Shown in pieces: positions 1 through 64,000 of a stretch of DNA of 64,000 nt. The translations under genes were made by a program, and so were the position numbers. Below the pieces are notes generated by a model. That model did not search any database. It saw only the letters and a list, made by a program, of their open reading frames with translations, and was not told the DNA's origin. This stretch comes from Hahella chejuensis KCTC 2396 (GTDB taxonomy: Bacteria > Pseudomonadota > Gammaproteobacteria > Pseudomonadales > Oleiphilaceae). Numbering within the stretch: the stretch's first letter is position 1; the number at the start of each line of letters is the position of its first letter. The stretch covers positions 558,001 through 622,000 of the forward strand of contig NC_007645.1 in the NCBI RefSeq assembly GCF_000012985.1. Direction: 5' to 3'.

Positions 1-1329
1 GTCGATAGAGACCGCCATTTCGTTGATCGCCGCGGATGCGCCGGCGATTTCCTGCGCCTGGTGCTCGGAAGCGTCGGCCAGATGCATCGCAGTCGCCTGG
101 GTTTCCTGGGCTGCGCCCGCCACCCGTACAGCGGTTTCGTTAATGGAGGTTACCAACTGACGCATCTGGTCGATCGCGAAGTTGATGGAGTCGGCGATCG
201 CGCCCGTGAAGTCCTCGGTTACCGTCGCCTCTGTAGTCAGGTCGCCGTCCGCGAGGTCGGCCAGTTCGTCCAGCAGTCGCAGGATCGCGTTCTGGTTCTG
301 CTCGTTCTGAGAAGCCTCTTTTTCGTAACGCTTTTTGGATTCCTGAGAACCAATGTAGAAGATGATCAAGATCGCAACGATGATGAGGAACAGCAGGGCG
401 TATCCCATTTCGTCACTAACCAGACGGCCTTCAGCCTGAGTCTGGAATACTTCGTTCAGTTTGGAGGTTTCGGTCAACAGCGCCTGTGATTTTTCAAAGA
501 TGTTGTTGGCGGCTTCACGCACCCGGAACAGTTCAGGGGACGTTTCAAGAATGGTGTCTACGTTTTCGTTAACGAATTCGAACAGCTCCGCGATGGCTTC
601 CAGACCGAAGGTGGCGTCTTCGTCAGCCACTTTGGTGATGCCCATAACCTGGTTGCCTTCAACCATCCCGTTCAGTACGCGACCGAACAAGTTTACGTCG
701 CGGCCGAAACGGTCCGCTGCGGTTACCGCGTCCTCGCCACCGGCGAGTACTTTGTTAACGCTTCGTACAATACGTTCCGCCAGCAGTGACTGACGCTGGG
801 CTACCGCGACCTGATCGGCGGGCGCATTGTTTTCCAAAAGAATCTGTACAACGTCGTCATACTCAACCTGTAGCTGGGGAATGGTGTCGTTGAGTGTGAT
901 GGCGACCTGGTGCAACTGCAGAACGGTGTCTTTGGAGCCGAGGATCTGGTCCGCCGCTTCACGTACGTCGTCCCACAAGCCGGTTACGTTAGACATCTGC
1001 ACGCTTTCAACGGCAGGCAGATTACGCTCAGGGTTGCCTTTGGTTAGATAATCCCACAAACGTTGGAAGTCGTCCCGGGAGCGGCGCAATTCTTCGAAAG
1101 CCTCCGATTTACCGTCCGCGGCCTCCGAGGAGTTCTTTGCGATCTCCTGAGAAAGTACCCGCAGCTCGGAAGCGTAACTGATGTACGTCTTATCCTGACT
1201 CGCGTTAAGGTTTACCGTAAATATAACGTAGAGAAGGGCGATTACCGCCACAATCACCACGCCATACATGGCTAGCTGAATAGGGTTCGCACCCTGTCCG
1301 GACGAAGTTTTTCCAGATATTGATATCAT
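1..1329 (-). CDS. pilJ: PilJ-type methyl-accepting chemotaxis protein (partial, C-terminus outside window)
   Basis: The frame opens at the ATG ending at 1329 and runs to the window edge without a stop (443 codons), so the C-terminal signalling tip is missing. The product starts MISISGKTSSG. It has a membrane segment near residues 18-40, a long periplasmic region, and a second membrane segment near residue 308 (ALLFLIIVAILIIFYIG). A HAMP-like linker and the beginning of a methyl-accepting coiled coil follow. PilJ is the membrane receptor of the Pil-Chp system that controls type IV pili and twitching. It lies downstream of pilG, pilH and pilI on the same strand, the standard order. A 7-bp-stem hairpin sits in the pilI-pilJ gap at 1368-1386. 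Identity is by context and architecture and is quite secure. Confidence 0.9.
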   Translation of the reverse strand, partial: MISISGKTSSGQGANPIQLAMYGVVIVAVIALLYVIFTVNLNASQDKTYISYASELRVLSQEIAKNSSEAADGKSEAFEELRRSRDDFQRLWDYLTKGNPERNLPAVESVQMSNVTGLWDDVREAADQILGSKDTVLQLHQVAITLNDTIPQLQVEYDDVVQILLENNAPADQVAVAQRQSLLAERIVRSVNKVLAGGEDAVTAADRFGRDVNLFGRVLNGMVEGNQVMGITKVADEDATFGLEAIAELFEFVNENVDTILETSPELFRVREAANNIFEKSQALLTETSKLNEVFQTQAEGRLVSDEMGYALLFLIIVAILIIFYIGSQESKKRYEKEASQNEQNQNAILRLLDELADLADGDLTTEATVTEDFTGAIADSINFAIDQMRQLVTSINETAVRVAGAAQETQATAMHLADASEHQAQEIAGASAAINEMAVSID

Positions 1330-1406
1330 TGCTTTGGCTCCCCAGCCTTTTCAACTCTAACCATCTAACAGCGTAGCAGACGCTGTAATAGCTGCGCAGC
1401 GATTTC

Positions 1407-1949
1407 TCACTGCGCTACGTTTATGAAATTGGAATCTGCCACCAGACTGGTCGTATCGAATACAATCCAGCGTTCGTTACTACGGGCGTAAAAGCCGCTT
1501 ACATAAGGTCTCAGCACTTCCGGGATATCCGGCGCGTCCTTTTGGAAGCTGTCCACCGGGAAGTACTGCATGCCAAGCACGCCGTCCACTATCAGGCCGC
1601 TGAAAACATCGCCCTGTTCAATGACCAATACGCGCCTGTTTCTCGTGCTGCGGGTTTGTTGCGGCAGCTCGAAGAAAGAAGTCAGGTCCATTATAGGAAG
1701 AAGCCGCCCACGTACGTTGGCGACGCCCTGCATCCAGGTTTTAACGCCCGGAATCTGTGTGAAACGGGGGACCGGGAGGATTTCAACCACCTCTCCCATT
1801 GCTGCGACGAAGTGAAGTCCCGCCAGAGAGAAACCGATTCCGTTCCACAACTCAATGACGTCTTCCTGCGCAGGCAAACCCTCTGCTAAGGCCTTGCTCT
1901 TGGCTTCAATCTCGGCAAGTACGGCAAACGGGTCCGTAGTAATTGACAT
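1407..1949 (-). CDS. pilI: PilI, CheW-like adaptor of the Pil-Chp system
   Basis: This 180-residue protein is a single CheW-like domain. Residues about 45-170 carry the typical segments FTQIPGVKTWMQGVANVRGR and LPIMDLTSFF, followed by RVLVIEQGDVFSGLIVDGV. The family links the receptor PilJ to the histidine kinase ChpA/PilL in the cytoplasm. It sits between pilH (19 bp upstream) and pilJ on the same strand and is probably co-transcribed with them. Length and start (MSITTDPFAVL) fit the family. The kinase gene expected after pilJ would lie outside the window. Confidence 0.9.
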   Translation of the reverse strand: MSITTDPFAVLAEIEAKSKALAEGLPAQEDVIELWNGIGFSLAGLHFVAAMGEVVEILPVPRFTQIPGVKTWMQGVANVRGRLLPIMDLTSFFELPQQTRSTRNRRVLVIEQGDVFSGLIVDGVLGMQYFPVDSFQKDAPDIPEVLRPYVSGFYARSNERWIVFDTTSLVADSNFINVAQ

Positions 1950-1967
1950 GATAAAAAGTGGCTCCGC

Positions 1968-2330
1968 CTATCTGATGAGCTCGTTGATCGTATTGATCAG
2001 ATCGCTTTCATTGACAGGTTTGACCAGATAGCCCTTGGCGCCCTGACGCGTACCCCATACGCGGTCAGTTTCCTGGTCTTTGGTAGTGACGATGACCACC
2101 GGAATATTGGCGGTTTCTTCTGCGCGAGTCAGCTGACGAGTCGCCTGAAAACCGTTCAATCCGGGCATAACGACGTCCATCAGGACGAGGTCAGGTTTTT
2201 CCGAGCGGGCCAGCGCCACGCCGTCGGCGCCGTTGTCGGCGGTTAAGATTTCGTGTTGATGCTTTTCCAGTATGCTTGAGATCTTGCGGACCTCAGTTGG
2301 CGAATCATCTACGATAAGTATGCGAGCCAT
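1968..2330 (-). CDS. pilH: PilH, CheY-like response regulator
   Basis: A single receiver domain of 120 residues with the acidic pair in LIVDDSPTEV, the phospho-acceptor Asp in DLVLMDVVMPG (about residue 52), the conserved Thr in VVIVTTKDQE, and the Lys in YLVKPVNESDL. There is no output domain, so it acts by protein contact. In pseudomonads PilH counterbalances PilG in control of pilus retraction. It lies 59 bp downstream of pilG and 18 bp upstream of pilI, all on the minus strand. Confidence 0.92.
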   Translation of the reverse strand: MARILIVDDSPTEVRKISSILEKHQHEILTADNGADGVALARSEKPDLVLMDVVMPGLNGFQATRQLTRAEETANIPVVIVTTKDQETDRVWGTRQGAKGYLVKPVNESDLINTINELIR

Positions 2331-2389
2331 AATTCCCCCGAAAACTCATGTGTAACCCTGTAAAAAAAGTGTAGCTTAATAAACTGACA

Positions 2390-2776
2390 TCATTTCTTCG
2401 GCAAATGATTTCGAATTGTACCCAGTAGTTCGTCCTTGCTGAAAGGCTTGGTTAAATACTGGTCCGACCCCACAATGCGTCCCTTGGCCTTGTCGAAGAG
2501 TCCGTCTTTGCTTGAGAGCATGATAACGGGAGTGCTCTTGAATGCGCTGTTGTTTTTGATAAGCGCGCAGGTCTGGTAGCCGTCGAGCCGGGGCATCATT
2601 ATATCGACAAAAATGATGTCCGGGTGAGAATCGGCGATTTTTGCCAAGGCGTCGAAACCGTCTGTCGCGGTAATTACAGTGCAGCCGACTTTTTTCAGAA
2701 GCGTTTCGGCCGTGCGACGAATCGTCTTACTATCGTCAATCACCATAATTTTGAGGTTTTCAAAGTTATCTTCCAT
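2390..2776 (-). CDS. pilG: PilG, CheY-like response regulator
   Basis: A 128-residue stand-alone receiver domain. It shows MVIDDSKTIRRTAE (acidic pocket), DIIFVDIMMPRLDGYQTC (phospho-acceptor Asp about residue 57), VIMLSSKDG (Ser switch residue) and YLTKPFSKDEL (conserved Lys). It is the first gene of the pilGHIJ run on the minus strand and is divergent from gshB, which is the usual pseudomonad arrangement. In Pil-Chp systems PilG is phosphorylated by the PilL/ChpA kinase and promotes pilus extension and cAMP signalling. Transcription probably begins in the 2777-3157 gap. Confidence 0.92.
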   Translation of the reverse strand: MEDNFENLKIMVIDDSKTIRRTAETLLKKVGCTVITATDGFDALAKIADSHPDIIFVDIMMPRLDGYQTCALIKNNSAFKSTPVIMLSSKDGLFDKAKGRIVGSDQYLTKPFSKDELLGTIRNHLPKK

Positions 2777-3157
2777 CTCAATATGGCCCTGGTAATGAGG
2801 TCATGTTTTCGTTGTGTGAGTCACTAATTCGGCTGGCTGATTTACGTCGGAAAGCGGCGTCAGACATGTTAATGGCTTTTTTAACATAGAATTACAACGC
2901 AATCTATAAGTAAATACTATTTATAGTTCAGATGCCCAGTAAGGCAAAGAAAATCTTTGTGTATAAATGTCACAAAACCACTAACGACCTTAACAATTGG
3001 AACCTGACTACCTTTTAATTAGCAGATTAGTACAGAAAATAAGATAGTACAGAAGTGGGCTTTGGGCCCGGAAAGTGGCATCATTATGCCCGCCCGATTG
3101 CCGGGCGCCCAGTTAATTTTTGCAACCGTCTTTTAACGCATTTAAGTAGGTGCGGAT
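2777..3157. other. Intergenic region between divergent pilG and gshB
   Basis: This 381-bp gap separates two divergent operons and must hold both promoters. It is AT-rich around 2870-3050, and a short GC-rich inverted repeat is visible around 3088-3110 (gcccg...cgggc). No convincing gene, tRNA or sharply matching -35/-10 pair was identified by eye. Confidence 0.5.
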
Positions 3158-4126
3158 ATGACTATCAGGTTGGGTGTGGTGATGGACCCTATCGCCGACA
3201 TCAACGTTAAAAAGGACAGCACGCTCGCCATGCTGTTGGCGGCCCAGAAACGGGGCTGGTCTCTGTACTATATGCAGCAGGACGATCTGTATCTTGAGCA
3301 GGGGCGGGCCTATGCGCGGATGCGCACGCTGAAGGTGGCGGACGACCCCTCCAAGTGGTTCGAAATACAGGATGAGTTCGTGGATGCGCTGGCGACTCTG
3401 GACCTGATACTGATGCGTAAAGATCCGCCAGTGGATAGCGAGTTCGTGTTCGCCACCCATATCCTGGAAGCTGCGGAACGTGAGGGCGCGCTGGTCGTCA
3501 ATCGACCTCAGAGTCTGCGCGACTGCAACGAAAAACTATTCGCCACCCAGTTCCCTGATCTGTGCCCGCCTGTTTTGGTCAGTCGCGACGTAATGCGCCT
3601 GCGCCGCTTTTTTGCGGAGCATGAGGACGTGGTGTTCAAGCCGTTGGACGGGATGGGAGGCAAGTCTATCTTTCGGGTGAAAACAGGGGACTTTAACCTT
3701 GGCGTTATTCTCGAAACACTCACGGACAATGGACGTCGCCAGATTATGGCGCAACGCTATTTGCCTGAAATCAAGCAAGGCGACAAGCGCATTCTGATGA
3801 TCAACGGCGAACCTGTTCCGTACGCTTTGGCGCGTATCCCCGCGCAGGGCGAAAACCGCGGCAATCTGGCGGTGGGTGGGAGCGGCGAAGGTCGCGAATT
3901 GACGGATCGGGATAAAGATATTTGCGCGCGCGTTGGGCCGGTATTAAGAGAGAAAGGTCTGCACTTTGTCGGACTGGATGTAATTGGCGACTACCTCACA
4001 GAAATAAATGTCACTAGTCCTACCTGTATAAGAGAGTTGGATAAACTTTATCATTTGGATATAGCGGGACAATTAATGGATTATTTGTCGTCTTTATTAA
4101 AGTCACGTCGGGATATTGTTGTTTAA
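3158..4126 (+). CDS. gshB: Glutathione synthetase
   Basis: A 322-residue ATP-grasp ligase that joins gamma-glutamylcysteine and glycine to make glutathione in the cytosol. Family signatures are visible: RLGVVMDPIADINVKKDS at the N-terminus, VNRPQSLRDCNEKLFA, the ATP-grasp segment VVFKPLDGMGGKSIFR, and FVGLDVIGDYLTEINVTSPT near the C-terminus. Length matches the family. It begins the plus-strand run gshB-tonB-yqgE-ruvX-pyrRBC', an order well known from Pseudomonas. The next gene starts 6 bp after its stop, so translation is likely coupled. Confidence 0.96.
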   Translation: MTIRLGVVMDPIADINVKKDSTLAMLLAAQKRGWSLYYMQQDDLYLEQGRAYARMRTLKVADDPSKWFEIQDEFVDALATLDLILMRKDPPVDSEFVFATHILEAAEREGALVVNRPQSLRDCNEKLFATQFPDLCPPVLVSRDVMRLRRFFAEHEDVVFKPLDGMGGKSIFRVKTGDFNLGVILETLTDNGRRQIMAQRYLPEIKQGDKRILMINGEPVPYALARIPAQGENRGNLAVGGSGEGRELTDRDKDICARVGPVLREKGLHFVGLDVIGDYLTEINVTSPTCIRELDKLYHLDIAGQLMDYLSSLLKSRRDIVV

Positions 4127-4132
4127 ATAGAT

Positions 4133-5026
4133 ATGAGTGATAAGTCGCTTTCTTCTCCGGCTGCGGGAGTCACCGCTTTTGATCGCCTGGGTTTTTGTAT
4201 GTTCTTCGCCATCGCCGTGCATGCGGCGATTGTGTTGGGAATTACCTTTACTATCGAACCAGAGCGCCCTGTGCCCCTGACAGTCGAGGTCACCCTGGCT
4301 CAATTTGATGATAAAGAAGAACCGGAAGACGCCGATTTCCTCGCGCAGTCGAATCAAAAAGGCAGCGGCTCGGAAGAAGATAAGAAAGAACTCACTACCA
4401 CTGAGCAGGCGGACTTTCGTGATATAGAAACCCATGAAGTCGCGCAGCTACAGCCTGAGGCGGTAAAACCCAGGGAAGCCTCAGCTGAGCGACAGGTGGT
4501 TGCGAACAAGACCTCCAATCGTGACATGAGCATGTCGGAAAAGCCGAAGAAGGATAACCCCGAAGAGGCTCCCCCGGAAGAGCGCAGTCAGTTGTTGCAG
4601 CGTAGTCTGGAGATCGCCAGCTTGGAGGCGAAGCTTTCCGAGCAGCAACAGGCGTACGCCAAGCGTCCGCGTGTGACGCGACTGACGGCGGTATCGGCGA
4701 GAAAGACCGCCAGCGCCTATTACATGGAAGAGTGGCGTCGGGAATTGGAGCGCATCGGCAACATCAACTATCCGGAAGAAGCCCGTAAGCGCAAGCTGGA
4801 AGGGAAAGTTCGCGTAGCCGTCATCATTGAGCCGGATGGTCAGGTTCAGGAAATAAATATCCTGGCTTCCTCCGGCGCCAAGATATTGGACGACGCGGTG
4901 ATCCGTATTATCCGTCTCGCTGAGCCCTTCCCACCGTTCACCGAAGAGATGCGTAAGGAGTCTGACCTGTTGGAGATCATCCGCACCTTCTCTTTTGGCG
5001 AGCGCATGTACGCCACTGATTCGTGA
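4133..5026 (+). CDS. TonB-like energy transducer
   Basis: A 297-residue inner-membrane protein. One N-terminal membrane segment (about residues 20-40) is followed by an acidic, Glu/Lys/Pro-rich periplasmic linker. The C-terminal TonB domain includes YPEEARKRKLEGKVRVAVII and the segment ILDDAVIRIIRLAEPFPPF. Such proteins couple the proton motive force, through ExbB/ExbD, to outer-membrane receptors. No exbB or exbD is nearby. The position between gshB and yqgE is the same as the tonB-like gene of pseudomonads (sometimes called tonB3, with a reported link to twitching motility). That association is family knowledge, not something the sequence proves. Confidence 0.88.
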   Translation: MSDKSLSSPAAGVTAFDRLGFCMFFAIAVHAAIVLGITFTIEPERPVPLTVEVTLAQFDDKEEPEDADFLAQSNQKGSGSEEDKKELTTTEQADFRDIETHEVAQLQPEAVKPREASAERQVVANKTSNRDMSMSEKPKKDNPEEAPPEERSQLLQRSLEIASLEAKLSEQQQAYAKRPRVTRLTAVSARKTASAYYMEEWRRELERIGNINYPEEARKRKLEGKVRVAVIIEPDGQVQEINILASSGAKILDDAVIRIIRLAEPFPPFTEEMRKESDLLEIIRTFSFGERMYATDS

Positions 5027-5033
5027 GAACTTT

Positions 5034-5076
5034 CCGGTTAATTCCTATGGTTTTTTGCCGCATAGGGGTTAACTGG
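5034..5076 (+). other. Imperfect hairpin between tonB-like gene and yqgE
   Basis: The arms CCGGTTAA (5034-5041) and TTAACTGG (5069-5076), plus the inner pair CCTATG (5044-5049) and CATAGG (5061-5066), form a long stem with an 11-base loop. No U-tract follows, so this is not a classical terminator. It may be an mRNA processing or stability element. Confidence 0.45.
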
Positions 5077-5120
5077 TTTATGCTTAGAACTATACAGGCA
5101 GTTAAAAAGGCCGCAACTGC

Positions 5121-5678
5121 ATGAGTTCATCAATGTCTACATTACGCAATCAATTTCTGATTGCCATGCCTCACCTCAAGGACCCTAATTTCGAGGGGAC
5201 CATCAGCTATATATGCGACCATAACGACGAAGGCGCCATGGGAATCGTCATCAATCGGCCTTTGGATATCCGGCTTAGCGATATGTTGGCGCAACTTGAA
5301 CTGGGCGGAGAAGGCATCGCCATGCCGGTGTATTCCGGCGGTCCCGTGCAGATTGAGCGCGGTTTCGTTCTACATTCGCCTCTTGGCGACTGGCAGTCCT
5401 CCATTGAGATCGCTCCTGACATTTGCATTACTACTTCCAAAGACATTCTGGAGGCTATGGCTCGCGGCGTCGGCCCGGATCGTACACTCGTGGCGCTTGG
5501 CTATGCGGGGTGGGGCGCCGGCCAACTGGAGAAGGAAATCTCCAACAATTTCTGGATCACCTGTCCCGCTGACTCCGCTATCATTTTCCGTACGCCGGAC
5601 AGTGAAAAAGTCGTTTCCGCATTGGGACGGGTGGGCATTGATTATCACCGTCTCTCGTCGATTTCCGGGCATGCTTGA
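5121..5678 (+). CDS. yqgE: YqgE/AlgH family protein
   Basis: A 185-residue DUF179/UPF0301 protein. Conserved segments are LRNQFLIAMPHLKDPNFEG, TISYICDHNDEGAMGIVINR, PVYSGGPVQIERGFVLH and ALGYAGWGAGQLEKEI. In Pseudomonas the family member is called AlgH and was reported to affect alginate gene expression; the biochemical function is unknown. An upstream AAGG lies about 10 bases from ATG 5121, and a second ATG at 5133 is possible. It precedes ruvX, a conserved pairing. Confidence 0.93.
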   Translation: MSSSMSTLRNQFLIAMPHLKDPNFEGTISYICDHNDEGAMGIVINRPLDIRLSDMLAQLELGGEGIAMPVYSGGPVQIERGFVLHSPLGDWQSSIEIAPDICITTSKDILEAMARGVGPDRTLVALGYAGWGAGQLEKEISNNFWITCPADSAIIFRTPDSEKVVSALGRVGIDYHRLSSISGHA

Positions 5679-5721
5679 AGCTTTGGCGCAGAGGACGTTC
5701 GGGAGGTTCGACGTATAGTTT

Positions 5722-6198
5722 ATGGCGACAGTGGTTGGTTTTGATTTCGGGCTTAAGCGCTTTGGCGCGGCTGTCGGACAGTCGGTATCGATGACGGCTT
5801 CTCCGCTCAAGGAAATTCCCGCTCAGGACGGCATCCCCCGATGGGAGGCGATTGAAGCGCTGTTGGAAGAATGGAAACCTGCGCTGGTCATCGTGGGAGA
5901 ACCTTTGAATATGGACGGCAGCGTCAGTGAAATGGCGTTGCGCGCCAGGAAATTCGCCCGGCGTTTGCACGGAAGATATAATCTGCGCGTCGAAATGGCG
6001 GACGAGCGACTCACCAGCAGCGAAGCCAAATCCATGGTGAGAGAGCGCTACGGGCAGCGCGACTTCGGACGTTTCGCGGTGGATTCCATCGCCGCGGTCT
6101 TTATCGTGGAAAGCTGGCTGGAAGCCCACGCCGACAACCTGGACGCATTTCTTCATCCTCCTCGTAAACAAGGAAAATCCAATGACATCATTGATTGA
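5722..6198 (+). CDS. ruvX: RuvX/YqgF Holliday-junction resolvase-like nuclease
   Basis: A 158-residue RNase H-fold protein starting MATVVGFDFGLKRFGAAVGQ, with the catalytic Asp of the GFDFGLKR motif. VEMADERLTSSEAKS and the acidic segment FAVDSIAAVFIVESWL (DSxAA) follow. The family acts in 16S rRNA 5' end processing (YqgF/RuvX) and has been proposed as an alternative resolvase. It lies 43 bp after yqgE and overlaps pyrR by 17 bp, consistent with one transcript. Confidence 0.93.
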   Translation: MATVVGFDFGLKRFGAAVGQSVSMTASPLKEIPAQDGIPRWEAIEALLEEWKPALVIVGEPLNMDGSVSEMALRARKFARRLHGRYNLRVEMADERLTSSEAKSMVRERYGQRDFGRFAVDSIAAVFIVESWLEAHADNLDAFLHPPRKQGKSNDIID

Positions 6199-6697
6199 TG
6201 TTGATGCGGCCATGCGGGACATGGCCGAAAAACTCAAACTGCTCTGCGCGGAACGCAATATAGATAAGCCTGCGCTCGTCGGCATTCATACTGGCGGCGT
6301 ATGGGTTGCGCGACGATTGCAAAGCCTGTTGGGCTGGGATGGTCCGGTGGGCGAGCTGGATATCTCATTTTACCGCGACGACTTCACCCGCATCGGCTTG
6401 AACCCCAAGGTTAAAGCCTCTTCTTTGCCTTTCGAAACAGAAGGTCGGGACGTGGTGCTGGTGGACGACGTGATTATGAGCGGAAGAACGATTCGGGCCG
6501 CCATGAACGAACTTTTTGACTTTGGCCGGCCGGCAAGTATCCTTCTCGTCGCGCTCATGGATGTGGGCGGTCGCGACCTTCCCATACAGCCGGATGTGGT
6601 CGGCGCCAGCCGACGGTTACAGTCAAATCAACGTGTGAAACTGCTGGGGCCGGACCCTCTTGCGGTGGAGCTGCGGGAGAAAACAGGCTCCAGCTGA
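6182..6697 (+). CDS. pyrR: PyrR: uracil phosphoribosyltransferase / pyr regulator
   Basis: A 171-residue type I phosphoribosyltransferase. The PRPP-binding loop is DVVLVDDVIMSGRTIRAAMN, preceded by ALVGIHTGGVWVARRL and followed by LMDVGGRDLPIQPDVVG. The ATG at 6182 has an AAGGA 7 bases upstream inside ruvX. In Gram-positives PyrR binds pyr mRNA to cause attenuation. In pseudomonads the homologue lies next to pyrB and its regulatory role is described differently. No attenuator was identified before pyrB here. Confidence 0.93.
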   Translation: MTSLIDVDAAMRDMAEKLKLLCAERNIDKPALVGIHTGGVWVARRLQSLLGWDGPVGELDISFYRDDFTRIGLNPKVKASSLPFETEGRDVVLVDDVIMSGRTIRAAMNELFDFGRPASILLVALMDVGGRDLPIQPDVVGASRRLQSNQRVKLLGPDPLAVELREKTGSS

Positions 6698-6756
6698 AAG
6701 ACCTTGGCGACAAGTTCACACATGGGCGAAATCCATCAACCTGAGAATTGATTTCC

Positions 6757-7761
6757 ATGCCTCGCATAGACGACGAACTCAGTCCCCTGCAGTTGAACAG
6801 GTTTCAGCAACTTCGACATTTTCTGACCATCGAAGGGCTGAGCCGGAAGCATCTCACGGACATCCTGGACACGGCGGATACTTTTATTGAAGTCGGCTCC
6901 AGATCAATCAAGAAAGTTCCTTTACTCCGCGGCAAAACCGTCGCCAATTTATTCTTCGAAGCAAGCACCCGCACCCGCACTACCTTTGAATTGGCCGCCA
7001 AACGTTTGTCGGCGGATGTTCTGAATATCAACATCACCACCTCGGCCACCAGCAAAGGCGAATCCTTGTCCGACATGCTGCGCAATTTGGAAGCGATGGC
7101 GGTGGATATGTTTGTGGTGCGTCACGCTCAGAGCGGCGCGCCGCATTTCATCGCTAAATCGGTGACGCCAAGAGTCTCGGTCATTAACGCTGGCGATGGC
7201 CGTCATGCGCACCCGACCCAGGCGATGTTGGATATGCTGACCATTCGCCAACATAAGCATAAGTTTGAAGGGCTGAAGGTCGCCATCGTGGGAGATATTC
7301 TGCACTCGCGAGTCGCGCGATCACAAATTCAGGCCCTTAACCTGCTTGGCGCCGAAGAAGTTCGGGTCATTGCGCCAGATACGCTGCTGCCGCCTTATAT
7401 TGATCAGTTTGGCGTCAAAGTATTCAGCTCGATGAAAGAAGGCATGCGGGACGTTGACGTAGTGATCATGCTGCGTTTGCAGAAAGAACGTATGGAAGGC
7501 GCTTTGCTGCCCAGCGAGCAGGAATTTTTCCGTCTTTACGGCTTGTCCCAGGACAAACTGGCATTGGCCAAGCCTGATGCGATTGTCATGCATCCCGGAC
7601 CGATTAACCGCGGTGTGGAGATAGAGTCCGCAGTCGCTGACGGTCCGCAATCCGTTATATTGAACCAGGTGACTAATGGCATTGCGGTGCGGATGGCGGT
7701 CATGTCCATGGCGATGAGCGGCCAGATAGCTGAATTGACAGCGGATGAGGAGGTTGCGTGA
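6757..7761 (+). CDS. pyrB: Aspartate carbamoyltransferase catalytic chain
   Basis: The enzyme forms carbamoyl-aspartate from carbamoyl phosphate and aspartate, the first committed step of UMP synthesis. Visible motifs are [20 protein letters not shown] (carbamoyl-phosphate site), [40 protein letters not shown] and [13 protein letters not shown]. The ATG at 6757 ([10 protein letters not shown]) matches pseudomonad PyrB N-termini better than the in-frame TTG at 6748. It ends in a GTGA overlap with the pyrC' start. This ATCase class (PyrB with a DHOase-like partner) forms a dodecamer. Confidence 0.96.
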
Positions 7762-9053
7762 GCGGGCGGGTACACATAAAAGGCGGTCGAATTATCGATC
7801 CGTCTCAAAGTCTGGACGCTGTGTCGGACTTATATATTGCTGATGGAGAAGTCGTCGCGATCGGCGCGGCGCCAGCCGACTTCCAGGCAGATATGGTGAT
7901 TGACGCCGCCGGTTCCTGGGTGACGCCTGGATTGGTAGACCTGTGCGCTTATTTGCGCGAGCCGGGCTATGAACATAAAGCAAACATCGCCAGCGAGTCG
8001 CTGGCCGCAGTGAAGGGCGGCTTTACGACGCTATGCTGCCCTCCGGCGACATCGCCAGTCAATGACACCGCGGCGGTGACCAATCTCATATACGATCAGG
8101 CGTTGACCGCGGGTAAGGCGAAGATACTGCCTATTGGCGCAATGACCAAAGGGTTGGCCGGAGAGCAACTGAGCGAAATGCACGCGTTGCGAGAGGCCGG
8201 CTGCGTTGGCGTTTCCAATCTGCGCTATCCTTTCCGGGACAATCAGGTCATGAAACGCTGCCTGGAATACGCCTGCTCTCAGGATATTACGGTATTCGTA
8301 TGCCCGGAAGATTATGCGTTGGCGAAAGACGGCTGCGTTCATGAAGGCGCCACCAGCGGATTGCTGGGCCTGAGCGGCATTCCCGCCATTGCGGAAACCA
8401 TGGCGGTGGCGCAGTGGCTGATTCTGGTGGAGGAAACCGAAGCGCGGATACACCTTGGGCAATTATCCTGCGCGAAATCGGTCGAGCTGGTCGCAGACGC
8501 CAAACGTCGCGGCCTGAAAGTCACCTGTGACGTGGCGCTGGCGAACCTGATTTATACCGATGCCGTGATCAAAGACTTCAATCCTGCGTTTCACGTGCGC
8601 CCTCCGCTGCGACGGGAGGAAGACCGTAAGGCATTGCTGAATGGTGTGAACGAGGGCGTGATCGACGCTATTTGTTCTCATCATCAGCCTCATGAAAGCG
8701 CAGCCAAGCTGGCTCCGTTTGCGGAAACCCGCTCAGGCATGTCGGTGATTGAAACGGTGCTGCCGCAGATTCTTGCGTTGACGACGGCAGGCGAGCTGCG
8801 CCTGGAAGCGGCGATGCGGGCGCTGACGTCAGGGCCGGCGCAGGTGCTGGAGCTATCTATGGGGAGTTTGCAGATTGGAAGCGCAGCGGATGTGGCGTTG
8901 ATAGATCCGACTGCGAGGTGGCTGGTGACTGAGACCGATCTGGTGTCCAAAGGCAAGAATTGCCCATGGCTGGATACGGAAGTGGTTGGATTGGCCTATA
9001 AAACCATTGTGGAAGGACGTGTAGTGTATGATCGCTCGTTGATGATGGAGTAG
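7758..9053 (+). CDS. pyrC': PyrC', non-catalytic dihydroorotase-like subunit of ATCase
   Basis: A 431-residue amidohydrolase-fold protein that starts at GTG 7758, overlapping pyrB by 4 bp. It aligns with dihydroorotase ([40 protein letters not shown]). The metal-binding HxH that should follow GLVD is replaced by Cys-Ala-Tyr at residues 63-65, so hydrolytic activity is not expected. This is the pattern of the PyrC' pseudo-dihydroorotase of pseudomonads, which is needed to assemble active ATCase with PyrB. A catalytic PyrC must be encoded elsewhere. Confidence 0.93.
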
Positions 9054-9128
9054 CATACAACGTTCACTTATCGAGGCGGTTGTCAGATTTGACGAGACAA
9101 TGACGATTTGATTGAAGGAGGTTGACGA

Positions 9129-9518
9129 ATGGGATCTTTCATCCTGTTTATAGCGGTATTGGTTATTATCTATCAGTTATCGAACATCTCCCGCAATACT
9201 GCGGACGCATTGGATAAACAGGTGGCGTTGCAGTATGAAATCGTCGCTGTCGAGAAGCGTCTTGATCAGTTGACCGAGTTGCTGAGCGCGCGACAATTCG
9301 AGAGTAGACAGGAGAGCGCAGTCATTGTCGATGCGGATGAGCTGGTCAACATTAACCACGCTACAGTTAAGCAGTTGACTTCTTTACCCAAAATTGGCCG
9401 CGCTACGGCTCAGAAAATTGCTGAAGCGAGGCCGTTCTCCAAGCCGGAAGACCTGAAACTGGTGCAGGGAATCAATGAGGATATCTTTGCGGATCTGGCG
9501 GAAAAAATAACGGTCTGA
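9129..9518 (+). CDS. Membrane-anchored helix-hairpin-helix (ComEA-like) protein
   Basis: A 129-residue protein with a strong AAGGAGG ribosome site just upstream. Residues 2-20 form a membrane anchor (SFILFIAVLVIIYQL). A short helical region follows, and residues about 70-129 are a helix-hairpin-helix domain of the ComEA type (VNINHATVKQLTSLPKIG, KIAEARPFSKPEDL). Such domains bind DNA without sequence specificity. The anchor suggests it faces the periplasm, as ComEA does in DNA uptake. It is longer and differently organised from typical secreted ComEA, so a role in competence is only an inference. Confidence 0.75.
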   Translation: MGSFILFIAVLVIIYQLSNISRNTADALDKQVALQYEIVAVEKRLDQLTELLSARQFESRQESAVIVDADELVNINHATVKQLTSLPKIGRATAQKIAEARPFSKPEDLKLVQGINEDIFADLAEKITV

Positions 9519-9629
9519 GTCCGTTGTTTAAAACTTCTGATCCTTGAGGGCTGTTTGGCCTTCTGCGGCGGAAGCGCCCTGTTCCTGTCCGGACGGATAG
9601 CGGGCAGAGTGGGGCTTCCGCCGCCAATA

Positions 9630-9905
9630 TTATTTATTGACTGCATCCTTCAAGAGCTTGCCAGCCTTGAACCCAACGGTTTTGCTGGCGGGAATTTTAA
9701 TTGCGGCCCCAGTTTTGGGGTTTTTACCTGTACGTGCGCTCCTATTGCGCTGACTGAAGGTTCCGAATCCGATCAGTGAGACGGTTTCATTGCGGGATAC
9801 CGCGTCGGCTATTTCATCGGTTAACGCGTTCAGTACCTCCGCAGCTTTGCTTTTCGACAAATTCGTGCGTGCTGCAATCGCTGCGGCAAGTTCAGGTTTG
9901 CGCAT
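9630..9905 (-). CDS. hup: DNA-binding protein HU
   Basis: A 91-residue HU/IHF-family protein: MRKPELAAAIAARTNLSKSK, the beta-arm segment GFGTFSQRNRSARTGKNPKT, and a lysine-rich end. HU dimers bend and compact DNA. The start is methionine-arginine-lysine-proline as in HU-alpha/beta relatives. It stands alone, convergent with the HhH protein gene and divergent from the following lipoprotein gene. Which HU paralogue it is cannot be decided. Confidence 0.92.
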   Translation of the reverse strand: MRKPELAAAIAARTNLSKSKAAEVLNALTDEIADAVSRNETVSLIGFGTFSQRNRSARTGKNPKTGAAIKIPASKTVGFKAGKLLKDAVNK

Positions 9906-10246
9906 ACTCTTCTCCTATCGGGTTTGTATTGTTATTGGTGGCGAACGCTGTGAGCCGAAGTCCTACAAACCCTGCTTCAGGCCCAGCGCTCCTTTAGTTA
10001 TAGCGGCTCCCGGAGCCCTGTCAAATGCGCGGCGGCGTAATTTCGGCCTTTTTTGAAAGACGCTTCGGTAACGGTATTTATCGTTTTTTGTCTTTTTGTG
10101 CCAAATTTATTGCGCTTTGTGCCGTTCATCTCACAAAAAACCTTCCAGTTTGTCCATAATCTGGCCCTTCCTAAGCATAAACCCCTATGCTCGCCGGGCT
10201 GCGGCGACATCGAAGAATAAAGACAAAAGGCAACTGGGAGGTTTTT
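9906..10246. other. Intergenic region between hup and the lipoprotein gene
   Basis: This 341-bp gap separates two divergent genes. Around 10010-10180 it is AT-rich with several T runs. Upstream of the lipoprotein gene a GGGAGG ribosome site lies at about 10236-10241. No further gene was found; in-frame ATG 10187 is considered too far upstream to be the lipoprotein start. Confidence 0.5.
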
Positions 10247-11329
10247 GTGAGCCCATATTTCTTGAGGTTTTCATCCGCGATACTGCATTGGGTCTGCCCC
10301 GTCCGGCGGTGGTTTTCCGCCAAACACGCGGCTGTCCTTGCTACAACTCTGGCGCTGGCTGGATGCGGCGCAACACGCAATGTGATGTACAAGACCACTG
10401 GCGACGTCATGGTGAGTTTTGCGCAGGAACATCAGACTCCCTTTGTCCTCAGCACAGATGACGTTTCCATGAACTGCGGTATGTCGGAAGCGTTGGCGCC
10501 GATGTTGATGTCCTTTGGTCGCGTTCGCGACGAGCCCCACTCTCTTGCTGTCATGATCTACGGCTCCGCTGGTATGTGCGCAGAGTCCCGCGCTTTAAAT
10601 GAAGAGTTGCGCTATATGCGTGCGATTCGCGACCAGGACCCGGCGGAAGCCGAGGATGCGCTGATCGCGCAGAAACGCTTTAACACCTTGGCGGCCAAGC
10701 GCAACTACGAAGCTTATCAGCATCTCGTCGCCCAATATGGCGAGCCAGGAGGAGCCTGCCCTGAGCTGGAAGAGGACTACGACGAATTCATCTGGATGAT
10801 GGGTATGATTGCCGGTTTGCAGGCGCTTAACAACGAAATTGCGTCAGGAGCGGGGCTGGGCGTACCTAAGAATATCGCTGCGAAAGTCGAACGGTCTGCA
10901 GCCTGTGTGGATGATGACAAATGGTGGGGCGCGCCCATGGCGATTCGAGCGACGGTGTGGTCCATGTTGCCTGGAGCCGAACCTAAGGGCGAAAACGCCT
11001 CCATGCGACTCGCCGCAGCGGCGAAGAAAGGCGAACGCGCAGGCGTGCGGCTGGCTCATGTTTTTCAAGCCTTGGCGGCATACGGGAAAGGGGATATGGA
11101 TGCGGTGAAACAGGTCATTCGCGCCCATGCCAAGTCCAAAGCCAATAAAGAAGCCCCGCCGGAGGCGCGTCTGTTGGATGAATTGGCGACGACGATGCTG
11201 ACTGGATTGTCCGACCGCATGTGGACAGAGCATACCGGCCACCGCACGCCGATGGGCGCCTTGGGAAGGTTCTGGGACGATAAGAAGCAAACTACAGCGG
11301 AGACTGTGGATCTCAGCGATATTTTGTAG
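10247..11329 (+). CDS. Helical lipoprotein, possibly TRAP-associated TatT-like
   Basis: GTG 10247 follows GGGAGG by about 5 bases and is preferred over the in-frame ATG 10187. The 360-residue product has a signal sequence with lipobox LALAGC (Cys about residue 39), so it is probably lipidated and outer-membrane or periplasm-facing. The rest is strongly alpha-helical and alanine-rich. It precedes a periplasmic binding protein and a large TRAP-type permease on the same strand. That context and the helical lipoprotein form resemble TatT (Tp0956-type) proteins, which partner TRAP binding proteins. The family assignment is tentative; no enzymatic motif was seen. Confidence 0.6.
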   Translation: MSPYFLRFSSAILHWVCPVRRWFSAKHAAVLATTLALAGCGATRNVMYKTTGDVMVSFAQEHQTPFVLSTDDVSMNCGMSEALAPMLMSFGRVRDEPHSLAVMIYGSAGMCAESRALNEELRYMRAIRDQDPAEAEDALIAQKRFNTLAAKRNYEAYQHLVAQYGEPGGACPELEEDYDEFIWMMGMIAGLQALNNEIASGAGLGVPKNIAAKVERSAACVDDDKWWGAPMAIRATVWSMLPGAEPKGENASMRLAAAAKKGERAGVRLAHVFQALAAYGKGDMDAVKQVIRAHAKSKANKEAPPEARLLDELATTMLTGLSDRMWTEHTGHRTPMGALGRFWDDKKQTTAETVDLSDIL

Positions 11330-11392
11330 CTGGCCGGCATGGCGGGAGCGGACCGGATCAATGTCAAAGAAGCTAACGACTGGGAAATTAAA

Positions 11393-12412
11393 ATGAAAAC
11401 AAGGGCGATAAAAAAACAACTGGCGGGTTTGGCATGCGCCGCCGCTATGACACTGTCGGGCTTTTCCAACGCGGAAATGATGGAGCGCTCGTTCTGCGTA
11501 TTTGATCCAATCGGGGCCAATGGGCCACTGTTTAACATTATGAAGACGGCGAAGCCTTCTGCGCTGGGGTGGGGGGTGAATCTGGATTTACGCGCCTACA
11601 CTGACGAAAAAGTAGCGGCTGAAGATTTTAAAGCCGGGCAGTGTGACGCAGTGCTGCTGACAGGCACTCGCGCGCGCGAGTTCAATCGATTTACCGGCAC
11701 CTTGGAAGCGATGGGCGCTATCCCGGGCGATGAAGAAATGAATCTGCTGCTGCAGACGTTGAATCAACCGAAGGCGGCGGCTCTGTTGACGCAAGGCGAG
11801 TTTGAAGTAGCCGGCATCCTGCCTGCAGGCGCTGTTTACCTGTTCATTCGCGACCGCAATCTGGATTCCGTTGAGGAACTGCAGGGTAAGAAGATCGCCA
11901 CACTGGATTATGACAATGCGGCCTTAACCATGGTGCGTCGGGTAGGCGCTTCGGTAGTAAGCGCTAACTCCAGCAACTTTGCCGGAAAGTTCAACAATGG
12001 CAATGTCGATGTCGCCTACGCGCCAGCGGTGGCGTATACCCCATTGGAGCTTTATAAGGGACTGGAACCGGATGGCGGTGTGTTTAATTACAAGCTGGCG
12101 CAAATGAACTTCCAGATCATTATTCGTCAGGACCGCTTCCCGGAGGGGTATGGCCAGTTATCGCGGGAGTACGCGGCGGGTCGTTATGAAGAAGCGTACC
12201 AAATCATCCGCGATGCGGAAGCGGAAATAAAAGACGAATACTGGATGCGTCCGGCGACGCAAAAACTGGAAGGCTATGACAAGTTGCTGCGCGAAGTGCG
12301 CATGGCTTTGCGGGACGAAGGCGCCTACGACAGTCGTGCGCTGACGCTGATGCGTAAAGTCCGTTGCAAGACCAACCCCACCGCCGGGGAATGCGTGGAA
12401 AACCTCGAATAA
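11393..12412 (+). CDS. Periplasmic solute-binding-like protein of the TRAP-like locus
   Basis: ATG 11393 gives a 339-residue precursor with a signal peptide (MKTRAIKKQLAGLACAAAMT...) and likely cleavage after FSNA. The mature part has binding-protein features: FCVFDPIGANGP at the start, FKAGQCDAVLLTGTRARE, LQGKKIATLDYDNAAL and a helical C-terminus. It resembles the DUF6091-type putative solute-binding proteins found beside TRAP permeases, as recalled. Ligand unknown. It lies 63 bp after the lipoprotein gene and 87 bp before the permease gene. An in-frame ATG at 11339 would place 18 residues before the signal sequence and is less likely. Confidence 0.7.
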   Translation: MKTRAIKKQLAGLACAAAMTLSGFSNAEMMERSFCVFDPIGANGPLFNIMKTAKPSALGWGVNLDLRAYTDEKVAAEDFKAGQCDAVLLTGTRAREFNRFTGTLEAMGAIPGDEEMNLLLQTLNQPKAAALLTQGEFEVAGILPAGAVYLFIRDRNLDSVEELQGKKIATLDYDNAALTMVRRVGASVVSANSSNFAGKFNNGNVDVAYAPAVAYTPLELYKGLEPDGGVFNYKLAQMNFQIIIRQDRFPEGYGQLSREYAAGRYEEAYQIIRDAEAEIKDEYWMRPATQKLEGYDKLLREVRMALRDEGAYDSRALTLMRKVRCKTNPTAGECVENLE

Positions 12413-12499
12413 TCCGTACTGCTCAGATCCTGCTTTGGCGCAGAGGCCCTGAAGGTGGATGCGGGCGGTAATTGAATATCATCTGGATTGCACTAAATC

Positions 12500-14590
12500 A
12501 TGAATGGTTCCCTGGCCTATGAGTCCGGTGTCGCTATCGGCCGGACCAAGCGGGAGTGGTTTTCATCATTTCCGGTTTGTCTGCTTTTGGCGGCGGTGGT
12601 GGCGTTCGGCGCCGCCAGCGATATCCATAATAAAATTCTGCAAATGGGGCAGGCGATCTGGCCGGGGTATTACGAGCTGCGCATAGAACCGGTAGCGCCG
12701 GAATGTAATCCCAATCCGAATATCGAATCTGAATTGCAGAGGTTATTGGCGCAGCAGCAAGCGCCAGCGGACGATCTCGGATTGTTTGAGCCAGACCCCG
12801 TCGACCCTGCGACATTACGCGCGTCATTACTCAACGCCAAGGCGGCATGCGTTGAGAAGTTTCAACGCTATGAGGCAGCCAAGGATCGCATTACTCCAGG
12901 AGTGAGGGCGTTCCGGGCGGGAGAGCTGTTTGTGGCGGACGTTATTGCATTCGGGCTGACTTCTCAGCGCTTTATTCTGGTCATTCTGGTGTTGATCTGC
13001 GCCGCCACAGCAACGGCAGGACGCCATCATATCGCTATGCGTCCCATGGTGACAGTGTTGGATCATCGCGTTTCCACGGCTTTGCAGCTGGTCGCCAACG
13101 CGATGTTGTTTGCGTCTTCCTGGTCTTTCCGTGAGCTTGGGTTAGCCCATGGCGGCGAATCGCCGCAACGGGATGCATTGCATTTATTGTGGATGTCCGG
13201 ATTCGGCGCCTTGACCCTGATGAGTCTCTGGCAGTTGATCAAGATCCCGGAGGACGCCAAACCAGGAGGCCGCTTTGGCGGAGCGTTGCTAAGCGTGCCG
13301 CTGTACACCACCATGTGCTTGATATCTGGAACTTATTTCATGATGGAAGGGCATGTGGCGGGCGTCGGCATCTATCTGGATAAAATGATGGATCTGTCCG
13401 ACATGTTCCTGAATGTAGGGCTATATGTCTGGATAGGCATGATGCTGAAGGAGACAAGGCTCGCCAGTCTGGTGTTCAACGTATTCCACCCTTGGAAGAT
13501 GCCGCCGGAAATGCTCGCCTTTGTGGCGATCGCCGTTGCCGCCATACCCACGGCCTATACGGGCGCCTCAGGCATTTTCGTGATCGCGGCGGGCTCGGTG
13601 ATTTATCTTGAACTGCGCAAAGCCGGGGCGCGTCGCCAATTGGCCTTGGCGGCCACGGCTATTTCCGGCAGTCTCGGCGTGGTGCTGCGCCCCTGCCTGC
13701 TGGTGGTGATCATCGCCTATTTGAACCGGGAAGTGACCACGGATCAATTGTTCGGCTGGGGCGGCAAAGTGTTCGTGCTGACGTTGATGTTGTTCGCTGC
13801 TTTCAGTATGACGATGAACCGGCGCAGTCCGATTGCGCTGGCCCCGGTACGCGTCGCTGCGCCGGCAATGCTGGCGGCTTTGAAACCGCTTATTCCTTAT
13901 GTGCTGGCGATCAGTGCAGTCACTTTGGTTTATTCCTGGGGATTGGGCGTTGGTCTTAATGAGTTCACCGCTCCGCGCATATTGCCAGTGATGATGCTGG
14001 CTATTCTGGTATACGAACGCTATCGAACGCCGAGCGCGGCGGAAAAAAAGGAATCCAACGGAGAAGTTAAGTGCGCCAGTTTTGAGAAGGCGTTGCGCTC
14101 GGCGACGAACGAGACGACGACTCATATCGGCGCCTTGTTATTCTTGATGGGGCTTTCCGTCAGTGTGGGGGGCGTGGTAGAGCGCTCTGGTTTGATGGAG
14201 CTCTTTCCGCACAGTTTCGCCAGCGTCTGGATGGTCATGCTGATGCTGGTGGCGATACTGGTGGTGATCGGTATGGTGATGGACCCCTATGGCGCAGTCA
14301 TTCTTGTCAGCGCGACCATCGCCAAAATCGCTTATGACAATGGCGTCGACCCTGTGCATTTCTGGATGGTGACTCTGGTGGCCTTTGAGTTAGGTTACTT
14401 AAGCCCGCCTGTGGCGCTCAATCACTTATTGACCCGGCAGGTTGTTGGAGAGGAAGAAATCCGTCTGGCGCAAATGGAGGAGGGAAGTTTTTATCAGCGC
14501 CATGAACGAATTCTCATGCCGTTATTGGTGCTGGGTAGCGCATTGAGCATTGTGGCTTTTGGGCCTTTAGCTTATCAAGCGTGGAGCTAG
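12500..14590 (+). CDS. Large TRAP-type (DctM-like) permease with N-terminal extension
   Basis: A 696-residue multi-spanning protein. After a first membrane segment (about residues 25-42) there is a charged, probably periplasmic stretch to about residue 150. About fourteen further hydrophobic segments follow. The C-terminal half carries DctM-like features: GVVERSGLMELF, VVIGMVMDPYGAVILVSATI, and FELGYLSPPVALNHLL, which is a typical TRAP large-permease ending. No separate DctQ gene is present; the N-terminal third probably supplies that function. With the two preceding genes it forms a self-contained transport set. Substrate unknown. Confidence 0.75.
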   Translation: MNGSLAYESGVAIGRTKREWFSSFPVCLLLAAVVAFGAASDIHNKILQMGQAIWPGYYELRIEPVAPECNPNPNIESELQRLLAQQQAPADDLGLFEPDPVDPATLRASLLNAKAACVEKFQRYEAAKDRITPGVRAFRAGELFVADVIAFGLTSQRFILVILVLICAATATAGRHHIAMRPMVTVLDHRVSTALQLVANAMLFASSWSFRELGLAHGGESPQRDALHLLWMSGFGALTLMSLWQLIKIPEDAKPGGRFGGALLSVPLYTTMCLISGTYFMMEGHVAGVGIYLDKMMDLSDMFLNVGLYVWIGMMLKETRLASLVFNVFHPWKMPPEMLAFVAIAVAAIPTAYTGASGIFVIAAGSVIYLELRKAGARRQLALAATAISGSLGVVLRPCLLVVIIAYLNREVTTDQLFGWGGKVFVLTLMLFAAFSMTMNRRSPIALAPVRVAAPAMLAALKPLIPYVLAISAVTLVYSWGLGVGLNEFTAPRILPVMMLAILVYERYRTPSAAEKKESNGEVKCASFEKALRSATNETTTHIGALLFLMGLSVSVGGVVERSGLMELFPHSFASVWMVMLMLVAILVVIGMVMDPYGAVILVSATIAKIAYDNGVDPVHFWMVTLVAFELGYLSPPVALNHLLTRQVVGEEEIRLAQMEEGSFYQRHERILMPLLVLGSALSIVAFGPLAYQAWS

Positions 14591-14626
14591 CCAGCTTCGG
14601 ATGCGTTGAGGGTAACCCCGGGACAT

Positions 14627-14653
14627 AAAAAAACCCGGCGGACCGGGTTTTTT
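14627..14653. terminator. Bidirectional intrinsic terminator
   Basis: The stem AACCCGG/CCGGGTT (loop CGGA) is flanked by A7 on the left and T7 on the right. It therefore works for both the plus-strand permease gene and the convergent pckA gene. Confidence 0.9.
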
Positions 14654-14667
14654 GAAAGAGCCGTCGC

Positions 14668-16203
14668 TTAGTCCAAAGAAGGACCCGCTGCGCGGATAGC
14701 GTCGGAAACATCGAACTTTTTGAAGTTCTCCACGAACTGTTGGATCAGATCCTGCGCCTTGGCGTCGTACGCTTCTTTGTCCGCCCAAGTGTTGCGCGGG
14801 TTCAGCAGTACGCTGTCTACGCCTTCCAGTTCTTTGGGAACGGTCAGGTTCAGCTTTTCTAAGTGTTCAGTTTCGACATCCGCCAGCTCTCCGCTTTGGA
14901 TGGCGCTGATAATGGCGCGGGTCACAGGAATGCTGAAGCGCTTGCCTACGCCGTGGGGACCGCCGGTCCAGCCAGTGTTGACCAGGTAAACCTTGCTGCC
15001 GAATTCTTCCATACGCTTCATTAACAGCTCAGCGTAAACGCCTGCAGGGCGAGGGAAGAACGGTGCGCCAAAGCACGTGGAGAAAGTAGACTTCAGCTTG
15101 GAGCTGGAGCCCATCTCGGTAGAACCCACCAACGCGGTGTAGCCGCTCAGGAAGTGATAAGCCGCCGCTTCTTTGCTGAGGATAGACACGGGAGGTAATA
15201 CGCCGGTCATGTCGCAAGTCAGGAAGACGATAGCGGACGGTTCGCCTGCGCGATTTTCCAGCACGCGCTTTTCCACATGCTCAAGCGGGTAGGCGCAACG
15301 GGTGTTTTCGGTTAGAGACACGTCAGTATAGTCCGGCGTGCGGTCTTGATCGTCAATGACGACGTTCTCGACGATGGCTCCAAAACGAATAGCGTTCCAG
15401 ATAACCGGCTCGTTTTTCTGGCTTAGATCAATACACTTCGCGTAACAGCCGCCTTCCACGTTGAAAACAGTGCCGCGACCCCAGCCATGCTCATCATCGC
15501 CGATCAGAAAACGGGACTCGTCAGCGGACAGCGTGGTTTTGCCGGTGCCGGACAAGCCGAAGAACAGGCATGTCTGACCGTCTTCGCCGACATTGGCGGA
15601 GCAGTGCATGGGCAGTACGTCTTTTTCCGGCAGCAGGAAGTTCTGTACGGAGAACATCGCCTTTTTCATTTCACCCGCGTAGCGCATGCCCGCCAGCAAA
15701 ACTTTGCGGCGCGCAAAGTTGATGATTACGGCGCCATCGCTGTTGGTTCCGTCGCGCTCAGGCTCGCACACGAAGTCTGGAATGTTCATCACCTGCCATT
15801 CTTGTTTGTCCGCCGGGTTGTAACGCTCGGGGCGGATGAACAGGTTACGGCCAAACAGGTTGTGCCAGGCAGTTTCGGTGGTGACTTTTATGGGTAAGTA
15901 GTGCTCGGGATCAGCGCCTACGTGCAGGTGGGAAACGAATCGGTCGCGGGTGGAGATGTAATCTTCGACGCGGTCCCAAAGTGCGTCGAATTTCTCTGCA
16001 TCGAAGGGCCGGTTAATCGCGCCCCAGTCGATAGCATCCGCAGTGCTGGGCTCCTGTACGATGAAACGGTCCATTGGGGAGCGTCCCGTTCGTTTTCCGG
16101 TGTTGACCACCAGGGAGCCGTTGGCGGCCATACGGCCTTCTTTACGGCTAATAGCCTGTTCAACCAACTCGGCTGAACTAAGATCTGTATATATATTGCT
16201 CAC
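14668..16203 (-). CDS. pckA: Phosphoenolpyruvate carboxykinase (ATP)
   Basis: A 511-residue enzyme of gluconeogenesis that converts oxaloacetate plus ATP to phosphoenolpyruvate plus CO2. The kinase P-loop is [16 protein letters not shown] (about residues 216-231). Other conserved segments are [24 protein letters not shown], and [16 protein letters not shown]. Length is slightly shorter than E. coli PckA. It follows the yrfG-hslR-hslO operon on the same strand after a 230-bp gap containing a GC-rich hairpin, so it likely has its own promoter. Confidence 0.96.
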
Positions 16204-16403
16204 TTAACCTCGCCCTCATTATAACAATCATAGGCGCAGACGCCGCCGTTCTTTTAAGTTTTGTTATGCTCGGGACGCGCTGCGTTATCGCAAACAGGGG
16301 CGCTATTATGCCAAAAGCAGGTTGAAAAGACGACAGTTTCCGGGTGTGCGTAAGGCCTAGTCCTGCGTGCGTTTCCGGCCCGCCCTGTGGGGGCTGGCCG
16401 GGG

Positions 16404-16423
16404 CGCGCGAAACGGTTCGCGCG
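16404..16423. other. GC-rich hairpin downstream of hslO
   Basis: A perfect 8-bp stem CGCGCGAA/TTCGCGCG with a 4-base loop lies 11 bp beyond the hslO stop. A U-tract is lacking, so it may be a weak or Rho-assisted terminator or an mRNA-stabilising end. Confidence 0.5.
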
Positions 16424-16433
16424 AGCGTCAGGT

Positions 16434-17291
16434 TCAGTGAAGGGTGGGGGAGTCGAATAATTGCTCTATACGCTCGCGGCCAAAGCTGTAGCGTTGCAGG
16501 CAAAACTGGCAGTTCATCTCTATTTCTCCGCTTTCGTCCAAGATAGAGAAGGCTTCTTCTCGGCCTAGAGACTTAACCACTTCAAGGGTTCTCTCCTCCG
16601 AGCAGGAGCACCAGAAACTGGCGGGCTCTTCCTGAAGCACTCTGACGGATTCCTCATGGAACAAACGATGCAGCACTTCTTCCGCCGGCAGGCTGAATAG
16701 CTCATCCGCCGTTAACGTGGCGGATAGCGCGACAATGCGCTCCCAGTTTTCAGCGGAGTACTCGCCGCCACGGGCTGCGGGAAGTTGTTGCAGCAGCAGT
16801 CCGCCCCAGCATCCGTTGGATTCATATAGCCAGATTCTGGTCGCCAACTGCTCGGAGCGTTCAAAATATTCTTCCAGGCAGGCGGAAAGTGAATCTGAAG
16901 ACAGGGGAACAATGCCTTGATAGCGCTGACCATTTTGAGGCGCAATGGTTATCGCGAGAGCGGCGCGATTTCCCAGCAACTGCTTTAATGACGTGCTGTC
17001 CGGCGCGCCTTCCCAGCGAGCGATGCCGCGGGCGGTGCGGCGGTGGGTCGCTTCCGCCATCAACAGACGCAACTCGCCTTCACCGGTGGCTTGCAGGGTT
17101 GTGTCGCCTTTGATTTTGAGCGTCGCGCTTAGCAGCAGGCCTGCGCTTAAGGCTTGACCCAGTAAGGACTGGATCGCCTGTGGGTAATCATGGCGGGACA
17201 GCGCATCCTGCACGGTTTTTTTCAGGACCAGCAGCTCGCCGCGGATGTCCAGTTCGTCAAAAATAAAGCGTTGCAGTAAATCGGCTTTCAT
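16434..17291 (-). CDS. hslO: Hsp33 redox-regulated chaperone
   Basis: A 285-residue cytosolic holdase activated by oxidation. The C-terminal redox switch is present: a Cys-x-Cys (WCSCSEERT) and a Cys-x2-Cys (MNCQFCLQRYSF), which bind zinc when reduced. The N-terminal domain has RFIFDELDIRGELLVL and TLQATGEGELRLLM. It follows hslR by 30 bp on the same strand, the same order as in E. coli (yrfG-hslR-hslO), and is presumably heat-induced through RpoH. Confidence 0.95.
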   Translation of the reverse strand: MKADLLQRFIFDELDIRGELLVLKKTVQDALSRHDYPQAIQSLLGQALSAGLLLSATLKIKGDTTLQATGEGELRLLMAEATHRRTARGIARWEGAPDSTSLKQLLGNRAALAITIAPQNGQRYQGIVPLSSDSLSACLEEYFERSEQLATRIWLYESNGCWGGLLLQQLPAARGGEYSAENWERIVALSATLTADELFSLPAEEVLHRLFHEESVRVLQEEPASFWCSCSEERTLEVVKSLGREEAFSILDESGEIEMNCQFCLQRYSFGRERIEQLFDSPTLH

Positions 17292-17321
17292 GAGTGAGGA
17301 AATATCCTGCTCTAATCAATA

Positions 17322-17735
17322 TTAATCGTGTTCAGCTTGTTCTTTGAAGCGGTGGATCATACGCCGTTGCTTCTTGGTCGGCCTGCGCGCCGGCGGTAAT
17401 TGCGCCGCCTGAATCTGCTTCTGCTGCCAGGCCAGTTGCTCGCGTTTTTCGACGCTGGCTTCCGTTTCTTGATATAGCTTCTGCGCCACGGGAGCCGGGC
17501 CGCGTTTTTCGGAGATATCCAATACCAGTACAGTCTTTTCCGACCAGCCTTGTTTAAGGGTGACCTCCGCCCCTGCTTCAACTACTCGTCCGGGCTTAAC
17601 GCGGGCTCCATTATAATGCACCCTGCCGCCTTCTATGGCCTCTTTAGCGAGGGTGCGGGTTTTGTAAAAGCGCGCGGCCCATAACCATTTATCCAACCGC
17701 ACTTTGTGTTCTGTCGCTGAAGCCTGCCCCTTCAT
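17322..17735 (-). CDS. hslR: Hsp15, ribosome-associated S4-domain heat-shock protein
   Basis: A 137-residue basic protein with an N-terminal S4 RNA-binding domain (VRLDKWLWAARFYKTRTLAK, GRVHYNGARVKPGRVV) and a Lys/Arg-rich C-terminus. Hsp15 binds stalled 50S subunits carrying nascent chains. It sits between yrfG (13 bp upstream) and hslO, so the three are likely one operon. Confidence 0.94.
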   Translation of the reverse strand: MKGQASATEHKVRLDKWLWAARFYKTRTLAKEAIEGGRVHYNGARVKPGRVVEAGAEVTLKQGWSEKTVLVLDISEKRGPAPVAQKLYQETEASVEKREQLAWQQKQIQAAQLPPARRPTKKQRRMIHRFKEQAEHD

Positions 17736-17748
17736 TTATTACCTGTCT

Positions 17749-18426
17749 CTAAGCTTTACTGTTGACGAAGACGTTGGTAGGCAAAATCTGGTCGAAGTGC
17801 AGAATGCCTTTAAATTCTGTCTCTTCTTTTGCGGGACGTTTGCTGTCCGGGTGTAGCACAGCCAGCAAGTGCGCGACGCCGTACTCTTTGGCTGAGCGCA
17901 ATACCGGCAAGCTATCGTCTATCAATACCGCTCTGTCCGGCTGGAAAGGCTCCACCTCCTGCAGGCGGCTCCAGAACGCAACGTCCTCTTTGGGAACGCC
18001 AAAGTCGTGAGAGCTGACAATGTTGTCAAAATAAGGCGTTAAGTCGACTTGGCGTAACTTGAGTTCAAGGCTTTTGCGATGGGCATTGGTCACCATCACC
18101 ACACGGTGATGACTGTCCTGCATTGCCTTGAGAAACTCCTCAACAAAGGGGCGATAGCCAATTAGATGTCGGACTTCTTCTTTCAGTGTAGGGATATCGA
18201 CTTCCAGCTCTCGGCTCCAATAATCGAGACAGTACCAATTCAGCTGCCCCTGCAGCAGTCGGACTCTCTTAAGCAGATCCTTGCTCACCACTTCCGGATG
18301 AAGCTCTTTAAGCTCCGCCAAGCGCTTTGGCAGGTGCTCCATCCAGAAAAAATTGTCGAAATGTAAGTCCAGTAGTGTGCCATCCATATCAAGCAATATA
18401 GTGTCGATGGCGCTCCAATCCAGCAT
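17749..18426 (-). CDS. yrfG: YrfG-like GMP/IMP nucleotidase, HAD superfamily
   Basis: A 225-residue HAD hydrolase: motif I LLDMDGTLLDLHFDNFFW, motif II VVMVTNAHRKS, motif III PKEDVAFW, motif IV VLIDDSLPVLRSA. In E. coli YrfG dephosphorylates purine monophosphates and is first in the yrfG-hslR-hslO operon, as here. Start ATG at 18426 gives the expected MLDWSAIDTILLDMDGT. Its promoter shares the gap with divergent cysQ. Confidence 0.92.
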   Translation of the reverse strand: MLDWSAIDTILLDMDGTLLDLHFDNFFWMEHLPKRLAELKELHPEVVSKDLLKRVRLLQGQLNWYCLDYWSRELEVDIPTLKEEVRHLIGYRPFVEEFLKAMQDSHHRVVMVTNAHRKSLELKLRQVDLTPYFDNIVSSHDFGVPKEDVAFWSRLQEVEPFQPDRAVLIDDSLPVLRSAKEYGVAHLLAVLHPDSKRPAKEETEFKGILHFDQILPTNVFVNSKA

Positions 18427-18541
18427 GTAATAACCTTCTTTACTTCATGAGTAAGTCTGTTAGATTGTAACTCTTTCAAAGAGTACAGGACAGGCGCGCG
18501 CAAAGATGGCGTCGTCCCCCTTCCCATCAGGACAAGGTTAC

Positions 18542-19375
<834 letters not shown>

Positions 19376-19410
19376 TTGCGAAAGGCCGGCCATACACATG
19401 GGCGGTAAAA

Positions 19411-19441
19411 TGAAAAAGCCGGCGTATTGCCGGCTTTTTCA
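19411..19441. terminator. Bidirectional terminator between cysQ and a convergent small gene
   Basis: The arms tgaaaaagccggc and gccggctttttca form a 13-bp perfect stem around a 5-base loop. It has A-rich and T-rich flanks on the two sides, so it serves both genes. Confidence 0.9.
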
Positions 19442-19466
19442 TTTATGTGGGCGGTCAGCGGTCGAC

Positions 19467-19811
19467 TTAGTTTTGTGCGCCCTCGTCACCCAAAGTCACT
19501 ACTTTCTCCTTACGGCCAACCTGGGTGCACCCCAGACAGCGTACAAATGTGGTTTTGGCTGGGCCGATAACTAAGGTTTCCGCCGCTTCCCCTGCGTTTC
19601 CACCCAAAGCGGAAAAGGGCAGTGAAGCTACGTAAACGACGGAGCCAATGACAGTGATGCCGAACAGCACTGGACGGGCGAACAGAGCGTCACCGGTCAT
19701 GGCCAACGCGGATGGCTTTTCCTCCACGATTTCGCTGTATCCTGCAGTAGGCATGATGAAGGCTGCAGTGGCGACAACAATACTAATCCAACGAATAAGC
19801 GTCTGGCGCAT
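19467..19811 (-). CDS. Small exported/membrane protein of unknown function
   Basis: A 114-residue product with an N-terminal signal sequence (about residues 8-25, cleavage possible after GYS). A second hydrophobic segment follows (VLFGITVIGSVVYVASLPFS) with GGNAGEAAETLVIGPAK and a Cys-x2-Cys (RCLGCT) after it. Short proteins of this pattern are common in marine gammaproteobacteria and uncharacterised. It is a single gene ending at the shared terminator at 19411-19441. Confidence 0.75.
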   Translation of the reverse strand: MRQTLIRWISIVVATAAFIMPTAGYSEIVEEKPSALAMTGDALFARPVLFGITVIGSVVYVASLPFSALGGNAGEAAETLVIGPAKTTFVRCLGCTQVGRKEKVVTLGDEGAQN

Positions 19812-20014
19812 GGGTGAACTCTCCCAATTAACAAATCCAATAGTCTATCTATTAAGACAAATATAACAGGCTTTTGAAAACTTTCTAAAAAAGAATCAGC
19901 TGTTTTGCCATAATATTTTGTGTATTTTCTAACTTTGCCGCGCCCCTGTCGACGCTTTTTGTTGAGTTTGTGACATTCTCCCATTGCACCTCAGCGATAA
20001 AAAATGTCTATACC

Positions 20015-20830
20015 CTAGCGCTGACAGGAAGGGCAGAATACACTGGTCCGCTGGCCTAGTTTGATTTCCTTGAGTTCCGTTTGGCATACCGTGCAGGGCT
20101 GTCCGCCTCGTCCATAGGCGCGCAACGTCTGCTGAAAGTAACCGGGCTTGCCGTCTCCGCCTACAAAATCCCGCAAAGTGGCGCCGCCCATGTTGATCGC
20201 GTCGCTTAGTACTTTTCTGACTGCCTCCGCCAGAACCTGATAACGTTTGAGACTAACCTCGCCAGCTGCCCGAGTGGGGCGAATACCCGCCAGGAATAGC
20301 GCCTCATTGGCGTAGATGTTGCCAACGCCGACAACAATGGCTTGATCCATCAGAAAGGTTTTGACTGGTGACTTGCGTTGGCGAGAGCGCTTGTACAGGA
20401 GTTCTCCGCTGAACTGGTCGCTCAAGGGTTCAGGGCCGAGATGTTTCAGCAGGGGATGTTCTTGCGTTGGCGGATTTAGCAGCAACAGACAGCCGAAACG
20501 CCGTGGATCGTTGTAACGCAAGGTGATATCGCCTTCGAGCAATATATCCACATGATCATGCTTCATTCGCGGGGTTTCCGGCGCCACGATGCGTAGGTTG
20601 CCGGACATTCCTAAGTGAAAGAGCAGCTCATCGTCCCCAAGGTTGATCAACAGATACTTGGCTCGGCGGGTGACATTCAACACCGTTTTACCCTGCGCCG
20701 CGGCGGGCAAGTCCATTGGTACGGGCCAGCGCAAGCGTGGTTCATAGATATTTACTTGGAGTATTTTTCTACCAGTGATGTGGGGCGCAACGCCTCTACG
20801 GGTAGTTTCCACTTCAGGTAATTCTGGCAC
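20015..20830 (-). CDS. mutM: Formamidopyrimidine-DNA glycosylase
   Basis: The enzyme excises oxidised purines such as 8-oxoguanine and nicks the backbone. The start is GTG at 20830, giving (M)[17 protein letters not shown]; the catalytic N-terminal Pro must directly follow the initiator, so longer in-frame starts are excluded. The helix-two-turn-helix segment includes [16 protein letters not shown]. The C-terminal zinc finger has CTVC and CPSC pairs. At 271 residues it is the normal length. It is transcribed alone. Confidence 0.96.
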
Positions 20831-21134
20831 GGGGCAAACCTTTATTTCGAATTGAGTTGGGAGGAGAAGACCACCGACTGAGCGTGACCTCTGTAACGTT
20901 AGGCATTCACCGAGTAAAAACAACAGTCTAACCATGAGAGTGTGAAAAACCTATAGAGAACTTCCGCGAAATGGCTTGGGTTAGCCTTTGTAATTGCAGT
21001 TTTCAGAGTGCGAACATTGTCCCGTTTCACGCCGGTTTTTCAGTAATTTCTTACAAACTTTAATATGCGGGCGCGCAAAGTTTAGCGTACACTTGTACGC
21101 TCAAATTTCGGGATACAACAAGAGAGATTTCCAC

Positions 21135-22328
21135 ATGTGGTATGAAGGCCTGCTGGGGCTGACTGCTTGGCAAACCGTCCTGGCGACCCTGATTCTTACG
21201 CAAATCACCATTGTGAGCGTCACCGTTTACTTACACCGCCATTCGGCTCATAACTCCATTGATCTGCATCCGGCGTTAGCGCACTTCTTCCGTTTCTGGC
21301 TGTGGCTGACCACAGGCATGATTACGAAAGAATGGACAGCTGTGCACCGTAAGCATCACGCGAAGTGTGAGACTGAAGAAGACCCGCACAGCCCGGTTAA
21401 GAAAGGGCTGAAGACCGTATTCTGGAGCGGCGCGGAGCTTTATAAAGCCGGCGCTACGGAGGAAACCCTCAAGCGCTACGGGCAACGCACCCCGGATGAC
21501 TGGCTGGAACGTAATCTTTATGCCCCCTATAACTGGATTGGCATTACCGTCATGGCGGTGATTGATCTGCTATTGTTCGGCGCCAAGGGCATTACTGTGT
21601 GGGCGGTGCAGATGATGTGGATTCCATTCTTCGCCGCTGGCGTTATCAACGGAATTGCGCATTTCTTTGGCTACCGCAATTTTGAATGCACTGACAACGC
21701 CAGAAATATCTCGCCTTGGGGCTTTTTCATCGGCGGCGAAGAATTGCACAACAACCATCACACCTATCCGCACTCGCCCAAGCTCTCCGTGAAGCCTTGG
21801 GAGTTTGACATTGGCTGGATGTGGATAAAGATTTTTGAGTTTCTACGATTGGCCAAAGCCAAGCCTGTCGGCCCTATCGCACATCAAGTGCCCGGAAAGT
21901 CGCTGCTGGATGTGGACACGTTGATGGCTATCGCCAACAATCGTTTTCAGGTCATGGTGCAATATCGGAAGAAAGTGCTGGCGCCGTTATTGAATGAGCG
22001 CAAACTGCAGCTCCCGCCGGAGGAGCGCACATTGTTGCAAAAAGTCCGTAAGCTGATGTATCGGGAAGAATCGCTGATTCACCCGCAAGAACATCACTGC
22101 TTGCAGGAAGTGCTGGCGAAGCATGAAACGCTGCAAATGATCTATCATAAGAGCAAAGAACTACAAGCGATTTGGAAGCGTCAGCCCGGTATGCAATATC
22201 AGGATAAAGTTGCAGCTTTGCGTGAATGGTGTCATCAGGCGGAGCAAAGCGGGGTACGTCACCTGGAGGAGTTTGCCGCCTGGCTGAAGTCCTTCTCATT
22301 GGTCCCTGCGCCTGCTGTGGCGCGATAG
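21135..22328 (+). CDS. Membrane fatty acid desaturase (acyl-CoA delta-9 type)
   Basis: A 398-residue integral membrane di-iron enzyme. Three His boxes are visible: YLHRHSAHNS, WTAVHRKHHAKCETEEDPHS, and GGEELHNNHHTYPHSPKLS. Hydrophobic segments lie between them. These boxes bind the iron atoms that introduce a double bond in the acyl chain. ATG 21135 (MWYEGLLGLTAWQT) is preferred; the in-frame ORF starts further upstream at 20994, but that part looks non-coding. The C-terminal about 100 residues are helical and charged, longer than in minimal desaturases. Confidence 0.92.
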   Translation: MWYEGLLGLTAWQTVLATLILTQITIVSVTVYLHRHSAHNSIDLHPALAHFFRFWLWLTTGMITKEWTAVHRKHHAKCETEEDPHSPVKKGLKTVFWSGAELYKAGATEETLKRYGQRTPDDWLERNLYAPYNWIGITVMAVIDLLLFGAKGITVWAVQMMWIPFFAAGVINGIAHFFGYRNFECTDNARNISPWGFFIGGEELHNNHHTYPHSPKLSVKPWEFDIGWMWIKIFEFLRLAKAKPVGPIAHQVPGKSLLDVDTLMAIANNRFQVMVQYRKKVLAPLLNERKLQLPPEERTLLQKVRKLMYREESLIHPQEHHCLQEVLAKHETLQMIYHKSKELQAIWKRQPGMQYQDKVAALREWCHQAEQSGVRHLEEFAAWLKSFSLVPAPAVAR

Positions 22329-22352
22329 CGGTTTCCGCTGCCAGACATATCT

Positions 22353-22383
22353 CTAAAAAGACCGGCGGAAGCCGGTCTTTTTT
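22353..22383 (+). terminator. Intrinsic terminator after the desaturase gene
   Basis: AAAAAGACCGG and CCGGTCTTTTT form an 11-bp stem around a 6-base loop and run into a T-rich tract. Confidence 0.9.
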
Positions 22384-22476
22384 CTCCTCTTTCCCCAATC
22401 TTTGACCATACTTTCCTCTGATTCAGGCGAGAATCAGTCCGCCGCACTTTGCGCTGTTCATCTATCAGGAGGAAAC

Positions 22477-24105
22477 ATGAAAAGCGAAAGAACAGTCAGG
22501 TCTCTCTTATATATTTTCTTGGTCTCTTTTCTCTCCCTTGGCGGGTGTGACTCTGACAACAACTCCTCAAGTAGCGACAGTAGCGGAAGCGTGTCTGCTA
22601 CGGTGGAGTTCCCTTCTGGCGTGACCGTAGCAAGTCCGGTGGACGCCTCCAGTGGTCTGGGCGCGCTAAGTGTTGGCGACAAATGGCGACAAAAGGAACT
22701 TCCCAGCGCGGGGGTTTCCTCGTTGGCGGTAGCGTCGTCAAGCGCTTACACAGAAACTTCTGCGGCGATATCACGGGTTCTGAGCGGGGACTTGGCGTTG
22801 GCCGCCAGCTTTGATTCGACGGCGTTTTTTAGACGCGGCGGCGACGCCTCCTGCTACGGACCGACGTTAAAGTGGCAAAATCACCCTGATGCGGGGATGG
22901 GCGACCTTGGTTCGGGCGAGTTGCCGAGTGGAGATCTGGGTATTTGGAACGCCAGTACGTCAGACGGCGAAGCCTGTGCGGCGGCCCAGTTGAACGCGCG
23001 AATGCGGGATGTCCAGGCGCGTGTAGGCATGGGGATGCTGACGTTGGCGGGCATGGTGGCGGTTTACGAGTCCACTGGCGCGACCTGGCCGGACGATATC
23101 AGCCCGGGAACGAGTGTCGACCTGACGGCTGAGCTGAATGCGTTGAGTCTGAGCAGTATGACCTTTAACAGTGCGGTGATAAGCCTGGATGCAGGCGGCT
23201 CTGTCTGGTCTTACAGTTTGTCCGTAAGCTACGACGACGGATCTGGGGGGCGCAATATCTCCTTGAACTTGCAGCATGCCATTACTGATCGTGATGCAGG
23301 CTTGTTCGAAGGACTTTTTTCCTATCTTGTAGAAGATGTCTTCGCCGGCGGTAATTGCGGGATGGGAGATAACAATGTCTCCCACAATGGCTCGGTGCAT
23401 TACAAAAAAACGGGTTCCACCAACGTCACTTTGCAATCAAGAAGCGCCACAGCCTGTGGCTGGGCCAGTACGACGCCGGCGGCGGATATCCGGGATAATC
23501 TGGTTTCCTCTACGGTATTAAGTGAGGCCTTTGCTGTTGATCCGGGTGGGGCGTGGGCGGACAACTTCAATGTATTTACTGCTGAGTTTAATACCGACAG
23601 TCTGCTGGGCCTCTATTCCTATTCGTGGCAGGCGGGTTCAGGCGACTCCCATGCGCGGATTTTGGATATAGGTATAGAGACCACGGCCGGAGGCGAAGCC
23701 TACTTTGGTTTTGGCGACAGAGTTCAGGATAGCCTTAGCGGTCAAATTAACGGATTTATCTGCAACTGGGCCGGTCCGGGAAATGATCATAGCCCGACTG
23801 AGTTTAGTCAGTATGCGCAGAGACAGTTTCTGACCTATGACTCGGCCAGCGACAAGTACATCGTTTCCAGCGACGGCTCGTCCGACATTACCTATGCGCC
23901 AACCAACATCTGTATGTATGCAGGCGGCGCTTTCTTATATGACCGGGATCTGGATGGCGATCTAAGTGATGAAAACGCCAGTACCGTGAATGTTGTGGAC
24001 GGCGGTTCGCCATTGGATTTTGACTTAATGACAGTATCTGACTCGGAAGCCAATATTTGGGAGCATATTATCGCTCGCGGCTACAGTCTTCCCGCATATC
24101 CATGA
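22477..24105 (+). CDS. Large secreted lipoprotein of unknown function
   Basis: ATG 22477 has AGGAGG 6 bases upstream. The 542-residue product begins with a lipoprotein signal (MKSERTVRSLLYIFLVSFL) and lipobox LSLGGC, then an Asp/Asn/Ser-rich linker (CDSDNNSSSSDSSGS). The rest is rich in Ser, Gly, Asp and aromatic residues with few Lys, typical of extracellular beta-rich proteins. Four Cys suggest disulfides (SCYGP, ACAAA, NCGMG, ACGWA). I do not recognise the family. It stands alone between the desaturase terminator and convergent rsmD. Confidence 0.75.
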   Translation: MKSERTVRSLLYIFLVSFLSLGGCDSDNNSSSSDSSGSVSATVEFPSGVTVASPVDASSGLGALSVGDKWRQKELPSAGVSSLAVASSSAYTETSAAISRVLSGDLALAASFDSTAFFRRGGDASCYGPTLKWQNHPDAGMGDLGSGELPSGDLGIWNASTSDGEACAAAQLNARMRDVQARVGMGMLTLAGMVAVYESTGATWPDDISPGTSVDLTAELNALSLSSMTFNSAVISLDAGGSVWSYSLSVSYDDGSGGRNISLNLQHAITDRDAGLFEGLFSYLVEDVFAGGNCGMGDNNVSHNGSVHYKKTGSTNVTLQSRSATACGWASTTPAADIRDNLVSSTVLSEAFAVDPGGAWADNFNVFTAEFNTDSLLGLYSYSWQAGSGDSHARILDIGIETTAGGEAYFGFGDRVQDSLSGQINGFICNWAGPGNDHSPTEFSQYAQRQFLTYDSASDKYIVSSDGSSDITYAPTNICMYAGGAFLYDRDLDGDLSDENASTVNVVDGGSPLDFDLMTVSDSEANIWEHIIARGYSLPAYP

Positions 24106-24135
24106 TAGCCGTTTACTGAAGATGAAAGTCTGAGT

Positions 24136-24162
24136 GCGGCGCTCTCCGGTAGTGAGCGCCGC
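24136..24162. terminator. Hairpin between the lipoprotein gene and rsmD
   Basis: A perfect 9-bp stem GCGGCGCTC/GAGCGCCGC with a 9-base loop lies between the two convergent stop codons. There is no U-tract on either side, so its action as a terminator is likely but weaker than the others in the window. Confidence 0.6.
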
Positions 24163-24168
24163 TAAGAA

Positions 24169-24762
24169 TCAGTCTGGCTGGCGGACCAGACATAATGCAT
24201 ATTGCACTTGTCCGGCTGTCTTGTGACGGGAAATGGCCCAGCCGGGAGGCAGTGGAAGCGGATTGAGCTCTACCTCTGCTTCGACGTATACATAGGCGTT
24301 TGCTGCCAGCAGTTTTCTTTCCGCCAGGATTTGCAGGGCGGGAGCAAGAAACTCTTTTCTGAAAGGCGGATCAAGAAATACAACCTCCCAGGGTTTGTCC
24401 GGCGACGCCGCTCTTAACCAATTCAGGGCGTCTGCGTTCACCACGCTGGCGTTATCTGCACGTAAAAGCTGAATCTGACTTTTTAAATGAGATGCGATCA
24501 CTGGGCTTTGGTCGATAAAGGTCACATCCGCCGCGCCGCGGGAAAGCGCCTCCAATCCCAGTGCGCCGCTACCGCAATACACGTCCAGGCAGCGAGGGCC
24601 GGGAAATATAGGCATTAGCCAGTTGAATAGTGTTTCCCGTACCCGATCAGGAGTGGGACGGACTCCATCCAAAGCGGGAAATGTCAGTTTTCTTCCTCGA
24701 TGGGAGCCGCCGATAATGCGCAATTGGCCCAACTCAGGGGCGGACTTGCCTTTATGTCTCAT
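24169..24762 (-). CDS. rsmD: 16S rRNA (guanine966-N2)-methyltransferase
   Basis: A 197-residue SAM-dependent methyltransferase. Visible are LRIIGGSHRGRKLTFP, DRVRETLFNWL, the SAM motif CLDVYCGSGALGLEALSRG, and the catalytic VVFLDPPFRKEF (DPPF). It modifies G966 in the small-subunit rRNA. It is divergent from ftsY, the same neighbourhood as in E. coli (rsmD-ftsYEX-rpoH). Confidence 0.95.
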   Translation of the reverse strand: MRHKGKSAPELGQLRIIGGSHRGRKLTFPALDGVRPTPDRVRETLFNWLMPIFPGPRCLDVYCGSGALGLEALSRGAADVTFIDQSPVIASHLKSQIQLLRADNASVVNADALNWLRAASPDKPWEVVFLDPPFRKEFLAPALQILAERKLLAANAYVYVEAEVELNPLPLPPGWAISRHKTAGQVQYALCLVRQPD

Positions 24763-24945
24763 GCTATGTGTGTGGTCCGAATGAAATAAAAATAACCAGG
24801 CGTTTGGGGCGTAACGTCCGCAATTTTATCGCCAATGTCTGGGCGTGGCGAAGCGGGTAGGGCCGTTAGCCTTGCGTACGAACATCGCAGGTTAATAGAA
24901 TAGGGCCCCATTTGCATCTTCGCCTAAGTTTTGGACATCTCTGAT

Positions 24946-26076
24946 ATGCATTCAATGATCAACTATGTGTTTATGGCCCTGATGGGGCTGTCGGTATTGT
25001 TATTGATCGCCGACGTTCTGTCCCGTAGAAATAGCCTTCCGCGTCCGCGCTCATTCGAACTGAGCCCGCCTGAGACGCAGAAAAAAGCTGAAGCAAAGGG
25101 CGTAACGCCGACAAAAACACAGCCCGCGCCTGTAAAAGAGGTCGCGCCGCAGGAGCCTGTCGGCGGGTGGTTGACGAGAGTGCGCTCTGGATTGAGCAAG
25201 ACCCGTGGCCAGTTCAGCCAGAATCTTATGGCGCTGTTCGCCGGCTCCAAGGCGATAGATGAAGAGCTGCTGGAAGAAATCGAAACCCTGTTGTTATCCG
25301 CCGACGTTGGCATTGAAGCCACGACCCAGATTACCCAGGCGATTACTGAAAAGCTTGATCGTAACCAGTTAAAGGACTCATCAGCGCTGTATGACGCCTT
25401 GAAAGAAGAGCTCCGCGGCTTGCTGGAGCCATGCTGCAGTCCTTTGCAAATAGAAAATAAAACCCCTTATGTGATTCTGGTGGTGGGCGTGAACGGCGTC
25501 GGCAAGACCACCACGATCGGCAAGCTGGCCAATAAATTCCAGCAGGAAGGCCGCTCTGTCGTCCTGGCCGCCGGGGATACCTTCCGCGCCGCCGCTGTGG
25601 AGCAGCTACAAGTTTGGGGGGAGCGCAACAATGTGCCGGTTATCGCGCAACATACCGGCGCGGACAGCGCTTCGGTCATTTTCGATGCGGTACAGGCGGC
25701 CAAGTCGCGAGGAGTGGACGTTGTTATCGCTGATACGGCGGGGCGGCTGCAGAACAAAGAGAATCTGATGGCCGAGCTGGAGAAAGTGGTTCGCGTCATC
25801 AAGAAACATGACCCGGATGCTCCTCATGAAGTGCTATTGGTGCTGGACGCGGGTACAGGACAGAATGCGCTGAGCCAGGCTCAGTTGTTCCGTCAGGCGG
25901 TCGGCGTCACCGGTATCGCCATCACCAAATTGGATGGCACGGCGAAAGGCGGCATCTTGTTCGCCATCGCCAAACAGCACGGATTGCCGATCCGTTATAT
26001 CGGGGTAGGCGAAGGCATTGACGATTTGCGCCCATTTGATGCGAGCGAATTTGTGGATGCGCTGTTTGACGCATAA
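24946..26076 (+). CDS. ftsY: FtsY, signal recognition particle receptor GTPase
   Basis: The start is taken as ATG 24946 (376 residues); TTG 24931 and ATG 24955 are in frame alternatives. The first about 25 residues form a hydrophobic segment (YVFMALMGLSVLLLIADVL), a direct membrane anchor instead of the long acidic A-domain of E. coli FtsY. The NG domain carries GVNGVGKTTTIGKLA (about residue 181), DTFRAAAVEQL, VVIADTAGRL, and TKLDGTAKGG. FtsY docks ribosome-SRP complexes to SecYEG. It is the first gene of ftsYEX. Confidence 0.95.
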   Translation: MHSMINYVFMALMGLSVLLLIADVLSRRNSLPRPRSFELSPPETQKKAEAKGVTPTKTQPAPVKEVAPQEPVGGWLTRVRSGLSKTRGQFSQNLMALFAGSKAIDEELLEEIETLLLSADVGIEATTQITQAITEKLDRNQLKDSSALYDALKEELRGLLEPCCSPLQIENKTPYVILVVGVNGVGKTTTIGKLANKFQQEGRSVVLAAGDTFRAAAVEQLQVWGERNNVPVIAQHTGADSASVIFDAVQAAKSRGVDVVIADTAGRLQNKENLMAELEKVVRVIKKHDPDAPHEVLLVLDAGTGQNALSQAQLFRQAVGVTGIAITKLDGTAKGGILFAIAKQHGLPIRYIGVGEGIDDLRPFDASEFVDALFDA

Positions 26077-26120
26077 AACCGAAGCCTGAAGGGCAAGGCG
26101 ATGACGCAAAGAGGAAACTT

Positions 26121-26798
26121 ATGATCGGCGACAGCATGATCCACTTTGATCGGGTCTCAAAACGCTACAGTGGCGGCTTTGAAGCCCTGTCTGAGGTCAG
26201 CTTCTCATTGCGGCGCGGTGAGATGGCGTTTCTGACCGGGCACTCCGGCGCGGGCAAAAGCACACTGCTCAAGTTGATCATGCTTATGGAGCGTCCCAAT
26301 CAGGGAAGAATTTATGTTGGCGGGCAAAACCTTGAGAAGTTTCCCCGTCGGCAAATTCCCTACTTCCGTCGTCATGTTGGCGTGGTGTTTCAGAATCACC
26401 ATTTGTTGTTTGATCGCACTGTATTTCAAAATGTGGCGTTGCCGTTGGAAATCGCGGGTGTTTCATCCCGAGAGATCGGAAGACGGGTGCGTGCGTCTCT
26501 GGATAAGGTAGGGCTGCTGAAGAAAGAAAATTCATTGCCTATTACTTTATCGGGAGGAGAACAGCAGCGGGTGGGCATCGCCCGGGCGGTAGTGAACAAG
26601 CCGCCGTTGCTGCTCGCCGATGAGCCTACAGGAAACCTGGACCCTGAGTTGTCCGCCGAGATCATGCGGCTGTTCCAGCAGTTTAACCAGGTTGGGGTGA
26701 CCGTGCTGATCGCCAGCCACGATTTGGCGCTGATCTCCCATATGAAGCATCGCGTTATGCGACTGGATCATGGCCAGTTGGTGGCCGGGCGCGGCTGA
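26121..26798 (+). CDS. ftsE: FtsE, cell-division ABC ATPase
   Basis: A 225-residue ABC ATPase with Walker A GHSGAGKSTLLKL, signature LSGGEQQRVGIARA and Walker B LLADEPTGNLD. ATG 26121 has GAGGAAA upstream; ATG 26136 is closer to typical FtsE starts but lacks a ribosome site. With FtsX it forms a complex that controls periplasmic peptidoglycan hydrolase activation at the septum. It is 44 bp after ftsY and 33 bp before ftsX. Confidence 0.95.
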   Translation: MIGDSMIHFDRVSKRYSGGFEALSEVSFSLRRGEMAFLTGHSGAGKSTLLKLIMLMERPNQGRIYVGGQNLEKFPRRQIPYFRRHVGVVFQNHHLLFDRTVFQNVALPLEIAGVSSREIGRRVRASLDKVGLLKKENSLPITLSGGEQQRVGIARAVVNKPPLLLADEPTGNLDPELSAEIMRLFQQFNQVGVTVLIASHDLALISHMKHRVMRLDHGQLVAGRG

Positions 26799-26831
26799 TT
26801 GAAAACTCCCGAGCGAAGAGAATAAAAGAAT

Positions 26832-27866
26832 ATGAAAGAAAACATACCGCGCGGAGCCAGTCCTTCAAGATCGGGTCGCAAACAGCCGCCTCCTCCGCCT
26901 GCGGAAGCGCCGCCGCGGCAGGGCGCCTCTGCGGGATTGGAGCAAAGCGGCCTGGAAGCCTATTTTTCCCACCACCGCCTGACCGCCCGCGACAGCTTAA
27001 TGCGTTTGATACGGAGCCCTTTGTCCAGCCTGATGACATGGCTGGTGATCGCTGTGGCGCTGGCTTTACCGTCCGGTTTGTTTGTCATGCTGGGCAATTT
27101 GGGTGGATTGACGGAGGGGCTGGAGGGTGCGTCGCGGATATCGCTATACATGAAGTTAGATGTGGACGACCAAGCCGCGTACCAATTATCGCAGAAGCTC
27201 AAAGAACGTCCTGAGGTGCAGTCGATGCAGTTCATCAACCGTAGTCAGGCATTGGAGGAGTTCAAGTCTCTGTCTGGCTGGGGGGATGTCCTGGCTTATC
27301 TGGACGACAATCCGTTGCCGGCGGTGATTGTATTGCAACCCGCGCCAGAGTATGGGCAGGCGGAAAAGGTGCAGGCGTTCACGGAATCGCTGTCCAAGCT
27401 GCCTGAAGTGGATAATGTGCAACTGGACCTGCAATGGGTGAAACGCTTGAATGCGTTGTTTGAGGTGTTGGGGCGCAGCACCCTGGCCATAGGGGCCTTA
27501 TTAGGACTGGCGGTGATTCTGATTATCGGCAATACCATCCGGTTGGCGATAGAGAACCGTAAAGAAGAAATTCTGGTGGTTAAGCTGGTGGGGGGAACCG
27601 ATCCCTTTGTACGCAGGCCGTTTTTGTATACCGGTTTTTGGTATGGCGTAGGCGGCGCTTTACTAGCCTGGTTATTGGTGAATATGGCGCTGCTTTGGCT
27701 GAGCGGACCAGTGAACCAGTTGGCGGCGTTGTATTACAGTAGCTTCAATTTGTCCGGCCTGTCGATTGAAGCCTCTTCGTTGCTGCTGTTGACGGGGTGT
27801 TTCCTGGGATGTGGCGGCGCCTGGCTCGCAGTAAGACGGCATTTGGATGATATTGAGCCTAAATGA
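26832..27866 (+). CDS. ftsX: FtsX, cell-division ABC permease
   Basis: A 344-residue membrane protein. The cytoplasmic N-terminus is Pro/Arg-rich. The first membrane segment (about residues 70-90) is followed by a periplasmic domain containing the segment MQFINRSQALEEFKSLSGW. Three more membrane segments follow: ILIIGNTIRLAIENRKEEIL region, FWYGVGGALLAWLLVNMALL, and the C-terminal LLLLTGCFLGCGGAWLAV. Overall this is the standard FtsX plan. Confidence 0.94.
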   Translation: MKENIPRGASPSRSGRKQPPPPPAEAPPRQGASAGLEQSGLEAYFSHHRLTARDSLMRLIRSPLSSLMTWLVIAVALALPSGLFVMLGNLGGLTEGLEGASRISLYMKLDVDDQAAYQLSQKLKERPEVQSMQFINRSQALEEFKSLSGWGDVLAYLDDNPLPAVIVLQPAPEYGQAEKVQAFTESLSKLPEVDNVQLDLQWVKRLNALFEVLGRSTLAIGALLGLAVILIIGNTIRLAIENRKEEILVVKLVGGTDPFVRRPFLYTGFWYGVGGALLAWLLVNMALLWLSGPVNQLAALYYSSFNLSGLSIEASSLLLLTGCFLGCGGAWLAVRRHLDDIEPK

Positions 27867-28106
27867 CCAATTTTTAATACCGTCCAGCTATTGAAATAAT
27901 GGCAGCCGGACTTAATTACAGTTAAGCCCTGTAATCCAGTGCGGGCGGCGGCCTGGATAGGAATAGGTTCGCAGAGGCTTGCAGACGCAGACGGTAAAGT
28001 CGATGGTGGCGTTACATTTCGTTACAATGGGAACTTTCGACTGCGTTGGCAGTCTAATCATCAAGTGCTATATTTTCACGTCGAGTAAGATAATTGGAGA
28101 TTTTGA

Positions 28107-28961
28107 ATGGGTACCAGTTTACGGCCTGTAGAAATGCTTGCTCCAGTAGGGAATCTGGAGGGATACGTTCACGCGGTAAACAGCATTCCTGTTCTCAGCG
28201 CTGAAGAAGAGCGCGAATTGGCGGAACGTTTCCACCAAAACGAGGACTTATACGCAGCCAGACAGTTAGTTATGGCTCACCTTCGCTTTGTGGTGCATAT
28301 CGCCAAGAGTTATTCCGGATATGGTCTGTCTCAGGCTGACTTGGTCCAGGAAGGGAATATTGGATTAATGAAAGCGGTTAAACGCTTCAACCCTGAGTTC
28401 GGCGTTCGTCTGGTTTCTTTTGCTGTGCACTGGATTAAGGCGGAAATTCACGAATTCATATTGCGTAACTGGCGTATCGTCAAAGTGGCGACCACCAAAG
28501 CGCAACGCAAACTGTTCTTTAACCTGCGCTCCGCCAAAAAGCGTCTGGCATGGTTGACCAATGATGAAGCCAAAGCCGTTGCGGAGGACTTGGGCGTCGA
28601 TACCCACGTCGTACGGGAAATGGAAAGCAGGCTGGCTGGACAGGACACGTCTTTTGACGCAGGCGCGGATGAAGACGATGAAACGGCGTTCAAGGCTCCT
28701 GCAAACTATTTGGAAGACCGCCGTTATGATCCGGCGATGATGCTGGAGAATGAAAACTGGGAAGAAGACTCCAACAGTCGTCTCCACGACGCGTTGACCC
28801 AGTTGGATGAGCGCAGCAAAGACATCATACAAAAGCGCTGGTTGGCTGAAAACAAAGCCACTCTGCATGAGCTTGCTGATGAATACGGCGTCTCCGCTGA
28901 GCGTATACGCCAGTTGGAAAAGAATGCGATGAAAAAGGTTAAGCTGATGCTTGAAGCATAA
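28107..28961 (+). CDS. rpoH: RpoH, heat-shock sigma factor 32
   Basis: A 284-residue group-3 sigma factor. Region 2 has [19 protein letters not shown], and the RpoH box QRKLFFNLR is at about residues 133-141. Region 4 ends [20 protein letters not shown]. It directs transcription of chaperone and protease genes, probably including hslR/hslO here. A GGAG ribosome site precedes ATG 28107. The 240-bp leader after ftsX has room for promoters and, by analogy with E. coli, for a temperature-sensitive mRNA structure that I could not model. Confidence 0.97.
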
Positions 28962-28977
28962 GCGACGCCAGCTATTG

Positions 28978-29008
28978 AAAAAAACCGCCGTATGGCGGTT
29001 TTTTTTTT
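28978..29008 (+). terminator. Intrinsic terminator after rpoH
   Basis: AACCGCC and GGCGGTT form the stem with loop GTAT, followed by a run of Ts to 29008; the A-tract on the left makes the hairpin extendable. Confidence 0.92.
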
Positions 29009-29048
29009 GCAGTAATTCCGCCGCCCACTTTTGGAGGAAACAATACCC

Positions 29049-29939
29049 ATGCATATCGCTTTTCTTGGCCTCGGCTTGATGGGCGCGCCCATGGTGGAGA
29101 ATTTGCTGGACGCTGGTTATTCGCTAACGCTATGGAATCGCACGCGGTCGAAAGCCGAGGCGTTTATTGGGCGGGCGCACATTGCTGACGAGCCTGCGCA
29201 GGCTGTCGAAAAGGCGGATGTCGTTATCCTGATGCTGGAAAATGGTCCGGTGGTTGACGACATCCTGATGCGGCAGGGCGTTGCAGATGCTGTTGCGGCA
29301 GGGGCTTTACTCATCGATATGGGCTCTGTTCCGCCTTCTTTACCGCGTAAGCATGCTGCTTATCTGAAAACAAGAGGTGTGGCTCACTTGGATGCGCCAG
29401 TCTCAGGCGGGACCGTGGGGGCGGCGCAGGCGACTTTGTCGATCATGGTTGGAGGAGAGCGCCGTCAGTATGACAAAGCCCAGCCTGTCTTCAGGGCGTT
29501 GGGTAAGGCCACTTACATTGGTCCTCACGGCGCTGGACAACTGGCGAAGCTCGCCAACCAGGCGATTGTGGGAATCACCATTGGCGCTGTGGCGGAAGCT
29601 TTGATGTTGGCCGCTAAAGGCGGCGCTGATCCGGTGGCCGTGCGCGAGGCGTTGCTGGGGGGATTCGCATCAAGCCGTATCTTGGATTTACACGGTCGCC
29701 GAATGCTGGAGCGCGACTTCCAGCCAGGAGCGACAGCCAGAGTGCAGCACAAAGACTTGACCATGATCCTCGATGAGGCCAGAGCGGAAGGACTGACGCT
29801 GCCTCTCACCGGACAGGTTTTCGAGGAGTATCAGGCCTTGCTGGAAGCCGGGTATGAGAATGTGGACCACAGTGGGCTATTGCTGCACTTAGAAGCGCTT
29901 AATCAGGTTCGTCTTGATGGAAGACGGAAAGATGCCTAA
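29049..29939 (+). CDS. 2-hydroxy-3-oxopropionate (tartronate semialdehyde) reductase-like
   Basis: A 296-residue beta-hydroxyacid dehydrogenase. It has the Rossmann motif FLGLGLMGAPMVENLL, the substrate-binding segment HLDAPVSGGTVGAAQATLSI, and the catalytic-Lys segment GAGQLAKLANQAIVG. The start at ATG 29049 (GGAGG 11-15 bases upstream) matches the family N-terminus. It overlaps the next gene, a hydroxypyruvate isomerase, by 8 bp. That pairing supports glyoxylate/hydroxypyruvate metabolism (GlxR/GarR role). Other hydroxyisobutyrate-type substrates cannot be excluded. Confidence 0.87.
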   Translation: MHIAFLGLGLMGAPMVENLLDAGYSLTLWNRTRSKAEAFIGRAHIADEPAQAVEKADVVILMLENGPVVDDILMRQGVADAVAAGALLIDMGSVPPSLPRKHAAYLKTRGVAHLDAPVSGGTVGAAQATLSIMVGGERRQYDKAQPVFRALGKATYIGPHGAGQLAKLANQAIVGITIGAVAEALMLAAKGGADPVAVREALLGGFASSRILDLHGRRMLERDFQPGATARVQHKDLTMILDEARAEGLTLPLTGQVFEEYQALLEAGYENVDHSGLLLHLEALNQVRLDGRRKDA

Positions 29940-30699
29940 GTTCGCCGCCAACCTGTCCATGCTGTTTGTGGACGTACCTATGGAGGAACGTTTCTCCGCG
30001 GCGGCTCAAGCTGGCTTCACAGGTGTGGAAATACAGTTCCCTTATGCCTGGGATAAAGCGTTACTGTCCGCCAGAAAACAGAGTGCAGGAGTCAGTGTGG
30101 TTTTGCATAACTTACCTGCTGGCGATTGGGATGCCGGCGAGCGGGGCATCGCATGCATTCCGGGACGGGAGAAAGAGTTTCGGGAAGGGGTGGCGTTAGC
30201 TATTGCATACGCCAAAGCGCTAGGCTCTCCCAGGTTGAACTGTCTGGCGGGGATAAAGCCGGCGGCAGTAAGCGATGAACAGGCATGGTTCACGCTGATC
30301 GAGAATTTGCGCTATGCGGCGCATAAGCTGGATGAACAAGGCATTGTGCTGACATTGGAGGCGATCAACAGTCTGGATGTCCCCGGTTTTCTGATAAGCA
30401 GCACGGACAGCGCGCTGCGTGCGATTCAGCTGTCAGGCGTGAAAAATATTGAATATCAATATGATATCTATCATATGCAAGTGATGGAGGGGGATTTGGT
30501 GCGGACCATCAAGCACCATCTCGATACCATTGGACATATTCAGTTCGCCGATAATCCAGGGCGTCATCAACCAGGGACTGGTGAAATTAATTTTGCGTAC
30601 GTTTTCTCCCAGCTTGACGAAATGGGTTACCAAGGGTGGGTCAGCGCAGAGTATATTCCCCTCGGAAACACGCGGGAAACGCTGGAATGGTTGCATTAG
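29932..30699 (+). CDS. hyi: Hydroxypyruvate isomerase-like protein
   Basis: A 255-residue TIM-barrel protein of the xylose-isomerase-like class. It has PKFAANLSMLFVDVPMEERF, FTGVEIQFPYAWD, LTLEAINSLDVPGFLI, EYQYDIYHMQVMEGDL and IQFADNPGRHQPGTGEINF. The Glu, Asp, His and Glu metal/catalytic positions are seen in these segments. Hyi interconverts hydroxypyruvate and tartronate semialdehyde, the substrate of the preceding reductase. ATG 29932 lies inside the end of the upstream gene, so translation is coupled. Confidence 0.9.
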   Translation: MPKFAANLSMLFVDVPMEERFSAAAQAGFTGVEIQFPYAWDKALLSARKQSAGVSVVLHNLPAGDWDAGERGIACIPGREKEFREGVALAIAYAKALGSPRLNCLAGIKPAAVSDEQAWFTLIENLRYAAHKLDEQGIVLTLEAINSLDVPGFLISSTDSALRAIQLSGVKNIEYQYDIYHMQVMEGDLVRTIKHHLDTIGHIQFADNPGRHQPGTGEINFAYVFSQLDEMGYQGWVSAEYIPLGNTRETLEWLH

Positions 30700-30832
30700 T
30701 CGGCGCCGCCCCCAAATTACTAAATCTTAACTGGGCGTTTATTTTCCCGATACCTAGACTACGCAATGGGTAAATAATGAACTACCAGCTTAATAAATTA
30801 GCATCAGACGACGATTGGAGATTTGGAATTTA

Positions 30833-31639
30833 ATGGGCTGGTGGGGAAAAGTTATTGGCGGCGCATTTGGATATGCATTAGGTGGTCCCTTAGGGGGGCT
30901 GCTCGGCGCGGCAATCGGACATAGTTTTGACGTCGGCGTACAGCGGATCGAGTTGGCGCCGCCGAATTGGGGCGCAGGCGACCAGGAGCGGGTGCAAACG
31001 GCCTTCTTCACCGCCGTGTTTAGCGTAATGGGGCATGTGGCCAAGGCTGACGGACGCGTCAGTGAGGTGGAAATACAGGCGGCGCGCCACATCATGGCCG
31101 GCATGCAATTGAATCCGGAACAGGAAAAGTTGGCGATCGAACTGTTCAATCGCGGTAAACAGCCGGAATTCGACCTGCAAGCAGTGCTACTTCAGTTCCG
31201 GGATGAATGCCATCGTCGCGCCAACTTACTGCAGATGTTTTTGGAGATATTGCTGGCGACAGCGCTGGCGGATCAGGATCTGCACGCCAACGAACAACGT
31301 ATACTGCGTGAAGTGGCTGAAACACTGGGATTCAGCCGTCATCAATTTGAAGGCTTGCTGGCGATGGCTATCGCCAGACAGCGATACGCCCAGGAAGGTT
31401 TCCACGCCGGCGCGAAAGAAAAGACGCCGAGTCTATCGGACGCATACGCCGCGCTGGGAGTGAATGAAAACTCTACTGATGATGAAATTAAGAAAGCCTA
31501 CCGGCGTCTGATGAGTCAGCACCATCCGGATAAGCTGGTGTCGAAGGGCCTGCCGGAGGAAATGGTTAAGATAGCGACGGAGAAAACTCAGGAGATCCGC
31601 ACCGCCTACGAGCAAATCAAGCGGGCGCGGGGCAGGTGA
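30833..31639 (+). CDS. djlA: DjlA, membrane-anchored DnaJ-like co-chaperone
   Basis: A 268-residue protein. The Gly-rich N-terminal membrane segment (WGKVIGGAFGYALGGPLGG) is typical of DjlA. The middle is a TerB-like helical domain (residues about 50-170). The C-terminal J domain contains DAYAALGVNENSTDDEIKKA and the HPD motif (SQHHPDKLVSKG). DjlA stimulates DnaK at the inner membrane. ATG 30833 is preferred over the upstream in-frame TTG 30815. It is a single gene with its own upstream gap. Confidence 0.93.
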   Translation: MGWWGKVIGGAFGYALGGPLGGLLGAAIGHSFDVGVQRIELAPPNWGAGDQERVQTAFFTAVFSVMGHVAKADGRVSEVEIQAARHIMAGMQLNPEQEKLAIELFNRGKQPEFDLQAVLLQFRDECHRRANLLQMFLEILLATALADQDLHANEQRILREVAETLGFSRHQFEGLLAMAIARQRYAQEGFHAGAKEKTPSLSDAYAALGVNENSTDDEIKKAYRRLMSQHHPDKLVSKGLPEEMVKIATEKTQEIRTAYEQIKRARGR

Positions 31640-31710
31640 GTTCAGACGCTGTTGGCAAGGAACTTCTGTTTCTGTAGTGGTATCAGGTAGTGAAGAGACG
31701 GGGATGAAAA

Positions 31711-32391
31711 ATGCGAGTTTTAGTTATTGAAGACGATAAAGATGTAGCTGCCTATCTGAGTAAGGGACTCAAAGAAAGCGGATATGTGGTGGACGCCACT
31801 GACAACGGAAAAACCGGCCTGCATATGGCCACAACCGAAAGTTATGATCTGCTTCTTGTGGATCGCATGCTGCCGGAGCTGGATGGTTTGTCCGTCGTGC
31901 GCATGTTGCGCGCGGGCGGCTCCAAAACCCCGGTACTGGTGCTGAGCGCGCTTGGCGAAGTCGACGATCGTGTCCAAGGTTTGCGCGCCGGCGGCGACGA
32001 TTATCTGGTTAAACCCTTCTCTTTCAGCGAGTTATTGGCGCGTATCGAAGCTTTGCTGCGTCGTTCCCAGCAGCAACAGGACGTGGTCACTACTCTGAAA
32101 GTGGCGGATCTGGAAATGGACCTGTTGGCGCGAACAGTCAAACGCAACGGCTTGTCCATTGACTTGCAGCCGCGAGAATTCCGTTTGTTGGAATACTTTA
32201 TGCGCAATCCCGGTCAGGTTCTGACGCGCACCATGTTGCTGGAGAAAGTGTGGGATTATCACTTTGATCCGCAAACCAACGTTATCGATGTTCATATCAG
32301 CCGTCTGCGGGCCAAGATCGATAAGGATTTTGAGACACCCTTGTTGCACACCATTCGTGGAGCAGGGTACGTCCTACGTGAAGCTGCCTAA
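31711..32391 (+). CDS. OmpR-family response regulator
   Basis: A 226-residue protein. The receiver domain has VIEDDKDVAAYL, the phospho-acceptor Asp in DLLLVDRMLPELDGLS, and YLVKPFSFSEL. The winged-helix DNA-binding domain has LQPREFRLLEYFMRNPGQVL and NVIDVHISRLRAKID. The sensor kinase gene overlaps its end, so the two form a two-component pair. The regulon is unknown. Confidence 0.93.
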   Translation: MRVLVIEDDKDVAAYLSKGLKESGYVVDATDNGKTGLHMATTESYDLLLVDRMLPELDGLSVVRMLRAGGSKTPVLVLSALGEVDDRVQGLRAGGDDYLVKPFSFSELLARIEALLRRSQQQQDVVTTLKVADLEMDLLARTVKRNGLSIDLQPREFRLLEYFMRNPGQVLTRTMLLEKVWDYHFDPQTNVIDVHISRLRAKIDKDFETPLLHTIRGAGYVLREAA

Positions 32392-33811
32392 GCTATTACG
32401 CACCTCGGCATTTCAGTTCGCAATATTGTACATGCTGCTCTTCGCAGCCTCTGTACTCTTCCTTCTAGGCTTCATTTACTGGGCGACGGTGGGTTTCATG
32501 TCCGCCCAGTTCGACGAAACCATCCAGGCTGAGATTCAAGGATTGGCTGAGCAATACCGGCGGCAGGGGCTGCGCGGCATGGTCAGCGTCATGAATGAGC
32601 GTGTACTGAACGATCCTCAAGGCGAATCATTGTATCTGCTGGTCAATTCCGACCTGCAGCCGCTGGCGGGCAATCTGAATGAATGGCCGGCATTGGTGGA
32701 GGATGAAGACGGTTGGATCGGTTTTTATTTGAACCGCTCAGGAGGCCGCTTCGCAGCCCCTCATATGGCGCGCGCGCGAGTGTTTACGCTACGGGGTGGA
32801 TATCGCTTGTTGGTGGGGCGGGATATTTTTGATCTGTTTCGGGTGCGGGAGTTGATAGAGCGCTCTTTGACTTGGGGCGTAGCCATAACTCTTGGCTTGG
32901 CGTTCCTGGGGGGCGTCGCGTTGGCGAAAAGTACGCGACGACGAATTGAGGCGATTACCCACACCAGCCGGCAGATTATGCAGGGAAATCTGTCCTTGCG
33001 CGTCCCTGTGCGCGGCTCTGGCGATGACTTCGATGAGTTGGCGGATCACTTGAATCGCATGCTGGACCAGATTGAGGCCCTGATGGCGGGAGTGCGTCAC
33101 GTCTCTGACAACATTGCACATGATCTGCGAACGCCATTAACGCGTGTGCGTAGCAGGCTGGAGTTGTTATGCCAGAAAGACTTGCCTGAAGACGCCCGCG
33201 GCGTGGTGCAGGAAATCATCGGCGAGGCGGATCAGCTATTGCAGACGTTCAATGCGTTGCTGCGTATTGCGCGCATCGAGTCCGGCGGCTACAGCGCTAA
33301 TTTCTCCGAGGTGGATCTGCATGGTTTGGTGGCGGACGCGGTAGAGCTTTATGAAGCGCTGGCGGCGGATAAGTCGCAAACGCTATCGCTGGACCTTGCT
33401 CAGGGCATCATCGTAAAAGGCGACCGTGACTTACTGTTCCAGGCCATCGCCAACTTGCTGGATAACGCCATCAAGTATACGCCGGTGAACGGCAACGTCG
33501 GCGTGAGACTGCGTGCTTTTGACCAAGCCGTCATCAGCATATGGGATGAGGGCCCCGGTATCTCAGAGGATGAGCGTGACAAGGTGGTGCAGCGGTTCTA
33601 TCGGGTAGACAAGACACGCGGACTGCCAGGCAACGGATTGGGTTTGAGTATGGTGAAGGCTGTGTGCGAGATGCACAAAGGCGCATTGGAATTGCGTGAT
33701 AACCAACCAGGGTTGCGGGCGGAGATGAAGCTGCCTTTACCCAAAGCGCTGCCGGCTGCGACAGCCACGGAGCAAGAATCAGCAGGGAAGACGCCGGCGC
33801 TACCGGGCTGA
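32378..33811 (+). CDS. Two-component sensor histidine kinase
   Basis: GTG 32378 overlaps the regulator stop by 14 bp and gives 477 residues, starting (M)KLPKLLRTSAFQF. Membrane segments at about residues 12-35 and 165-190 flank a periplasmic sensing domain. HAMP follows, then the H-box NIAHDLRTPLTRVRSRLELL. The ATPase part has N-box NLLDNAIKYTP, G1 WDEGPGISEDE, and G2 GNGLGLSMVKAV. The signal is unknown; the domain order matches OmpR-type partners of the QseC/PmrB class. Confidence 0.93.
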   Translation: MKLPKLLRTSAFQFAILYMLLFAASVLFLLGFIYWATVGFMSAQFDETIQAEIQGLAEQYRRQGLRGMVSVMNERVLNDPQGESLYLLVNSDLQPLAGNLNEWPALVEDEDGWIGFYLNRSGGRFAAPHMARARVFTLRGGYRLLVGRDIFDLFRVRELIERSLTWGVAITLGLAFLGGVALAKSTRRRIEAITHTSRQIMQGNLSLRVPVRGSGDDFDELADHLNRMLDQIEALMAGVRHVSDNIAHDLRTPLTRVRSRLELLCQKDLPEDARGVVQEIIGEADQLLQTFNALLRIARIESGGYSANFSEVDLHGLVADAVELYEALAADKSQTLSLDLAQGIIVKGDRDLLFQAIANLLDNAIKYTPVNGNVGVRLRAFDQAVISIWDEGPGISEDERDKVVQRFYRVDKTRGLPGNGLGLSMVKAVCEMHKGALELRDNQPGLRAEMKLPLPKALPAATATEQESAGKTPALPG

Positions 33812-33821
33812 GGATAAGCTC

Positions 33822-33848
33822 AGAGGATAAAGCGCCCCTTTATCCTCT
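33822..33848. terminator. Hairpin between histidine kinase gene and a convergent small gene
   Basis: A perfect 11-bp stem AGAGGATAAAG/CTTTATCCTCT with loop CGCCC. It lacks a U-tract but lies exactly between two convergent genes, 10 bp after the kinase stop, so a terminator function is likely. Confidence 0.6.
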
Positions 33849-33874
33849 ATCGAAGCCTGTTTTCTGTAAAAGAA

Positions 33875-34171
33875 TCAGTTTAGACGGGATCTTATCAGGC
33901 TCAAGGTCTGCTTGAGCGGATAGGCGGCCGTTTCCAAAGTCGTATTCACAAGGCCTTCCACTTGTTTGCGCGCCCGCTCAATTCTGGCTTTCTGCACGCC
34001 TACGCGAGCGCTAATGCTATCCAGTTCGCCTTCAAGGTGTTTTTGCTCCGCCATGATGTAGGCCAGGACGGCGTGGCGGTTTATCTTGTCAGTGACGCCG
34101 TAATGTTCCAGTTGGTAGCCGATATAATCGAGCCCGTTCAAAGCATTATTGAGAATATCTTGGGTTTTCAT
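33875..34171 (-). CDS. Small helical protein of unknown function
   Basis: A 98-residue protein starting MKTQDILNNALNGLDYIGYQ. It is predicted to be almost entirely helical, with a coiled-coil-like stretch (AEQKHLEGELDSISARVGVQ). The frame extends upstream to 34525, but that extension overlaps the TetR gene and looks non-coding, so the ATG at 34171 is chosen. No family recognised. It is downstream of the tetR gene on the same strand, 134 bp away. Confidence 0.65.
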   Translation of the reverse strand: MKTQDILNNALNGLDYIGYQLEHYGVTDKINRHAVLAYIMAEQKHLEGELDSISARVGVQKARIERARKQVEGLVNTTLETAAYPLKQTLSLIRSRLN

Positions 34172-34305
34172 GATGAATTTTTCCCTGGGCTGTCCGCTAG
34201 GATAGGTGATGGAAGTTGTGCAGAACCTACCTGCAAAAAATAGAGGGGACAACCTAATTTTTCCATTCTCAGCAACGGGTTGTAAGTCCGCCCGGGTGCT
34301 GTTGA

Positions 34306-34962
34306 TTAACTCTGCTGCGCACGGTGGCGGTCCACGAAGCGCTGTAGTAATAAATCCAATATATGTTCGTAAGTTTCCAGCGGCGTATCCGTCAGATAGG
34401 CGGTGTTGCCTGTCAAATGCAGGCTGACCATGCCATGCAACAGACTCCATAGCTCGATCAACATGGTGCGACGCTGATCGCTGGATGCATTTAAGCCAAC
34501 TCGATCCAGAACAGATTGCAGGCAAGTCTCTGCAAAATTGGCCACTTCCATGGAAAGCGCATATTCCTGATTGGACAGAGGCTCAATATCCGTCCCTTTA
34601 TACTCTCTGAATTTAGGCGCGTGGGAAGAGAACATCAGCTCGTAGTGCTCAGGCTGGCTGAGGCCAAACTCAATGTAGCCGCGCATGATGGCGCGTCCAC
34701 GGGAAATGGCGTCCTGCTCCGCTTCCGCTCTTTTCATCAGATAAGCGCGTAGCTTGCTGAAGCCCTGAATCATCAGGGTGACGTAGATTTCGTCTTTGCT
34801 TTGGTAGTAGTTGTAGAGGTTCGGCGCGGTCATGCCGAGGGCTTTGCCAAGCCTGCGCATGGTGAGGGCGGCGAATCCTTCCTGAACGATGAGGCGCAGG
34901 GCCACATCCAGAATATTCCTTTTAAGTTGTTCAACTTCTTCGGGGGGCCTGACTGGGCGCAT
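34306..34962 (-). CDS. TetR-family transcriptional regulator
   Basis: A 218-residue repressor-type protein. The N-terminal HTH is clear (FAALTMRRLGKALGMTAPNL, YNYYQSKDEIYVTLM). A C-terminal helical ligand domain of a WHG-like class follows (YIEFGLSQPEHYELMFSSHA, LWSLLHGMVSLHL). The target is not obvious; a 536-bp gap follows upstream and no transporter is adjacent. It may regulate itself or the small downstream gene. Confidence 0.88.
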   Translation of the reverse strand: MRPVRPPEEVEQLKRNILDVALRLIVQEGFAALTMRRLGKALGMTAPNLYNYYQSKDEIYVTLMIQGFSKLRAYLMKRAEAEQDAISRGRAIMRGYIEFGLSQPEHYELMFSSHAPKFREYKGTDIEPLSNQEYALSMEVANFAETCLQSVLDRVGLNASSDQRRTMLIELWSLLHGMVSLHLTGNTAYLTDTPLETYEHILDLLLQRFVDRHRAQQS

Positions 34963-35498
34963 TAGCTCTATCTAACCTGGGGTATTCCAATTGCATCAGA
35001 TTAGTTCGTGACAATAACAGTGGCTGAACCCTAAATTCAACTACTGAATGCAGGAAAACGGGAATTTTTTATGATGAAAGTCAAGTATCCCTGAATTTCT
35101 CGTGAAAACAGAAAGTTAAGTCATATCTAGAGATCTTTTCGCCCTTTAAAAAAGGTTAATAATTAATCCACCTTGAGGCAATAAGCCATCCCGTAGTCTT
35201 AGCTCCAAGGATGGTGAAAAGAAGGTTTCACCCAAACGCGCAAAGCACAGTGTTTTAAGTTTGTTTTTTGTTATGTGCTTGTTGACGTAGTTGTTGTCCT
35301 GCCCTTGAGTGTTGTTTTTTTTAAGAGCGTTAGCCACTGCCTAGATTATCCCCTGTTTTGCAGGGGATTTTTTTTGTCCGCCGCGATAGAATTTGACCCT
35401 GTATCAGCGCTTTCGCCCCCTTACTTTATTATTGCGATAGAACGAGGGCTGCATGGCGTCAGTCAACTTACTATGCATAAACGGCAGTTAATTTTCTT
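34963..35498. other. Intergenic region with a possible small RNA and terminator
   Basis: This 536-bp AT-rich gap lies between divergent genes. It holds several T runs and, at 35349-35373, a strong plus-strand intrinsic terminator that follows no recognised gene. Short open frames on both strands are not convincing as proteins. Confidence 0.5.
35349..35373 (+). terminator. Orphan intrinsic terminator, possible end of a small RNA
   Basis: CCCCTG/CAGGGG with loop TTTTG is followed by A and a run of Ts. The nearest plus-strand gene upstream is more than 1.5 kb away (ends 33811), so it may end a small non-coding transcript starting between about 35000 and 35300. Confidence 0.7.
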
Positions 35499-35936
35499 AT
35501 GACGTTGAATTTCCGGGCAGTCATCCTAGGGACTGTTTTTGATATTGGCGGCTCATTCATCGCTTTCAACATAATTAGCGGTTTTTATTTGGCGATGCTG
35601 CATGCGGGAGGCGCTACCAAGGAGGACCTGGAGGCGCTGATTGGCAATCCCAGCGACGCATTTGGATTAATGGCGCTTCTGATGGGCGTAGGCATTGCAT
35701 TTGATGGCTTGGCGGGATATCTGACGGCCAGGATGGCGGGCTACCTTGAATATTGGCATGTCTTGGCTATGTGGGGGCTGTTGACTGTCATGCAGTTCGC
35801 CCTCAGTTCCGGAGGCGGAGAGAGCGACGCGGTGTCTATTCCTTCGTATGTGGTCATAGTGGGCTATTTCGGCGGATTGATTGCAGCTTTCAGTGGCGCT
35901 TATCTCTTCAAAAAAGGCAAGCGCGGCTCTCCCTGA
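35499..35936 (+). CDS. Small integral membrane protein of unknown function
   Basis: A 145-residue protein with about four membrane segments: residues 8-30, FGLMALLMGVGIAFDGLAGY, YWHVLAMWGLLTVMQFAL, and VVIVGYFGGLIAAFSGAYLF. It ends in a basic tail (KKGKRGSP). No family recognised. It lies 29 bp before greB on the same strand and may share its transcript. The ATG at 35499 lacks a good ribosome site. Confidence 0.7.
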   Translation: MTLNFRAVILGTVFDIGGSFIAFNIISGFYLAMLHAGGATKEDLEALIGNPSDAFGLMALLMGVGIAFDGLAGYLTARMAGYLEYWHVLAMWGLLTVMQFALSSGGGESDAVSIPSYVVIVGYFGGLIAAFSGAYLFKKGKRGSP

Positions 35937-35965
35937 GCGCGCCGAGTCCAGCGTGAGAATTTAAG

Positions 35966-36469
35966 ATGAGTCGTTACCGTCCCCCCGGCCCACCCAAAGC
36001 CCGTTATATTACGTCGGAAGGCGAACGCGTATTGCGGGAGGAGCTGCAGTATTTATGGAAAGTAAAACGTCCGGAAGTGACTAAAGCCGTATCCGAAGCG
36101 GCCGCTATGGGCGATCGCAGTGAAAACGCCGAGTACATCTACGGCAAAAAACAATTGCGGGAAATAGATCGTCGCGTCCGCTATCTGACCAAGCGTTTGG
36201 ATGAACTCAAGGTGGTGGATCGACCGCCGGAAGATCAGAGCCGCGTCTATTTCGGGGCATGGGTGACATTGGAAGACGAAGAGGGTGATGAACACCGTTA
36301 CCGCATTGTTGGGTCTGATGAGATCGGCGCTCAAAAAGGCTACATCAGTGTTGACTCTCCTATGGCGAAAGCGCTGTTGAAGAAGCAGGTGGACGATGAG
36401 GCGATAGTGACGACGCCTTCCGGCAGAAAGTCTTATTTTGTAATTGAAATTGAGTATTGCGGCGCTTAA
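35966..36469 (+). CDS. greB: Transcript cleavage factor GreB
   Basis: A 167-residue protein with the N-terminal coiled coil (VLREELQYLWKVKRPEVTKA, MGDRSENAEYIYGKKQLREI) whose acidic tip (D-x-x-E) promotes RNA cleavage in backtracked RNA polymerase. The C-terminal FKBP-like domain has YRIVGSDEIGAQKGYISVDS. The pattern GDRSENAEYIYGKK is typical of GreB rather than GreA. Confidence 0.95.
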   Translation: MSRYRPPGPPKARYITSEGERVLREELQYLWKVKRPEVTKAVSEAAAMGDRSENAEYIYGKKQLREIDRRVRYLTKRLDELKVVDRPPEDQSRVYFGAWVTLEDEEGDEHRYRIVGSDEIGAQKGYISVDSPMAKALLKKQVDDEAIVTTPSGRKSYFVIEIEYCGA

Positions 36470-36493
36470 CGCCTTTAGTTTCGCTGGGTGACT

Positions 36494-37459
36494 ATGATGT
36501 ATGCGACTGCGCCAGAGGCGTCTGTTCAGAGAAGTAAATTTCATTGGATGTTCGGTCTGGCGTTTGTCGCCGGCCTGTATTTATTGTTCGCGGATGTGGG
36601 GCCTCACAAAAGCTCCTCTATGCTGTACAACGCGTTATGGGATTTCGGCCATGTCGTCTGGACCGCCGTAGTGGTGGCTTTGGCGCTGCGTCTGCCGCAG
36701 ATACGCCGATTCGGCGCCAATAGGCTGTGGTTGCTGACGCCTGTGGCGGCGTTTATATTCGCCGGCGTTGTGGAGTTAATTCAGGCGAAAATCGGCCGCT
36801 CGCCTTCCTGGGGAGATGTATTCGCAGATGTCGCCGGCGCTCTGATGGGATTGATGCTGGTGATGCCGGCGGAGGGCGTGCGCCACCGCTTTTTCGTCGT
36901 GCTTCGTTGTCTTTTGGCTATAGCCGCTTTTTTATACACATGCTTGCCCGTGGCGAAGGCGGTAAACATTTCACTTCATCAAAGTGCAGAGTTTCCGGTG
37001 CTGGCGGACTTTGAAACCCCCCGCGATCGTCAGCGCTGGACAGGGCGGGTGATCAAGCTTACCCGTGAGCAGGCGAGCCACGGCGAACAGGCGCTTTATA
37101 TTGAACTGCGCAAGCAGGATGTATTCCCCGGCGCTTCCTTCATCGAATTTCCACGTGACTGGACAGGCTATTCCAAATTAGCGCTCTCCGTATACGCAGA
37201 GAAGGACATGCACGTGGCCATTCGTTTGGACGACGGTTTTTATCTGGATATGCCGACAGATAAATTTGAAGACCGGGTCAATATCCGTCTACAGGCTAAG
37301 AAAGGATGGAATCATTACACCCTGGATTTTGACGAGTGGACCATGACTAAGTCCGGTCGTCGTCTGGACGTTGCCGATGTGCGTAATTTCTTCATCTTTA
37401 CGACCCATGATTACGGCGCCAAGTGGATGATTGTCGATAACATCCGCCTGGAAATGTAA
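36494..37459 (+). CDS. VanZ-like membrane protein with C-terminal carbohydrate-binding-like domain
   Basis: About 321 residues. The N-terminal half has five hydrophobic segments in a VanZ-like arrangement (FVAGLYLLFADVGPHKSSSM, VAAFIFAGVVELIQAKIGRS, SWGDVFADVAGALMG). The C-terminal half, from about residue 170, is a beta-rich region (VLADFETPRDRQRWTGRVIK, SHGEQALYIELRK, WMIVDNIRLEM). It resembles CBM11/galactose-binding-like sandwiches and probably faces the periplasm. GTG 36488 and ATG 36497 are also possible starts. The function is unknown. Confidence 0.75.
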   Translation: MMYATAPEASVQRSKFHWMFGLAFVAGLYLLFADVGPHKSSSMLYNALWDFGHVVWTAVVVALALRLPQIRRFGANRLWLLTPVAAFIFAGVVELIQAKIGRSPSWGDVFADVAGALMGLMLVMPAEGVRHRFFVVLRCLLAIAAFLYTCLPVAKAVNISLHQSAEFPVLADFETPRDRQRWTGRVIKLTREQASHGEQALYIELRKQDVFPGASFIEFPRDWTGYSKLALSVYAEKDMHVAIRLDDGFYLDMPTDKFEDRVNIRLQAKKGWNHYTLDFDEWTMTKSGRRLDVADVRNFFIFTTHDYGAKWMIVDNIRLEM

Positions 37460-37564
37460 ATCCCCCTGTGAACTTGGTCACGAATGACGGCGAAAGGCGG
37501 TGAACCCGCCTGCATCGTCAATAGAATAGAACGACACCCTGTTCAATATTTGCTGGGGATCGTC

Positions 37565-37939
37565 ATGTTCACAACAAGAAAAATATTATTGTCTGTTATT
37601 ACTTCCTTTTGTTTCTGTAGTCAGGCTATGGCTGCGGAGGGCGCTGCCGTTCAGACGGGATATAAAGAAAAGTCGACGCTGGAAAACTTTCCACTGCAGT
37701 CTCTGGACCCCTCTGCTTTATCCGCTGCAGTAATCGGCGGCTCTTTGGACGCTCCGACGGCGGGAGAAGAGACCGAAGCCCCTTTTGAATTGAAAGAGAG
37801 CTCTGCGCAAGCCGAAAAACGGGAAACACAGGATGAGTTTCGGGCGTTGTCCGTTCCCACTGACACTCCACAGCCTCGCTTCACGCCAGTGACGCCGACG
37901 ACTCATAATTACGACTATCTGATTACGACAGAACGCTGA
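37565..37939 (+). CDS. Small exported protein of unknown function
   Basis: ATG 37565, with GGGG upstream, gives 124 residues with a clear signal peptide (MFTTRKILLSVITSFCFCSQ, cleavage after AMA). The mature part is short, acidic and Pro/Thr-rich at the end (RFTPVTPTTHNYDYLIT) and looks disordered. No family recognised. It follows the VanZ-like gene by 105 bp. Confidence 0.6.
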   Translation: MFTTRKILLSVITSFCFCSQAMAAEGAAVQTGYKEKSTLENFPLQSLDPSALSAAVIGGSLDAPTAGEETEAPFELKESSAQAEKRETQDEFRALSVPTDTPQPRFTPVTPTTHNYDYLITTER

Positions 37940-37960
37940 TTGCAGGCCGGATGTCTCTCG

Positions 37961-38278
37961 TTAGGCGGGCTGCATATCGTCCAGGTCCGGCAATGGTTTT
38001 TTAAGCACATCCTGATACATGAAGCGCAGTGCTTTCAACGCCTGTTTGCAGCGTGCGGGCGAAGCGCTCAGCGTCGTGGCGACATAACGCAGAAAGCGAC
38101 GCACGTCTTTTTCTCCAAGCTCTTTCGGGCTGCGATTATGATTAAAGGATATGAAGCGATAAATCCAATGCAGGTAGGAGTGCTCGGTGCGGGGACTGAA
38201 GCCCTGCGATTCAATCGCCTGCTTCAATTGGCAGATAAATTCAGGTTCGTTCGGCAACAGTAATTCAGCAGTTTCCAT
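37961..38278 (-). CDS. Free-standing N-terminal SAM-like domain of a tyrosine/integron integrase
   Basis: A 105-residue protein that resembles only the core-binding domain of integron-type tyrosine recombinases: FSPRTEHSYLHWIYRFISFN, KDVRRFLRYVATTLSASPAR, QALKALRFMYQDVLKKPLPD. The catalytic domain with the R-H-R-Y residues is absent, so it cannot recombine DNA. GAGG lies 8 bases before the start. There is no downstream remnant of the missing domain. It may be a decayed integrase or an independent DNA-binding protein. Confidence 0.75.
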   Translation of the reverse strand: METAELLLPNEPEFICQLKQAIESQGFSPRTEHSYLHWIYRFISFNHNRSPKELGEKDVRRFLRYVATTLSASPARCKQALKALRFMYQDVLKKPLPDLDDMQPA

Positions 38279-38438
38279 TACGATAACCTCGCTGGTTCTT
38301 CTTTTTATAATTATCAGTAAATTCTATTACAACGAAATGTTGCCTGCAAAGATGGTTTGATGAAGCTTTTGCAAACTTTTGCCGGTTAAATTTTTTGTTA
38401 GTTCGGGTGTTGAAAAGGCGTAATCTGGGGAGTGACAA

Positions 38439-38464
38439 GGGAAACGAACACAGCGTCGTTTCCC
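38439..38464 (-). terminator. Hairpin downstream of the acyl-CoA-binding protein gene
   Basis: A perfect 9-bp stem GGGAAACGA/TCGTTTCCC with an 8-base loop lies 10 bp past the stop codon on the minus strand. The following U-tract is weak. Confidence 0.65.
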
Positions 38465-38473
38465 TGCAAGCGC

Positions 38474-38746
38474 TTAGCTGTAGCGCTTTTTCAAGTCGGC
38501 GATCACGTCGACATAACGTTGCATCGCTTCATCTTTGGAAACCCCTTGCAACTTTGACCAGGCGTCGTATTTTGCGCGTCCCACGAAATCCATCATGCCG
38601 GGGCGGGAGCCGCTGACATCGCCTTCGCTGGCCTGCTTATACAGCGCATACATTTCCAGCTTCATTTCATTGGAGGGAGAGAAGTCGCCCTCGGCGGTTT
38701 TGACGTAATTGAGCGCTTCTTCGAACGCTTTTTGTAAGTCACTCAT
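38474..38746 (-). CDS. Acyl-CoA-binding protein
   Basis: A 90-residue single-domain ACBP: MSDLQKAFEEALNYVKTAEG, MYALYKQASEGDVSGSRPGM, YDAWSKLQGVSKDEAMQRYV. The family binds long-chain acyl-CoA esters in a four-helix bundle. It is common in eukaryotes and in a subset of bacteria. ATG 38746 has AAGGA upstream and gives the correct N-terminus; the in-frame extension to 38815 is ignored. Confidence 0.92.
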   Translation of the reverse strand: MSDLQKAFEEALNYVKTAEGDFSPSNEMKLEMYALYKQASEGDVSGSRPGMMDFVGRAKYDAWSKLQGVSKDEAMQRYVDVIADLKKRYS

Positions 38747-38875
38747 TGCATAGTCCTTAACTGTTTGGGTGTGAAAGGGCATTATAGCCCGGCGGCAAAA
38801 CTGACTGAAGGTCATTTACCCCCTCTGTGATCGGTTTCGTCGCCTGGGGGCCAATAATAAACGCAGGTTAAGAAC

Positions 38876-39358
38876 ATGAATAAATTAATGTCTATTGTCA
38901 GCAAAATTAATTTGTTGCCGGAGATCGCCCGTAGCAGAGCCTTGACTCTGTTTTTCGGGAAGGTGGTGAAATACGCGGGAACCACGGGAATTGTAGTAGA
39001 AGAGCTTACCGGGCATCGCTGTATCATTACGCTGAAAAATCGTCGCGCGGTGCGGAATCACATTGGTTCCGTGCATGCTGTCGCCAATGCGCTGATTGCA
39101 GAGTCAGCCACGGGCTTTTTGGTGGGGATGAACGTGCCGGACCACGCTGTTCCAGTTATTAAAACCATGAAGCTGGACTATGTGAAACGGGCGAAAGGCG
39201 ACATGCGCGCAGAAGCCCATTTGACAGAGGAGCAGATACACGCCATTCAGACGCTTGAAAAGGGCGAGGTCACGGTGGCGGTCGCTATTACCGACAGTGA
39301 AGACAAAGAGCCGGTTATGGCGGAAATGATCTGGGCCTGGACGCCTAAGCGGCGCTGA
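38876..39358 (+). CDS. DUF4442-type hotdog-fold protein (thioesterase-like)
   Basis: A 160-residue protein of the hotdog thioesterase-like superfamily. Segments seen are RAVRNHIGSVHAVANALIAE, YVKRAKGDMRAEAHLT, and EVTVAVAITDSEDKEPVMAE. The His in HIGSVHA and the Asn/His-rich loop resemble the active-site helix of DUF4442 proteins. The substrate is unknown, probably an acyl thioester, which fits the neighbouring acyl-CoA-binding protein gene (divergent, 129 bp away). Confidence 0.8.
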   Translation: MNKLMSIVSKINLLPEIARSRALTLFFGKVVKYAGTTGIVVEELTGHRCIITLKNRRAVRNHIGSVHAVANALIAESATGFLVGMNVPDHAVPVIKTMKLDYVKRAKGDMRAEAHLTEEQIHAIQTLEKGEVTVAVAITDSEDKEPVMAEMIWAWTPKRR

Positions 39359-39524
39359 TCGGCTCCCGACGCTAAAGTCTATGGGCGGCGGACGAGATGC
39401 GGCTAGCGCCCGCCAGGCCGTCGCACTAGAATGGAGTCATCGCAACAGGCGTCTGCGTCGCCGTTCTGGCTGTCGCCCAGACGCTTTCCATTGCGTTTGC
39501 TCGTAGTAAGTCGCGGAGGACATT

Positions 39525-41345
39525 TTGCCAGACCAACAACGCCATACTGACCGCACTGAAGCCGCCAACGAGAGATATGACTGGCGGCGAATCCGGAATA
39601 TGGTGCTGGCGTACAGACCGCAGTTGGCGAGGGCGAATCTGATTGCGGTGCTGGCCACATTGGCGGCGGTGCCTGTGCCGCTGCTGCTGCCTTTGCTGGT
39701 GGATGAGGTGCTGCTGGAGCAACCCGGCCCAGTCATTGCGCTGATCAACCAGTATTCACCTGAGACTATACATGGGGCGGCGTTTTACATTGGCGTCATG
39801 GTGTTCGCCGCATTGGTCTTGCGCACGTTTTCTCTACTCATGAATGTCTGGCAGGGCAGGCAATTCGCCAGTATCTCGAAAGATATCATTTGCCGTATCA
39901 GACAGGATCTATTGAGCCGCCTCAGCAGTATTTCCATGGCCGAGTATGAAGTCATGGGGAGCGGCGCGGTGGCGTCCCGTTATGTGACCGACCTCAATAC
40001 CATCGATCAGTTCATCGGCAGTTCGGTCAGCCGTTTGCTGGTGGCGTTGCTGACGATAGTCGGCACTGCGGTGGTATTGTTGTGGGTGCACTGGCAGCTG
40101 GCGCTGCTGATTCTGTTTTTCAATCCCTTTGTTATTTATTTGACTACGCGTCTCGGCAAAAAAGTCAAAGAACTCAAGCGCCGGGAAAACCAGGCGTTGG
40201 AGCTGTTCCAGGAGGCGCTGACGGAAACGTTGGATGGGATTCATCAGATTCGCGCCGCTAACCGTGAGCAGCACTATATCCGACGACTGCTGGATCACGC
40301 CTGGGGCGTTCGTAATCATGCGGTGCAATATGAATGGAAGAGCGACGCCGCCAACAGAGTCAGCTTTATGCTGTTCCTGTTTGGCGTGGACCTGTTTCGC
40401 GCCGCCGCCATGCTGACGGTGTTTTACTCCGATCTGAGTATTGGTCATATGTTTGCGATATTCGGCTACCTCTGGTTCATGATGGCTCCGGTGCAGGATA
40501 TTCTGAGCATGCAATACAGTTTCTACGCCGCCAATGCTGCGCTGGGGCGGATTAATCAGTTGCTGCAGTTGCGCCAGGAACCGGTTTATCCGCCGCAAAC
40601 CAATCCTTTCGCAGGAAAAAGAACCGTCGCGCTGGATGTGGATAATGTGCATTTTTCCTATGGCGATGGGCCAGACGTGCTGCAGGGCGTCTCTTTGCAT
40701 ATCAATCCAGGGGAAAAGGCGGCGCTTGTCGGCGCCAGCGGCGGGGGGAAATCCACCTTGGTTCAGGTGTTACTGGGGATGTATTCGCCCTCCCGGGGCT
40801 CCGTCAGTTTCGATGGCGTCCCAATTCAGCGAATCGGACATCATCGGGTGCGGGAGCATGTCGTCACCGTATTGCAGCATCCCACCTTGTTCAATGACAG
40901 CTTGCGTCAGAATCTTACGATGGGACGACCACACACGGATGCGCAACTCTGGCAGGCGCTGGAAGTGGCGCAACTGAAGTCGGTGGTGGAGAACTTGCCG
41001 GACGGGTTGGACACATTGGTGGGGCGGCAAGGCGTCAGGCTGTCCGGAGGGCAACGGCAGCGAGTGGCGATCGCCCGGATGATTCTGGCTGATCCGCAAG
41101 TGGTGATTCTCGATGAGGCCACGTCGGCTTTAGATGCGGAAACCGAGTACCACCTGCATCGGGCGCTGGCGGACTTCCTTGATCAGCGCACCACACTGAT
41201 CATTGCTCACCGCCTCAGCGCTGTAAAGCAGGCGGATCGCGTCTATGTATTTGAAGACGGCCGCATTGCCGAGGAAGGCAAACATGAAGAGTTGTTGCAG
41301 CAACGAGGGCTGTATGCGCAGCTTTATGGCGAGCGTCAGCACTGA
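39525..41345 (+). CDS. ABC exporter, fused permease and ATPase (MsbA-like)
   Basis: A 606-residue half-transporter. The TTG at 39525 is chosen because GGAGG lies 6-7 bases upstream. Six membrane segments occupy residues about 30-320. The ATPase domain has Walker A GASGGGKSTLVQV, signature LSGGQRQRVAIARM, Walker B VVILDEATSALD and the switch His in IIAHRLSAV. The substrate (lipid, peptide or drug) cannot be told. It is followed 40 bp later by a DUF2007 gene. Confidence 0.92.
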   Translation: MPDQQRHTDRTEAANERYDWRRIRNMVLAYRPQLARANLIAVLATLAAVPVPLLLPLLVDEVLLEQPGPVIALINQYSPETIHGAAFYIGVMVFAALVLRTFSLLMNVWQGRQFASISKDIICRIRQDLLSRLSSISMAEYEVMGSGAVASRYVTDLNTIDQFIGSSVSRLLVALLTIVGTAVVLLWVHWQLALLILFFNPFVIYLTTRLGKKVKELKRRENQALELFQEALTETLDGIHQIRAANREQHYIRRLLDHAWGVRNHAVQYEWKSDAANRVSFMLFLFGVDLFRAAAMLTVFYSDLSIGHMFAIFGYLWFMMAPVQDILSMQYSFYAANAALGRINQLLQLRQEPVYPPQTNPFAGKRTVALDVDNVHFSYGDGPDVLQGVSLHINPGEKAALVGASGGGKSTLVQVLLGMYSPSRGSVSFDGVPIQRIGHHRVREHVVTVLQHPTLFNDSLRQNLTMGRPHTDAQLWQALEVAQLKSVVENLPDGLDTLVGRQGVRLSGGQRQRVAIARMILADPQVVILDEATSALDAETEYHLHRALADFLDQRTTLIIAHRLSAVKQADRVYVFEDGRIAEEGKHEELLQQRGLYAQLYGERQH

Positions 41346-41385
41346 GCTGGCCTCTGACGATATTTGGCGATGAAAGGAGAAGCAC

Positions 41386-41697
41386 GTGCGTCAGGTCTAT
41401 GAAGCCGCTAATGTCTTGGAAGCCCACATGATTAAAGGCGTACTGGAGCAATCCGGCGTTACGGGATTTATCGACGGTGAGTTTCTGCAGGGAGGAATGG
41501 GAGAATTGCCGGCGGCGGGGTTGGTGAGGGTTTCCGTTAACGACGTGGATTACGAGCAAGCGCGCTCAATTCTGCGGGATTGGGAAAATTCCCAAGTGCA
41601 AGAGGCGCATACGCCAGCCAGTCACTTTACCGGGTGGATCGGCATTTTTCTATTTGGCTTCATCACTGGACTGGTGACCGCGTTTTGGTTGATGTAA
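41386..41697 (+). CDS. DUF2007 protein with C-terminal membrane segment
   Basis: A 103-residue protein beginning at GTG 41386 with GGAG upstream. The DUF2007 part is clear (VYEAANVLEAHMIKGVLEQS, VRVSVNDVDYEQARSILRDW). One membrane segment at the C-terminus (IGIFLFGFITGLVTAFWLM) anchors it. The family is described as putative signal-transducing or PII-like interacting, without proven function. It may be co-transcribed with the ABC exporter. Confidence 0.85.
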   Translation: MRQVYEAANVLEAHMIKGVLEQSGVTGFIDGEFLQGGMGELPAAGLVRVSVNDVDYEQARSILRDWENSQVQEAHTPASHFTGWIGIFLFGFITGLVTAFWLM

Positions 41698-41703
41698 TTC
41701 GCG

Positions 41704-43956
41704 TCATCCACCCAGTGAACTGAAATACAGGTGGGCGCTTTTCTTGCTGAAGTTCATTCTGCGTCCATCCTCAAACTCCACTTGAAATGCATCGTCGAGA
41801 TCAGCGATGACTTCTCCTTCACCCAGAATGCTGTGGCGAACCCGGTCGCCGGACCAGATTTGCTCCGGCTCACTGGCTGCGGCTTGCGCCGGCTGCTCAT
41901 AGTTAACGTTGTGCCAGTCAAGATAGCGAGTGGCGATGGGCGTCAAACGCTGTCCCGATTCGTAATGGGCTGAGTCGTTGGCGTCAGTCTGTTTGCGCTG
42001 ATCCAGAAACTCCCCCACCGCCATGGAAACGTCCATGCAGGCTTCTTTTACAAAGCGGCTGGGCTTGTCATCTTTGCTGAGCGCGGTCTTGTCGTTCAGT
42101 GTCGGAGTAAACAAATACAGGGCCTCTTTGGCCCGGGTCATGGCCACATATAGCAGACGCCGTTCCGCCTGCAGGTGGTCAACGATGTCTTCGCCGCCGC
42201 GCATACTGTAAGGAAGATATTGTTCATTCAGCCCGATGAGCATCACCACGGGCCACTCCAGACCTTTGGTGCGATGCATGGTGGATAAGGTGACGCCGCC
42301 CTGTTGTTTTTGCGCACTGGCCAGACGTCGCAGCTCATCGAAATGTTGCAGAGTCTCCAGCGAAGGTAAGTTCAGCGTGGCGAGATAGTGCTCAACGCCC
42401 AGCACGTTATTAATGCGCTCGTCAGCAGTGTCATGAGTGAGGGCAAGTTCTTCAAGTGTCTTGAACAACTCGGTATCGTCAATATAAAAACGCACAATGT
42501 CCGCTGCTGAGCCTTTCATTTTCGGCAAGAGACTCCAGGCTTGAGCAGTGCGTTTCAATTTGCGTTTTTGCAGGGCATGCAGTGAGTCAGGAATCCACTC
42601 CAATAGCTGATCGCCCCAGTGAGCGTCGTGTTGCGCCAGTATATGCGCCAGCTCGCGCAGCGTGTCGTCCTTCAGTCCCACATGAGGGAAGCGCAGCAGA
42701 CCGGCGAGCACTTCCGCCCGTTTGTTTTCCTCAAGCATACCCAGCCGCCCAGAGGCCATTTCCAGAACATACTGAATATGCATGACTTCCCGATTCGCCA
42801 GAGCGCCTTTATCTCCATCAATACGATAGGGAATGCGATGGGCCAGAAGAGCCAGCTCAACGGGCACGGCCTGAGACCATACTCTGAACAGAATCGCGAT
42901 ATCTTCCGGTTCGCCGCCGCCGTTAAGTAACCGTCCTAATTGCAGCACCAGTTGGCGGGTTTCATCTCCGCCTTGCAGAACGTTGACGTCCGTGGAGGGC
43001 GTCCCCTTGTGAGAGCGACACAGAAGGTCCTTGCGCCCGTGATTGTGAGTAATCAGGTGGTTGGCGAGCAGGGCGACTTTATGGCCGTAGCGAAACGTAT
43101 ACGAAAGGGTGAACTCACGAGGGCTTTCAAACTCTTCCGCGAAACGGTTAAGAATAAACTCCGGCTGGGCGCCGCGAAATTCGTAGATGGTTTGATCGGG
43201 GTCCCCTACCACAGTGACCCTGGCGCGCGCGCCGGCGATATAACGTAGCAGTAAGTGCTGAATTTCATTGGTGTCCTGATATTCGTCCACCAGGATTACA
43301 TCCATTTTATCCGCCACCAGTTTCACCAGATCCGGCGATTCCTGCAAACATTTCACTGGTTCGTAAAGCATGTCGGCGAAGCTGATGCGCGAATGCGACT
43401 TGCGCCAGGCTTCAAAGCTGTTGACGACTTCAATGAGAAACGCCAGCTCTTTGCGATATTCCAGTTGCTCGAAGACCGTCTGCAATGGCAACAGAGAGGT
43501 TTTGCTCATGTCCAACAGGCGGGAAGCCAGCTCGATATATTCCTTTTTATTGCGCTTGACGCTGTCCTGATGCGACTCAGGGGCATGCCGACGCAGCAAT
43601 TGCCAGAGCTGGAAATGAATCTCCTGATCCGACAGAACCTGGCCAACAAAGGCTGGCAGTACGCCTTCGCGGATGAAGCGCTGGTAAAGGCGTAACCCCA
43701 TGGCGTGGTAAGTGCGAACTTCAGGCTGCTCGCGATAATGCGTTCCCGCGACTTGGCGTAATTTGCGCTCGAAGTCTTCCTTGGCGGCGCGGTTGAACAT
43801 CAGTATCAAAATGCGGCGAGGGTCATGTCCCTGGTCCATCAGATGATGGATGCGGTGGGCGAGGGTGGTCGTTTTGCCGCTGCCGGCGACGGCGGTGATA
43901 ACGCTGTGCTCAAAGCCGGACTGAATGATCCGCTGCTGCTCTTCGGTTAACTGCAT
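41704..43956 (-). CDS. UvrD/Rep-like superfamily 1A DNA helicase
   Basis: The ATG at 43956 (MQLTEEQQRIIQSG) gives 750 residues; the frame also allows ATG 44034, but no ribosome site is seen there. Helicase motifs in order: I AVAGSGKTTTLAHR, II LVDEYQDTNE, III GDPDQTIYEFRGA, V VTLSTMHRTKGLEWPVV, VI LLYVAMTRAKEAL. The C-terminus has a PcrA-type small domain (RVRHSILGEGEVIADLDDAF) that in PcrA/UvrD contacts RNA polymerase. It is a 3'-5' helicase of repair or replication; it is not certain whether it is UvrD, Rep or a third paralogue. Confidence 0.88.
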   Translation of the reverse strand: MQLTEEQQRIIQSGFEHSVITAVAGSGKTTTLAHRIHHLMDQGHDPRRILILMFNRAAKEDFERKLRQVAGTHYREQPEVRTYHAMGLRLYQRFIREGVLPAFVGQVLSDQEIHFQLWQLLRRHAPESHQDSVKRNKKEYIELASRLLDMSKTSLLPLQTVFEQLEYRKELAFLIEVVNSFEAWRKSHSRISFADMLYEPVKCLQESPDLVKLVADKMDVILVDEYQDTNEIQHLLLRYIAGARARVTVVGDPDQTIYEFRGAQPEFILNRFAEEFESPREFTLSYTFRYGHKVALLANHLITHNHGRKDLLCRSHKGTPSTDVNVLQGGDETRQLVLQLGRLLNGGGEPEDIAILFRVWSQAVPVELALLAHRIPYRIDGDKGALANREVMHIQYVLEMASGRLGMLEENKRAEVLAGLLRFPHVGLKDDTLRELAHILAQHDAHWGDQLLEWIPDSLHALQKRKLKRTAQAWSLLPKMKGSAADIVRFYIDDTELFKTLEELALTHDTADERINNVLGVEHYLATLNLPSLETLQHFDELRRLASAQKQQGGVTLSTMHRTKGLEWPVVMLIGLNEQYLPYSMRGGEDIVDHLQAERRLLYVAMTRAKEALYLFTPTLNDKTALSKDDKPSRFVKEACMDVSMAVGEFLDQRKQTDANDSAHYESGQRLTPIATRYLDWHNVNYEQPAQAAASEPEQIWSGDRVRHSILGEGEVIADLDDAFQVEFEDGRRMNFSKKSAHLYFSSLGG

Positions 43957-44034
43957 GCTCGCCTGATGGTGATGGTTGGGGAAACCGGGCTCATGGCCCC
44001 TGATCGAGGGGGTGATTAAAACATGATGAGTCAT

Positions 44035-44297
44035 ATAAAGTTGTTGTTTTTCAGTATATTACGCTTGTCATTTTCCGCTATCACCCCGGTTATCGTAAAT
44101 CTGGTACACCACTGGGACATTTTCTGGCTCGGTGGAAATATTGAGCAAGATTATTATTTCTCTGTAGTGTGTCGGACACATCCGGATTTTACAGAATTGG
44201 TCTATGGATAACATCATCGGCTTTCAAGGAAAGCTCTCCACGTAATAGCTGCTTTTACTCAATCTCTAACCACCAAACCATGATCTTAGTTGGTCTG
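44035..44297. other. Left edge of the accessory region, no gene recognised
   Basis: This AT-rich stretch separates the last clear host gene (the helicase) from the first phage-type remnant. No tRNA, integrase or direct-repeat attachment site was identified. A 62-codon frame here (44023-44211) has no ribosome site and no recognisable motif. Confidence 0.4.
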
Positions 44298-44507
44298 CGC
44301 GGCCATGGCCGGCAATGGCACAAGTTTAAGGCGGCGAGATAACTACTTGTGTCAGGTCTGCTTAAGGCAGGGTGAACCAGTGTGGCCAGTGAGGTGGATC
44401 ACATCTGGCCAAAGGCGAGAGGCGGCGACGATCAAGGCAAAAGCCTGCGGGCAATTTGTAAGGGCTGCCATCGGTGCAAAACAACTAATACGCGGCAATG
44501 TATTTAG
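44298..44507 (+). pseudogene. Frameshifted HNH endonuclease remnant (phage type)
   Basis: Three successive frames together encode a typical phage HNH nuclease. The order is RGHGRQWHKFKAAR, then RRDNYLCQVCLRQGEPV, then EVDHIWPKARGGDDQGKSLR and AICKGCHRCKTT. The zinc Cys pairs and the catalytic His (VDHI) are recognisable, but two frameshifts and a stop (TAA around 44340) break the gene. Such HNH genes usually lie beside terminase genes in phage genomes, so this looks like a prophage fragment. Confidence 0.75.
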
Positions 44508-44555
44508 TGAACTATCATATTTTTACTTGGCCAAATAAAAATATGAGGAGGATTT

Positions 44556-44735
44556 ATGGGCATAGACGAAGCTGCGGAGGCTAGCTCTGATGAAGAGATT
44601 ATTGCAATAGGTTCTCATTTCAATTTGGATGGGCTATCACGCACGAAAGGCAACTTGGAGCGCAGCGGAAAACTAATCCGTGTGCTTGCGCTTGTTATAC
44701 AAAATCTCTACTACCCTCTCTGTATACAGTCTTGA
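44556..44735 (+). CDS. Short ORF with strong ribosome site (possible truncated phage gene)
   Basis: ATG 44556 is preceded by GAGGAGG with a 5-base spacing, the best ribosome site in this region. The product has 59 residues: MGIDEAAEASSDEEIIAIGS then HFNLDGLSRTKGNLERSGKL, with a hydrophobic end. It overlaps the 3' end of the convergent Abi-like gene by 25 bp. Its position just after an HNH remnant is where a small-terminase gene often starts in phages, so it could be the truncated start of one. No family match can be claimed. Confidence 0.4.
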   Translation: MGIDEAAEASSDEEIIAIGSHFNLDGLSRTKGNLERSGKLIRVLALVIQNLYYPLCIQS

Positions 44736-45541
44736 ATGTACCTAAAAACGGTATACATCGCGTTAACAATGGCGGTTGCTTCAGGGACATCTAGCAAGTC
44801 ATTCACATGTGCGAGGCTCGCCCTATTTCTGAGCGTAGAAAAGGCGTCAATTGATGCAGCAAACGAATTAAGGACTTTAGTAACGTCTTCAGCCCTATGA
44901 CCTGACGCTTGCAATGCCGGATGAAACTGTCGAAGTTGCTTGAATGCTTTGGATGCCGTAGGGTCACTGGGAAGATCAATTTGATTGTCGGTACAAAGTT
45001 GCACCAAATATCCATGGAGTGCAGTATGCGCACGATCAATGGCGCTTGAAGAATCCACTGTGCCGATTAAAGCCTTCGCGTCTCCCAAAGCTCTTATCAC
45101 CGAAGTCGAAATAGATTCACTGAATTCTGGCGCAGCAACACTGCCAGCTGTTTGATTTAACTGACCATCAACAACTTGATAATGGTCCTGGTTTTTAAGC
45201 AGAATCTGATTGATATGCTGCACCGTTGGGACAGTAGCGCCACTACGCTCTAGCTCTTCTAAAGTCTCATATACAGCAGCGATAAAATTAGGAGCATCTT
45301 GTGCTGCATTCTGAGCCAGTCTGGACATATCAGACTCGGCCCAGTCAAGCGAAGAACTGCGGGCATAATAATCACCAGAAACTTTGCACAAGTGCTGTTT
45401 AAATACTTCAATTATTCGCTGCCGATCCATTGCCCCCGATACTTTTCTGATCAATGAAATAAAATCATCTACAGACAGATCACTGAGTGGTGTCGTTGAG
45501 CCCATGGGAAATCTAAGCTCACTTGTCATTTGAAGCGGCAT
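44711..45541 (-). CDS. Abortive-infection candidate with Abi_C/HEPN-like C-terminus
   Basis: A 276-residue protein beginning at ATG 45541, with GGAGGAC about 7 bases upstream. The N-terminal half is helical and unrecognised. From about residue 150 it resembles the abortive-infection C-terminal (Abi_C) family: ALGDAKALIGTVDSSSAIDR, SKAFKQLRQFHPAL, VTKVLNSFAASIDAFSTLRN. The segment LRNRASLAHVND carries R-N-x5-H (Arg about 238, His about 245), the pattern of HEPN RNase active sites. By family knowledge such proteins act in phage defence through RNA cleavage. No cognate antitoxin is evident. The neighbouring phage remnants fit a cargo gene. Confidence 0.65.
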   Translation of the reverse strand: MPLQMTSELRFPMGSTTPLSDLSVDDFISLIRKVSGAMDRQRIIEVFKQHLCKVSGDYYARSSSLDWAESDMSRLAQNAAQDAPNFIAAVYETLEELERSGATVPTVQHINQILLKNQDHYQVVDGQLNQTAGSVAAPEFSESISTSVIRALGDAKALIGTVDSSSAIDRAHTALHGYLVQLCTDNQIDLPSDPTASKAFKQLRQFHPALQASGHRAEDVTKVLNSFAASIDAFSTLRNRASLAHVNDLLDVPEATAIVNAMYTVFRYIQDCIQRG

Positions 45542-46546
45542 CAATTGTCCTCCCTATTTTGTATATCGCGCATGCGCATTGCCCCATTCCAACACTTTGA
45601 AGATAGTTCCTCTAGCCCACTGATTCCAGTGCAAAAAATCCCGCGAAGTCAAACTACCTCATTTACGAAAAACTTTGCGCACGCATATACACTTGCTTGG
45701 GGGCTCGTTATCACAACGGGCTAGATCCCAAGTTATTGAATAGAAGCACTTTTCAGGAAAACTTCATCGAAAAGCCGAGCCATTTGGTACGACAAAGCGT
45801 AATTAACATTATAGAAAACAGCGAGCTATAGTTGAGGAGTAGCCCTCCGTGTGAGGGTGTGGCATGAAACGTATCGTCTAGAGATTAGGGCATGGAGACA
45901 GCATAAGTCGCCCCCGCGAGAGGTGATTTTTCTCTCACTTACAATTCAAAACGCCTCAAAAACCTTCAATAGATGAAATTCAGCACTTAGGCGTCAGTGC
46001 TTCCAGCATAAGGGGTTCCCCGTTTTCCGACTTTCCCTCCACAAAGTATTTTGCAAAACCCGCAGGCGTGGGGAGGAGTGAATTTTTCGGTTTATTAAGG
46101 GCTGTATGTGCTTGGCTGCTCTAGTTATTGTCTTACTTTGGATAAGGTCCAAGCGCCTGAGATCACCGGAAGAGGAAAAGGCAATGGATAAACATTAACC
46201 AAGTTACCCCCATTTCGTCGCTACACTTATTAGTTGATCCCAAGTATCTACCGGAATAGCTAAGCGAACGCCAAGCATTGCTAGGGATTTGCGGGCTTAT
46301 AAACCGCATTTCGACAGGCAATACCATTTAACACCAGCACGATGGAGTCTATCGAGTAAACTCTCATTAGCATAAGCAACCCCCTACAAGGCTCCAAAGA
46401 GCATACGGACATTAGGTCTTTAAATGAAAGCGCCCTGGGAATCTCCAGGGCGTAGTAGTGCGGAGTATGGAAACTGCTGTTATCAATTGGATAGAAATAA
46501 CAAAATTTTGTCTTGCTTTAAGAGACGAAATAAGACGAGGTAGGTA
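45542..46546. other. Long gap without recognised gene (decayed DNA?)
   Basis: This 1-kb stretch has many stops in all frames. A hairpin at 46427-46452 (CGCCCTGG/CCAGGGCG) may terminate the minus-strand peptidase gene. Two short minus-strand frames around 46380-46210 (LHRAGVKWYCLSKCG and LAMLGVRLAIPVDTWDQLI) read like pieces of a broken protein, but no family can be named. A plus-strand 64-codon frame (45530-45724) lacks a ribosome site. Confidence 0.35.
46427..46452 (-). terminator. Hairpin downstream of the C80-like gene
   Basis: The stem CGCCCTGG/CCAGGGCG with a 6-base loop lies about 95 bp beyond the stop of the 46547-47164 gene on the minus strand. It is followed in that direction by CTTTCATTT. 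Plausible weak intrinsic terminator. Confidence 0.45.
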
Positions 46547-47164
46547 TTACCCCCTCATCACCGCTCCCATAGAAATCAATAGCTTTGGTCGAGCACGGTC
46601 CCTAGGCTTCATATAGGTAGCATTTATCTCATCCTCATCTTCAACTGATCTGGGTTTTCTTATATCTGACATAGTATAGCGGCCATCAATAACCCAATTA
46701 CGCCCTCGACTATCGGTTACTGACTCTCCGTTAGATCCGCGAAACTGCATGTAAGCCACATCAGGTAAATATGCGGCCATATATCTTGTAAAGCTCTCTA
46801 GGAAACGTTTAGTGACTCCATCCGGGTGCGGGGCTGCCGAAAAGCAAGAGTGGATAGTTACTTTTACAATATTCTTGCGTCTTAGCAATATCGGACTATC
46901 GGTATCTACAACAAGAAACTTTGCAAGGTCCTGCGCTTTAAAATCACCAACTTGAACCTGATTGCCATGAGCAACAATATGAATCTTTTTGTCATCTTTC
47001 GATGCCGTTGATTGCATATATTCAAGATATTGAGCCTGCATAACTATATTGGCATCATACTCTTTATTATTTCTTATCAGCTTATCACGAATGTTTTCAG
47101 CATCTTTTATGAGTTTTTGACGCGACTCGGGGGGCTCATCCCCATAAAAAAATACTAGGATCAT
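46547..47164 (-). CDS. Free-standing caspase-like (clan CD, C80-like) cysteine peptidase candidate
   Basis: A 205-residue protein with AAGGAG 8 bases before ATG 47164. It has the clan CD dyad pattern: strand-His-Gly in KKIHIVAHGNQVQVGDF (His66) and strand-Cys in IVKVTIHSCFSAAPH (Cys107). The intervening helix is KAQDLAKFLVV. After the Cys come SFTRYMAAYLPDVAYMQFRG and SVTDSRGRNWVIDG. This order matches the cysteine protease domain of MARTX/TcdA-type toxins (peptidase C80), in which the domain autoprocesses a large toxin. Here it stands alone with no toxin fused, so it may be an effector or defence protease. An inositol-phosphate site cannot be judged by eye. Confidence 0.6.
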   Translation of the reverse strand: MILVFFYGDEPPESRQKLIKDAENIRDKLIRNNKEYDANIVMQAQYLEYMQSTASKDDKKIHIVAHGNQVQVGDFKAQDLAKFLVVDTDSPILLRRKNIVKVTIHSCFSAAPHPDGVTKRFLESFTRYMAAYLPDVAYMQFRGSNGESVTDSRGRNWVIDGRYTMSDIRKPRSVEDEDEINATYMKPRDRARPKLLISMGAVMRG

Positions 47165-47819
47165 TTATTCAACTCCTTGAATTTGTGTTACAGAAGCTGT
47201 GGCTAGAGGCAATTAGTAACTACCTCCAATAAGTAAAGCGTAAATCCAAGCACTAAGCCGTCAGCTATTTAGTCATAATAGACGTCTAATTTATGGAGTA
47301 TGTGACATAAGTCTGTATCTCATAACCCCATTTGAATCTTTACGACATTAACTGTTCAGTGAGACGCAACTTTTCTCATGGGGAAAATGTCATGCTACGA
47401 AGCGACTCATGCACTACATTCAGCAACCTGCGACCACTCTAAGGGAAGCGCTAGAGCAGCGGTGGCGACGAATTGATCTCGTTAGAAAAGCGAGAAGAAA
47501 CTGTCATGATGAGAAGAGGCTCGCCGCCTGTTTTAGTGAAGCGTTTGAAACATCATGACCTAAAGCGGAGAGGTAACAGTTCTTTTCAGAATCCCACTGT
47601 AAGCACAGCCCTAATGTTTACCTGCTTAACGCTCACATGCTTTTAGACTTAATATGTCGCAATCTGGGGGCAAGGATTTAAGATATGTTTTTATTCGCTA
47701 GCCCTCGGAATGTCTGAAAACCTGACTAACTTTAAAATTGAAGCTTTCTGATAGAGAGGAGTTTAGGTTTTGCTATAAAGCCAAAGCCTGTTATTGGCGT
47801 AGCCCGCCATGACGACGGG
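47165..47819. other. Gap between the C80-like gene and the phage repressor
   Basis: 655 bp upstream of the peptidase gene and downstream of the repressor. A 49-codon plus-strand frame from ATG 47409 (MHYIQQPATTLREALEQRWR...) has no clear ribosome site and no recognised match. The rest is AT-rich with stops in all frames. It may contain the peptidase promoter near 47165-47300. Confidence 0.35.
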
Positions 47820-48479
47820 TTAATCCGGCAACAAATCGAATTCAAGCCTTTTCACAACGCCAATGACGGCGCTTTCTTCTGTCAGCTCTATTGGCTTGTA
47901 ATCGGGGTTCAGCGACATCAAGTATTGGTTCGGGCCGTCAACAACCAGCTTCTTAATAATGGCCTCTTTTGAACCTTTCAGCCCGACAACCACAACCATA
48001 CCGCTTACCGGGGTGATGTCGGGGTCAACGACCACAATGGCTCCCTCAGGAATGGACGGCGTTCCATGCGGGTTCGCCATGGAGTCACCCACCGCTTTCA
48101 TGGCGAAGGCGTGCGGTCCGACAACGACACTGATCCCGCGCCAGGCTATCGCGTCCTTATGGTGGAACGTATTCGCGATCTCCTTCCACACACGAGCTTG
48201 CTGGGGTGTAATTAAGGGCACTTTCCCAAGGCTGGCGTAAGGCTGGTAACCCGCTATCTTTTCATCTCCGGCCCTCTCCGCCTTCCCGTAAAGCAGCCAG
48301 TCCGGCTGGCAACTGAGCGCCGAGCAAAGCAAGTGAAGATTCTCGCCTCGGGGAGAGGTTTCCCCCTTTTCCCATTGGGAGATGGTGACGTGCGAAACCC
48401 TCACCATCTTGCCCAGGCGACCTTGAGTTAATCCGAGAAAATTCCGCCTTTCTCGCAGGCGCTGTCCTAAGTCTGTCAT
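47820..48479 (-). CDS. CI-type phage repressor with S24 autocleavage domain
   Basis: A 219-residue LexA/CI-like protein. The N-terminal HTH (about residues 5-62) reads LRERRNFLGLTQGRLGKMVR and VSHVTISQWEKGETSP. The C-terminal S24 domain has the catalytic Ser in AVGDSMANP (Ser133) and the Lys in KEAIIKKLVV (about 176). An Ala-Gly pair at about residues 76-77 is a candidate cleavage site. It should bind the operators in the divergent gap next to the cro-like gene and be inactivated by RecA after DNA damage, as family knowledge. Confidence 0.93.
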   Translation of the reverse strand: MTDLGQRLRERRNFLGLTQGRLGKMVRVSHVTISQWEKGETSPRGENLHLLCSALSCQPDWLLYGKAERAGDEKIAGYQPYASLGKVPLITPQQARVWKEIANTFHHKDAIAWRGISVVVGPHAFAMKAVGDSMANPHGTPSIPEGAIVVVDPDITPVSGMVVVVGLKGSKEAIIKKLVVDGPNQYLMSLNPDYKPIELTEESAVIGVVKRLEFDLLPD

Positions 48480-48486
48480 GAAAGAG

Positions 48487-48542
48487 ATCTTAAGCGATAT
48501 TGACGAAACATATCTTTAATGTTCAAATTTATCAAATCTTAA
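48487..48542. promoter_or_regulatory. Candidate operator/promoter region of the lambdoid switch
   Basis: The 84-bp gap between cI and cro-like genes carries three similar direct repeats: ATCTTAA (48487), ATCTTTAA (48512) and ATCTTAA (48536), spaced 25 and 24 bp. A TTGACG at 48500-48505 with TCAAAT 17 bp later could be the rightward promoter. The arrangement recalls tripartite lambda operators, but binding is not proven. Confidence 0.5.
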
Positions 48543-48563
48543 ATTCATGAGAAAGGAATGTCG

Positions 48564-48758
48564 ATGAGAAAAGCAGACGCCGTTGCCTATTTCGGAGGCA
48601 AATCAAAGCTCGCCAACGCGCTGGGCGTGGCTCCCGCGTCAGTGTCTCAGCGGGGCGAGTTTCTGCCAATGTTACGCGCCTATCAGGTTGAGCGCATGAC
48701 TGGCGGAAAGTTAAGAGTTCGGAAAAGAGTGGTGGCCCAGATCGGGCGGAGAGTATGA
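48564..48758 (+). CDS. Cro-like phage regulator
   Basis: A 64-residue protein from ATG 48564 (AAAGGA 6 bases upstream; ATG 48558 is too close to that site). The HTH is AVAYFGGKSKLANALGVAPA and SVSQRGEF, typical of Cro/YdaS-like regulators that oppose CI. A Lys/Arg-rich end follows. It is divergent from cI and its stop overlaps the start of the O-like gene, as in lambdoid early operons. Confidence 0.85.
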   Translation: MRKADAVAYFGGKSKLANALGVAPASVSQRGEFLPMLRAYQVERMTGGKLRVRKRVVAQIGRRV

Positions 48759-49768
48759 AGACGGAGAAGGAAATCAGTATGACGGCGCAATCTAATGAAA
48801 TGGGTAATGTGGTGCCTTTCAGAGCGCCGCAGGCGTCGAGTGAAGCGCCACCGGAGTCAACAGGAGCGCCACAGGAGGCGAGCCCTATCAAAGCCGATTT
48901 GGACAATGGCTACACGCGCGTGGCCAATGAGTTGCTCAACGCGCTGGCTCGCATCGATTTAAGCGGTCGGGAATTCAAGATTGTTAACGCGGTGATGCGT
49001 AAGACGTTTGGCTTCAACAAGGCGATGGACTGGATTTCGCTGGAGCAGCTCGTTGAGATGACGGGCATTTCCCGGCGTCACCTTCCGTCTTTAATCACGG
49101 GCTTGGTGCGTGCGAAGGTGATACGCCGGGAGGGGGAGTCCAACGTAAAAAAATATGCGGTCAACACTCGCCTGGGCGAGTGGGATTTATCACTCAAAAA
49201 AGGCGAGAAAAAAGACGATCCAGAGAATCCAGCACCAGCGACCGAGGAAGCGAGCGCCCCGGATTCGGGAGCAATAAACCCGGATTTGGGACGAAAAAAA
49301 CCGGATTCGGGTGCGGAGCTGTTCCCGGATTCGGGAAGAATAAACCCGGATTCGGGGGCGGATGTATCCGAAAAAGGGGGTATTCGTCCCGAATTAGGGG
49401 ACCACAAAAGACATATAGACATGAAAGACATTGTTACAAAAGACATAGCGCGCACGAAGGGCCCTACCCGAGCGCCGGATGATTTCGACATCACCGACGC
49501 GCTGTTCGCCTGGGCGATCAAAAACCAGATCACCACGGACCTTGCCATCGAGACCGACAAGTTCCTGGACCACCACCGGGCCAAGGGAACGAAATTCCAG
49601 TGCTGGAAATCCGCATGGCGTAACTGGATGCGCAACAGCATGAGGTTTGCGCCAAAGCCAACCCGTCAATCGCACCTCAACGAATACGGCGCAGCGGGCA
49701 ACAGCACAGTGCCTGGGGATGTTTACGGATTTCACGACACAAGTTGGGCGGATGATTTAGGGATATAA
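48755..49768 (+). CDS. Phage replication initiator, lambda O-like
   Basis: A 337-residue protein. Residues about 50-145 form the Phage_rep_O N-terminal winged helix (NGYTRVANELLNALARIDLS, REFKIVNAVMRKTFGFNKAM, WISLEQLVEMTGISRRHLP). Residues about 169-215 are a repeat-rich linker (PDSG/PDLG/PELG units every 7 residues) encoded by an iteron-like DNA array. The C-terminal part (FDITDALFAWAIKNQ, WRNWMRNSM) is typical of phage primosomal proteins that recruit the helicase loader. ATG 48755 overlaps the cro-like stop by 4 bp; ATG 48779 is a possible shorter start. The origin is probably inside this gene. Confidence 0.88.
   Translation: MKTEKEISMTAQSNEMGNVVPFRAPQASSEAPPESTGAPQEASPIKADLDNGYTRVANELLNALARIDLSGREFKIVNAVMRKTFGFNKAMDWISLEQLVEMTGISRRHLPSLITGLVRAKVIRREGESNVKKYAVNTRLGEWDLSLKKGEKKDDPENPAPATEEASAPDSGAINPDLGRKKPDSGAELFPDSGRINPDSGADVSEKGGIRPELGDHKRHIDMKDIVTKDIARTKGPTRAPDDFDITDALFAWAIKNQITTDLAIETDKFLDHHRAKGTKFQCWKSAWRNWMRNSMRFAPKPTRQSHLNEYGAAGNSTVPGDVYGFHDTSWADDLGI
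49259..49399 (+). repeat. Iteron-like array inside the O-like gene, candidate phage replication origin
   Basis: Seven near-palindromic units based on CCCGGATTCGGG begin (from CCGGA...) at 49259, 49280, 49301, 49325, 49346, 49368 (degenerate) and 49389 (variant CCGAATTAGGG). Steps are 21, 21, 24, 21, 22 and 21 bp, two helical turns. An AT-rich stretch (49401-49445) follows directly. In lambda the origin is the same: iterons inside gene O next to AT-rich DNA. The repeats also encode the 7-residue protein repeat, which is a coding alternative. Confidence 0.75.
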
Positions 49769-49770
49769 CC

Positions 49771-50481
49771 ATGGAAACAAAACCCATCGGATCACAGCAA
49801 ATTCAAGACGCAATCAGTCGAACGGTACGCCGATGCGACACGCTACAGCATGCGGCCCAACGTAAAGCTTATGGACAGTCTGAGGCGGCCATTTCCAAGC
49901 AGGCGGCGGAGGTTGTCAATCGCCTGTTCACGGAGCTTAGCGGGATATTCCCGGCTTGGAAGTACGCCTTTCCAGACCATGAAGTCATCCAGCAGGCCAA
50001 GAAAGCTTGGACCAAGGGCTTCATCGAAAACGGAATTCTCACTATGCAGCAGGTTCAAGTGGGGTTGGTGAGAGCGCGCAGACTGAATACTCCGCACATT
50101 CCCAGCGTGGGTCAGTTCATCGCATGGTGTAAGCCGACAGCGGAAGACCTTGGGCTGATGCCGGTGCAGGCGGCCTACCGTCTGGCGTGCGAGGGGGGTC
50201 AGAAGCTCGAACACAGTGACAGCCTTGCCCATCTGGCCGTGCGCATTGCAGCGAGGGAAACGGGCTGGTATGAGCTTAGAACACGTCTGGAAAGCGAAAT
50301 GCTGCCGCTGTTCACCCGCAATTACGACATCGTCTGTCGCCGCGTCATGAACGGAGAGGACATCCAGGCGGACATCCCCAAGGCGCTGCCTGAGGAGCCC
50401 GTTAAAGCCTCTCGCCCGGTTCCGAAAGAGGAGGCCCGCCGGAGGATGGCGGAGTTGCTGAAATCCATCTCGCCCAACTAG
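49771..50481 (+). CDS. Phage helicase-loader, lambda P-like
   Basis: A 236-residue protein starting 2 bp after the O-like gene. It matches the lambda P family: AAEVVNRLFTELSGIFPAWK, FPDHEVIQQAKKAWTKGF, GILTMQQVQVGLVRARRLN and IPSVGQFIAWCKPTAEDLG. P-type proteins capture host DnaB helicase and deliver it to the O-bound origin. The C-terminus is charged and Pro-rich (KALPEEPVKASRPVPKEE). Confidence 0.9.
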   Translation: METKPIGSQQIQDAISRTVRRCDTLQHAAQRKAYGQSEAAISKQAAEVVNRLFTELSGIFPAWKYAFPDHEVIQQAKKAWTKGFIENGILTMQQVQVGLVRARRLNTPHIPSVGQFIAWCKPTAEDLGLMPVQAAYRLACEGGQKLEHSDSLAHLAVRIAARETGWYELRTRLESEMLPLFTRNYDIVCRRVMNGEDIQADIPKALPEEPVKASRPVPKEEARRRMAELLKSISPN

Positions 50482-50577
50482 GGCAAGAATGAGAGTCCCT
50501 GGATATCTGCTTTCTGGGAGTAGGGCGGTAGCCAAAAAAGCGAAGTGGGAACAACAGAATATTTTTAGAGAATTGAT

Positions 50578-50934
50578 ATGAACAGAACGATGAATGAAAC
50601 GCCGTGGCTGTTGGAGCAATGGGCTCAGTGGTCAAAGATGGATGCAAGCCTGGGCTATTCGTCATCAACGCCCTTTTCCCGTTTGAACGGCAGCGCGACG
50701 CGTTCCCCCGTTATCACGGATCAGGAAGCGGCGGCGGTGGATTTGGCGGTGTCCAAACTGCGGACGCGGGATGAAGAGATGGGAGAGGTCGTGCGGCTGT
50801 ATTACATGGCGGGAGAGAACCTGTCTTATGTCGTCAGACGCATGCCGAAACTGGATCGGCGCAAGGCGGACCTGCTGGTTAAGTCGGGCGTCGCCTGGAT
50901 CGACGCTACGCTTTACTCACACACATTGCAGTGA
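50578..50934 (+). CDS. Phage antitermination protein Q-like
   Basis: A 118-residue protein related to the phage antitermination Q group. It has LLEQWAQWSKMDASLGYSSS, TDQEAAAVDLAVSKLRTRDE and VVRLYYMAGENLSYVVRRMP, the last a helix-turn-helix-like segment. Such proteins load on RNA polymerase at the late promoter so that late genes are read. ATG 50578 is taken, ATG 50590 is possible. No late-gene block follows, which suggests a deletion. Confidence 0.8.
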   Translation: MNRTMNETPWLLEQWAQWSKMDASLGYSSSTPFSRLNGSATRSPVITDQEAAAVDLAVSKLRTRDEEMGEVVRLYYMAGENLSYVVRRMPKLDRRKADLLVKSGVAWIDATLYSHTLQ

Positions 50935-51071
50935 CAGGAGAGAAGGGAGCTGTAGGAAACGATGGCGGGCTAAGTGTGTAGCGTCCTCTAACTATTTCGT
51001 ATGGCGTATTGTGCGGGACCATTGAGTTAATTAAGGTTCCGCCTTCACTCCCACACTTTTGGACCGCTACC

Positions 51072-52676
51072 GTGACAGACTCCAGACAGGACTTTATTTG
51101 CGACATGCTCAGAACCTTCGCCAACGAACACGAGAAAGGCGGAATACGGGATCTGTTAATGATCACGCTGCGTGCGCTGGAGCAGGTCACAGACAACGAA
51201 GAAGACATGCTGCAAGCGCTGATGGCGGTGATCTGCGCCACCGATTGTCTGGATGAGAGCGAGGTTATCGCCGACTTGGCGTTCGCCTCGCTGATGGCGG
51301 TGATGAATGCGGTGACAGATCGCTGTCCAAGCCCCAACCGGTTGGCGGAAATTAGCATCTGGGTTGATGAACAACTTGGGCTTGCGTTGGAAGCCGGCGT
51401 GGACACGATGAGGCTGCGAAGAATCATACAATGCGCCACCTACGCCAGACTCGAAATCAGAGAAGACGTGATATTTCGGATTAACGAGAAAGAAGTGGAA
51501 GACAGCCCGCCGTTCATTGGCGTTCCCACGACCGAATCGATGGCGAGAGCCATCCTGGAGCTGGTCGAGATTAATGGCTGTAAAACCGAGTGGGATTTGC
51601 TGCAAGTGTTGACCCATCTGGGAGCGCAAATGCCCGAAGGCGCGACGGCATTGTATGTGCCAGCGCTGTTAGACCTTGAAGCGCCCTGGCGCGACTGCGC
51701 GGCGTTGCTGGCCATGGACCCGATCAGGAAAAACCGACAGAGCGCCATTGAAGCCTGGCTGTCGCCGGAGTGTCAGACGCTTGCCAATGAAACGGACCTA
51801 GCCCGGCTGGTGGCTGCCCGTAAATGGCTGCCTGAGGAGGATAGAGAGCTTATAGATATCGTGGTTAAGGGATTGCAGCGCCTTCGTGTGGGCGGCGCTG
51901 TGACGCCTTCCAGCAAGGCGGAGATACTAGGGGGCTATGTCTCCCCATTTGATTCTCAGGGGGCGTTCTATGCCGTCCTGGCGCTGCGTCATGAAGACGC
52001 CTGGAAGATCTGGAGCGCTCGCCTGCAACAGGGCGTTGGCGTCACCAAGGGCGGCGTGCTGGTATTTCCAGATTTCGAGTCGCTCGAACATCACATTGAG
52101 GGCGGCAAACACCACTTTCACCTTGGCGAACTCTCCCTTTTCACCCTGCAAAAAATCATTCGCCACTTCCTGCTGAAAAACCGCGATTCGGGAACGCTAC
52201 CGGCGCCAGAGCTGCTATGGCTGATCAGCCATGTCGAAGGGGAATGGTCGTTGCCGGACGCCATCAATATGGAGGGCATCATAGAAATGCTGACGGATGC
52301 GGGAGAACTGCCTGCGGACCAATGGGACTTTGCGCAAGACATGCGCAGTCTGACGCAACCTTGGTTACGGTCGGAATGGACAAACGAGCGCCCAACGAGT
52401 GAGGCGCTAATCCTTGAATATCTGGAGCCGCAACGGGAAAGCTGGCTGGAGCGTTGCGCCCTTTTGGCTTGCTTCCTTCATGAGCGCAAAGGAAGACGCA
52501 AGGAGATTGAGCTGCTGAGGCAAGCCGCCGCCAGCATCGCCTCCGGCAAACCGTTGATAAACGTTTCCCTTATACGGGAAATGGCGGAATCCGCGTTTCA
52601 TTGGGAAGGAGCGCCAGTCCAGTGGCATGATATGCCGTCCGAGATAGCGAAGACAATTCGGCGGCAAATTTATTAA
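51072..52676 (+). CDS. Large helical protein of unknown function
   Basis: The open frame begins at 51009, but GTG 51072 (TDSRQDFICDMLRTF) or ATG 51102 are more plausible starts; none has a strong ribosome site. The 534-residue product is mainly helical, rich in Glu, Leu and Trp, and has no signal peptide or membrane segment. Segments such as DLLMITLRALEQVTDNEEDM and AFASLMAVMNAVTDRC suggest helical repeats in the first half. The second half mixes beta (SPFDSQGAFYAVLALRHEDA) and helical regions. Base composition is like the host chromosome. No family recognised; the position just after the phage Q-like gene suggests cargo or the right flank. Confidence 0.65.
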   Translation: MTDSRQDFICDMLRTFANEHEKGGIRDLLMITLRALEQVTDNEEDMLQALMAVICATDCLDESEVIADLAFASLMAVMNAVTDRCPSPNRLAEISIWVDEQLGLALEAGVDTMRLRRIIQCATYARLEIREDVIFRINEKEVEDSPPFIGVPTTESMARAILELVEINGCKTEWDLLQVLTHLGAQMPEGATALYVPALLDLEAPWRDCAALLAMDPIRKNRQSAIEAWLSPECQTLANETDLARLVAARKWLPEEDRELIDIVVKGLQRLRVGGAVTPSSKAEILGGYVSPFDSQGAFYAVLALRHEDAWKIWSARLQQGVGVTKGGVLVFPDFESLEHHIEGGKHHFHLGELSLFTLQKIIRHFLLKNRDSGTLPAPELLWLISHVEGEWSLPDAINMEGIIEMLTDAGELPADQWDFAQDMRSLTQPWLRSEWTNERPTSEALILEYLEPQRESWLERCALLACFLHERKGRRKEIELLRQAAASIASGKPLINVSLIREMAESAFHWEGAPVQWHDMPSEIAKTIRRQIY

Positions 52677-52794
52677 CACTCGGAATCAGTGATAAGACTC
52701 CACAGTAGAGGCCTAACCCACTCAAGCATAGGAAAAGTTTGTTCAGTCACTGAATAAACGAAACCACGGAATTATCGTTAACAAGGACAGGTAG

Positions 52795-53457
52795 ATGCTT
52801 TACAGCTTTCTTTGCGCCACTCTATGGGCCTCGACAGGAATTTTCGTTAAGTATATTGATGGTCTGAGCGTACCGCACATTATCTGGGGGCGTTTTCTCA
52901 TCGCCTTCTTATTCGGGCTTCTCTTTGTTCAAAGCAGAGCCAAGTTTCAATTTACGCCTCTCCAGCAACGCTCATACAGCGAATATGCATTAGCCTTGAT
53001 GATGACCGCCTATTATGTACTGGCGACTTATTCGTTCTTTTACGCGCCTGTCGCCGTGGCGGCGCTGCTTATTGCACTAGCTCCTTTATTCACATTTTTG
53101 CTACGGCTGTTTATCAAAGGTGAATTCCATCGCAATGAGTTACTGGGCTTTATCATCGCCTTTTTGGGACTCATGCTTTACTTCTACGGCAAGGACTATG
53201 CTGGAGAGGGATACAGTACGGATGCGATAATACTGGGAGGCGTCTGTGCGCTCAGCGCCGCTATTTTGAGGGCGGCCTTTTCGTTCATTGTTTGGGAGAG
53301 CGTTGGAAAAGGACGCTCCGTAGATGCCGCTAATATTAATAACAATACGCTGCTATTGGGCGTCATTTTGTTGAGTCCTGCGCTCTTTTTCCAGAGCGTG
53401 TCTGGCGCTATTAAGCACCTAAACGAAATTAATCTTATATTCCTGTCCAAACTTTGA
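52795..53457 (+). pseudogene. EamA/DMT transporter, N-terminal part (split by IS630 element)
   Basis: The first about 210 residues of a ten-helix drug/metabolite transporter. It begins MLYSFLCATLWASTGIFVKY after AGGACAGGT. It contains WGRFLIAFLFGLLFVQSRA, YVLATYSFFYAPVAVAALLI, APLFTFLLRLFIKGEF, and the start of the second EamA repeat (GGVCALSAAILRAAFSFIVW). The frame then runs into the insertion element and stops at 53457. The C-terminal part resumes at about 54488, so the gene is disrupted and the protein presumably not functional. Confidence 0.85.
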
Positions 53458-53958
53458 CAGGATGTCGTTCACTGACTCTTTCAGCCTGTCGAAAGTCTCA
53501 TACGAATCCAAAGGCAGCCAGCTGTACTTCACCTTTCGCCACAAGATCTCTATCAGGTTTAGCTCCGGTGAATATTTCGGCAAATAGATCGGCCAGATGC
53601 CTTTATCTATCCAATCCAACCTATGTCGGCGAAACTCCGCAGAGCGATGTATGGAGGCGTTGTCCAGAAGCACCACGGCTGGCTTAAGCGGATCTTTGCT
53701 CTCCGCCAGCTTATTAAAAAGCGCTACGACTTTGGCGGAGTCCACCCGCTCCTCTGTGGCATGGAATATCAGCTTCTGGCGGCGACTCATAAACCCCAGA
53801 ACGTTCAGTCTCTTATTGTGTGGATAGGATTTCATTTGCGTCGGCTTCCCCACAGGGCTCCAGCCATAAGGTAAGTTGGAACGCTGACTGAAGCCTGATT
53901 CATCAAAGTAGTAAAGCTCGATTTCGCCTGCATCCTCCCAGGATTGAAGATCTTTCAC
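53419..53958 (-). CDS. IS630 transposase, C-terminal DDE domain (second frame)
   Basis: This frame encodes the catalytic domain with the DDE residues: YYFDESGFSQRS (Asp), PAVVLLDNASIHRS (Asp) and KYSPELNLIEILWRKVKYSW (Glu). It ends GQEYKINFV. The ORF has an ATG at 53958, but the reading frame continues upstream to about 54045 (YSFKRFRFSLRALRDEV), where it overlaps the end of the HTH frame. A ribosomal +1 (or -2) shift at A8 would join the two into one protein of about 330 residues. Confidence 0.88.
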   Translation of the reverse strand: MKDLQSWEDAGEIELYYFDESGFSQRSNLPYGWSPVGKPTQMKSYPHNKRLNVLGFMSRRQKLIFHATEERVDSAKVVALFNKLAESKDPLKPAVVLLDNASIHRSAEFRRHRLDWIDKGIWPIYLPKYSPELNLIEILWRKVKYSWLPLDSYETFDRLKESVNDILSKFGQEYKINFV

Positions 53959-54028
53959 AACGCCCTGAAACTGGCGGAAGGCGACTTCATCCCGAAGCGC
54001 GCGCAGCGAAAAGCGGAATCGCTTGAAG

Positions 54029-54427
54029 CTATACTTTGATTTTTTTTAAGTTCCGTTTAACGGTCTCCAGACTAGCGCTTTTTCCAGTTTCTTTCTCCAG
54101 ACGTATCTGGACGTCTCGTAGTTGTTGGGGCTGCTCGTCAATCCACTTACAAACCTTTTCTTGTTCCTGCTCCGTGTAAATGGGCGGTCTTCCCGGGGAG
54201 GCGTCGCTAATGAGGCCGCATATTCCCATGCTTTCCCACTGCTCAATCCAGATCGAAATGGTGTTGCGGTGGAAGTCGATAATGTCGGCAATTTTATCGA
54301 TTTTATACCCCTTATTGCTGAGCAGTATGGCGTGACAGCGAATACGGAAGCGGGAGCTCGGGCTGTAGCGAAATCCATCGGTAAGAGTCTTTATTTCAGC
54401 GGGCTTAAGATGATTGACGTACTTCAC
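54029..54427 (-). CDS. IS630 transposase, N-terminal DNA-binding domain (first frame)
   Basis: A 132-residue product: MKYVNHLKPAEIKTLTDGFR, then the homeodomain-like HTH GYKIDKIADIIDFHRNTISI, then the Pro-rich linker ISDASPGRPPIYTEQEQEKV and a second HTH (LRDVQIRLEKETGKSASLET). It ends RNLKKIKV at a run of eight As, where the frame could shift into the DDE frame. The alternative is a simple frameshift mutation that inactivates the copy. Confidence 0.88.
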   Translation of the reverse strand: MKYVNHLKPAEIKTLTDGFRYSPSSRFRIRCHAILLSNKGYKIDKIADIIDFHRNTISIWIEQWESMGICGLISDASPGRPPIYTEQEQEKVCKWIDEQPQQLRDVQIRLEKETGKSASLETVKRNLKKIKV

Positions 54428-54489
54428 GGTGCAAAATATGATCAGATTGAGTGGTCGTAAGTCGCCTATTTTATTAGAAAATTTTTATT

Positions 54490-54774
54490 TTGCTACTTAC
54501 TGCCCCTAATATTTCTTATCTACTTGGTCTTGGCGTTATCGCCACCTTTGTCCCGAATATGCTGAACAACCTATCGTCTATGAAGTTGAATCCAACGGTT
54601 CACAACATAATAGGAATGTCTACGCCCATCTCCGCAAGCATTATGGCCTGGATATTTTTAGGGGAAGAGCAGGATGCGCTTGCTTTGATTGCTATGCTGG
54701 TCACGGTTTCAGGAATATTTCTATCTATGAGGACGCCTGTAAAGAAGCCCGTGGCGGCAACTGAACAGGCTTAA
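54490..54774 (+). pseudogene. EamA/DMT transporter, C-terminal part (right of the IS)
   Basis: The frame encodes the last four membrane helices of the disrupted transporter: LLLTAPNISYLLGLGVIATF, LSSMKLNPTVHNIIGMSTPI, SASIMAWIFLGEEQDALALI, AMLVTVSGIFLSMRTPV. It has no start codon of its own with a ribosome site (TTG 54490). A TAG at 54475-54477 lies just upstream in frame, inside the inserted DNA. Confidence 0.85.
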
Positions 54775-54968
54775 TAAGTGAGAGCAACGAGTCTCTTAAT
54801 GCTTGTTGCTCACACTCCCAAACCGTACTTGGCCATCGCATATACTTTGATATTCCCAGCGGTATATTGCTGAAATTAAGTGGGCTATACTCGTTATTCA
54901 ACTCGTAATAGATGAGCTTGATAGTCAACATTAAACTGTTAGTTCACCGTATAAAATTTGGGGATAAA

Positions 54969-55331
54969 ATGAAAAAAATAAATGCGTATGCGAATACTCT
55001 GGCCGAAATTGAAGCCCTCAAGAAGAAGCTTGAGGCGCTTGAAAATGATGAAGGCCTGAAGAAGAGCCTGGAGTTCAAGAAGAAGCTGGAAGACTTAATG
55101 TCCAAGTATGGAGTCTCACGGGATGAAGTGATCAATCTGCTTGGCGGTGGCGGGAAAGCGGCCTCTAAAGCGTCGGCGTCCGACAAACGTCGCGGCACTC
55201 GTCCGTTAAAAGTATATAAGAACCCAAAAACTGGAGAAACGGTAGAGACTCGCGGCGGAAACCACAAAGTGCTGAATGAGTGGAAAGAAAAATACGGTAA
55301 AGAAAAAGTTGAAAGCTGGTTAGTCTTTTAA
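54969..55331 (+). CDS. mvaT: MvaT-family xenogeneic silencer (H-NS-like)
   Basis: A 120-residue protein from ATG 54969 with GGGGA upstream. The N-terminal coiled coil has AYANTLAEIEALKKKLEALE and EFKKKLEDLMSKYGVSRDEV. A flexible Lys/Ala linker leads to the C-terminal DNA-binding domain (KVYKNPKTGETVETRGGNHK, LNEWKEKYGKEKVESW), which is closely MvaT-like. MvaT proteins coat AT-rich DNA and silence foreign genes in Pseudomonas relatives. The gene itself lies next to an AT-rich accessory stretch, which may mean that it is an additional copy carried by mobile DNA. Confidence 0.93.
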   Translation: MKKINAYANTLAEIEALKKKLEALENDEGLKKSLEFKKKLEDLMSKYGVSRDEVINLLGGGGKAASKASASDKRRGTRPLKVYKNPKTGETVETRGGNHKVLNEWKEKYGKEKVESWLVF

Positions 55332-55736
55332 TCCAGCCTGAAAGCTCCAAACCCATTCTAGATTTAACGCCTCTTTCAAAGGGGCTTTATTCCTTGAATA
55401 CTTTTCATGCTTTGTCCTGAAGAACCAATGAGAATAGTAATTGCATCTACTCTCGTTTTGGTCACGCAGATCATGGAGAGGTGGCAATCTCGGTTTACCA
55501 CTTGCCTCTTGGTCAACTTTTCGAAGCAATAAAACTCCGGCTCTGTATGTAATGGGTCTGCTGGAGAGTTAGATGTGAATAACCTCTTATTATTGTGGCG
55601 AAAAAGGAAAATATTTTGATAGAATTTAATACAATAGATTTCGATTTGCTTATAACCATTATTGATGGTGCATCGTATGCAATTTTGGTAGGTCATTATG
55701 CGCAGGTTTATCCTTAAATAAAGCAGTAGGTGAAGA
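55332..55736. other. AT-rich gap after mvaT
   Basis: 405 bp with a weak hairpin at 55369-55385 (GCCTC/GGGGC with T-rich 3' side) that may terminate mvaT. A minus-strand frame of 106 codons (55376-55696) is seen, but it lacks a ribosome site and recognisable motifs and is treated as chance. Confidence 0.4.
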
Positions 55737-56384
55737 ATGGACCCAAAATCTCTGATCAGAGAACTAGAAAACCTCCCAGCTGATTACGCTGAGTTTGGAG
55801 GTAAGTTGTCTGAAGTTTATCAAATGTTTATTGATTGCATTAATAAATGTGTGGCCTCAGGCAGCCTGAGCTTATTTAAATCCGAATTCAGTGAATTCAT
55901 CTACTCTTATTTTTCGAGACTAGACCCTAAAAAGATAGAATTGTGTTTTTTGGAGTATGAGAATAATCTCCTTGAAAATTTAGATAAGCTGTTTTTACAA
56001 GAAGAAATACAGCACCGTAGATATCCAGTAGATGCTATTTATTTGTGCTATAACCCTGGGTTGTATTATGTAAGCTCGGTTCTTTGTGGTTGTAGTGAAT
56101 ATTCACAATATAATCATGACTGGATTGGGGGATTCTATCATGATACCGGACAAATCGAAGTCGCTGAGGAATTGTTGTGTTGGAATGATTTAGGGTTAGA
56201 ATTTGATGCATATTCGAAAGATCATGAAATTGCTCGGCTTTTTGTCTATATGATGGTTCTTTGGGCAAGTTGTCGTGCAATAAAAAACTCAAAGTATTGT
56301 GAATTTCCATTTTCTTTTTCATGTCATGATTCTCCATGTGACATAATTGATATCTCTTATAGAAGTAGAATCAATTTGATATAG
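55737..56384 (+). CDS. Hypothetical protein in AT-rich accessory stretch
   Basis: A 215-residue soluble-looking protein. It is acidic and rich in aromatic residues and Cys (IYLCYNPGLYYVSSVLCGCS, SYFSRLDPKKIELCFLEYEN). AGGTGA lies 5 bases before ATG 55737. Base composition is much more AT-rich than the chromosome. No family recognised. Its companions (TPR remnant, SUKH protein, RTX gene) suggest an immunity-type or toxin-associated protein, which is only contextual. Confidence 0.6.
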   Translation: MDPKSLIRELENLPADYAEFGGKLSEVYQMFIDCINKCVASGSLSLFKSEFSEFIYSYFSRLDPKKIELCFLEYENNLLENLDKLFLQEEIQHRRYPVDAIYLCYNPGLYYVSSVLCGCSEYSQYNHDWIGGFYHDTGQIEVAEELLCWNDLGLEFDAYSKDHEIARLFVYMMVLWASCRAIKNSKYCEFPFSFSCHDSPCDIIDISYRSRINLI

Positions 56385-56497
56385 TCTTGTGATATTTATG
56401 CTAGGGATACTCTAAATAGATTGTTTGCTCCAAGTTGGAAGAATAAAAAAACGAATCAGTTCGTTTCAGGCTGGAAAGTAAGGGTTTAGGTCGTAAG

Positions 56498-57220
56498 ATG
56501 ATGATTAAAAATAGATTGTTGTGTTATTTGTCTGTACTACATTGTGTTTTTTTTCAATTCCATCTATGGCCTTTGAAGCCACAGAAACTGTTTCAACATC
56601 TATAGAATCTCTACCCAATCCAGTGGAAGGCAATCAATACCACAAAGACATTGTAAATGCTTGGAAGCTTGTTCATGATGATCAGTACTCAAAGGCCTTT
56701 GCAATTGCTGATGAGATGACATCAAAGATTGAAGAGTCTTTTAACAAGAAAGTCAAGCAATATGCCTTTAAAACGGAAGCTGAGTTTGAGGAGTTTATTG
56801 CTAGCGATAAAAAAACAGTTCAGAGAATAGATTGGTATTATACGGAAGCGCTTCGAATTAAGGCATATATATATTCTTCAAATCGGTATTTTGAAATGGC
56901 TTTAGCGGAGCTTAATAAGATAGATAGTATCGCTCCAATCTCCGCTGGAGCCAAAATAGAAAAAGGATATATATTTAGGTCAATTGAATGATTTTGCTCT
57001 GGCCCATAAAACCTATCAGGATGCTCTTTTTCTTGCTAATAGATACTCAAGTCAGTCTATGTTTAAAGCTGCGGCGCTGCGCGGTATAGGGTTTATTTTG
57101 ATCGAAATGGAAAGGCTTGATGAAGCGGAAGAAGCTCTGCAAAAATCCTTGATAATTGAGCCAGACAATGATGTGGCCATTAATGAATTGGAATATATAA
57201 ATGAACTTCGTGGTCCATAA
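56498..57220 (+). pseudogene. Exported TPR protein gene with two compensating frameshifts
   Basis: Pieces read as one protein of about 240 residues. A signal peptide starts in one frame at ATG 56498 (MMIKNRLLCYLSVLHCVFF). It shifts at a run of eight Ts (56549-56556) into the frame from 56521 (SIPSMAFEATETVSTSIESL to GAKIEKGYIFRS). It then shifts back near 56980 into the frame 56984-57220 (NDFALAHKTYQDALFLANRY, RLDEAEEALQKSLIIEPDND). The last two parts contain TPR-like helical pairs. The T8 run may be a slippage hotspot. As written the gene is broken; sequencing error in homopolymers is a possible cause. Confidence 0.7.
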
Positions 57221-57291
57221 ATATAACAGATATTTTACTTTCAGGGCAGATTGATGATTATGTTCTGCGCTTATAAATTATGGGATCAGTA

Positions 57292-57960
57292 ATGATAGCC
57301 GAGAGCATTTACACAAACAGCGATAACTTTACGGCCTTTCCTGAGCCGGGTGATGTCTTTGCGAGTGATTTTGAAAAGTCAGTAATGCTGCCTTTGGCTA
57401 TGTATAGGCCGGAAAGGTTTAATGAGGAAATACTACTGGCAACGCCTTTCGGTGACAGTGAGGGGCTGGTTGGAAAAGAAGACCTTAATGAGTTCATCGG
57501 AGAGGAATGGTATTCCTACTCGAAGGTGGAAGATAAATGGAAGCTTGATTGCACCCCTGAGGATTTAAGTCCATTTGAGTATAACTTCCGAGGGACGAAA
57601 GCAGAAACCCTAAAAAGCTACCTAGAAACAAAGAAGAAATTGATAGAGTTTGGGAGCTTACCCAAACCCTCAAAATGTACATCACCAGGTGGAAATTACC
57701 CTTTGTTTATCCCAAAGGAAGAAATTTCCAGCGGCTCGAATTGGTTTGCGAGTTTAAGCAAAAGAGTGCCTTTCAGGTTGCTTGACCAGACCAGTGAGTA
57801 TAGCTCCAAGTTAGCCATATTTTATGATGGGTCTGGAAATGCTTATCAATATTTAGGTTATCTGTATTCAGATGTGTATACACGTTGTCTAAACCCTCAA
57901 CTCCATTTCTTGTATTGTGCGCCTACAAGACGTGTTCTGGTTGGCCTGGAGTTCTACTGA
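57292..57960 (+). CDS. Hypothetical protein next to the SUKH gene
   Basis: About 222 residues from ATG 57292, or 226 from ATG 57280. It has no signal peptide. Segments such as FPEPGDVFASDFEKSVMLPL, EEWYSYSKVEDKWKLDCTPE and LDQTSEYSSKLAIFYDGSGN suggest a mixed alpha/beta fold. No family recognised. It lies 18 bp before the SUKH gene on the same strand and may be part of the same immunity or toxin cluster. Confidence 0.6.
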   Translation: MIAESIYTNSDNFTAFPEPGDVFASDFEKSVMLPLAMYRPERFNEEILLATPFGDSEGLVGKEDLNEFIGEEWYSYSKVEDKWKLDCTPEDLSPFEYNFRGTKAETLKSYLETKKKLIEFGSLPKPSKCTSPGGNYPLFIPKEEISSGSNWFASLSKRVPFRLLDQTSEYSSKLAIFYDGSGNAYQYLGYLYSDVYTRCLNPQLHFLYCAPTRRVLVGLEFY

Positions 57961-57978
57961 GCATAGGGGGATGAAGTC

Positions 57979-58533
57979 ATGATTCCTGAAGAAAAGCTAC
58001 CTGTTTTATTTGACGTACTGAGCTGGAGCAAGTGCGAAGCAGGGCGTCCCACCGAAAGCAGTATTGAGAAAATCAATGCTCATTATGAAATCACTCTCCC
58101 TGCGTCGTTAATTAGATTTATGCAGGCCAGCAAATACTATGCAGATTCTCTTTGTCTATTTGATGAGAGCTACCAGTCTTGGAATCACATCATTCGAGCA
58201 AACAGCTATTATAAGAATATTCGCAGAAGGAAAGGCAGGCGATGGTGTTATGTGATGCCAAGGCATTTCGTATTAATCAAGGCCGGTCATGACTCTCGTA
58301 ACTTGGTTTTAGATAAGTCGAAGTATGATCCAGTAACTGGTGAGTATGGCCTTCAATACTGGTTTCCGGGCTATGAAATTGAGTTTGGTGATTCATACCC
58401 TGACTTTAATACCTATATGAGATCATTGGTTGAGTTCTTAATTGCAAGAGCTGATGAGGAGACGCAAGCTCTATGTCAGGCGATAGTTGGAAGCGTCGGC
58501 TCCTCTGAGGAGGGGGGCGGGTCAGATCTCTAA
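57979..58533 (+). CDS. SMI1/KNR4 (SUKH) family protein, probable immunity protein
   Basis: A 184-residue protein with the SUKH signature near the N-terminus (GRPTESSIEKINAHYEITLP, ASLIRFMQASKYYADSL). A second half follows (GRRWCYVMPRHFVLIKAGHD, YGLQYWFPGYEIEFGDSYPD). SUKH proteins are common immunity proteins of polymorphic contact-dependent toxins. The obvious large partner here is the RTX protein on the opposite strand, which has no recognised toxin tip, so the cognate toxin is unknown. A ribosome site (GGGGG) precedes ATG 57979. Confidence 0.8.
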   Translation: MIPEEKLPVLFDVLSWSKCEAGRPTESSIEKINAHYEITLPASLIRFMQASKYYADSLCLFDESYQSWNHIIRANSYYKNIRRRKGRRWCYVMPRHFVLIKAGHDSRNLVLDKSKYDPVTGEYGLQYWFPGYEIEFGDSYPDFNTYMRSLVEFLIARADEETQALCQAIVGSVGSSEEGGGSDL

Positions 58534-58625
58534 TACCTGAGCGCCCAACACCGCACCCTTAAGTCTTTTTTTATACCCGCGAAATTAAAAATTTAGCCTT
58601 GTCATTTACAGCCTTTCCTGATGCA

Positions 58626-58652
58626 TAAAAAAGGCCGTCTAGTAGACGGCCT
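58626..58652 (-). terminator. Intrinsic terminator of the RTX gene
   Basis: Stem AGGCCGTCT/AGACGGCCT with a 3-base loop. The A-run at 58627-58632 on the plus strand reads as a U-tract on the minus strand, 31 bp beyond the RTX stop codon. Confidence 0.88.
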
Positions 58653-58682
58653 GAGATTGAGTTAGATAACGGACGTCAGGGC

Positions 58683-61600
58683 TTACCAGGCCGCCGCTAT
58701 GGTCATGCTCGGCTGATTGTGCGGATCATGTGGAAGCAGAATTTCACCACCCGATGGCGCATCAAACGCCGCCATGGCGCTGACCAGCGCTTCTACCTTA
58801 TGCGCCATGTCTGAATCATCCGCCAGAACGGGCTCCGGCCAATCGCTCATGGTGAGAGCCGCCATGGTGGCTCCGCCTGTGCCAGGAATCACGTCACCCC
58901 ACACGCCTGTGGTATTGCCGGAAGCCAGGACCGCATCGCGGCCGTGGCCGCTTTGGTCATGCACCGTGGTTCCTTCGCCTTCTCGGAAGTCGTACCAGAG
59001 GTGCAGGCCGCTTTCGTTACCAGTTAAAGTTGCGTTCCATGTCTCGGCAACCGAGTCGGCATTCTTAGCGAAACTCCACACGCGTAAATCACTGAGGCTT
59101 CCTTCCAGATCGGCAATCTCGCTATTCTTGCTCAGCGTGCCCAAAGGCAGGTCAATGCTGGAGTTGAGGGTCGCCTTTAATTCACCGTTTTCATATAGGT
59201 GTGTGGTTTTGCCTTCTCTTACTAACGTCAGGCTAACCCACTTATCTAATGGAGCGGAGTAATTAAGCTCTTGGTAGGAGCGTCCGTATTCACCGAGGCC
59301 TAGCTTTCCACTATTGGACTGACTCATCCTGATGGAGTGCCTGGAGGAGTTCAGCAGAATTGACGCGCCATCGACGTCCGCCGAGCGTTTGACTCGCGCC
59401 TCCAGCGTCCAGTCCCCCGCCAGATCCGCTTCGCCAATGGTGGCGTATCGGTTGTTGTCAGGGAGACTGAACTCATGGCTGGAGGAGCCAGGGGAGGGGG
59501 CTTCCCCTGGCGACACATTCAACGTAAAGCTTTCAGAGGCTCGTGCGCCAGCGCGGTCAGTGGCCGTCAGCATGACGTTGTAAACGCCTTCGTTGCCGAC
59601 GATACCGCTAAAGGTCAATGTCTCCGCATCAAAGCTCAGCCAGTCAGGCAATGGGCTGCCGTCCGCCAGGGTGGCGGCGTAAGTCAGCGCATCGCCCACA
59701 TCCGGGTCGCTGAAGGTTTCAGCCGGAGCGGTGAAGTTTAACGTCTCACCGGTTTTCGCCAGCACGTTAAGAAGCTCCATACTGACCCCCGGCGCGTCAT
59801 TGACGTTTTCGACCGTTAAGTTGAATACGGTGGAGGCTGAGGCTTGGCCATCCGACGCCGTAAGCGCTATCTCATAGGCTCCCACGTCTGCGTTTCGGGG
59901 AGTCCCCGTAAATTTAACGCCGTTGAAGTTCAACCAGGAGGGCAGGGCGTTTCCATTGGCCAGCTTGGCGACATAGTTAAGCGCGTCGCCATCTGAGTCC
60001 GTGAAAAGGCCGGAAGGAACGGTAAAGCTCCAGGGCGCGTCTTCAGAGATGCTGACGCCTTCCTGCAAGCCGATGACTTCGGGAGCGTGATTTTCACCGG
60101 AACCGCTGGAATCCGTCCCTGACACAACCTCGCCCCAGACGCCGGTCGTATCTGTGGAGGCGAGTACGGCATTACGCCCGTTTCCACTTCGGTCATTAAG
60201 CAGAGCGCCTTCTCCCTCGCTGAAGTCGTACCAGAGATGGAGACCGGTTTCTTCGCCGGTCAATGGCGTATACCAGGCCGCCGCGACGGCGTCAGCGTCT
60301 TTGGCGTAGTTCCACACTCTCAGGTCGCACAGGCTGTCATCCAAGTCAGCTAGAGCACTGTTCTTGCTTAATGTGCTAAGCGGCAGACTGATCGAGCTAT
60401 ATAGAGTGTTTGCTAATTCGCCATTCACGTATAAGTGGGTTCGACCACTCCGCTTCACCAGCGTCAAGTTCACCCACTTATCAACTGGAAGCGTATAGTC
60501 AAATGCCTGATAGCTGCGGCCATACACGCCAATGCCCACTTTCCCGTCGCCGGATTGTCCCAGGCGAATGGAGTGCTTGCTTGAGTTCAGTAAGATGGAC
60601 GTCCCATCGGAGTCAGCGGAGCGCTTCACCCGCGCTTCCAGTGTCCAGTCGCCGACAATATCCGCTTGGCCGATAGTGGCGTATAGATTGTTGTCGGTAA
60701 AACTAAACTCATGGCTTGGATCGCCAGTGGGCTCAGTGGGTTCGGGATAGGTGGTCAGCTTGAAGTTATCTGATGCTTCAATACCCGCGCTGTCCTTGAC
60801 AGTAACTTTGACCTCCAGTACGCCAGCGGTGTCGCTGACGCCGCTGAAGGTTCGAGTGTCGGGGTCAAAATACAGCCAGTCGGGCAGGGGGGCGCCGTCG
60901 GGTAAGGTGGCGCTGTACTCCAGCGTGTCGCCTGCATCGTCATCCCTGAAGGTGTTATCCGGCAGGGTGTAGGTGAAATCGCTATTCGCCTGTGTTTGCA
61001 GATCCTTAATCGGCTGTCTGACGACAGGAGCGTCATTGACGTTTTGCACGGATAAGGTGACGCGCATGGAGGTTGAAGCAATGCCGTCCGTAGCGGTGAC
61101 GATGAGAGCGTGCTCTCCCACCTCGTCATTGGTGGCGAGCCCGTAGAGAGTACCGCTTTCATGAAAGCCAAACCATGAGGGCAGCTCTTCGCCACTTTCC
61201 ATTTTTACCTGGTAGGTCAGAATGTCCCCATCCGCATCCACAAAGGTCCCTGTCGGTAAAGAATAGGTCCAGCGAGAATCTTCATTAACGACAATGGTTT
61301 CTACAGGGCGACCGATAGTCGGGCCATGGTTGTCGGTGCGCGTATGAGGTTTCCAGGTTAGATCGATTTCCTGGCCCACTCGGGCACGGAACGCCTCCAT
61401 GGTTTCTCCCTCTTTGCGCGTCATAGCGTCCGCCAAGTGGGCCACATCGTCACTGCTCAGCCAGCTGTCTTCCAGTCGAATGGCGCTTAATGCCTGATAG
61501 TCCGCATTGAACCAGTTCGGTATACGGATTTGTGAGCTGGGGTCGCCAGCTTTGGAGATGGTCAGATCCGCTGATGATTGGGAGAACCATAGCTCGTGCT

Positions 61601-64000
61601 TCGACAAGCCTTGAATCACCAGGATGTCTTTGTCGCCAAGCCCTGACTTATTGAGGACGATTGTGTCGACGCCATCGCCACTTTGATAAACATAAACATC
61701 ATCGCCATTGCCACCTTGTAGCTCGTCGTTATCCCTGCCGCCGTAGATGACGTCATTGTCATCGCCGCCGTTGAGATAATCCTGACCAGAGCCGCCATAC
61801 AGGTAATCATTGCCGCCATAGCTGTGAACATTATCGTCGCCGCCTTCCGCCGTAATGACATTGGCGCTTTCATTGCCTCTGATAATCTGAGAGAAACTAT
61901 TGCCTTCCATTAATTTATCAAGAATGGCGTCACTATCCAGATTAAGTCCCAAGGCTGGAAGTGCGATATCGTATGTTGTTATACCCTCTAGATGATAGTG
62001 TTCGGGGAGGTTGCCCAACCATAATGAACGAGCATTAATCTGACGAGTAGTGATGACCAGTCCCCACTCCCTGTCATTGGTGACAACCAGATCGTCAAGG
62101 CTGTCAACGCCGGTAATGTTCAAGTGGTTTTTGTCAGAGCCGGTTTCATCTATGATGTCGTTAAATCCACCAACAATTTCGACGTTATACGTATCGGCGC
62201 CAAGGCCTCCGTTGAGGCGATCATTGCCGAGCCCGCCATCTAAAGTGTCATCGCCGCCTTCGCCAAATAACTTGTCGTCGCCCGTTCCGCCATAAAGGAT
62301 GTCATTACCTTCACCAGCATATATGCTGGTGTCGCTCTCTTTGTCGGAAAAGTCGATCACATCATTGTTGAGACTGCCGGAAACAGGGCCTTCGGAGCCT
62401 GCTGCGTCATATCCAGGTGTAGCGGGACCCCTGGTATCCGCCAATACCAGTTTGGCGTTCTTGAAAGTCTGAGTTGACATGACAACGGCGTCGCCTTCCG
62501 CGCCATATCGAATGGTGACTTTGTCTTCGCCTTGAATGACGTTGATTGTTGACGAGGCGTATGTATCCGCAAACTTGATGGTGGAAATCCCTTCTTCATC
62601 TTTGATATGCGTGACGCCATAACCCCTTTTGACGATGTAAGTATCGTCGCCTTCTCCCCCCGCCAGCACGTCGCCTTCGCCGCCGCCGTCCAGGGTGTCG
62701 TTACCTTCGTCGCCATACAGGAAGTCGCCGCCCAAGCCGCCTTGCAGCCAGTCGTCGCCTTTGTTCCCATACAGCGTGTCGGCGCCAGCGCCGCCAACGA
62801 TATGGTCAATATCGACTCCGCCGTAGATGAAGTCCTTGTCATCGCCGCCATCCAGGTAGTTATTGCCTGCAATGCCGTAGATCACATCTTCGCCAGCGTC
62901 GCCGTATATTCTGTCATTTCCTGCGCCAGCGAGGATTTGGTCATCGCCTCCGCCTGCGTGCACCTCGTCATCGCCATGGAAAGCCTCGTCCAGTCCTTGT
63001 GGCGTCGTAGGCGCGACGAAGGTATTGCCATTTGAGGTGATGCTGGTGGCGTCATAGGTGCTGTCCGCCCAGATCATATCCCGACCGCTGCCGCTCAGGA
63101 TGACGTCGCTGCCGCCTCCGCCGATGATGATCTGACCTTCGCCGTCACCGGCGTCAATATGGTCGTTTCCATGAAACTCGCCGGCCAGCTTATCGTGATC
63201 GCCCCAGATGTAGTCTTTATCGGCTCCGCCATCGATGACGTCATCGCCGCCATGACCGTAAATCTGATCGCTGCCTGCACCGCCAGAGATGGTGTCGTTG
63301 CCATGCAGTAGAGGGTCCAGGTCAGGTAGATCCGTCACCTGACTGCGGTCGCCCCAGAGGATATCGTCGCCTTCGCCTCCGTCAATAACGTCGGAACCGG
63401 CTTCGCCCCAAATCCTGTCCGCGCCTTCGCCGCCGGAGAGAACGTCGTCATAGGAGACGCCTTCCTCCACTTCCGTGAGCAGGTCGTCATTGCTGATTTG
63501 AGCGCTGCCTGACGAAGCGTTGGACCGATACTCATTGCGGCTGTCGCCGTGAATGTGGTCGTCGCCTTCGCCGCCGGATATCATGTCTGCGCCTGCGCCG
63601 CCGCTAAGCAGGTCATTGCCTTTACCGCCCAGAAGGGTGTCGTTGCCTTCATCCCCGGAAATCCAGTCATCGCCATCGCCGCCGTCCAGATAATCTTCGG
63701 AAGAAGCGGACTCCTTGGCATAGTTGGGAGTTGGCGCGCCAGTGTCGTCAAACAGGCGTTGGCTGTCGTTGCCCCAAATCCAGTCATTGCCTGAGCCGCC
63801 AAGAATGCGATCACTGCCGCTACCGCCGACTAACAGGTCCGAGCCCGCCGCGCCATCCATAAAGTCGTCGCCAGCGCGTCCATAAAAGGAATCGCCTGAC
63901 TGATGGCCGCCATAAAACTGGTCTTTATGATCAGTGCCTTCAAAGAAGAACACATAGCCGCTGTCCGCCTGTCCTTTTTTCCACTCCGGCAGCGAAGCGC
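58683..64000 (-). CDS. Giant RTX calcium-binding protein with cadherin-like and LamG-like domains (partial, N-terminus outside)
   Basis: The frame is open at the window edge (upstream of 63953 it continues ...LPEWKKGQADSGYVFFFEGT), so the true start lies outside; 1,772 codons are visible. From the N-terminal side there are about 400 residues of RTX nonapeptides (GGxGxDxLxG; 63900-62650), two shorter RTX blocks (62380-62190 and 61900-61690), and a HCBP-related segment (LGDKDILVIQGLSKHELWFS). Then a duplicated module follows: two cadherin-like domains (NVNDAP-type) plus a LamG-like domain (about 61330-60100 and 60095-58880). RTX proteins leave by type I secretion and fold with calcium. A surface adhesin is the best guess; no protease or lipase motif was seen. 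Confidence 0.88.
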   Translation of the reverse strand, partial: ASLPEWKKGQADSGYVFFFEGTDHKDQFYGGHQSGDSFYGRAGDDFMDGAAGSDLLVGGSGSDRILGGSGNDWIWGNDSQRLFDDTGAPTPNYAKESASSEDYLDGGDGDDWISGDEGNDTLLGGKGNDLLSGGAGADMISGGEGDDHIHGDSRNEYRSNASSGSAQISNDDLLTEVEEGVSYDDVLSGGEGADRIWGEAGSDVIDGGEGDDILWGDRSQVTDLPDLDPLLHGNDTISGGAGSDQIYGHGGDDVIDGGADKDYIWGDHDKLAGEFHGNDHIDAGDGEGQIIIGGGGSDVILSGSGRDMIWADSTYDATSITSNGNTFVAPTTPQGLDEAFHGDDEVHAGGGDDQILAGAGNDRIYGDAGEDVIYGIAGNNYLDGGDDKDFIYGGVDIDHIVGGAGADTLYGNKGDDWLQGGLGGDFLYGDEGNDTLDGGGEGDVLAGGEGDDTYIVKRGYGVTHIKDEEGISTIKFADTYASSTINVIQGEDKVTIRYGAEGDAVVMSTQTFKNAKLVLADTRGPATPGYDAAGSEGPVSGSLNNDVIDFSDKESDTSIYAGEGNDILYGGTGDDKLFGEGGDDTLDGGLGNDRLNGGLGADTYNVEIVGGFNDIIDETGSDKNHLNITGVDSLDDLVVTNDREWGLVITTRQINARSLWLGNLPEHYHLEGITTYDIALPALGLNLDSDAILDKLMEGNSFSQIIRGNESANVITAEGGDDNVHSYGGNDYLYGGSGQDYLNGGDDNDVIYGGRDNDELQGGNGDDVYVYQSGDGVDTIVLNKSGLGDKDILVIQGLSKHELWFSQSSADLTISKAGDPSSQIRIPNWFNADYQALSAIRLEDSWLSSDDVAHLADAMTRKEGETMEAFRARVGQEIDLTWKPHTRTDNHGPTIGRPVETIVVNEDSRWTYSLPTGTFVDADGDILTYQVKMESGEELPSWFGFHESGTLYGLATNDEVGEHALIVTATDGIASTSMRVTLSVQNVNDAPVVRQPIKDLQTQANSDFTYTLPDNTFRDDDAGDTLEYSATLPDGAPLPDWLYFDPDTRTFSGVSDTAGVLEVKVTVKDSAGIEASDNFKLTTYPEPTEPTGDPSHEFSFTDNNLYATIGQADIVGDWTLEARVKRSADSDGTSILLNSSKHSIRLGQSGDGKVGIGVYGRSYQAFDYTLPVDKWVNLTLVKRSGRTHLYVNGELANTLYSSISLPLSTLSKNSALADLDDSLCDLRVWNYAKDADAVAAAWYTPLTGEETGLHLWYDFSEGEGALLNDRSGNGRNAVLASTDTTGVWGEVVSGTDSSGSGENHAPEVIGLQEGVSISEDAPWSFTVPSGLFTDSDGDALNYVAKLANGNALPSWLNFNGVKFTGTPRNADVGAYEIALTASDGQASASTVFNLTVENVNDAPGVSMELLNVLAKTGETLNFTAPAETFSDPDVGDALTYAATLADGSPLPDWLSFDAETLTFSGIVGNEGVYNVMLTATDRAGARASESFTLNVSPGEAPSPGSSSHEFSLPDNNRYATIGEADLAGDWTLEARVKRSADVDGASILLNSSRHSIRMSQSNSGKLGLGEYGRSYQELNYSAPLDKWVSLTLVREGKTTHLYENGELKATLNSSIDLPLGTLSKNSEIADLEGSLSDLRVWSFAKNADSVAETWNATLTGNESGLHLWYDFREGEGTTVHDQSGHGRDAVLASGNTTGVWGDVIPGTGGATMAALTMSDWPEPVLADDSDMAHKVEALVSAMAAFDAPSGGEILLPHDPHNQPSMTIAAAW

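What the first reader, a model, noticed from the sequence alone, without database searches (positions are those of the whole stretch)
46547..47164. Stand-alone C80/caspase-like peptidase in a phage-flanked accessory region
The protein has His66 in IHIVAHGN and Cys107 in VTIHSCFSA, with the spacing and following elements of the cysteine protease domain that autoprocesses large MARTX and TcdA/TcdB toxins. Here it is not fused to a toxin and has its own strong ribosome site. Free-standing caspase-like proteases are increasingly seen as effectors of defence or programmed cell death, so this may be an effector whose substrate is another protein. No upstream sensor is adjacent, which leaves its trigger unknown.
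Basis: partly seen in the sequence, partly recalled or inferred. Interest (0 to 1): 0.7.

Follow-up and report, generated by a model that had tools for sequence, protein, structure and literature searches.

The report
Free-standing toxin-type protease in prophage remnant
A small bacterial gene inside the remains of a virus encodes a free-standing relative of the caspase-like cutter built into some large bacterial toxins; it probably cuts a protein inside the cell, perhaps to stop infecting viruses, but its function has not been tested here.

Summary
The 205-aa gene is real, on the minus strand, with His66 and Cys107 as described. The C80 (toxin protease domain) assignment holds as distant homology: Pfam C80 is the best hit but below the curated cut-off (14.3 vs 23.8 bits). 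The protein matches a bona fide free-standing C80 protein of another genome (BLASTP 4e-6), and a profile of two such proteins scores 19.7 bits against at most 6.9 for 3000 shuffles, with both catalytic residues in register. The fold could not be tested (pLDDT 36). The same genome holds a second, clear, free-standing C80 gene, so stand-alone C80 is not unique. No close homologue was found. The gene lies behind a cI-type repressor in a broken lambdoid prophage; its terminator resembles one that follows a cargo gene (Tdi1-type immunity) in a congener prophage, and an Abi_C/AbiJ-like gene follows. Best reading: a prophage-cargo cysteine protease, plausibly an intracellular defence or cell-death effector; the defence role is circumstantial. 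Rivals: exported effector, lysogeny protease, relic. New variant of a known kind; interest 0.45.

The parts
46547..47164 (-). C80-like (caspase-type, clan CD) free-standing cysteine peptidase, 205 aa
   Evidence: ORF; Pfam C80 below cut-off; homology to free-standing C80 proteins
46967..46969 (-). His66 codon, predicted catalytic base
   Evidence: sequence; aligned to His72 of L061 and His68 of L002
46844..46846 (-). Cys107 codon, predicted nucleophile
   Evidence: sequence; aligned to Cys109 of L061 and Cys107 of L002
47173..47178 (-). AAGGAG ribosome site, 8 bases before the ATG
   Evidence: sequence
46431..46452 (-). terminator-like stem behind the gene; lies in a 59-base block (46415-46473) shared at 84% with the stretch between a cargo gene and the lysis gene of one congener prophage (L053 715-773)
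   Evidence: both stretches printed
47820..48479 (-). cI-type repressor (HTH_3 plus S24 peptidase)
   Evidence: Pfam; PHROG phrog_4 3.1e-42
47308..47490 (+). probable IS remnant between repressor and C80-like gene: recurs at 67-69% in 8 loci of the own and a congener genome; in the two whose ORFs I listed it adjoins or overlaps transposase-like ORFs (reading from letters, recalled)
44711..45544 (-). Abi_C / AbiJ-like abortive-infection protein
   Evidence: Pfam Abi_C 1.3e-13; PADLOC AbiJ 6.3e-6; several plasmid relatives annotated 'abortive infection family protein'
45553..45762 (-). dispersed attC-like repeat ending just before the Abi_C gene's start
   Evidence: palindrome folding mixed
44298..44487 (+). 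HNH-endonuclease remnant shared with congener prophages
   Evidence: HNH reading from the ORF letters, recalled motif
48755..49768 (+). lambda O-like replication protein
   Evidence: Pfam 2e-33
49771..50481 (+). lambda P-like helicase loader
   Evidence: Pfam 2.8e-32
50578..50934 (+). Q-like antiterminator
   Evidence: Pfam 5.4e-6; PHROG 1.7e-16
58508..58594 (+). 87-base block that in 4 of 7 congener loci examined (L053-L056) lies ahead of a terminase-like gene; apparent right edge of phage-derived sequence
   Evidence: terminase reading from ORF letters, recalled

Best explanation
A free-standing, divergent C80-type cysteine peptidase carried as cargo of a lambdoid prophage, now a remnant. 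SHOWN: intact ORF with a ribosome site; distant homology to free-standing C80 proteins with the His/Cys dyad in register; position behind a cI-type repressor and ahead of a terminator block that in one congener prophage follows a cargo gene. INFERRED: it folds like a caspase / toxin protease domain; Cys107 activated by His66 cuts a protein substrate in trans, after a hydrophobic residue if it keeps the C80 pocket; it is expressed in the lysogen, perhaps by read-through from the repressor; it stays latent until a ligand or partner moves its C-terminal flap; and its cutting harms the infected cell or the phage, so that it acts as an exclusion / abortive-infection effector. The trigger is unlikely to be inositol hexakisphosphate made in the cell, since that is described as a eukaryotic signal.
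For: Homology: Pfam C80 best of 24,736 models, E 0.051; BLASTP 4e-6 over a 165-column alignment to L061, itself C80 at 1.9e-13; hhalign E 1.3e-5, probability 80.9, to the two-member alignment; profile 19.7 bits vs best shuffle 6.9 of 3000 and best decoy 2.6 of 751. Context: repressor, O, P, Q; same strand as the repressor, with no terminator- or promoter-like site listed between them; terminator block shared with a congener prophage, where the preceding cargo gene is a Tdi1-type immunity protein; a second congener prophage carries a protein matching PADLOC's dGTPase model (5 of the 6 proteins scanned in that call matched nothing); Abi_C/AbiJ-like neighbour. Lower G+C than the flanks (0.41-0.45 vs about 0.55). 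Precedent: a CHAT caspase-like protease in Borvo and in type III-E CRISPR (PMC10952713, passages).
Against: Pfam cut-off not reached. No structure: pLDDT 36. BLASTP to the clear C80 paralogue L002 finds nothing, and a profile of L061 alone does not separate the protein from shuffles. NCBIfam none, PADLOC only a Cas6 match at 0.0044 that I take for chance, PHROGs best 0.028. No homologue in phages, plasmids or viral contigs nor, beyond chance, in sampled genomes, so no conserved neighbour can be shown. The two free-standing relatives are not in evident defence contexts. The promoter/terminator scan finds no more sites than shuffles do. The Abi_C gene lies about 1 kb away behind a terminator-like stem and a repeat, so it is probably a separate unit. 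The prophage is broken: a probable IS remnant lies between repressor and gene.
Confidence: 0.42

Rival explanations
1. A competition or host-directed effector: a C80/'Tox-Caspase'-type peptidase that is exported or injected into other bacteria or eukaryotic cells and cuts proteins there; in a eukaryote it could still use inositol hexakisphosphate as trigger.
For: Caspase-like domains act as processing and as toxin domains in polymorphic toxins, and stand-alone toxin cassettes exist (PMC3482391, passages). Conflict genes are near: SUKH-like protein 57979-58533 (E 3.6e-4, below cut-off), Rhs fragment in the matching G004 island (6.8e-6, just below cut-off), Tdi1-type immunity gene in the congener slot.
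Against: No Pfam trafficking domain; the N-terminus starts directly with the stretch that aligns with L061 from residue 2 on, leaving no room for a classical signal peptide (my reading; no signal-peptide tool was run); no immunity gene recognised directly next to it.
Confidence: 0.2
2. A lysogeny or phage-development protease: it processes the repressor or another phage protein, so it regulates the prophage rather than defending the cell.
For: Directly behind the repressor in the same orientation with no terminator-like site listed between.
Against: Not found in congener G001, whose two prophages with related O/P/Q have other ORFs behind the repressor (L052/L059 and L054/L060); the repressor has its own S24 peptidase domain.
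Confidence: 0.1
3. A relic: a captured peptidase gene, no longer functional, in a decaying prophage.
For: Broken surroundings: HNH remnant, probable IS remnant, no phage integrase among the neighbouring ORFs scanned, a transposase-like insertion in a transporter gene; found in this genome only in every sample searched.
Against: The ORF is full length with start, ribosome site, terminator-like stem and both catalytic residues.
Confidence: 0.2
4. Not a C80-type protein: an unrelated fold with a chance HG...C pattern.
For: Below the Pfam cut-off; structure prediction uninformative; no BLASTP match with the clear C80 paralogue L002; profile of L061 alone not above shuffles.
Against: and the two-member profile, link it to free-standing C80 proteins with the dyad in register, well above shuffles and decoys.
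Confidence: 0.08

Closest known systems
Peptidase family C80 (Pfam PF11713; cysteine protease domain of MARTX and large clostridial toxins)
   Same: Homologous through free-standing C80 proteins; His-Gly and Cys motifs in register; a second-half motif (TDSRGRNW) aligns with the VDSSGHRW of L061.
   Different: Below Pfam's cut-off; free-standing 205 aa with no toxin to process; His-Cys distance 41 instead of 49; ligand pocket not examined.
   Same: Same size, dyad, free-standing; L061 aligns at BLASTP 4e-6.
   Different: Only 21-26% identical, depending on the alignment; one behind a biosynthetic-looking ORF set (read from letters), one behind flgA-flgM-flgN (Pfam); no phage genes recognised among the ORFs I read there.
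CHAT-type caspase-like defence proteases (Borvo; type III-E CRISPR Csx29)
   Same: Clan CD-type His/Cys protease reported in phage-defence systems (PMC10952713, passages; Csx29 from the abstract of PMC10028731 in the listing).
   Different: No CHAT match, no sensor partner recognised.
Tox-Caspase domains of polymorphic toxins
   Same: Caspase-like peptidase, processing or toxin domain, in conflict-gene regions (PMC3482391, passages).
   Different: No trafficking domain and no adjacent immunity gene recognised here.
Prophage exclusion genes behind the repressor (lambda rex type; BstA-type defence)
   Same: Gene behind a cI-type repressor, same orientation.
   Different: No sequence relation tested; the comparison of position is from recall (for BstA only the abstract in the listing was seen).

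Membership tests
Peptidase C80 (PF11713) | Score above the curated gathering cut-off | tested here: not met
   14.3 bits against 23.8; hence called C80-like, not filed as a member
Peptidase C80 (PF11713) | Homology to accepted C80 proteins | tested here: met
   BLASTP 4e-6 to L061; hhalign 1.3e-5 to L061+L002; by BLASTP with L061 and by the two-member profile 0 of 3000 shuffles and 0 of 751 decoys score as high. Not met with L002 alone by BLASTP nor with a profile of L061 alone
Peptidase C80 (PF11713) | Catalytic His and Cys in register | tested here: met
   His66/Cys107 aligned with His72/Cys109 and His68/Cys107
Peptidase C80 (PF11713) | Caspase-type fold with beta-flap | tested here: inconclusive
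   pLDDT 36; only part of the flap region aligns
Peptidase C80 (PF11713) | Inositol hexakisphosphate pocket, cleavage after Leu, self-cleavage | not testable with these tools
   needs bench work, or toxin-domain letters that were not read (referred)
CHAT caspase-like defence protease | CHAT domain match | tested here: not met
   only C80 and DUF2652 listed at E up to 10 (the filters drop most weak matches)
CHAT caspase-like defence protease | Adjacent sensor or partner | tested here: inconclusive
   neighbours are a repressor and, about 1 kb away, an Abi_C protein; whether either is a partner is unknown
Known anti-phage system (PADLOC 2.0.0) | Match to a defence-protein model | tested here: not met
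   only Cas6 at 0.0044, 14.7 bits, taken as chance
Polymorphic toxin with Tox-Caspase domain | N-terminal trafficking domain and adjacent immunity gene | tested here: not met
   205-aa protein with no other Pfam domain; neighbours are repressor and Abi_C
Prophage cargo gene | Located among phage genes at a place where a related prophage carries cargo | tested here: met
   phage genes and shared terminator block; only one congener prophage shows this block behind a cargo gene

The most novel reading that the evidence does not exclude
The C80 fold, known from the self-cutting domains of large toxins, also exists as a free-standing, intracellular executioner protease in bacteria, and this prophage-borne copy is a phage-exclusion / cell-death effector with a bacterial trigger other than inositol hexakisphosphate. 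That would make the toxin domain an offshoot of a bacterial immunity protease, parallel to caspases and CHAT proteases.
Probability: 0.25. Interest if true: 0.78.

Novelty: new variant of a known kind. Interest (0 to 1): 0.45.

Why it matters
In the review passages that I saw, C80 proteases are parts of giant toxins, switched on by a eukaryotic metabolite. A free-standing bacterial form in prophage cargo territory raises the question of what such a protease cuts, and what switches it on, inside a bacterium. If it protects against phage it would add a protease family to bacterial immunity; if not, it still points to a small, scattered group of stand-alone C80 proteins on which my searches found no study.

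Tried and rejected
Rejected or empty: single-sequence structure prediction (pLDDT 36), so no fold search was run. Pattern scans for homologues: genome contigs with the single sequence and with the two-row alignment A1 (20 and 119 pattern matches, none confirmed); viral contigs six times (window protein; L002; alignments; L061), none confirmed; tblastn against phages and plasmids, no match. Weak matches (3 of the 368 other genomes, E 0.027-0.047) are no more than chance would give and were dropped. (365 genomes) returns its own three training rows plus two weak ones (0.022, 0.028), also dropped. Of the genomes with PF11713 matches I dropped those below the curated cut-off (4 of 6, 11 of 13). 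The PADLOC Cas6 match (0.0044) was dismissed as chance. A typed pattern for the exact arms of the terminator found no match in seven congener loci; the shared block rests on BLASTN and on the two stretches printed. A structured-RNA reading of 44000-49000 was tested with Rfam (0 matches). An 'empty site' comparison failed: the three congener stretches share only the helicase gene with the window. A complete integron was not found: no integrase above the cut-off in the genome.

Literature: passages only of PMC4357240, PMC3482391, PMC2900308, PMC3153235, PMC12445089 and PMC10952713; all other papers only as search listings. I found no paper on a free-standing C80 protein in a prophage or in phage defence. 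This rests in an open-licence library; several listings were capped (15 of 51, 15 of 91, 8 of 1,825, 15 of 1,454), and the papers listed hold none of the C80 phrases. The one paper with 'peptidase C80' and 'effector' (PMC7250499, on Aeromonas) was not opened. The original CPDadh paper was not found; the term occurs only in PMC2900308.

Full report
WHAT WAS CHECKED. The finding's coordinates hold a 205-codon ORF with an ATG start, on the minus strand. The window is bases 558001-622000 of a single-contig genome of 7,215,267 bases. From recall that size is the genome of Hahella chejuensis, a marine gammaproteobacterium; no call tested the name, and only looked up its taxonomy.

IS IT C80-LIKE? 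Pfam's C80 model is the best of 24,736, but at 14.3 bits against a cut-off of 23.8 (E 0.051 for the whole library; about 2e-6 for this one model named beforehand, my division). NCBIfam has nothing, PHROGs nothing below 0.028, and no PDB chain matches by sequence (best E 0.81, a chitinase). The PF11713 search of 398 phylum genomes gave 6 with a match at E up to 0.01, 2 of them over the cut-off; of 369 class genomes, 13 at E up to 0.1, 2 over the cut-off. Over the cut-off were: a second gene of the window's own genome (found in both samples), one in genome G951, and one inside a 4627-residue frame that I did not fetch. The first two are free-standing: L002:8199-8810, 203 aa, C80 at 4.5e-40, and L061:7986-8627, 213 aa, C80 at 1.9e-13.

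These two are the bridge. The window protein matches L061 by BLASTP at 4e-6 over a 165-column alignment, from the first strand (FYGD in both) through His-Gly and Cys to a DSxGxxW motif further on. hhalign against the alignment of both gives E 1.3e-5, probability 80.9, over residues 2-159. A profile HMM of the two scores the window protein 19.7 bits, against at most 6.9 for 3000 shuffles and 2.6 for 751 natural ORFs; by BLASTP with L061 the real protein scores 31.6 bits, the best of 3000 shuffles 25.8 and the best of 751 ORFs 24.6. Results against: BLASTP with L002 alone finds nothing (in one search the real protein is not listed while shuffles reach 28.9 bits), and a profile of L061 alone gives 6.3 bits, with one shuffle at 6.5. 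The profile of all three finds five MARTX protease-domain sequences in the PDB (4.9e-10 to 6e-8); the profile without the window protein does about as well (1e-9 to 9.8e-8), so this shows that the pair is C80, not that the window protein is. I conclude homology, about 0.9 likely, but call the protein C80-like because the curated cut-off is not met.

STRUCTURE. A single-sequence AlphaFold2 run gave pLDDT 36 and says nothing. The alignment rows that would help are not of the kinds the tool admits, so the fold is untested.

DISTRIBUTION. No homologue of the window protein was found in the 57 other genomes of 58 relatives, in the 389 others of 390 in the order or, beyond chance, in the 368 others of 369 in the class, nor in the pattern scans of genome and viral contigs, phages or plasmids. 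These samples overlap, and the scans miss distant relatives; the gene is an orphan at that sensitivity.

SURROUNDINGS. To one side lie a cI-type repressor with an S24 domain (minus strand) and, divergently, O-, P- and Q-like genes: the control region of a lambdoid prophage. Two prophages of congener G001 with related O/P/Q (L052/L059, L054/L060) carry other ORFs behind the repressor, with an integrase-like ORF further out (integrase from ORF letters, recalled). Here that side holds a probable IS remnant (47308-47490), the C80-like gene, a terminator-like stem, a dispersed repeat, an Abi_C/AbiJ-like gene (Pfam 1.3e-13, PADLOC 6.3e-6) and an HNH remnant that in congeners lies behind Q, on the late side of the phage. 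The stem behind the C80-like gene sits in a 59-base block found, at 84%, in a G001 prophage between a cargo gene and a Peptidase_M15-type lysis gene. That cargo gene is a T6SS Tdi1-type immunity protein (2.5e-23), and the other G001 prophage carries a protein matching PADLOC's dGTPase model (4.1e-67). These are picks: of the ten proteins I chose for three matched no family, and of the six five matched none. So the gene sits in phage cargo territory, where conflict genes occur, but the prophage here is broken and rearranged.

HOW IT MAY WORK. In the Vibrio C80 domain the dyad lies at the ends of two strands, cleavage follows leucine, and ligand binding to a beta-flap makes the scissile bond fit (PMC4357240, passages). 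By analogy Cys107/His66 would cut a substrate protein in trans, held latent until a ligand or partner moves the flap. The scan lists no promoter-like or terminator-like site between repressor and gene (overall it finds no more sites than shuffles do), so expression with the repressor in a lysogen is possible. An exclusion or abortive-infection role follows from the company it keeps, and from caspase-like precedent (CHAT proteases in Borvo and type III-E CRISPR; PMC10952713, passages). Against it: the two free-standing relatives sit behind flgA-flgM-flgN and behind a biosynthetic-looking ORF set, so free-standing C80 proteins need not be defence proteins.

VERDICT. Observation confirmed, with the strand supplied. 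Interpretation partly supported: C80-like and free-standing, yes; defence effector, unproven. Stand-alone C80 is not unique, since the same genome has another. New variant of a known kind; interest 0.45.

Noticed in passing
45553-45762 (minus) and copies in L013, L014, L018, L030-L038: Dispersed attC-like repeat; 10 match rows in the own genome, two of them parts of one copy. In one search, for 8 of 12 distinct copies the right end lies within 35 bases of the start of the longest same-direction ORF nearby, a different gene each time (Abi_C, HEAT-like, DUF4062, unknown), as with gene cassettes; in the other 4 the ORF was 67 bases inside, 118 or 352 bases away, or absent. Palindrome folding is mixed: z -2.34 on one strand, -0.56 on the other.
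   Followed up: partly
37961-38278 (minus): N-terminal piece of an integron integrase (TIGR02249 9e-20, model positions 2-90 of 315), about 7.3 kb from the cassette-like repeat; no integrase above the cut-off in the genome.
   Followed up: partly
L002:8199-8810 (own genome, C1 5658198): Clear free-standing C80 protein (4.5e-40) 116 bases behind an ORF set that looks biosynthetic (KASIII-like, ATP-grasp-like, Rieske-like by letters, no family search), same strand.
   Followed up: partly
   Followed up: partly
51009-52676: 555-aa protein without a Pfam, PHROG or NCBIfam match (PADLOC only PglZ at 0.022), kept at about 92% DNA identity in congener G004 together with the following transporter and MvaT-type genes.
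   Followed up: no
53419-54427: Transposase-like ORFs (IS630 type by letters, recalled) interrupt an EamA-like transporter gene that is whole in G004.
   Followed up: no
54912-55331 and 57979-58533: MvaT-type xenogeneic silencer (2.1e-18) and a SUKH-like protein below cut-off on either side of a low-G+C stretch.
   Followed up: no
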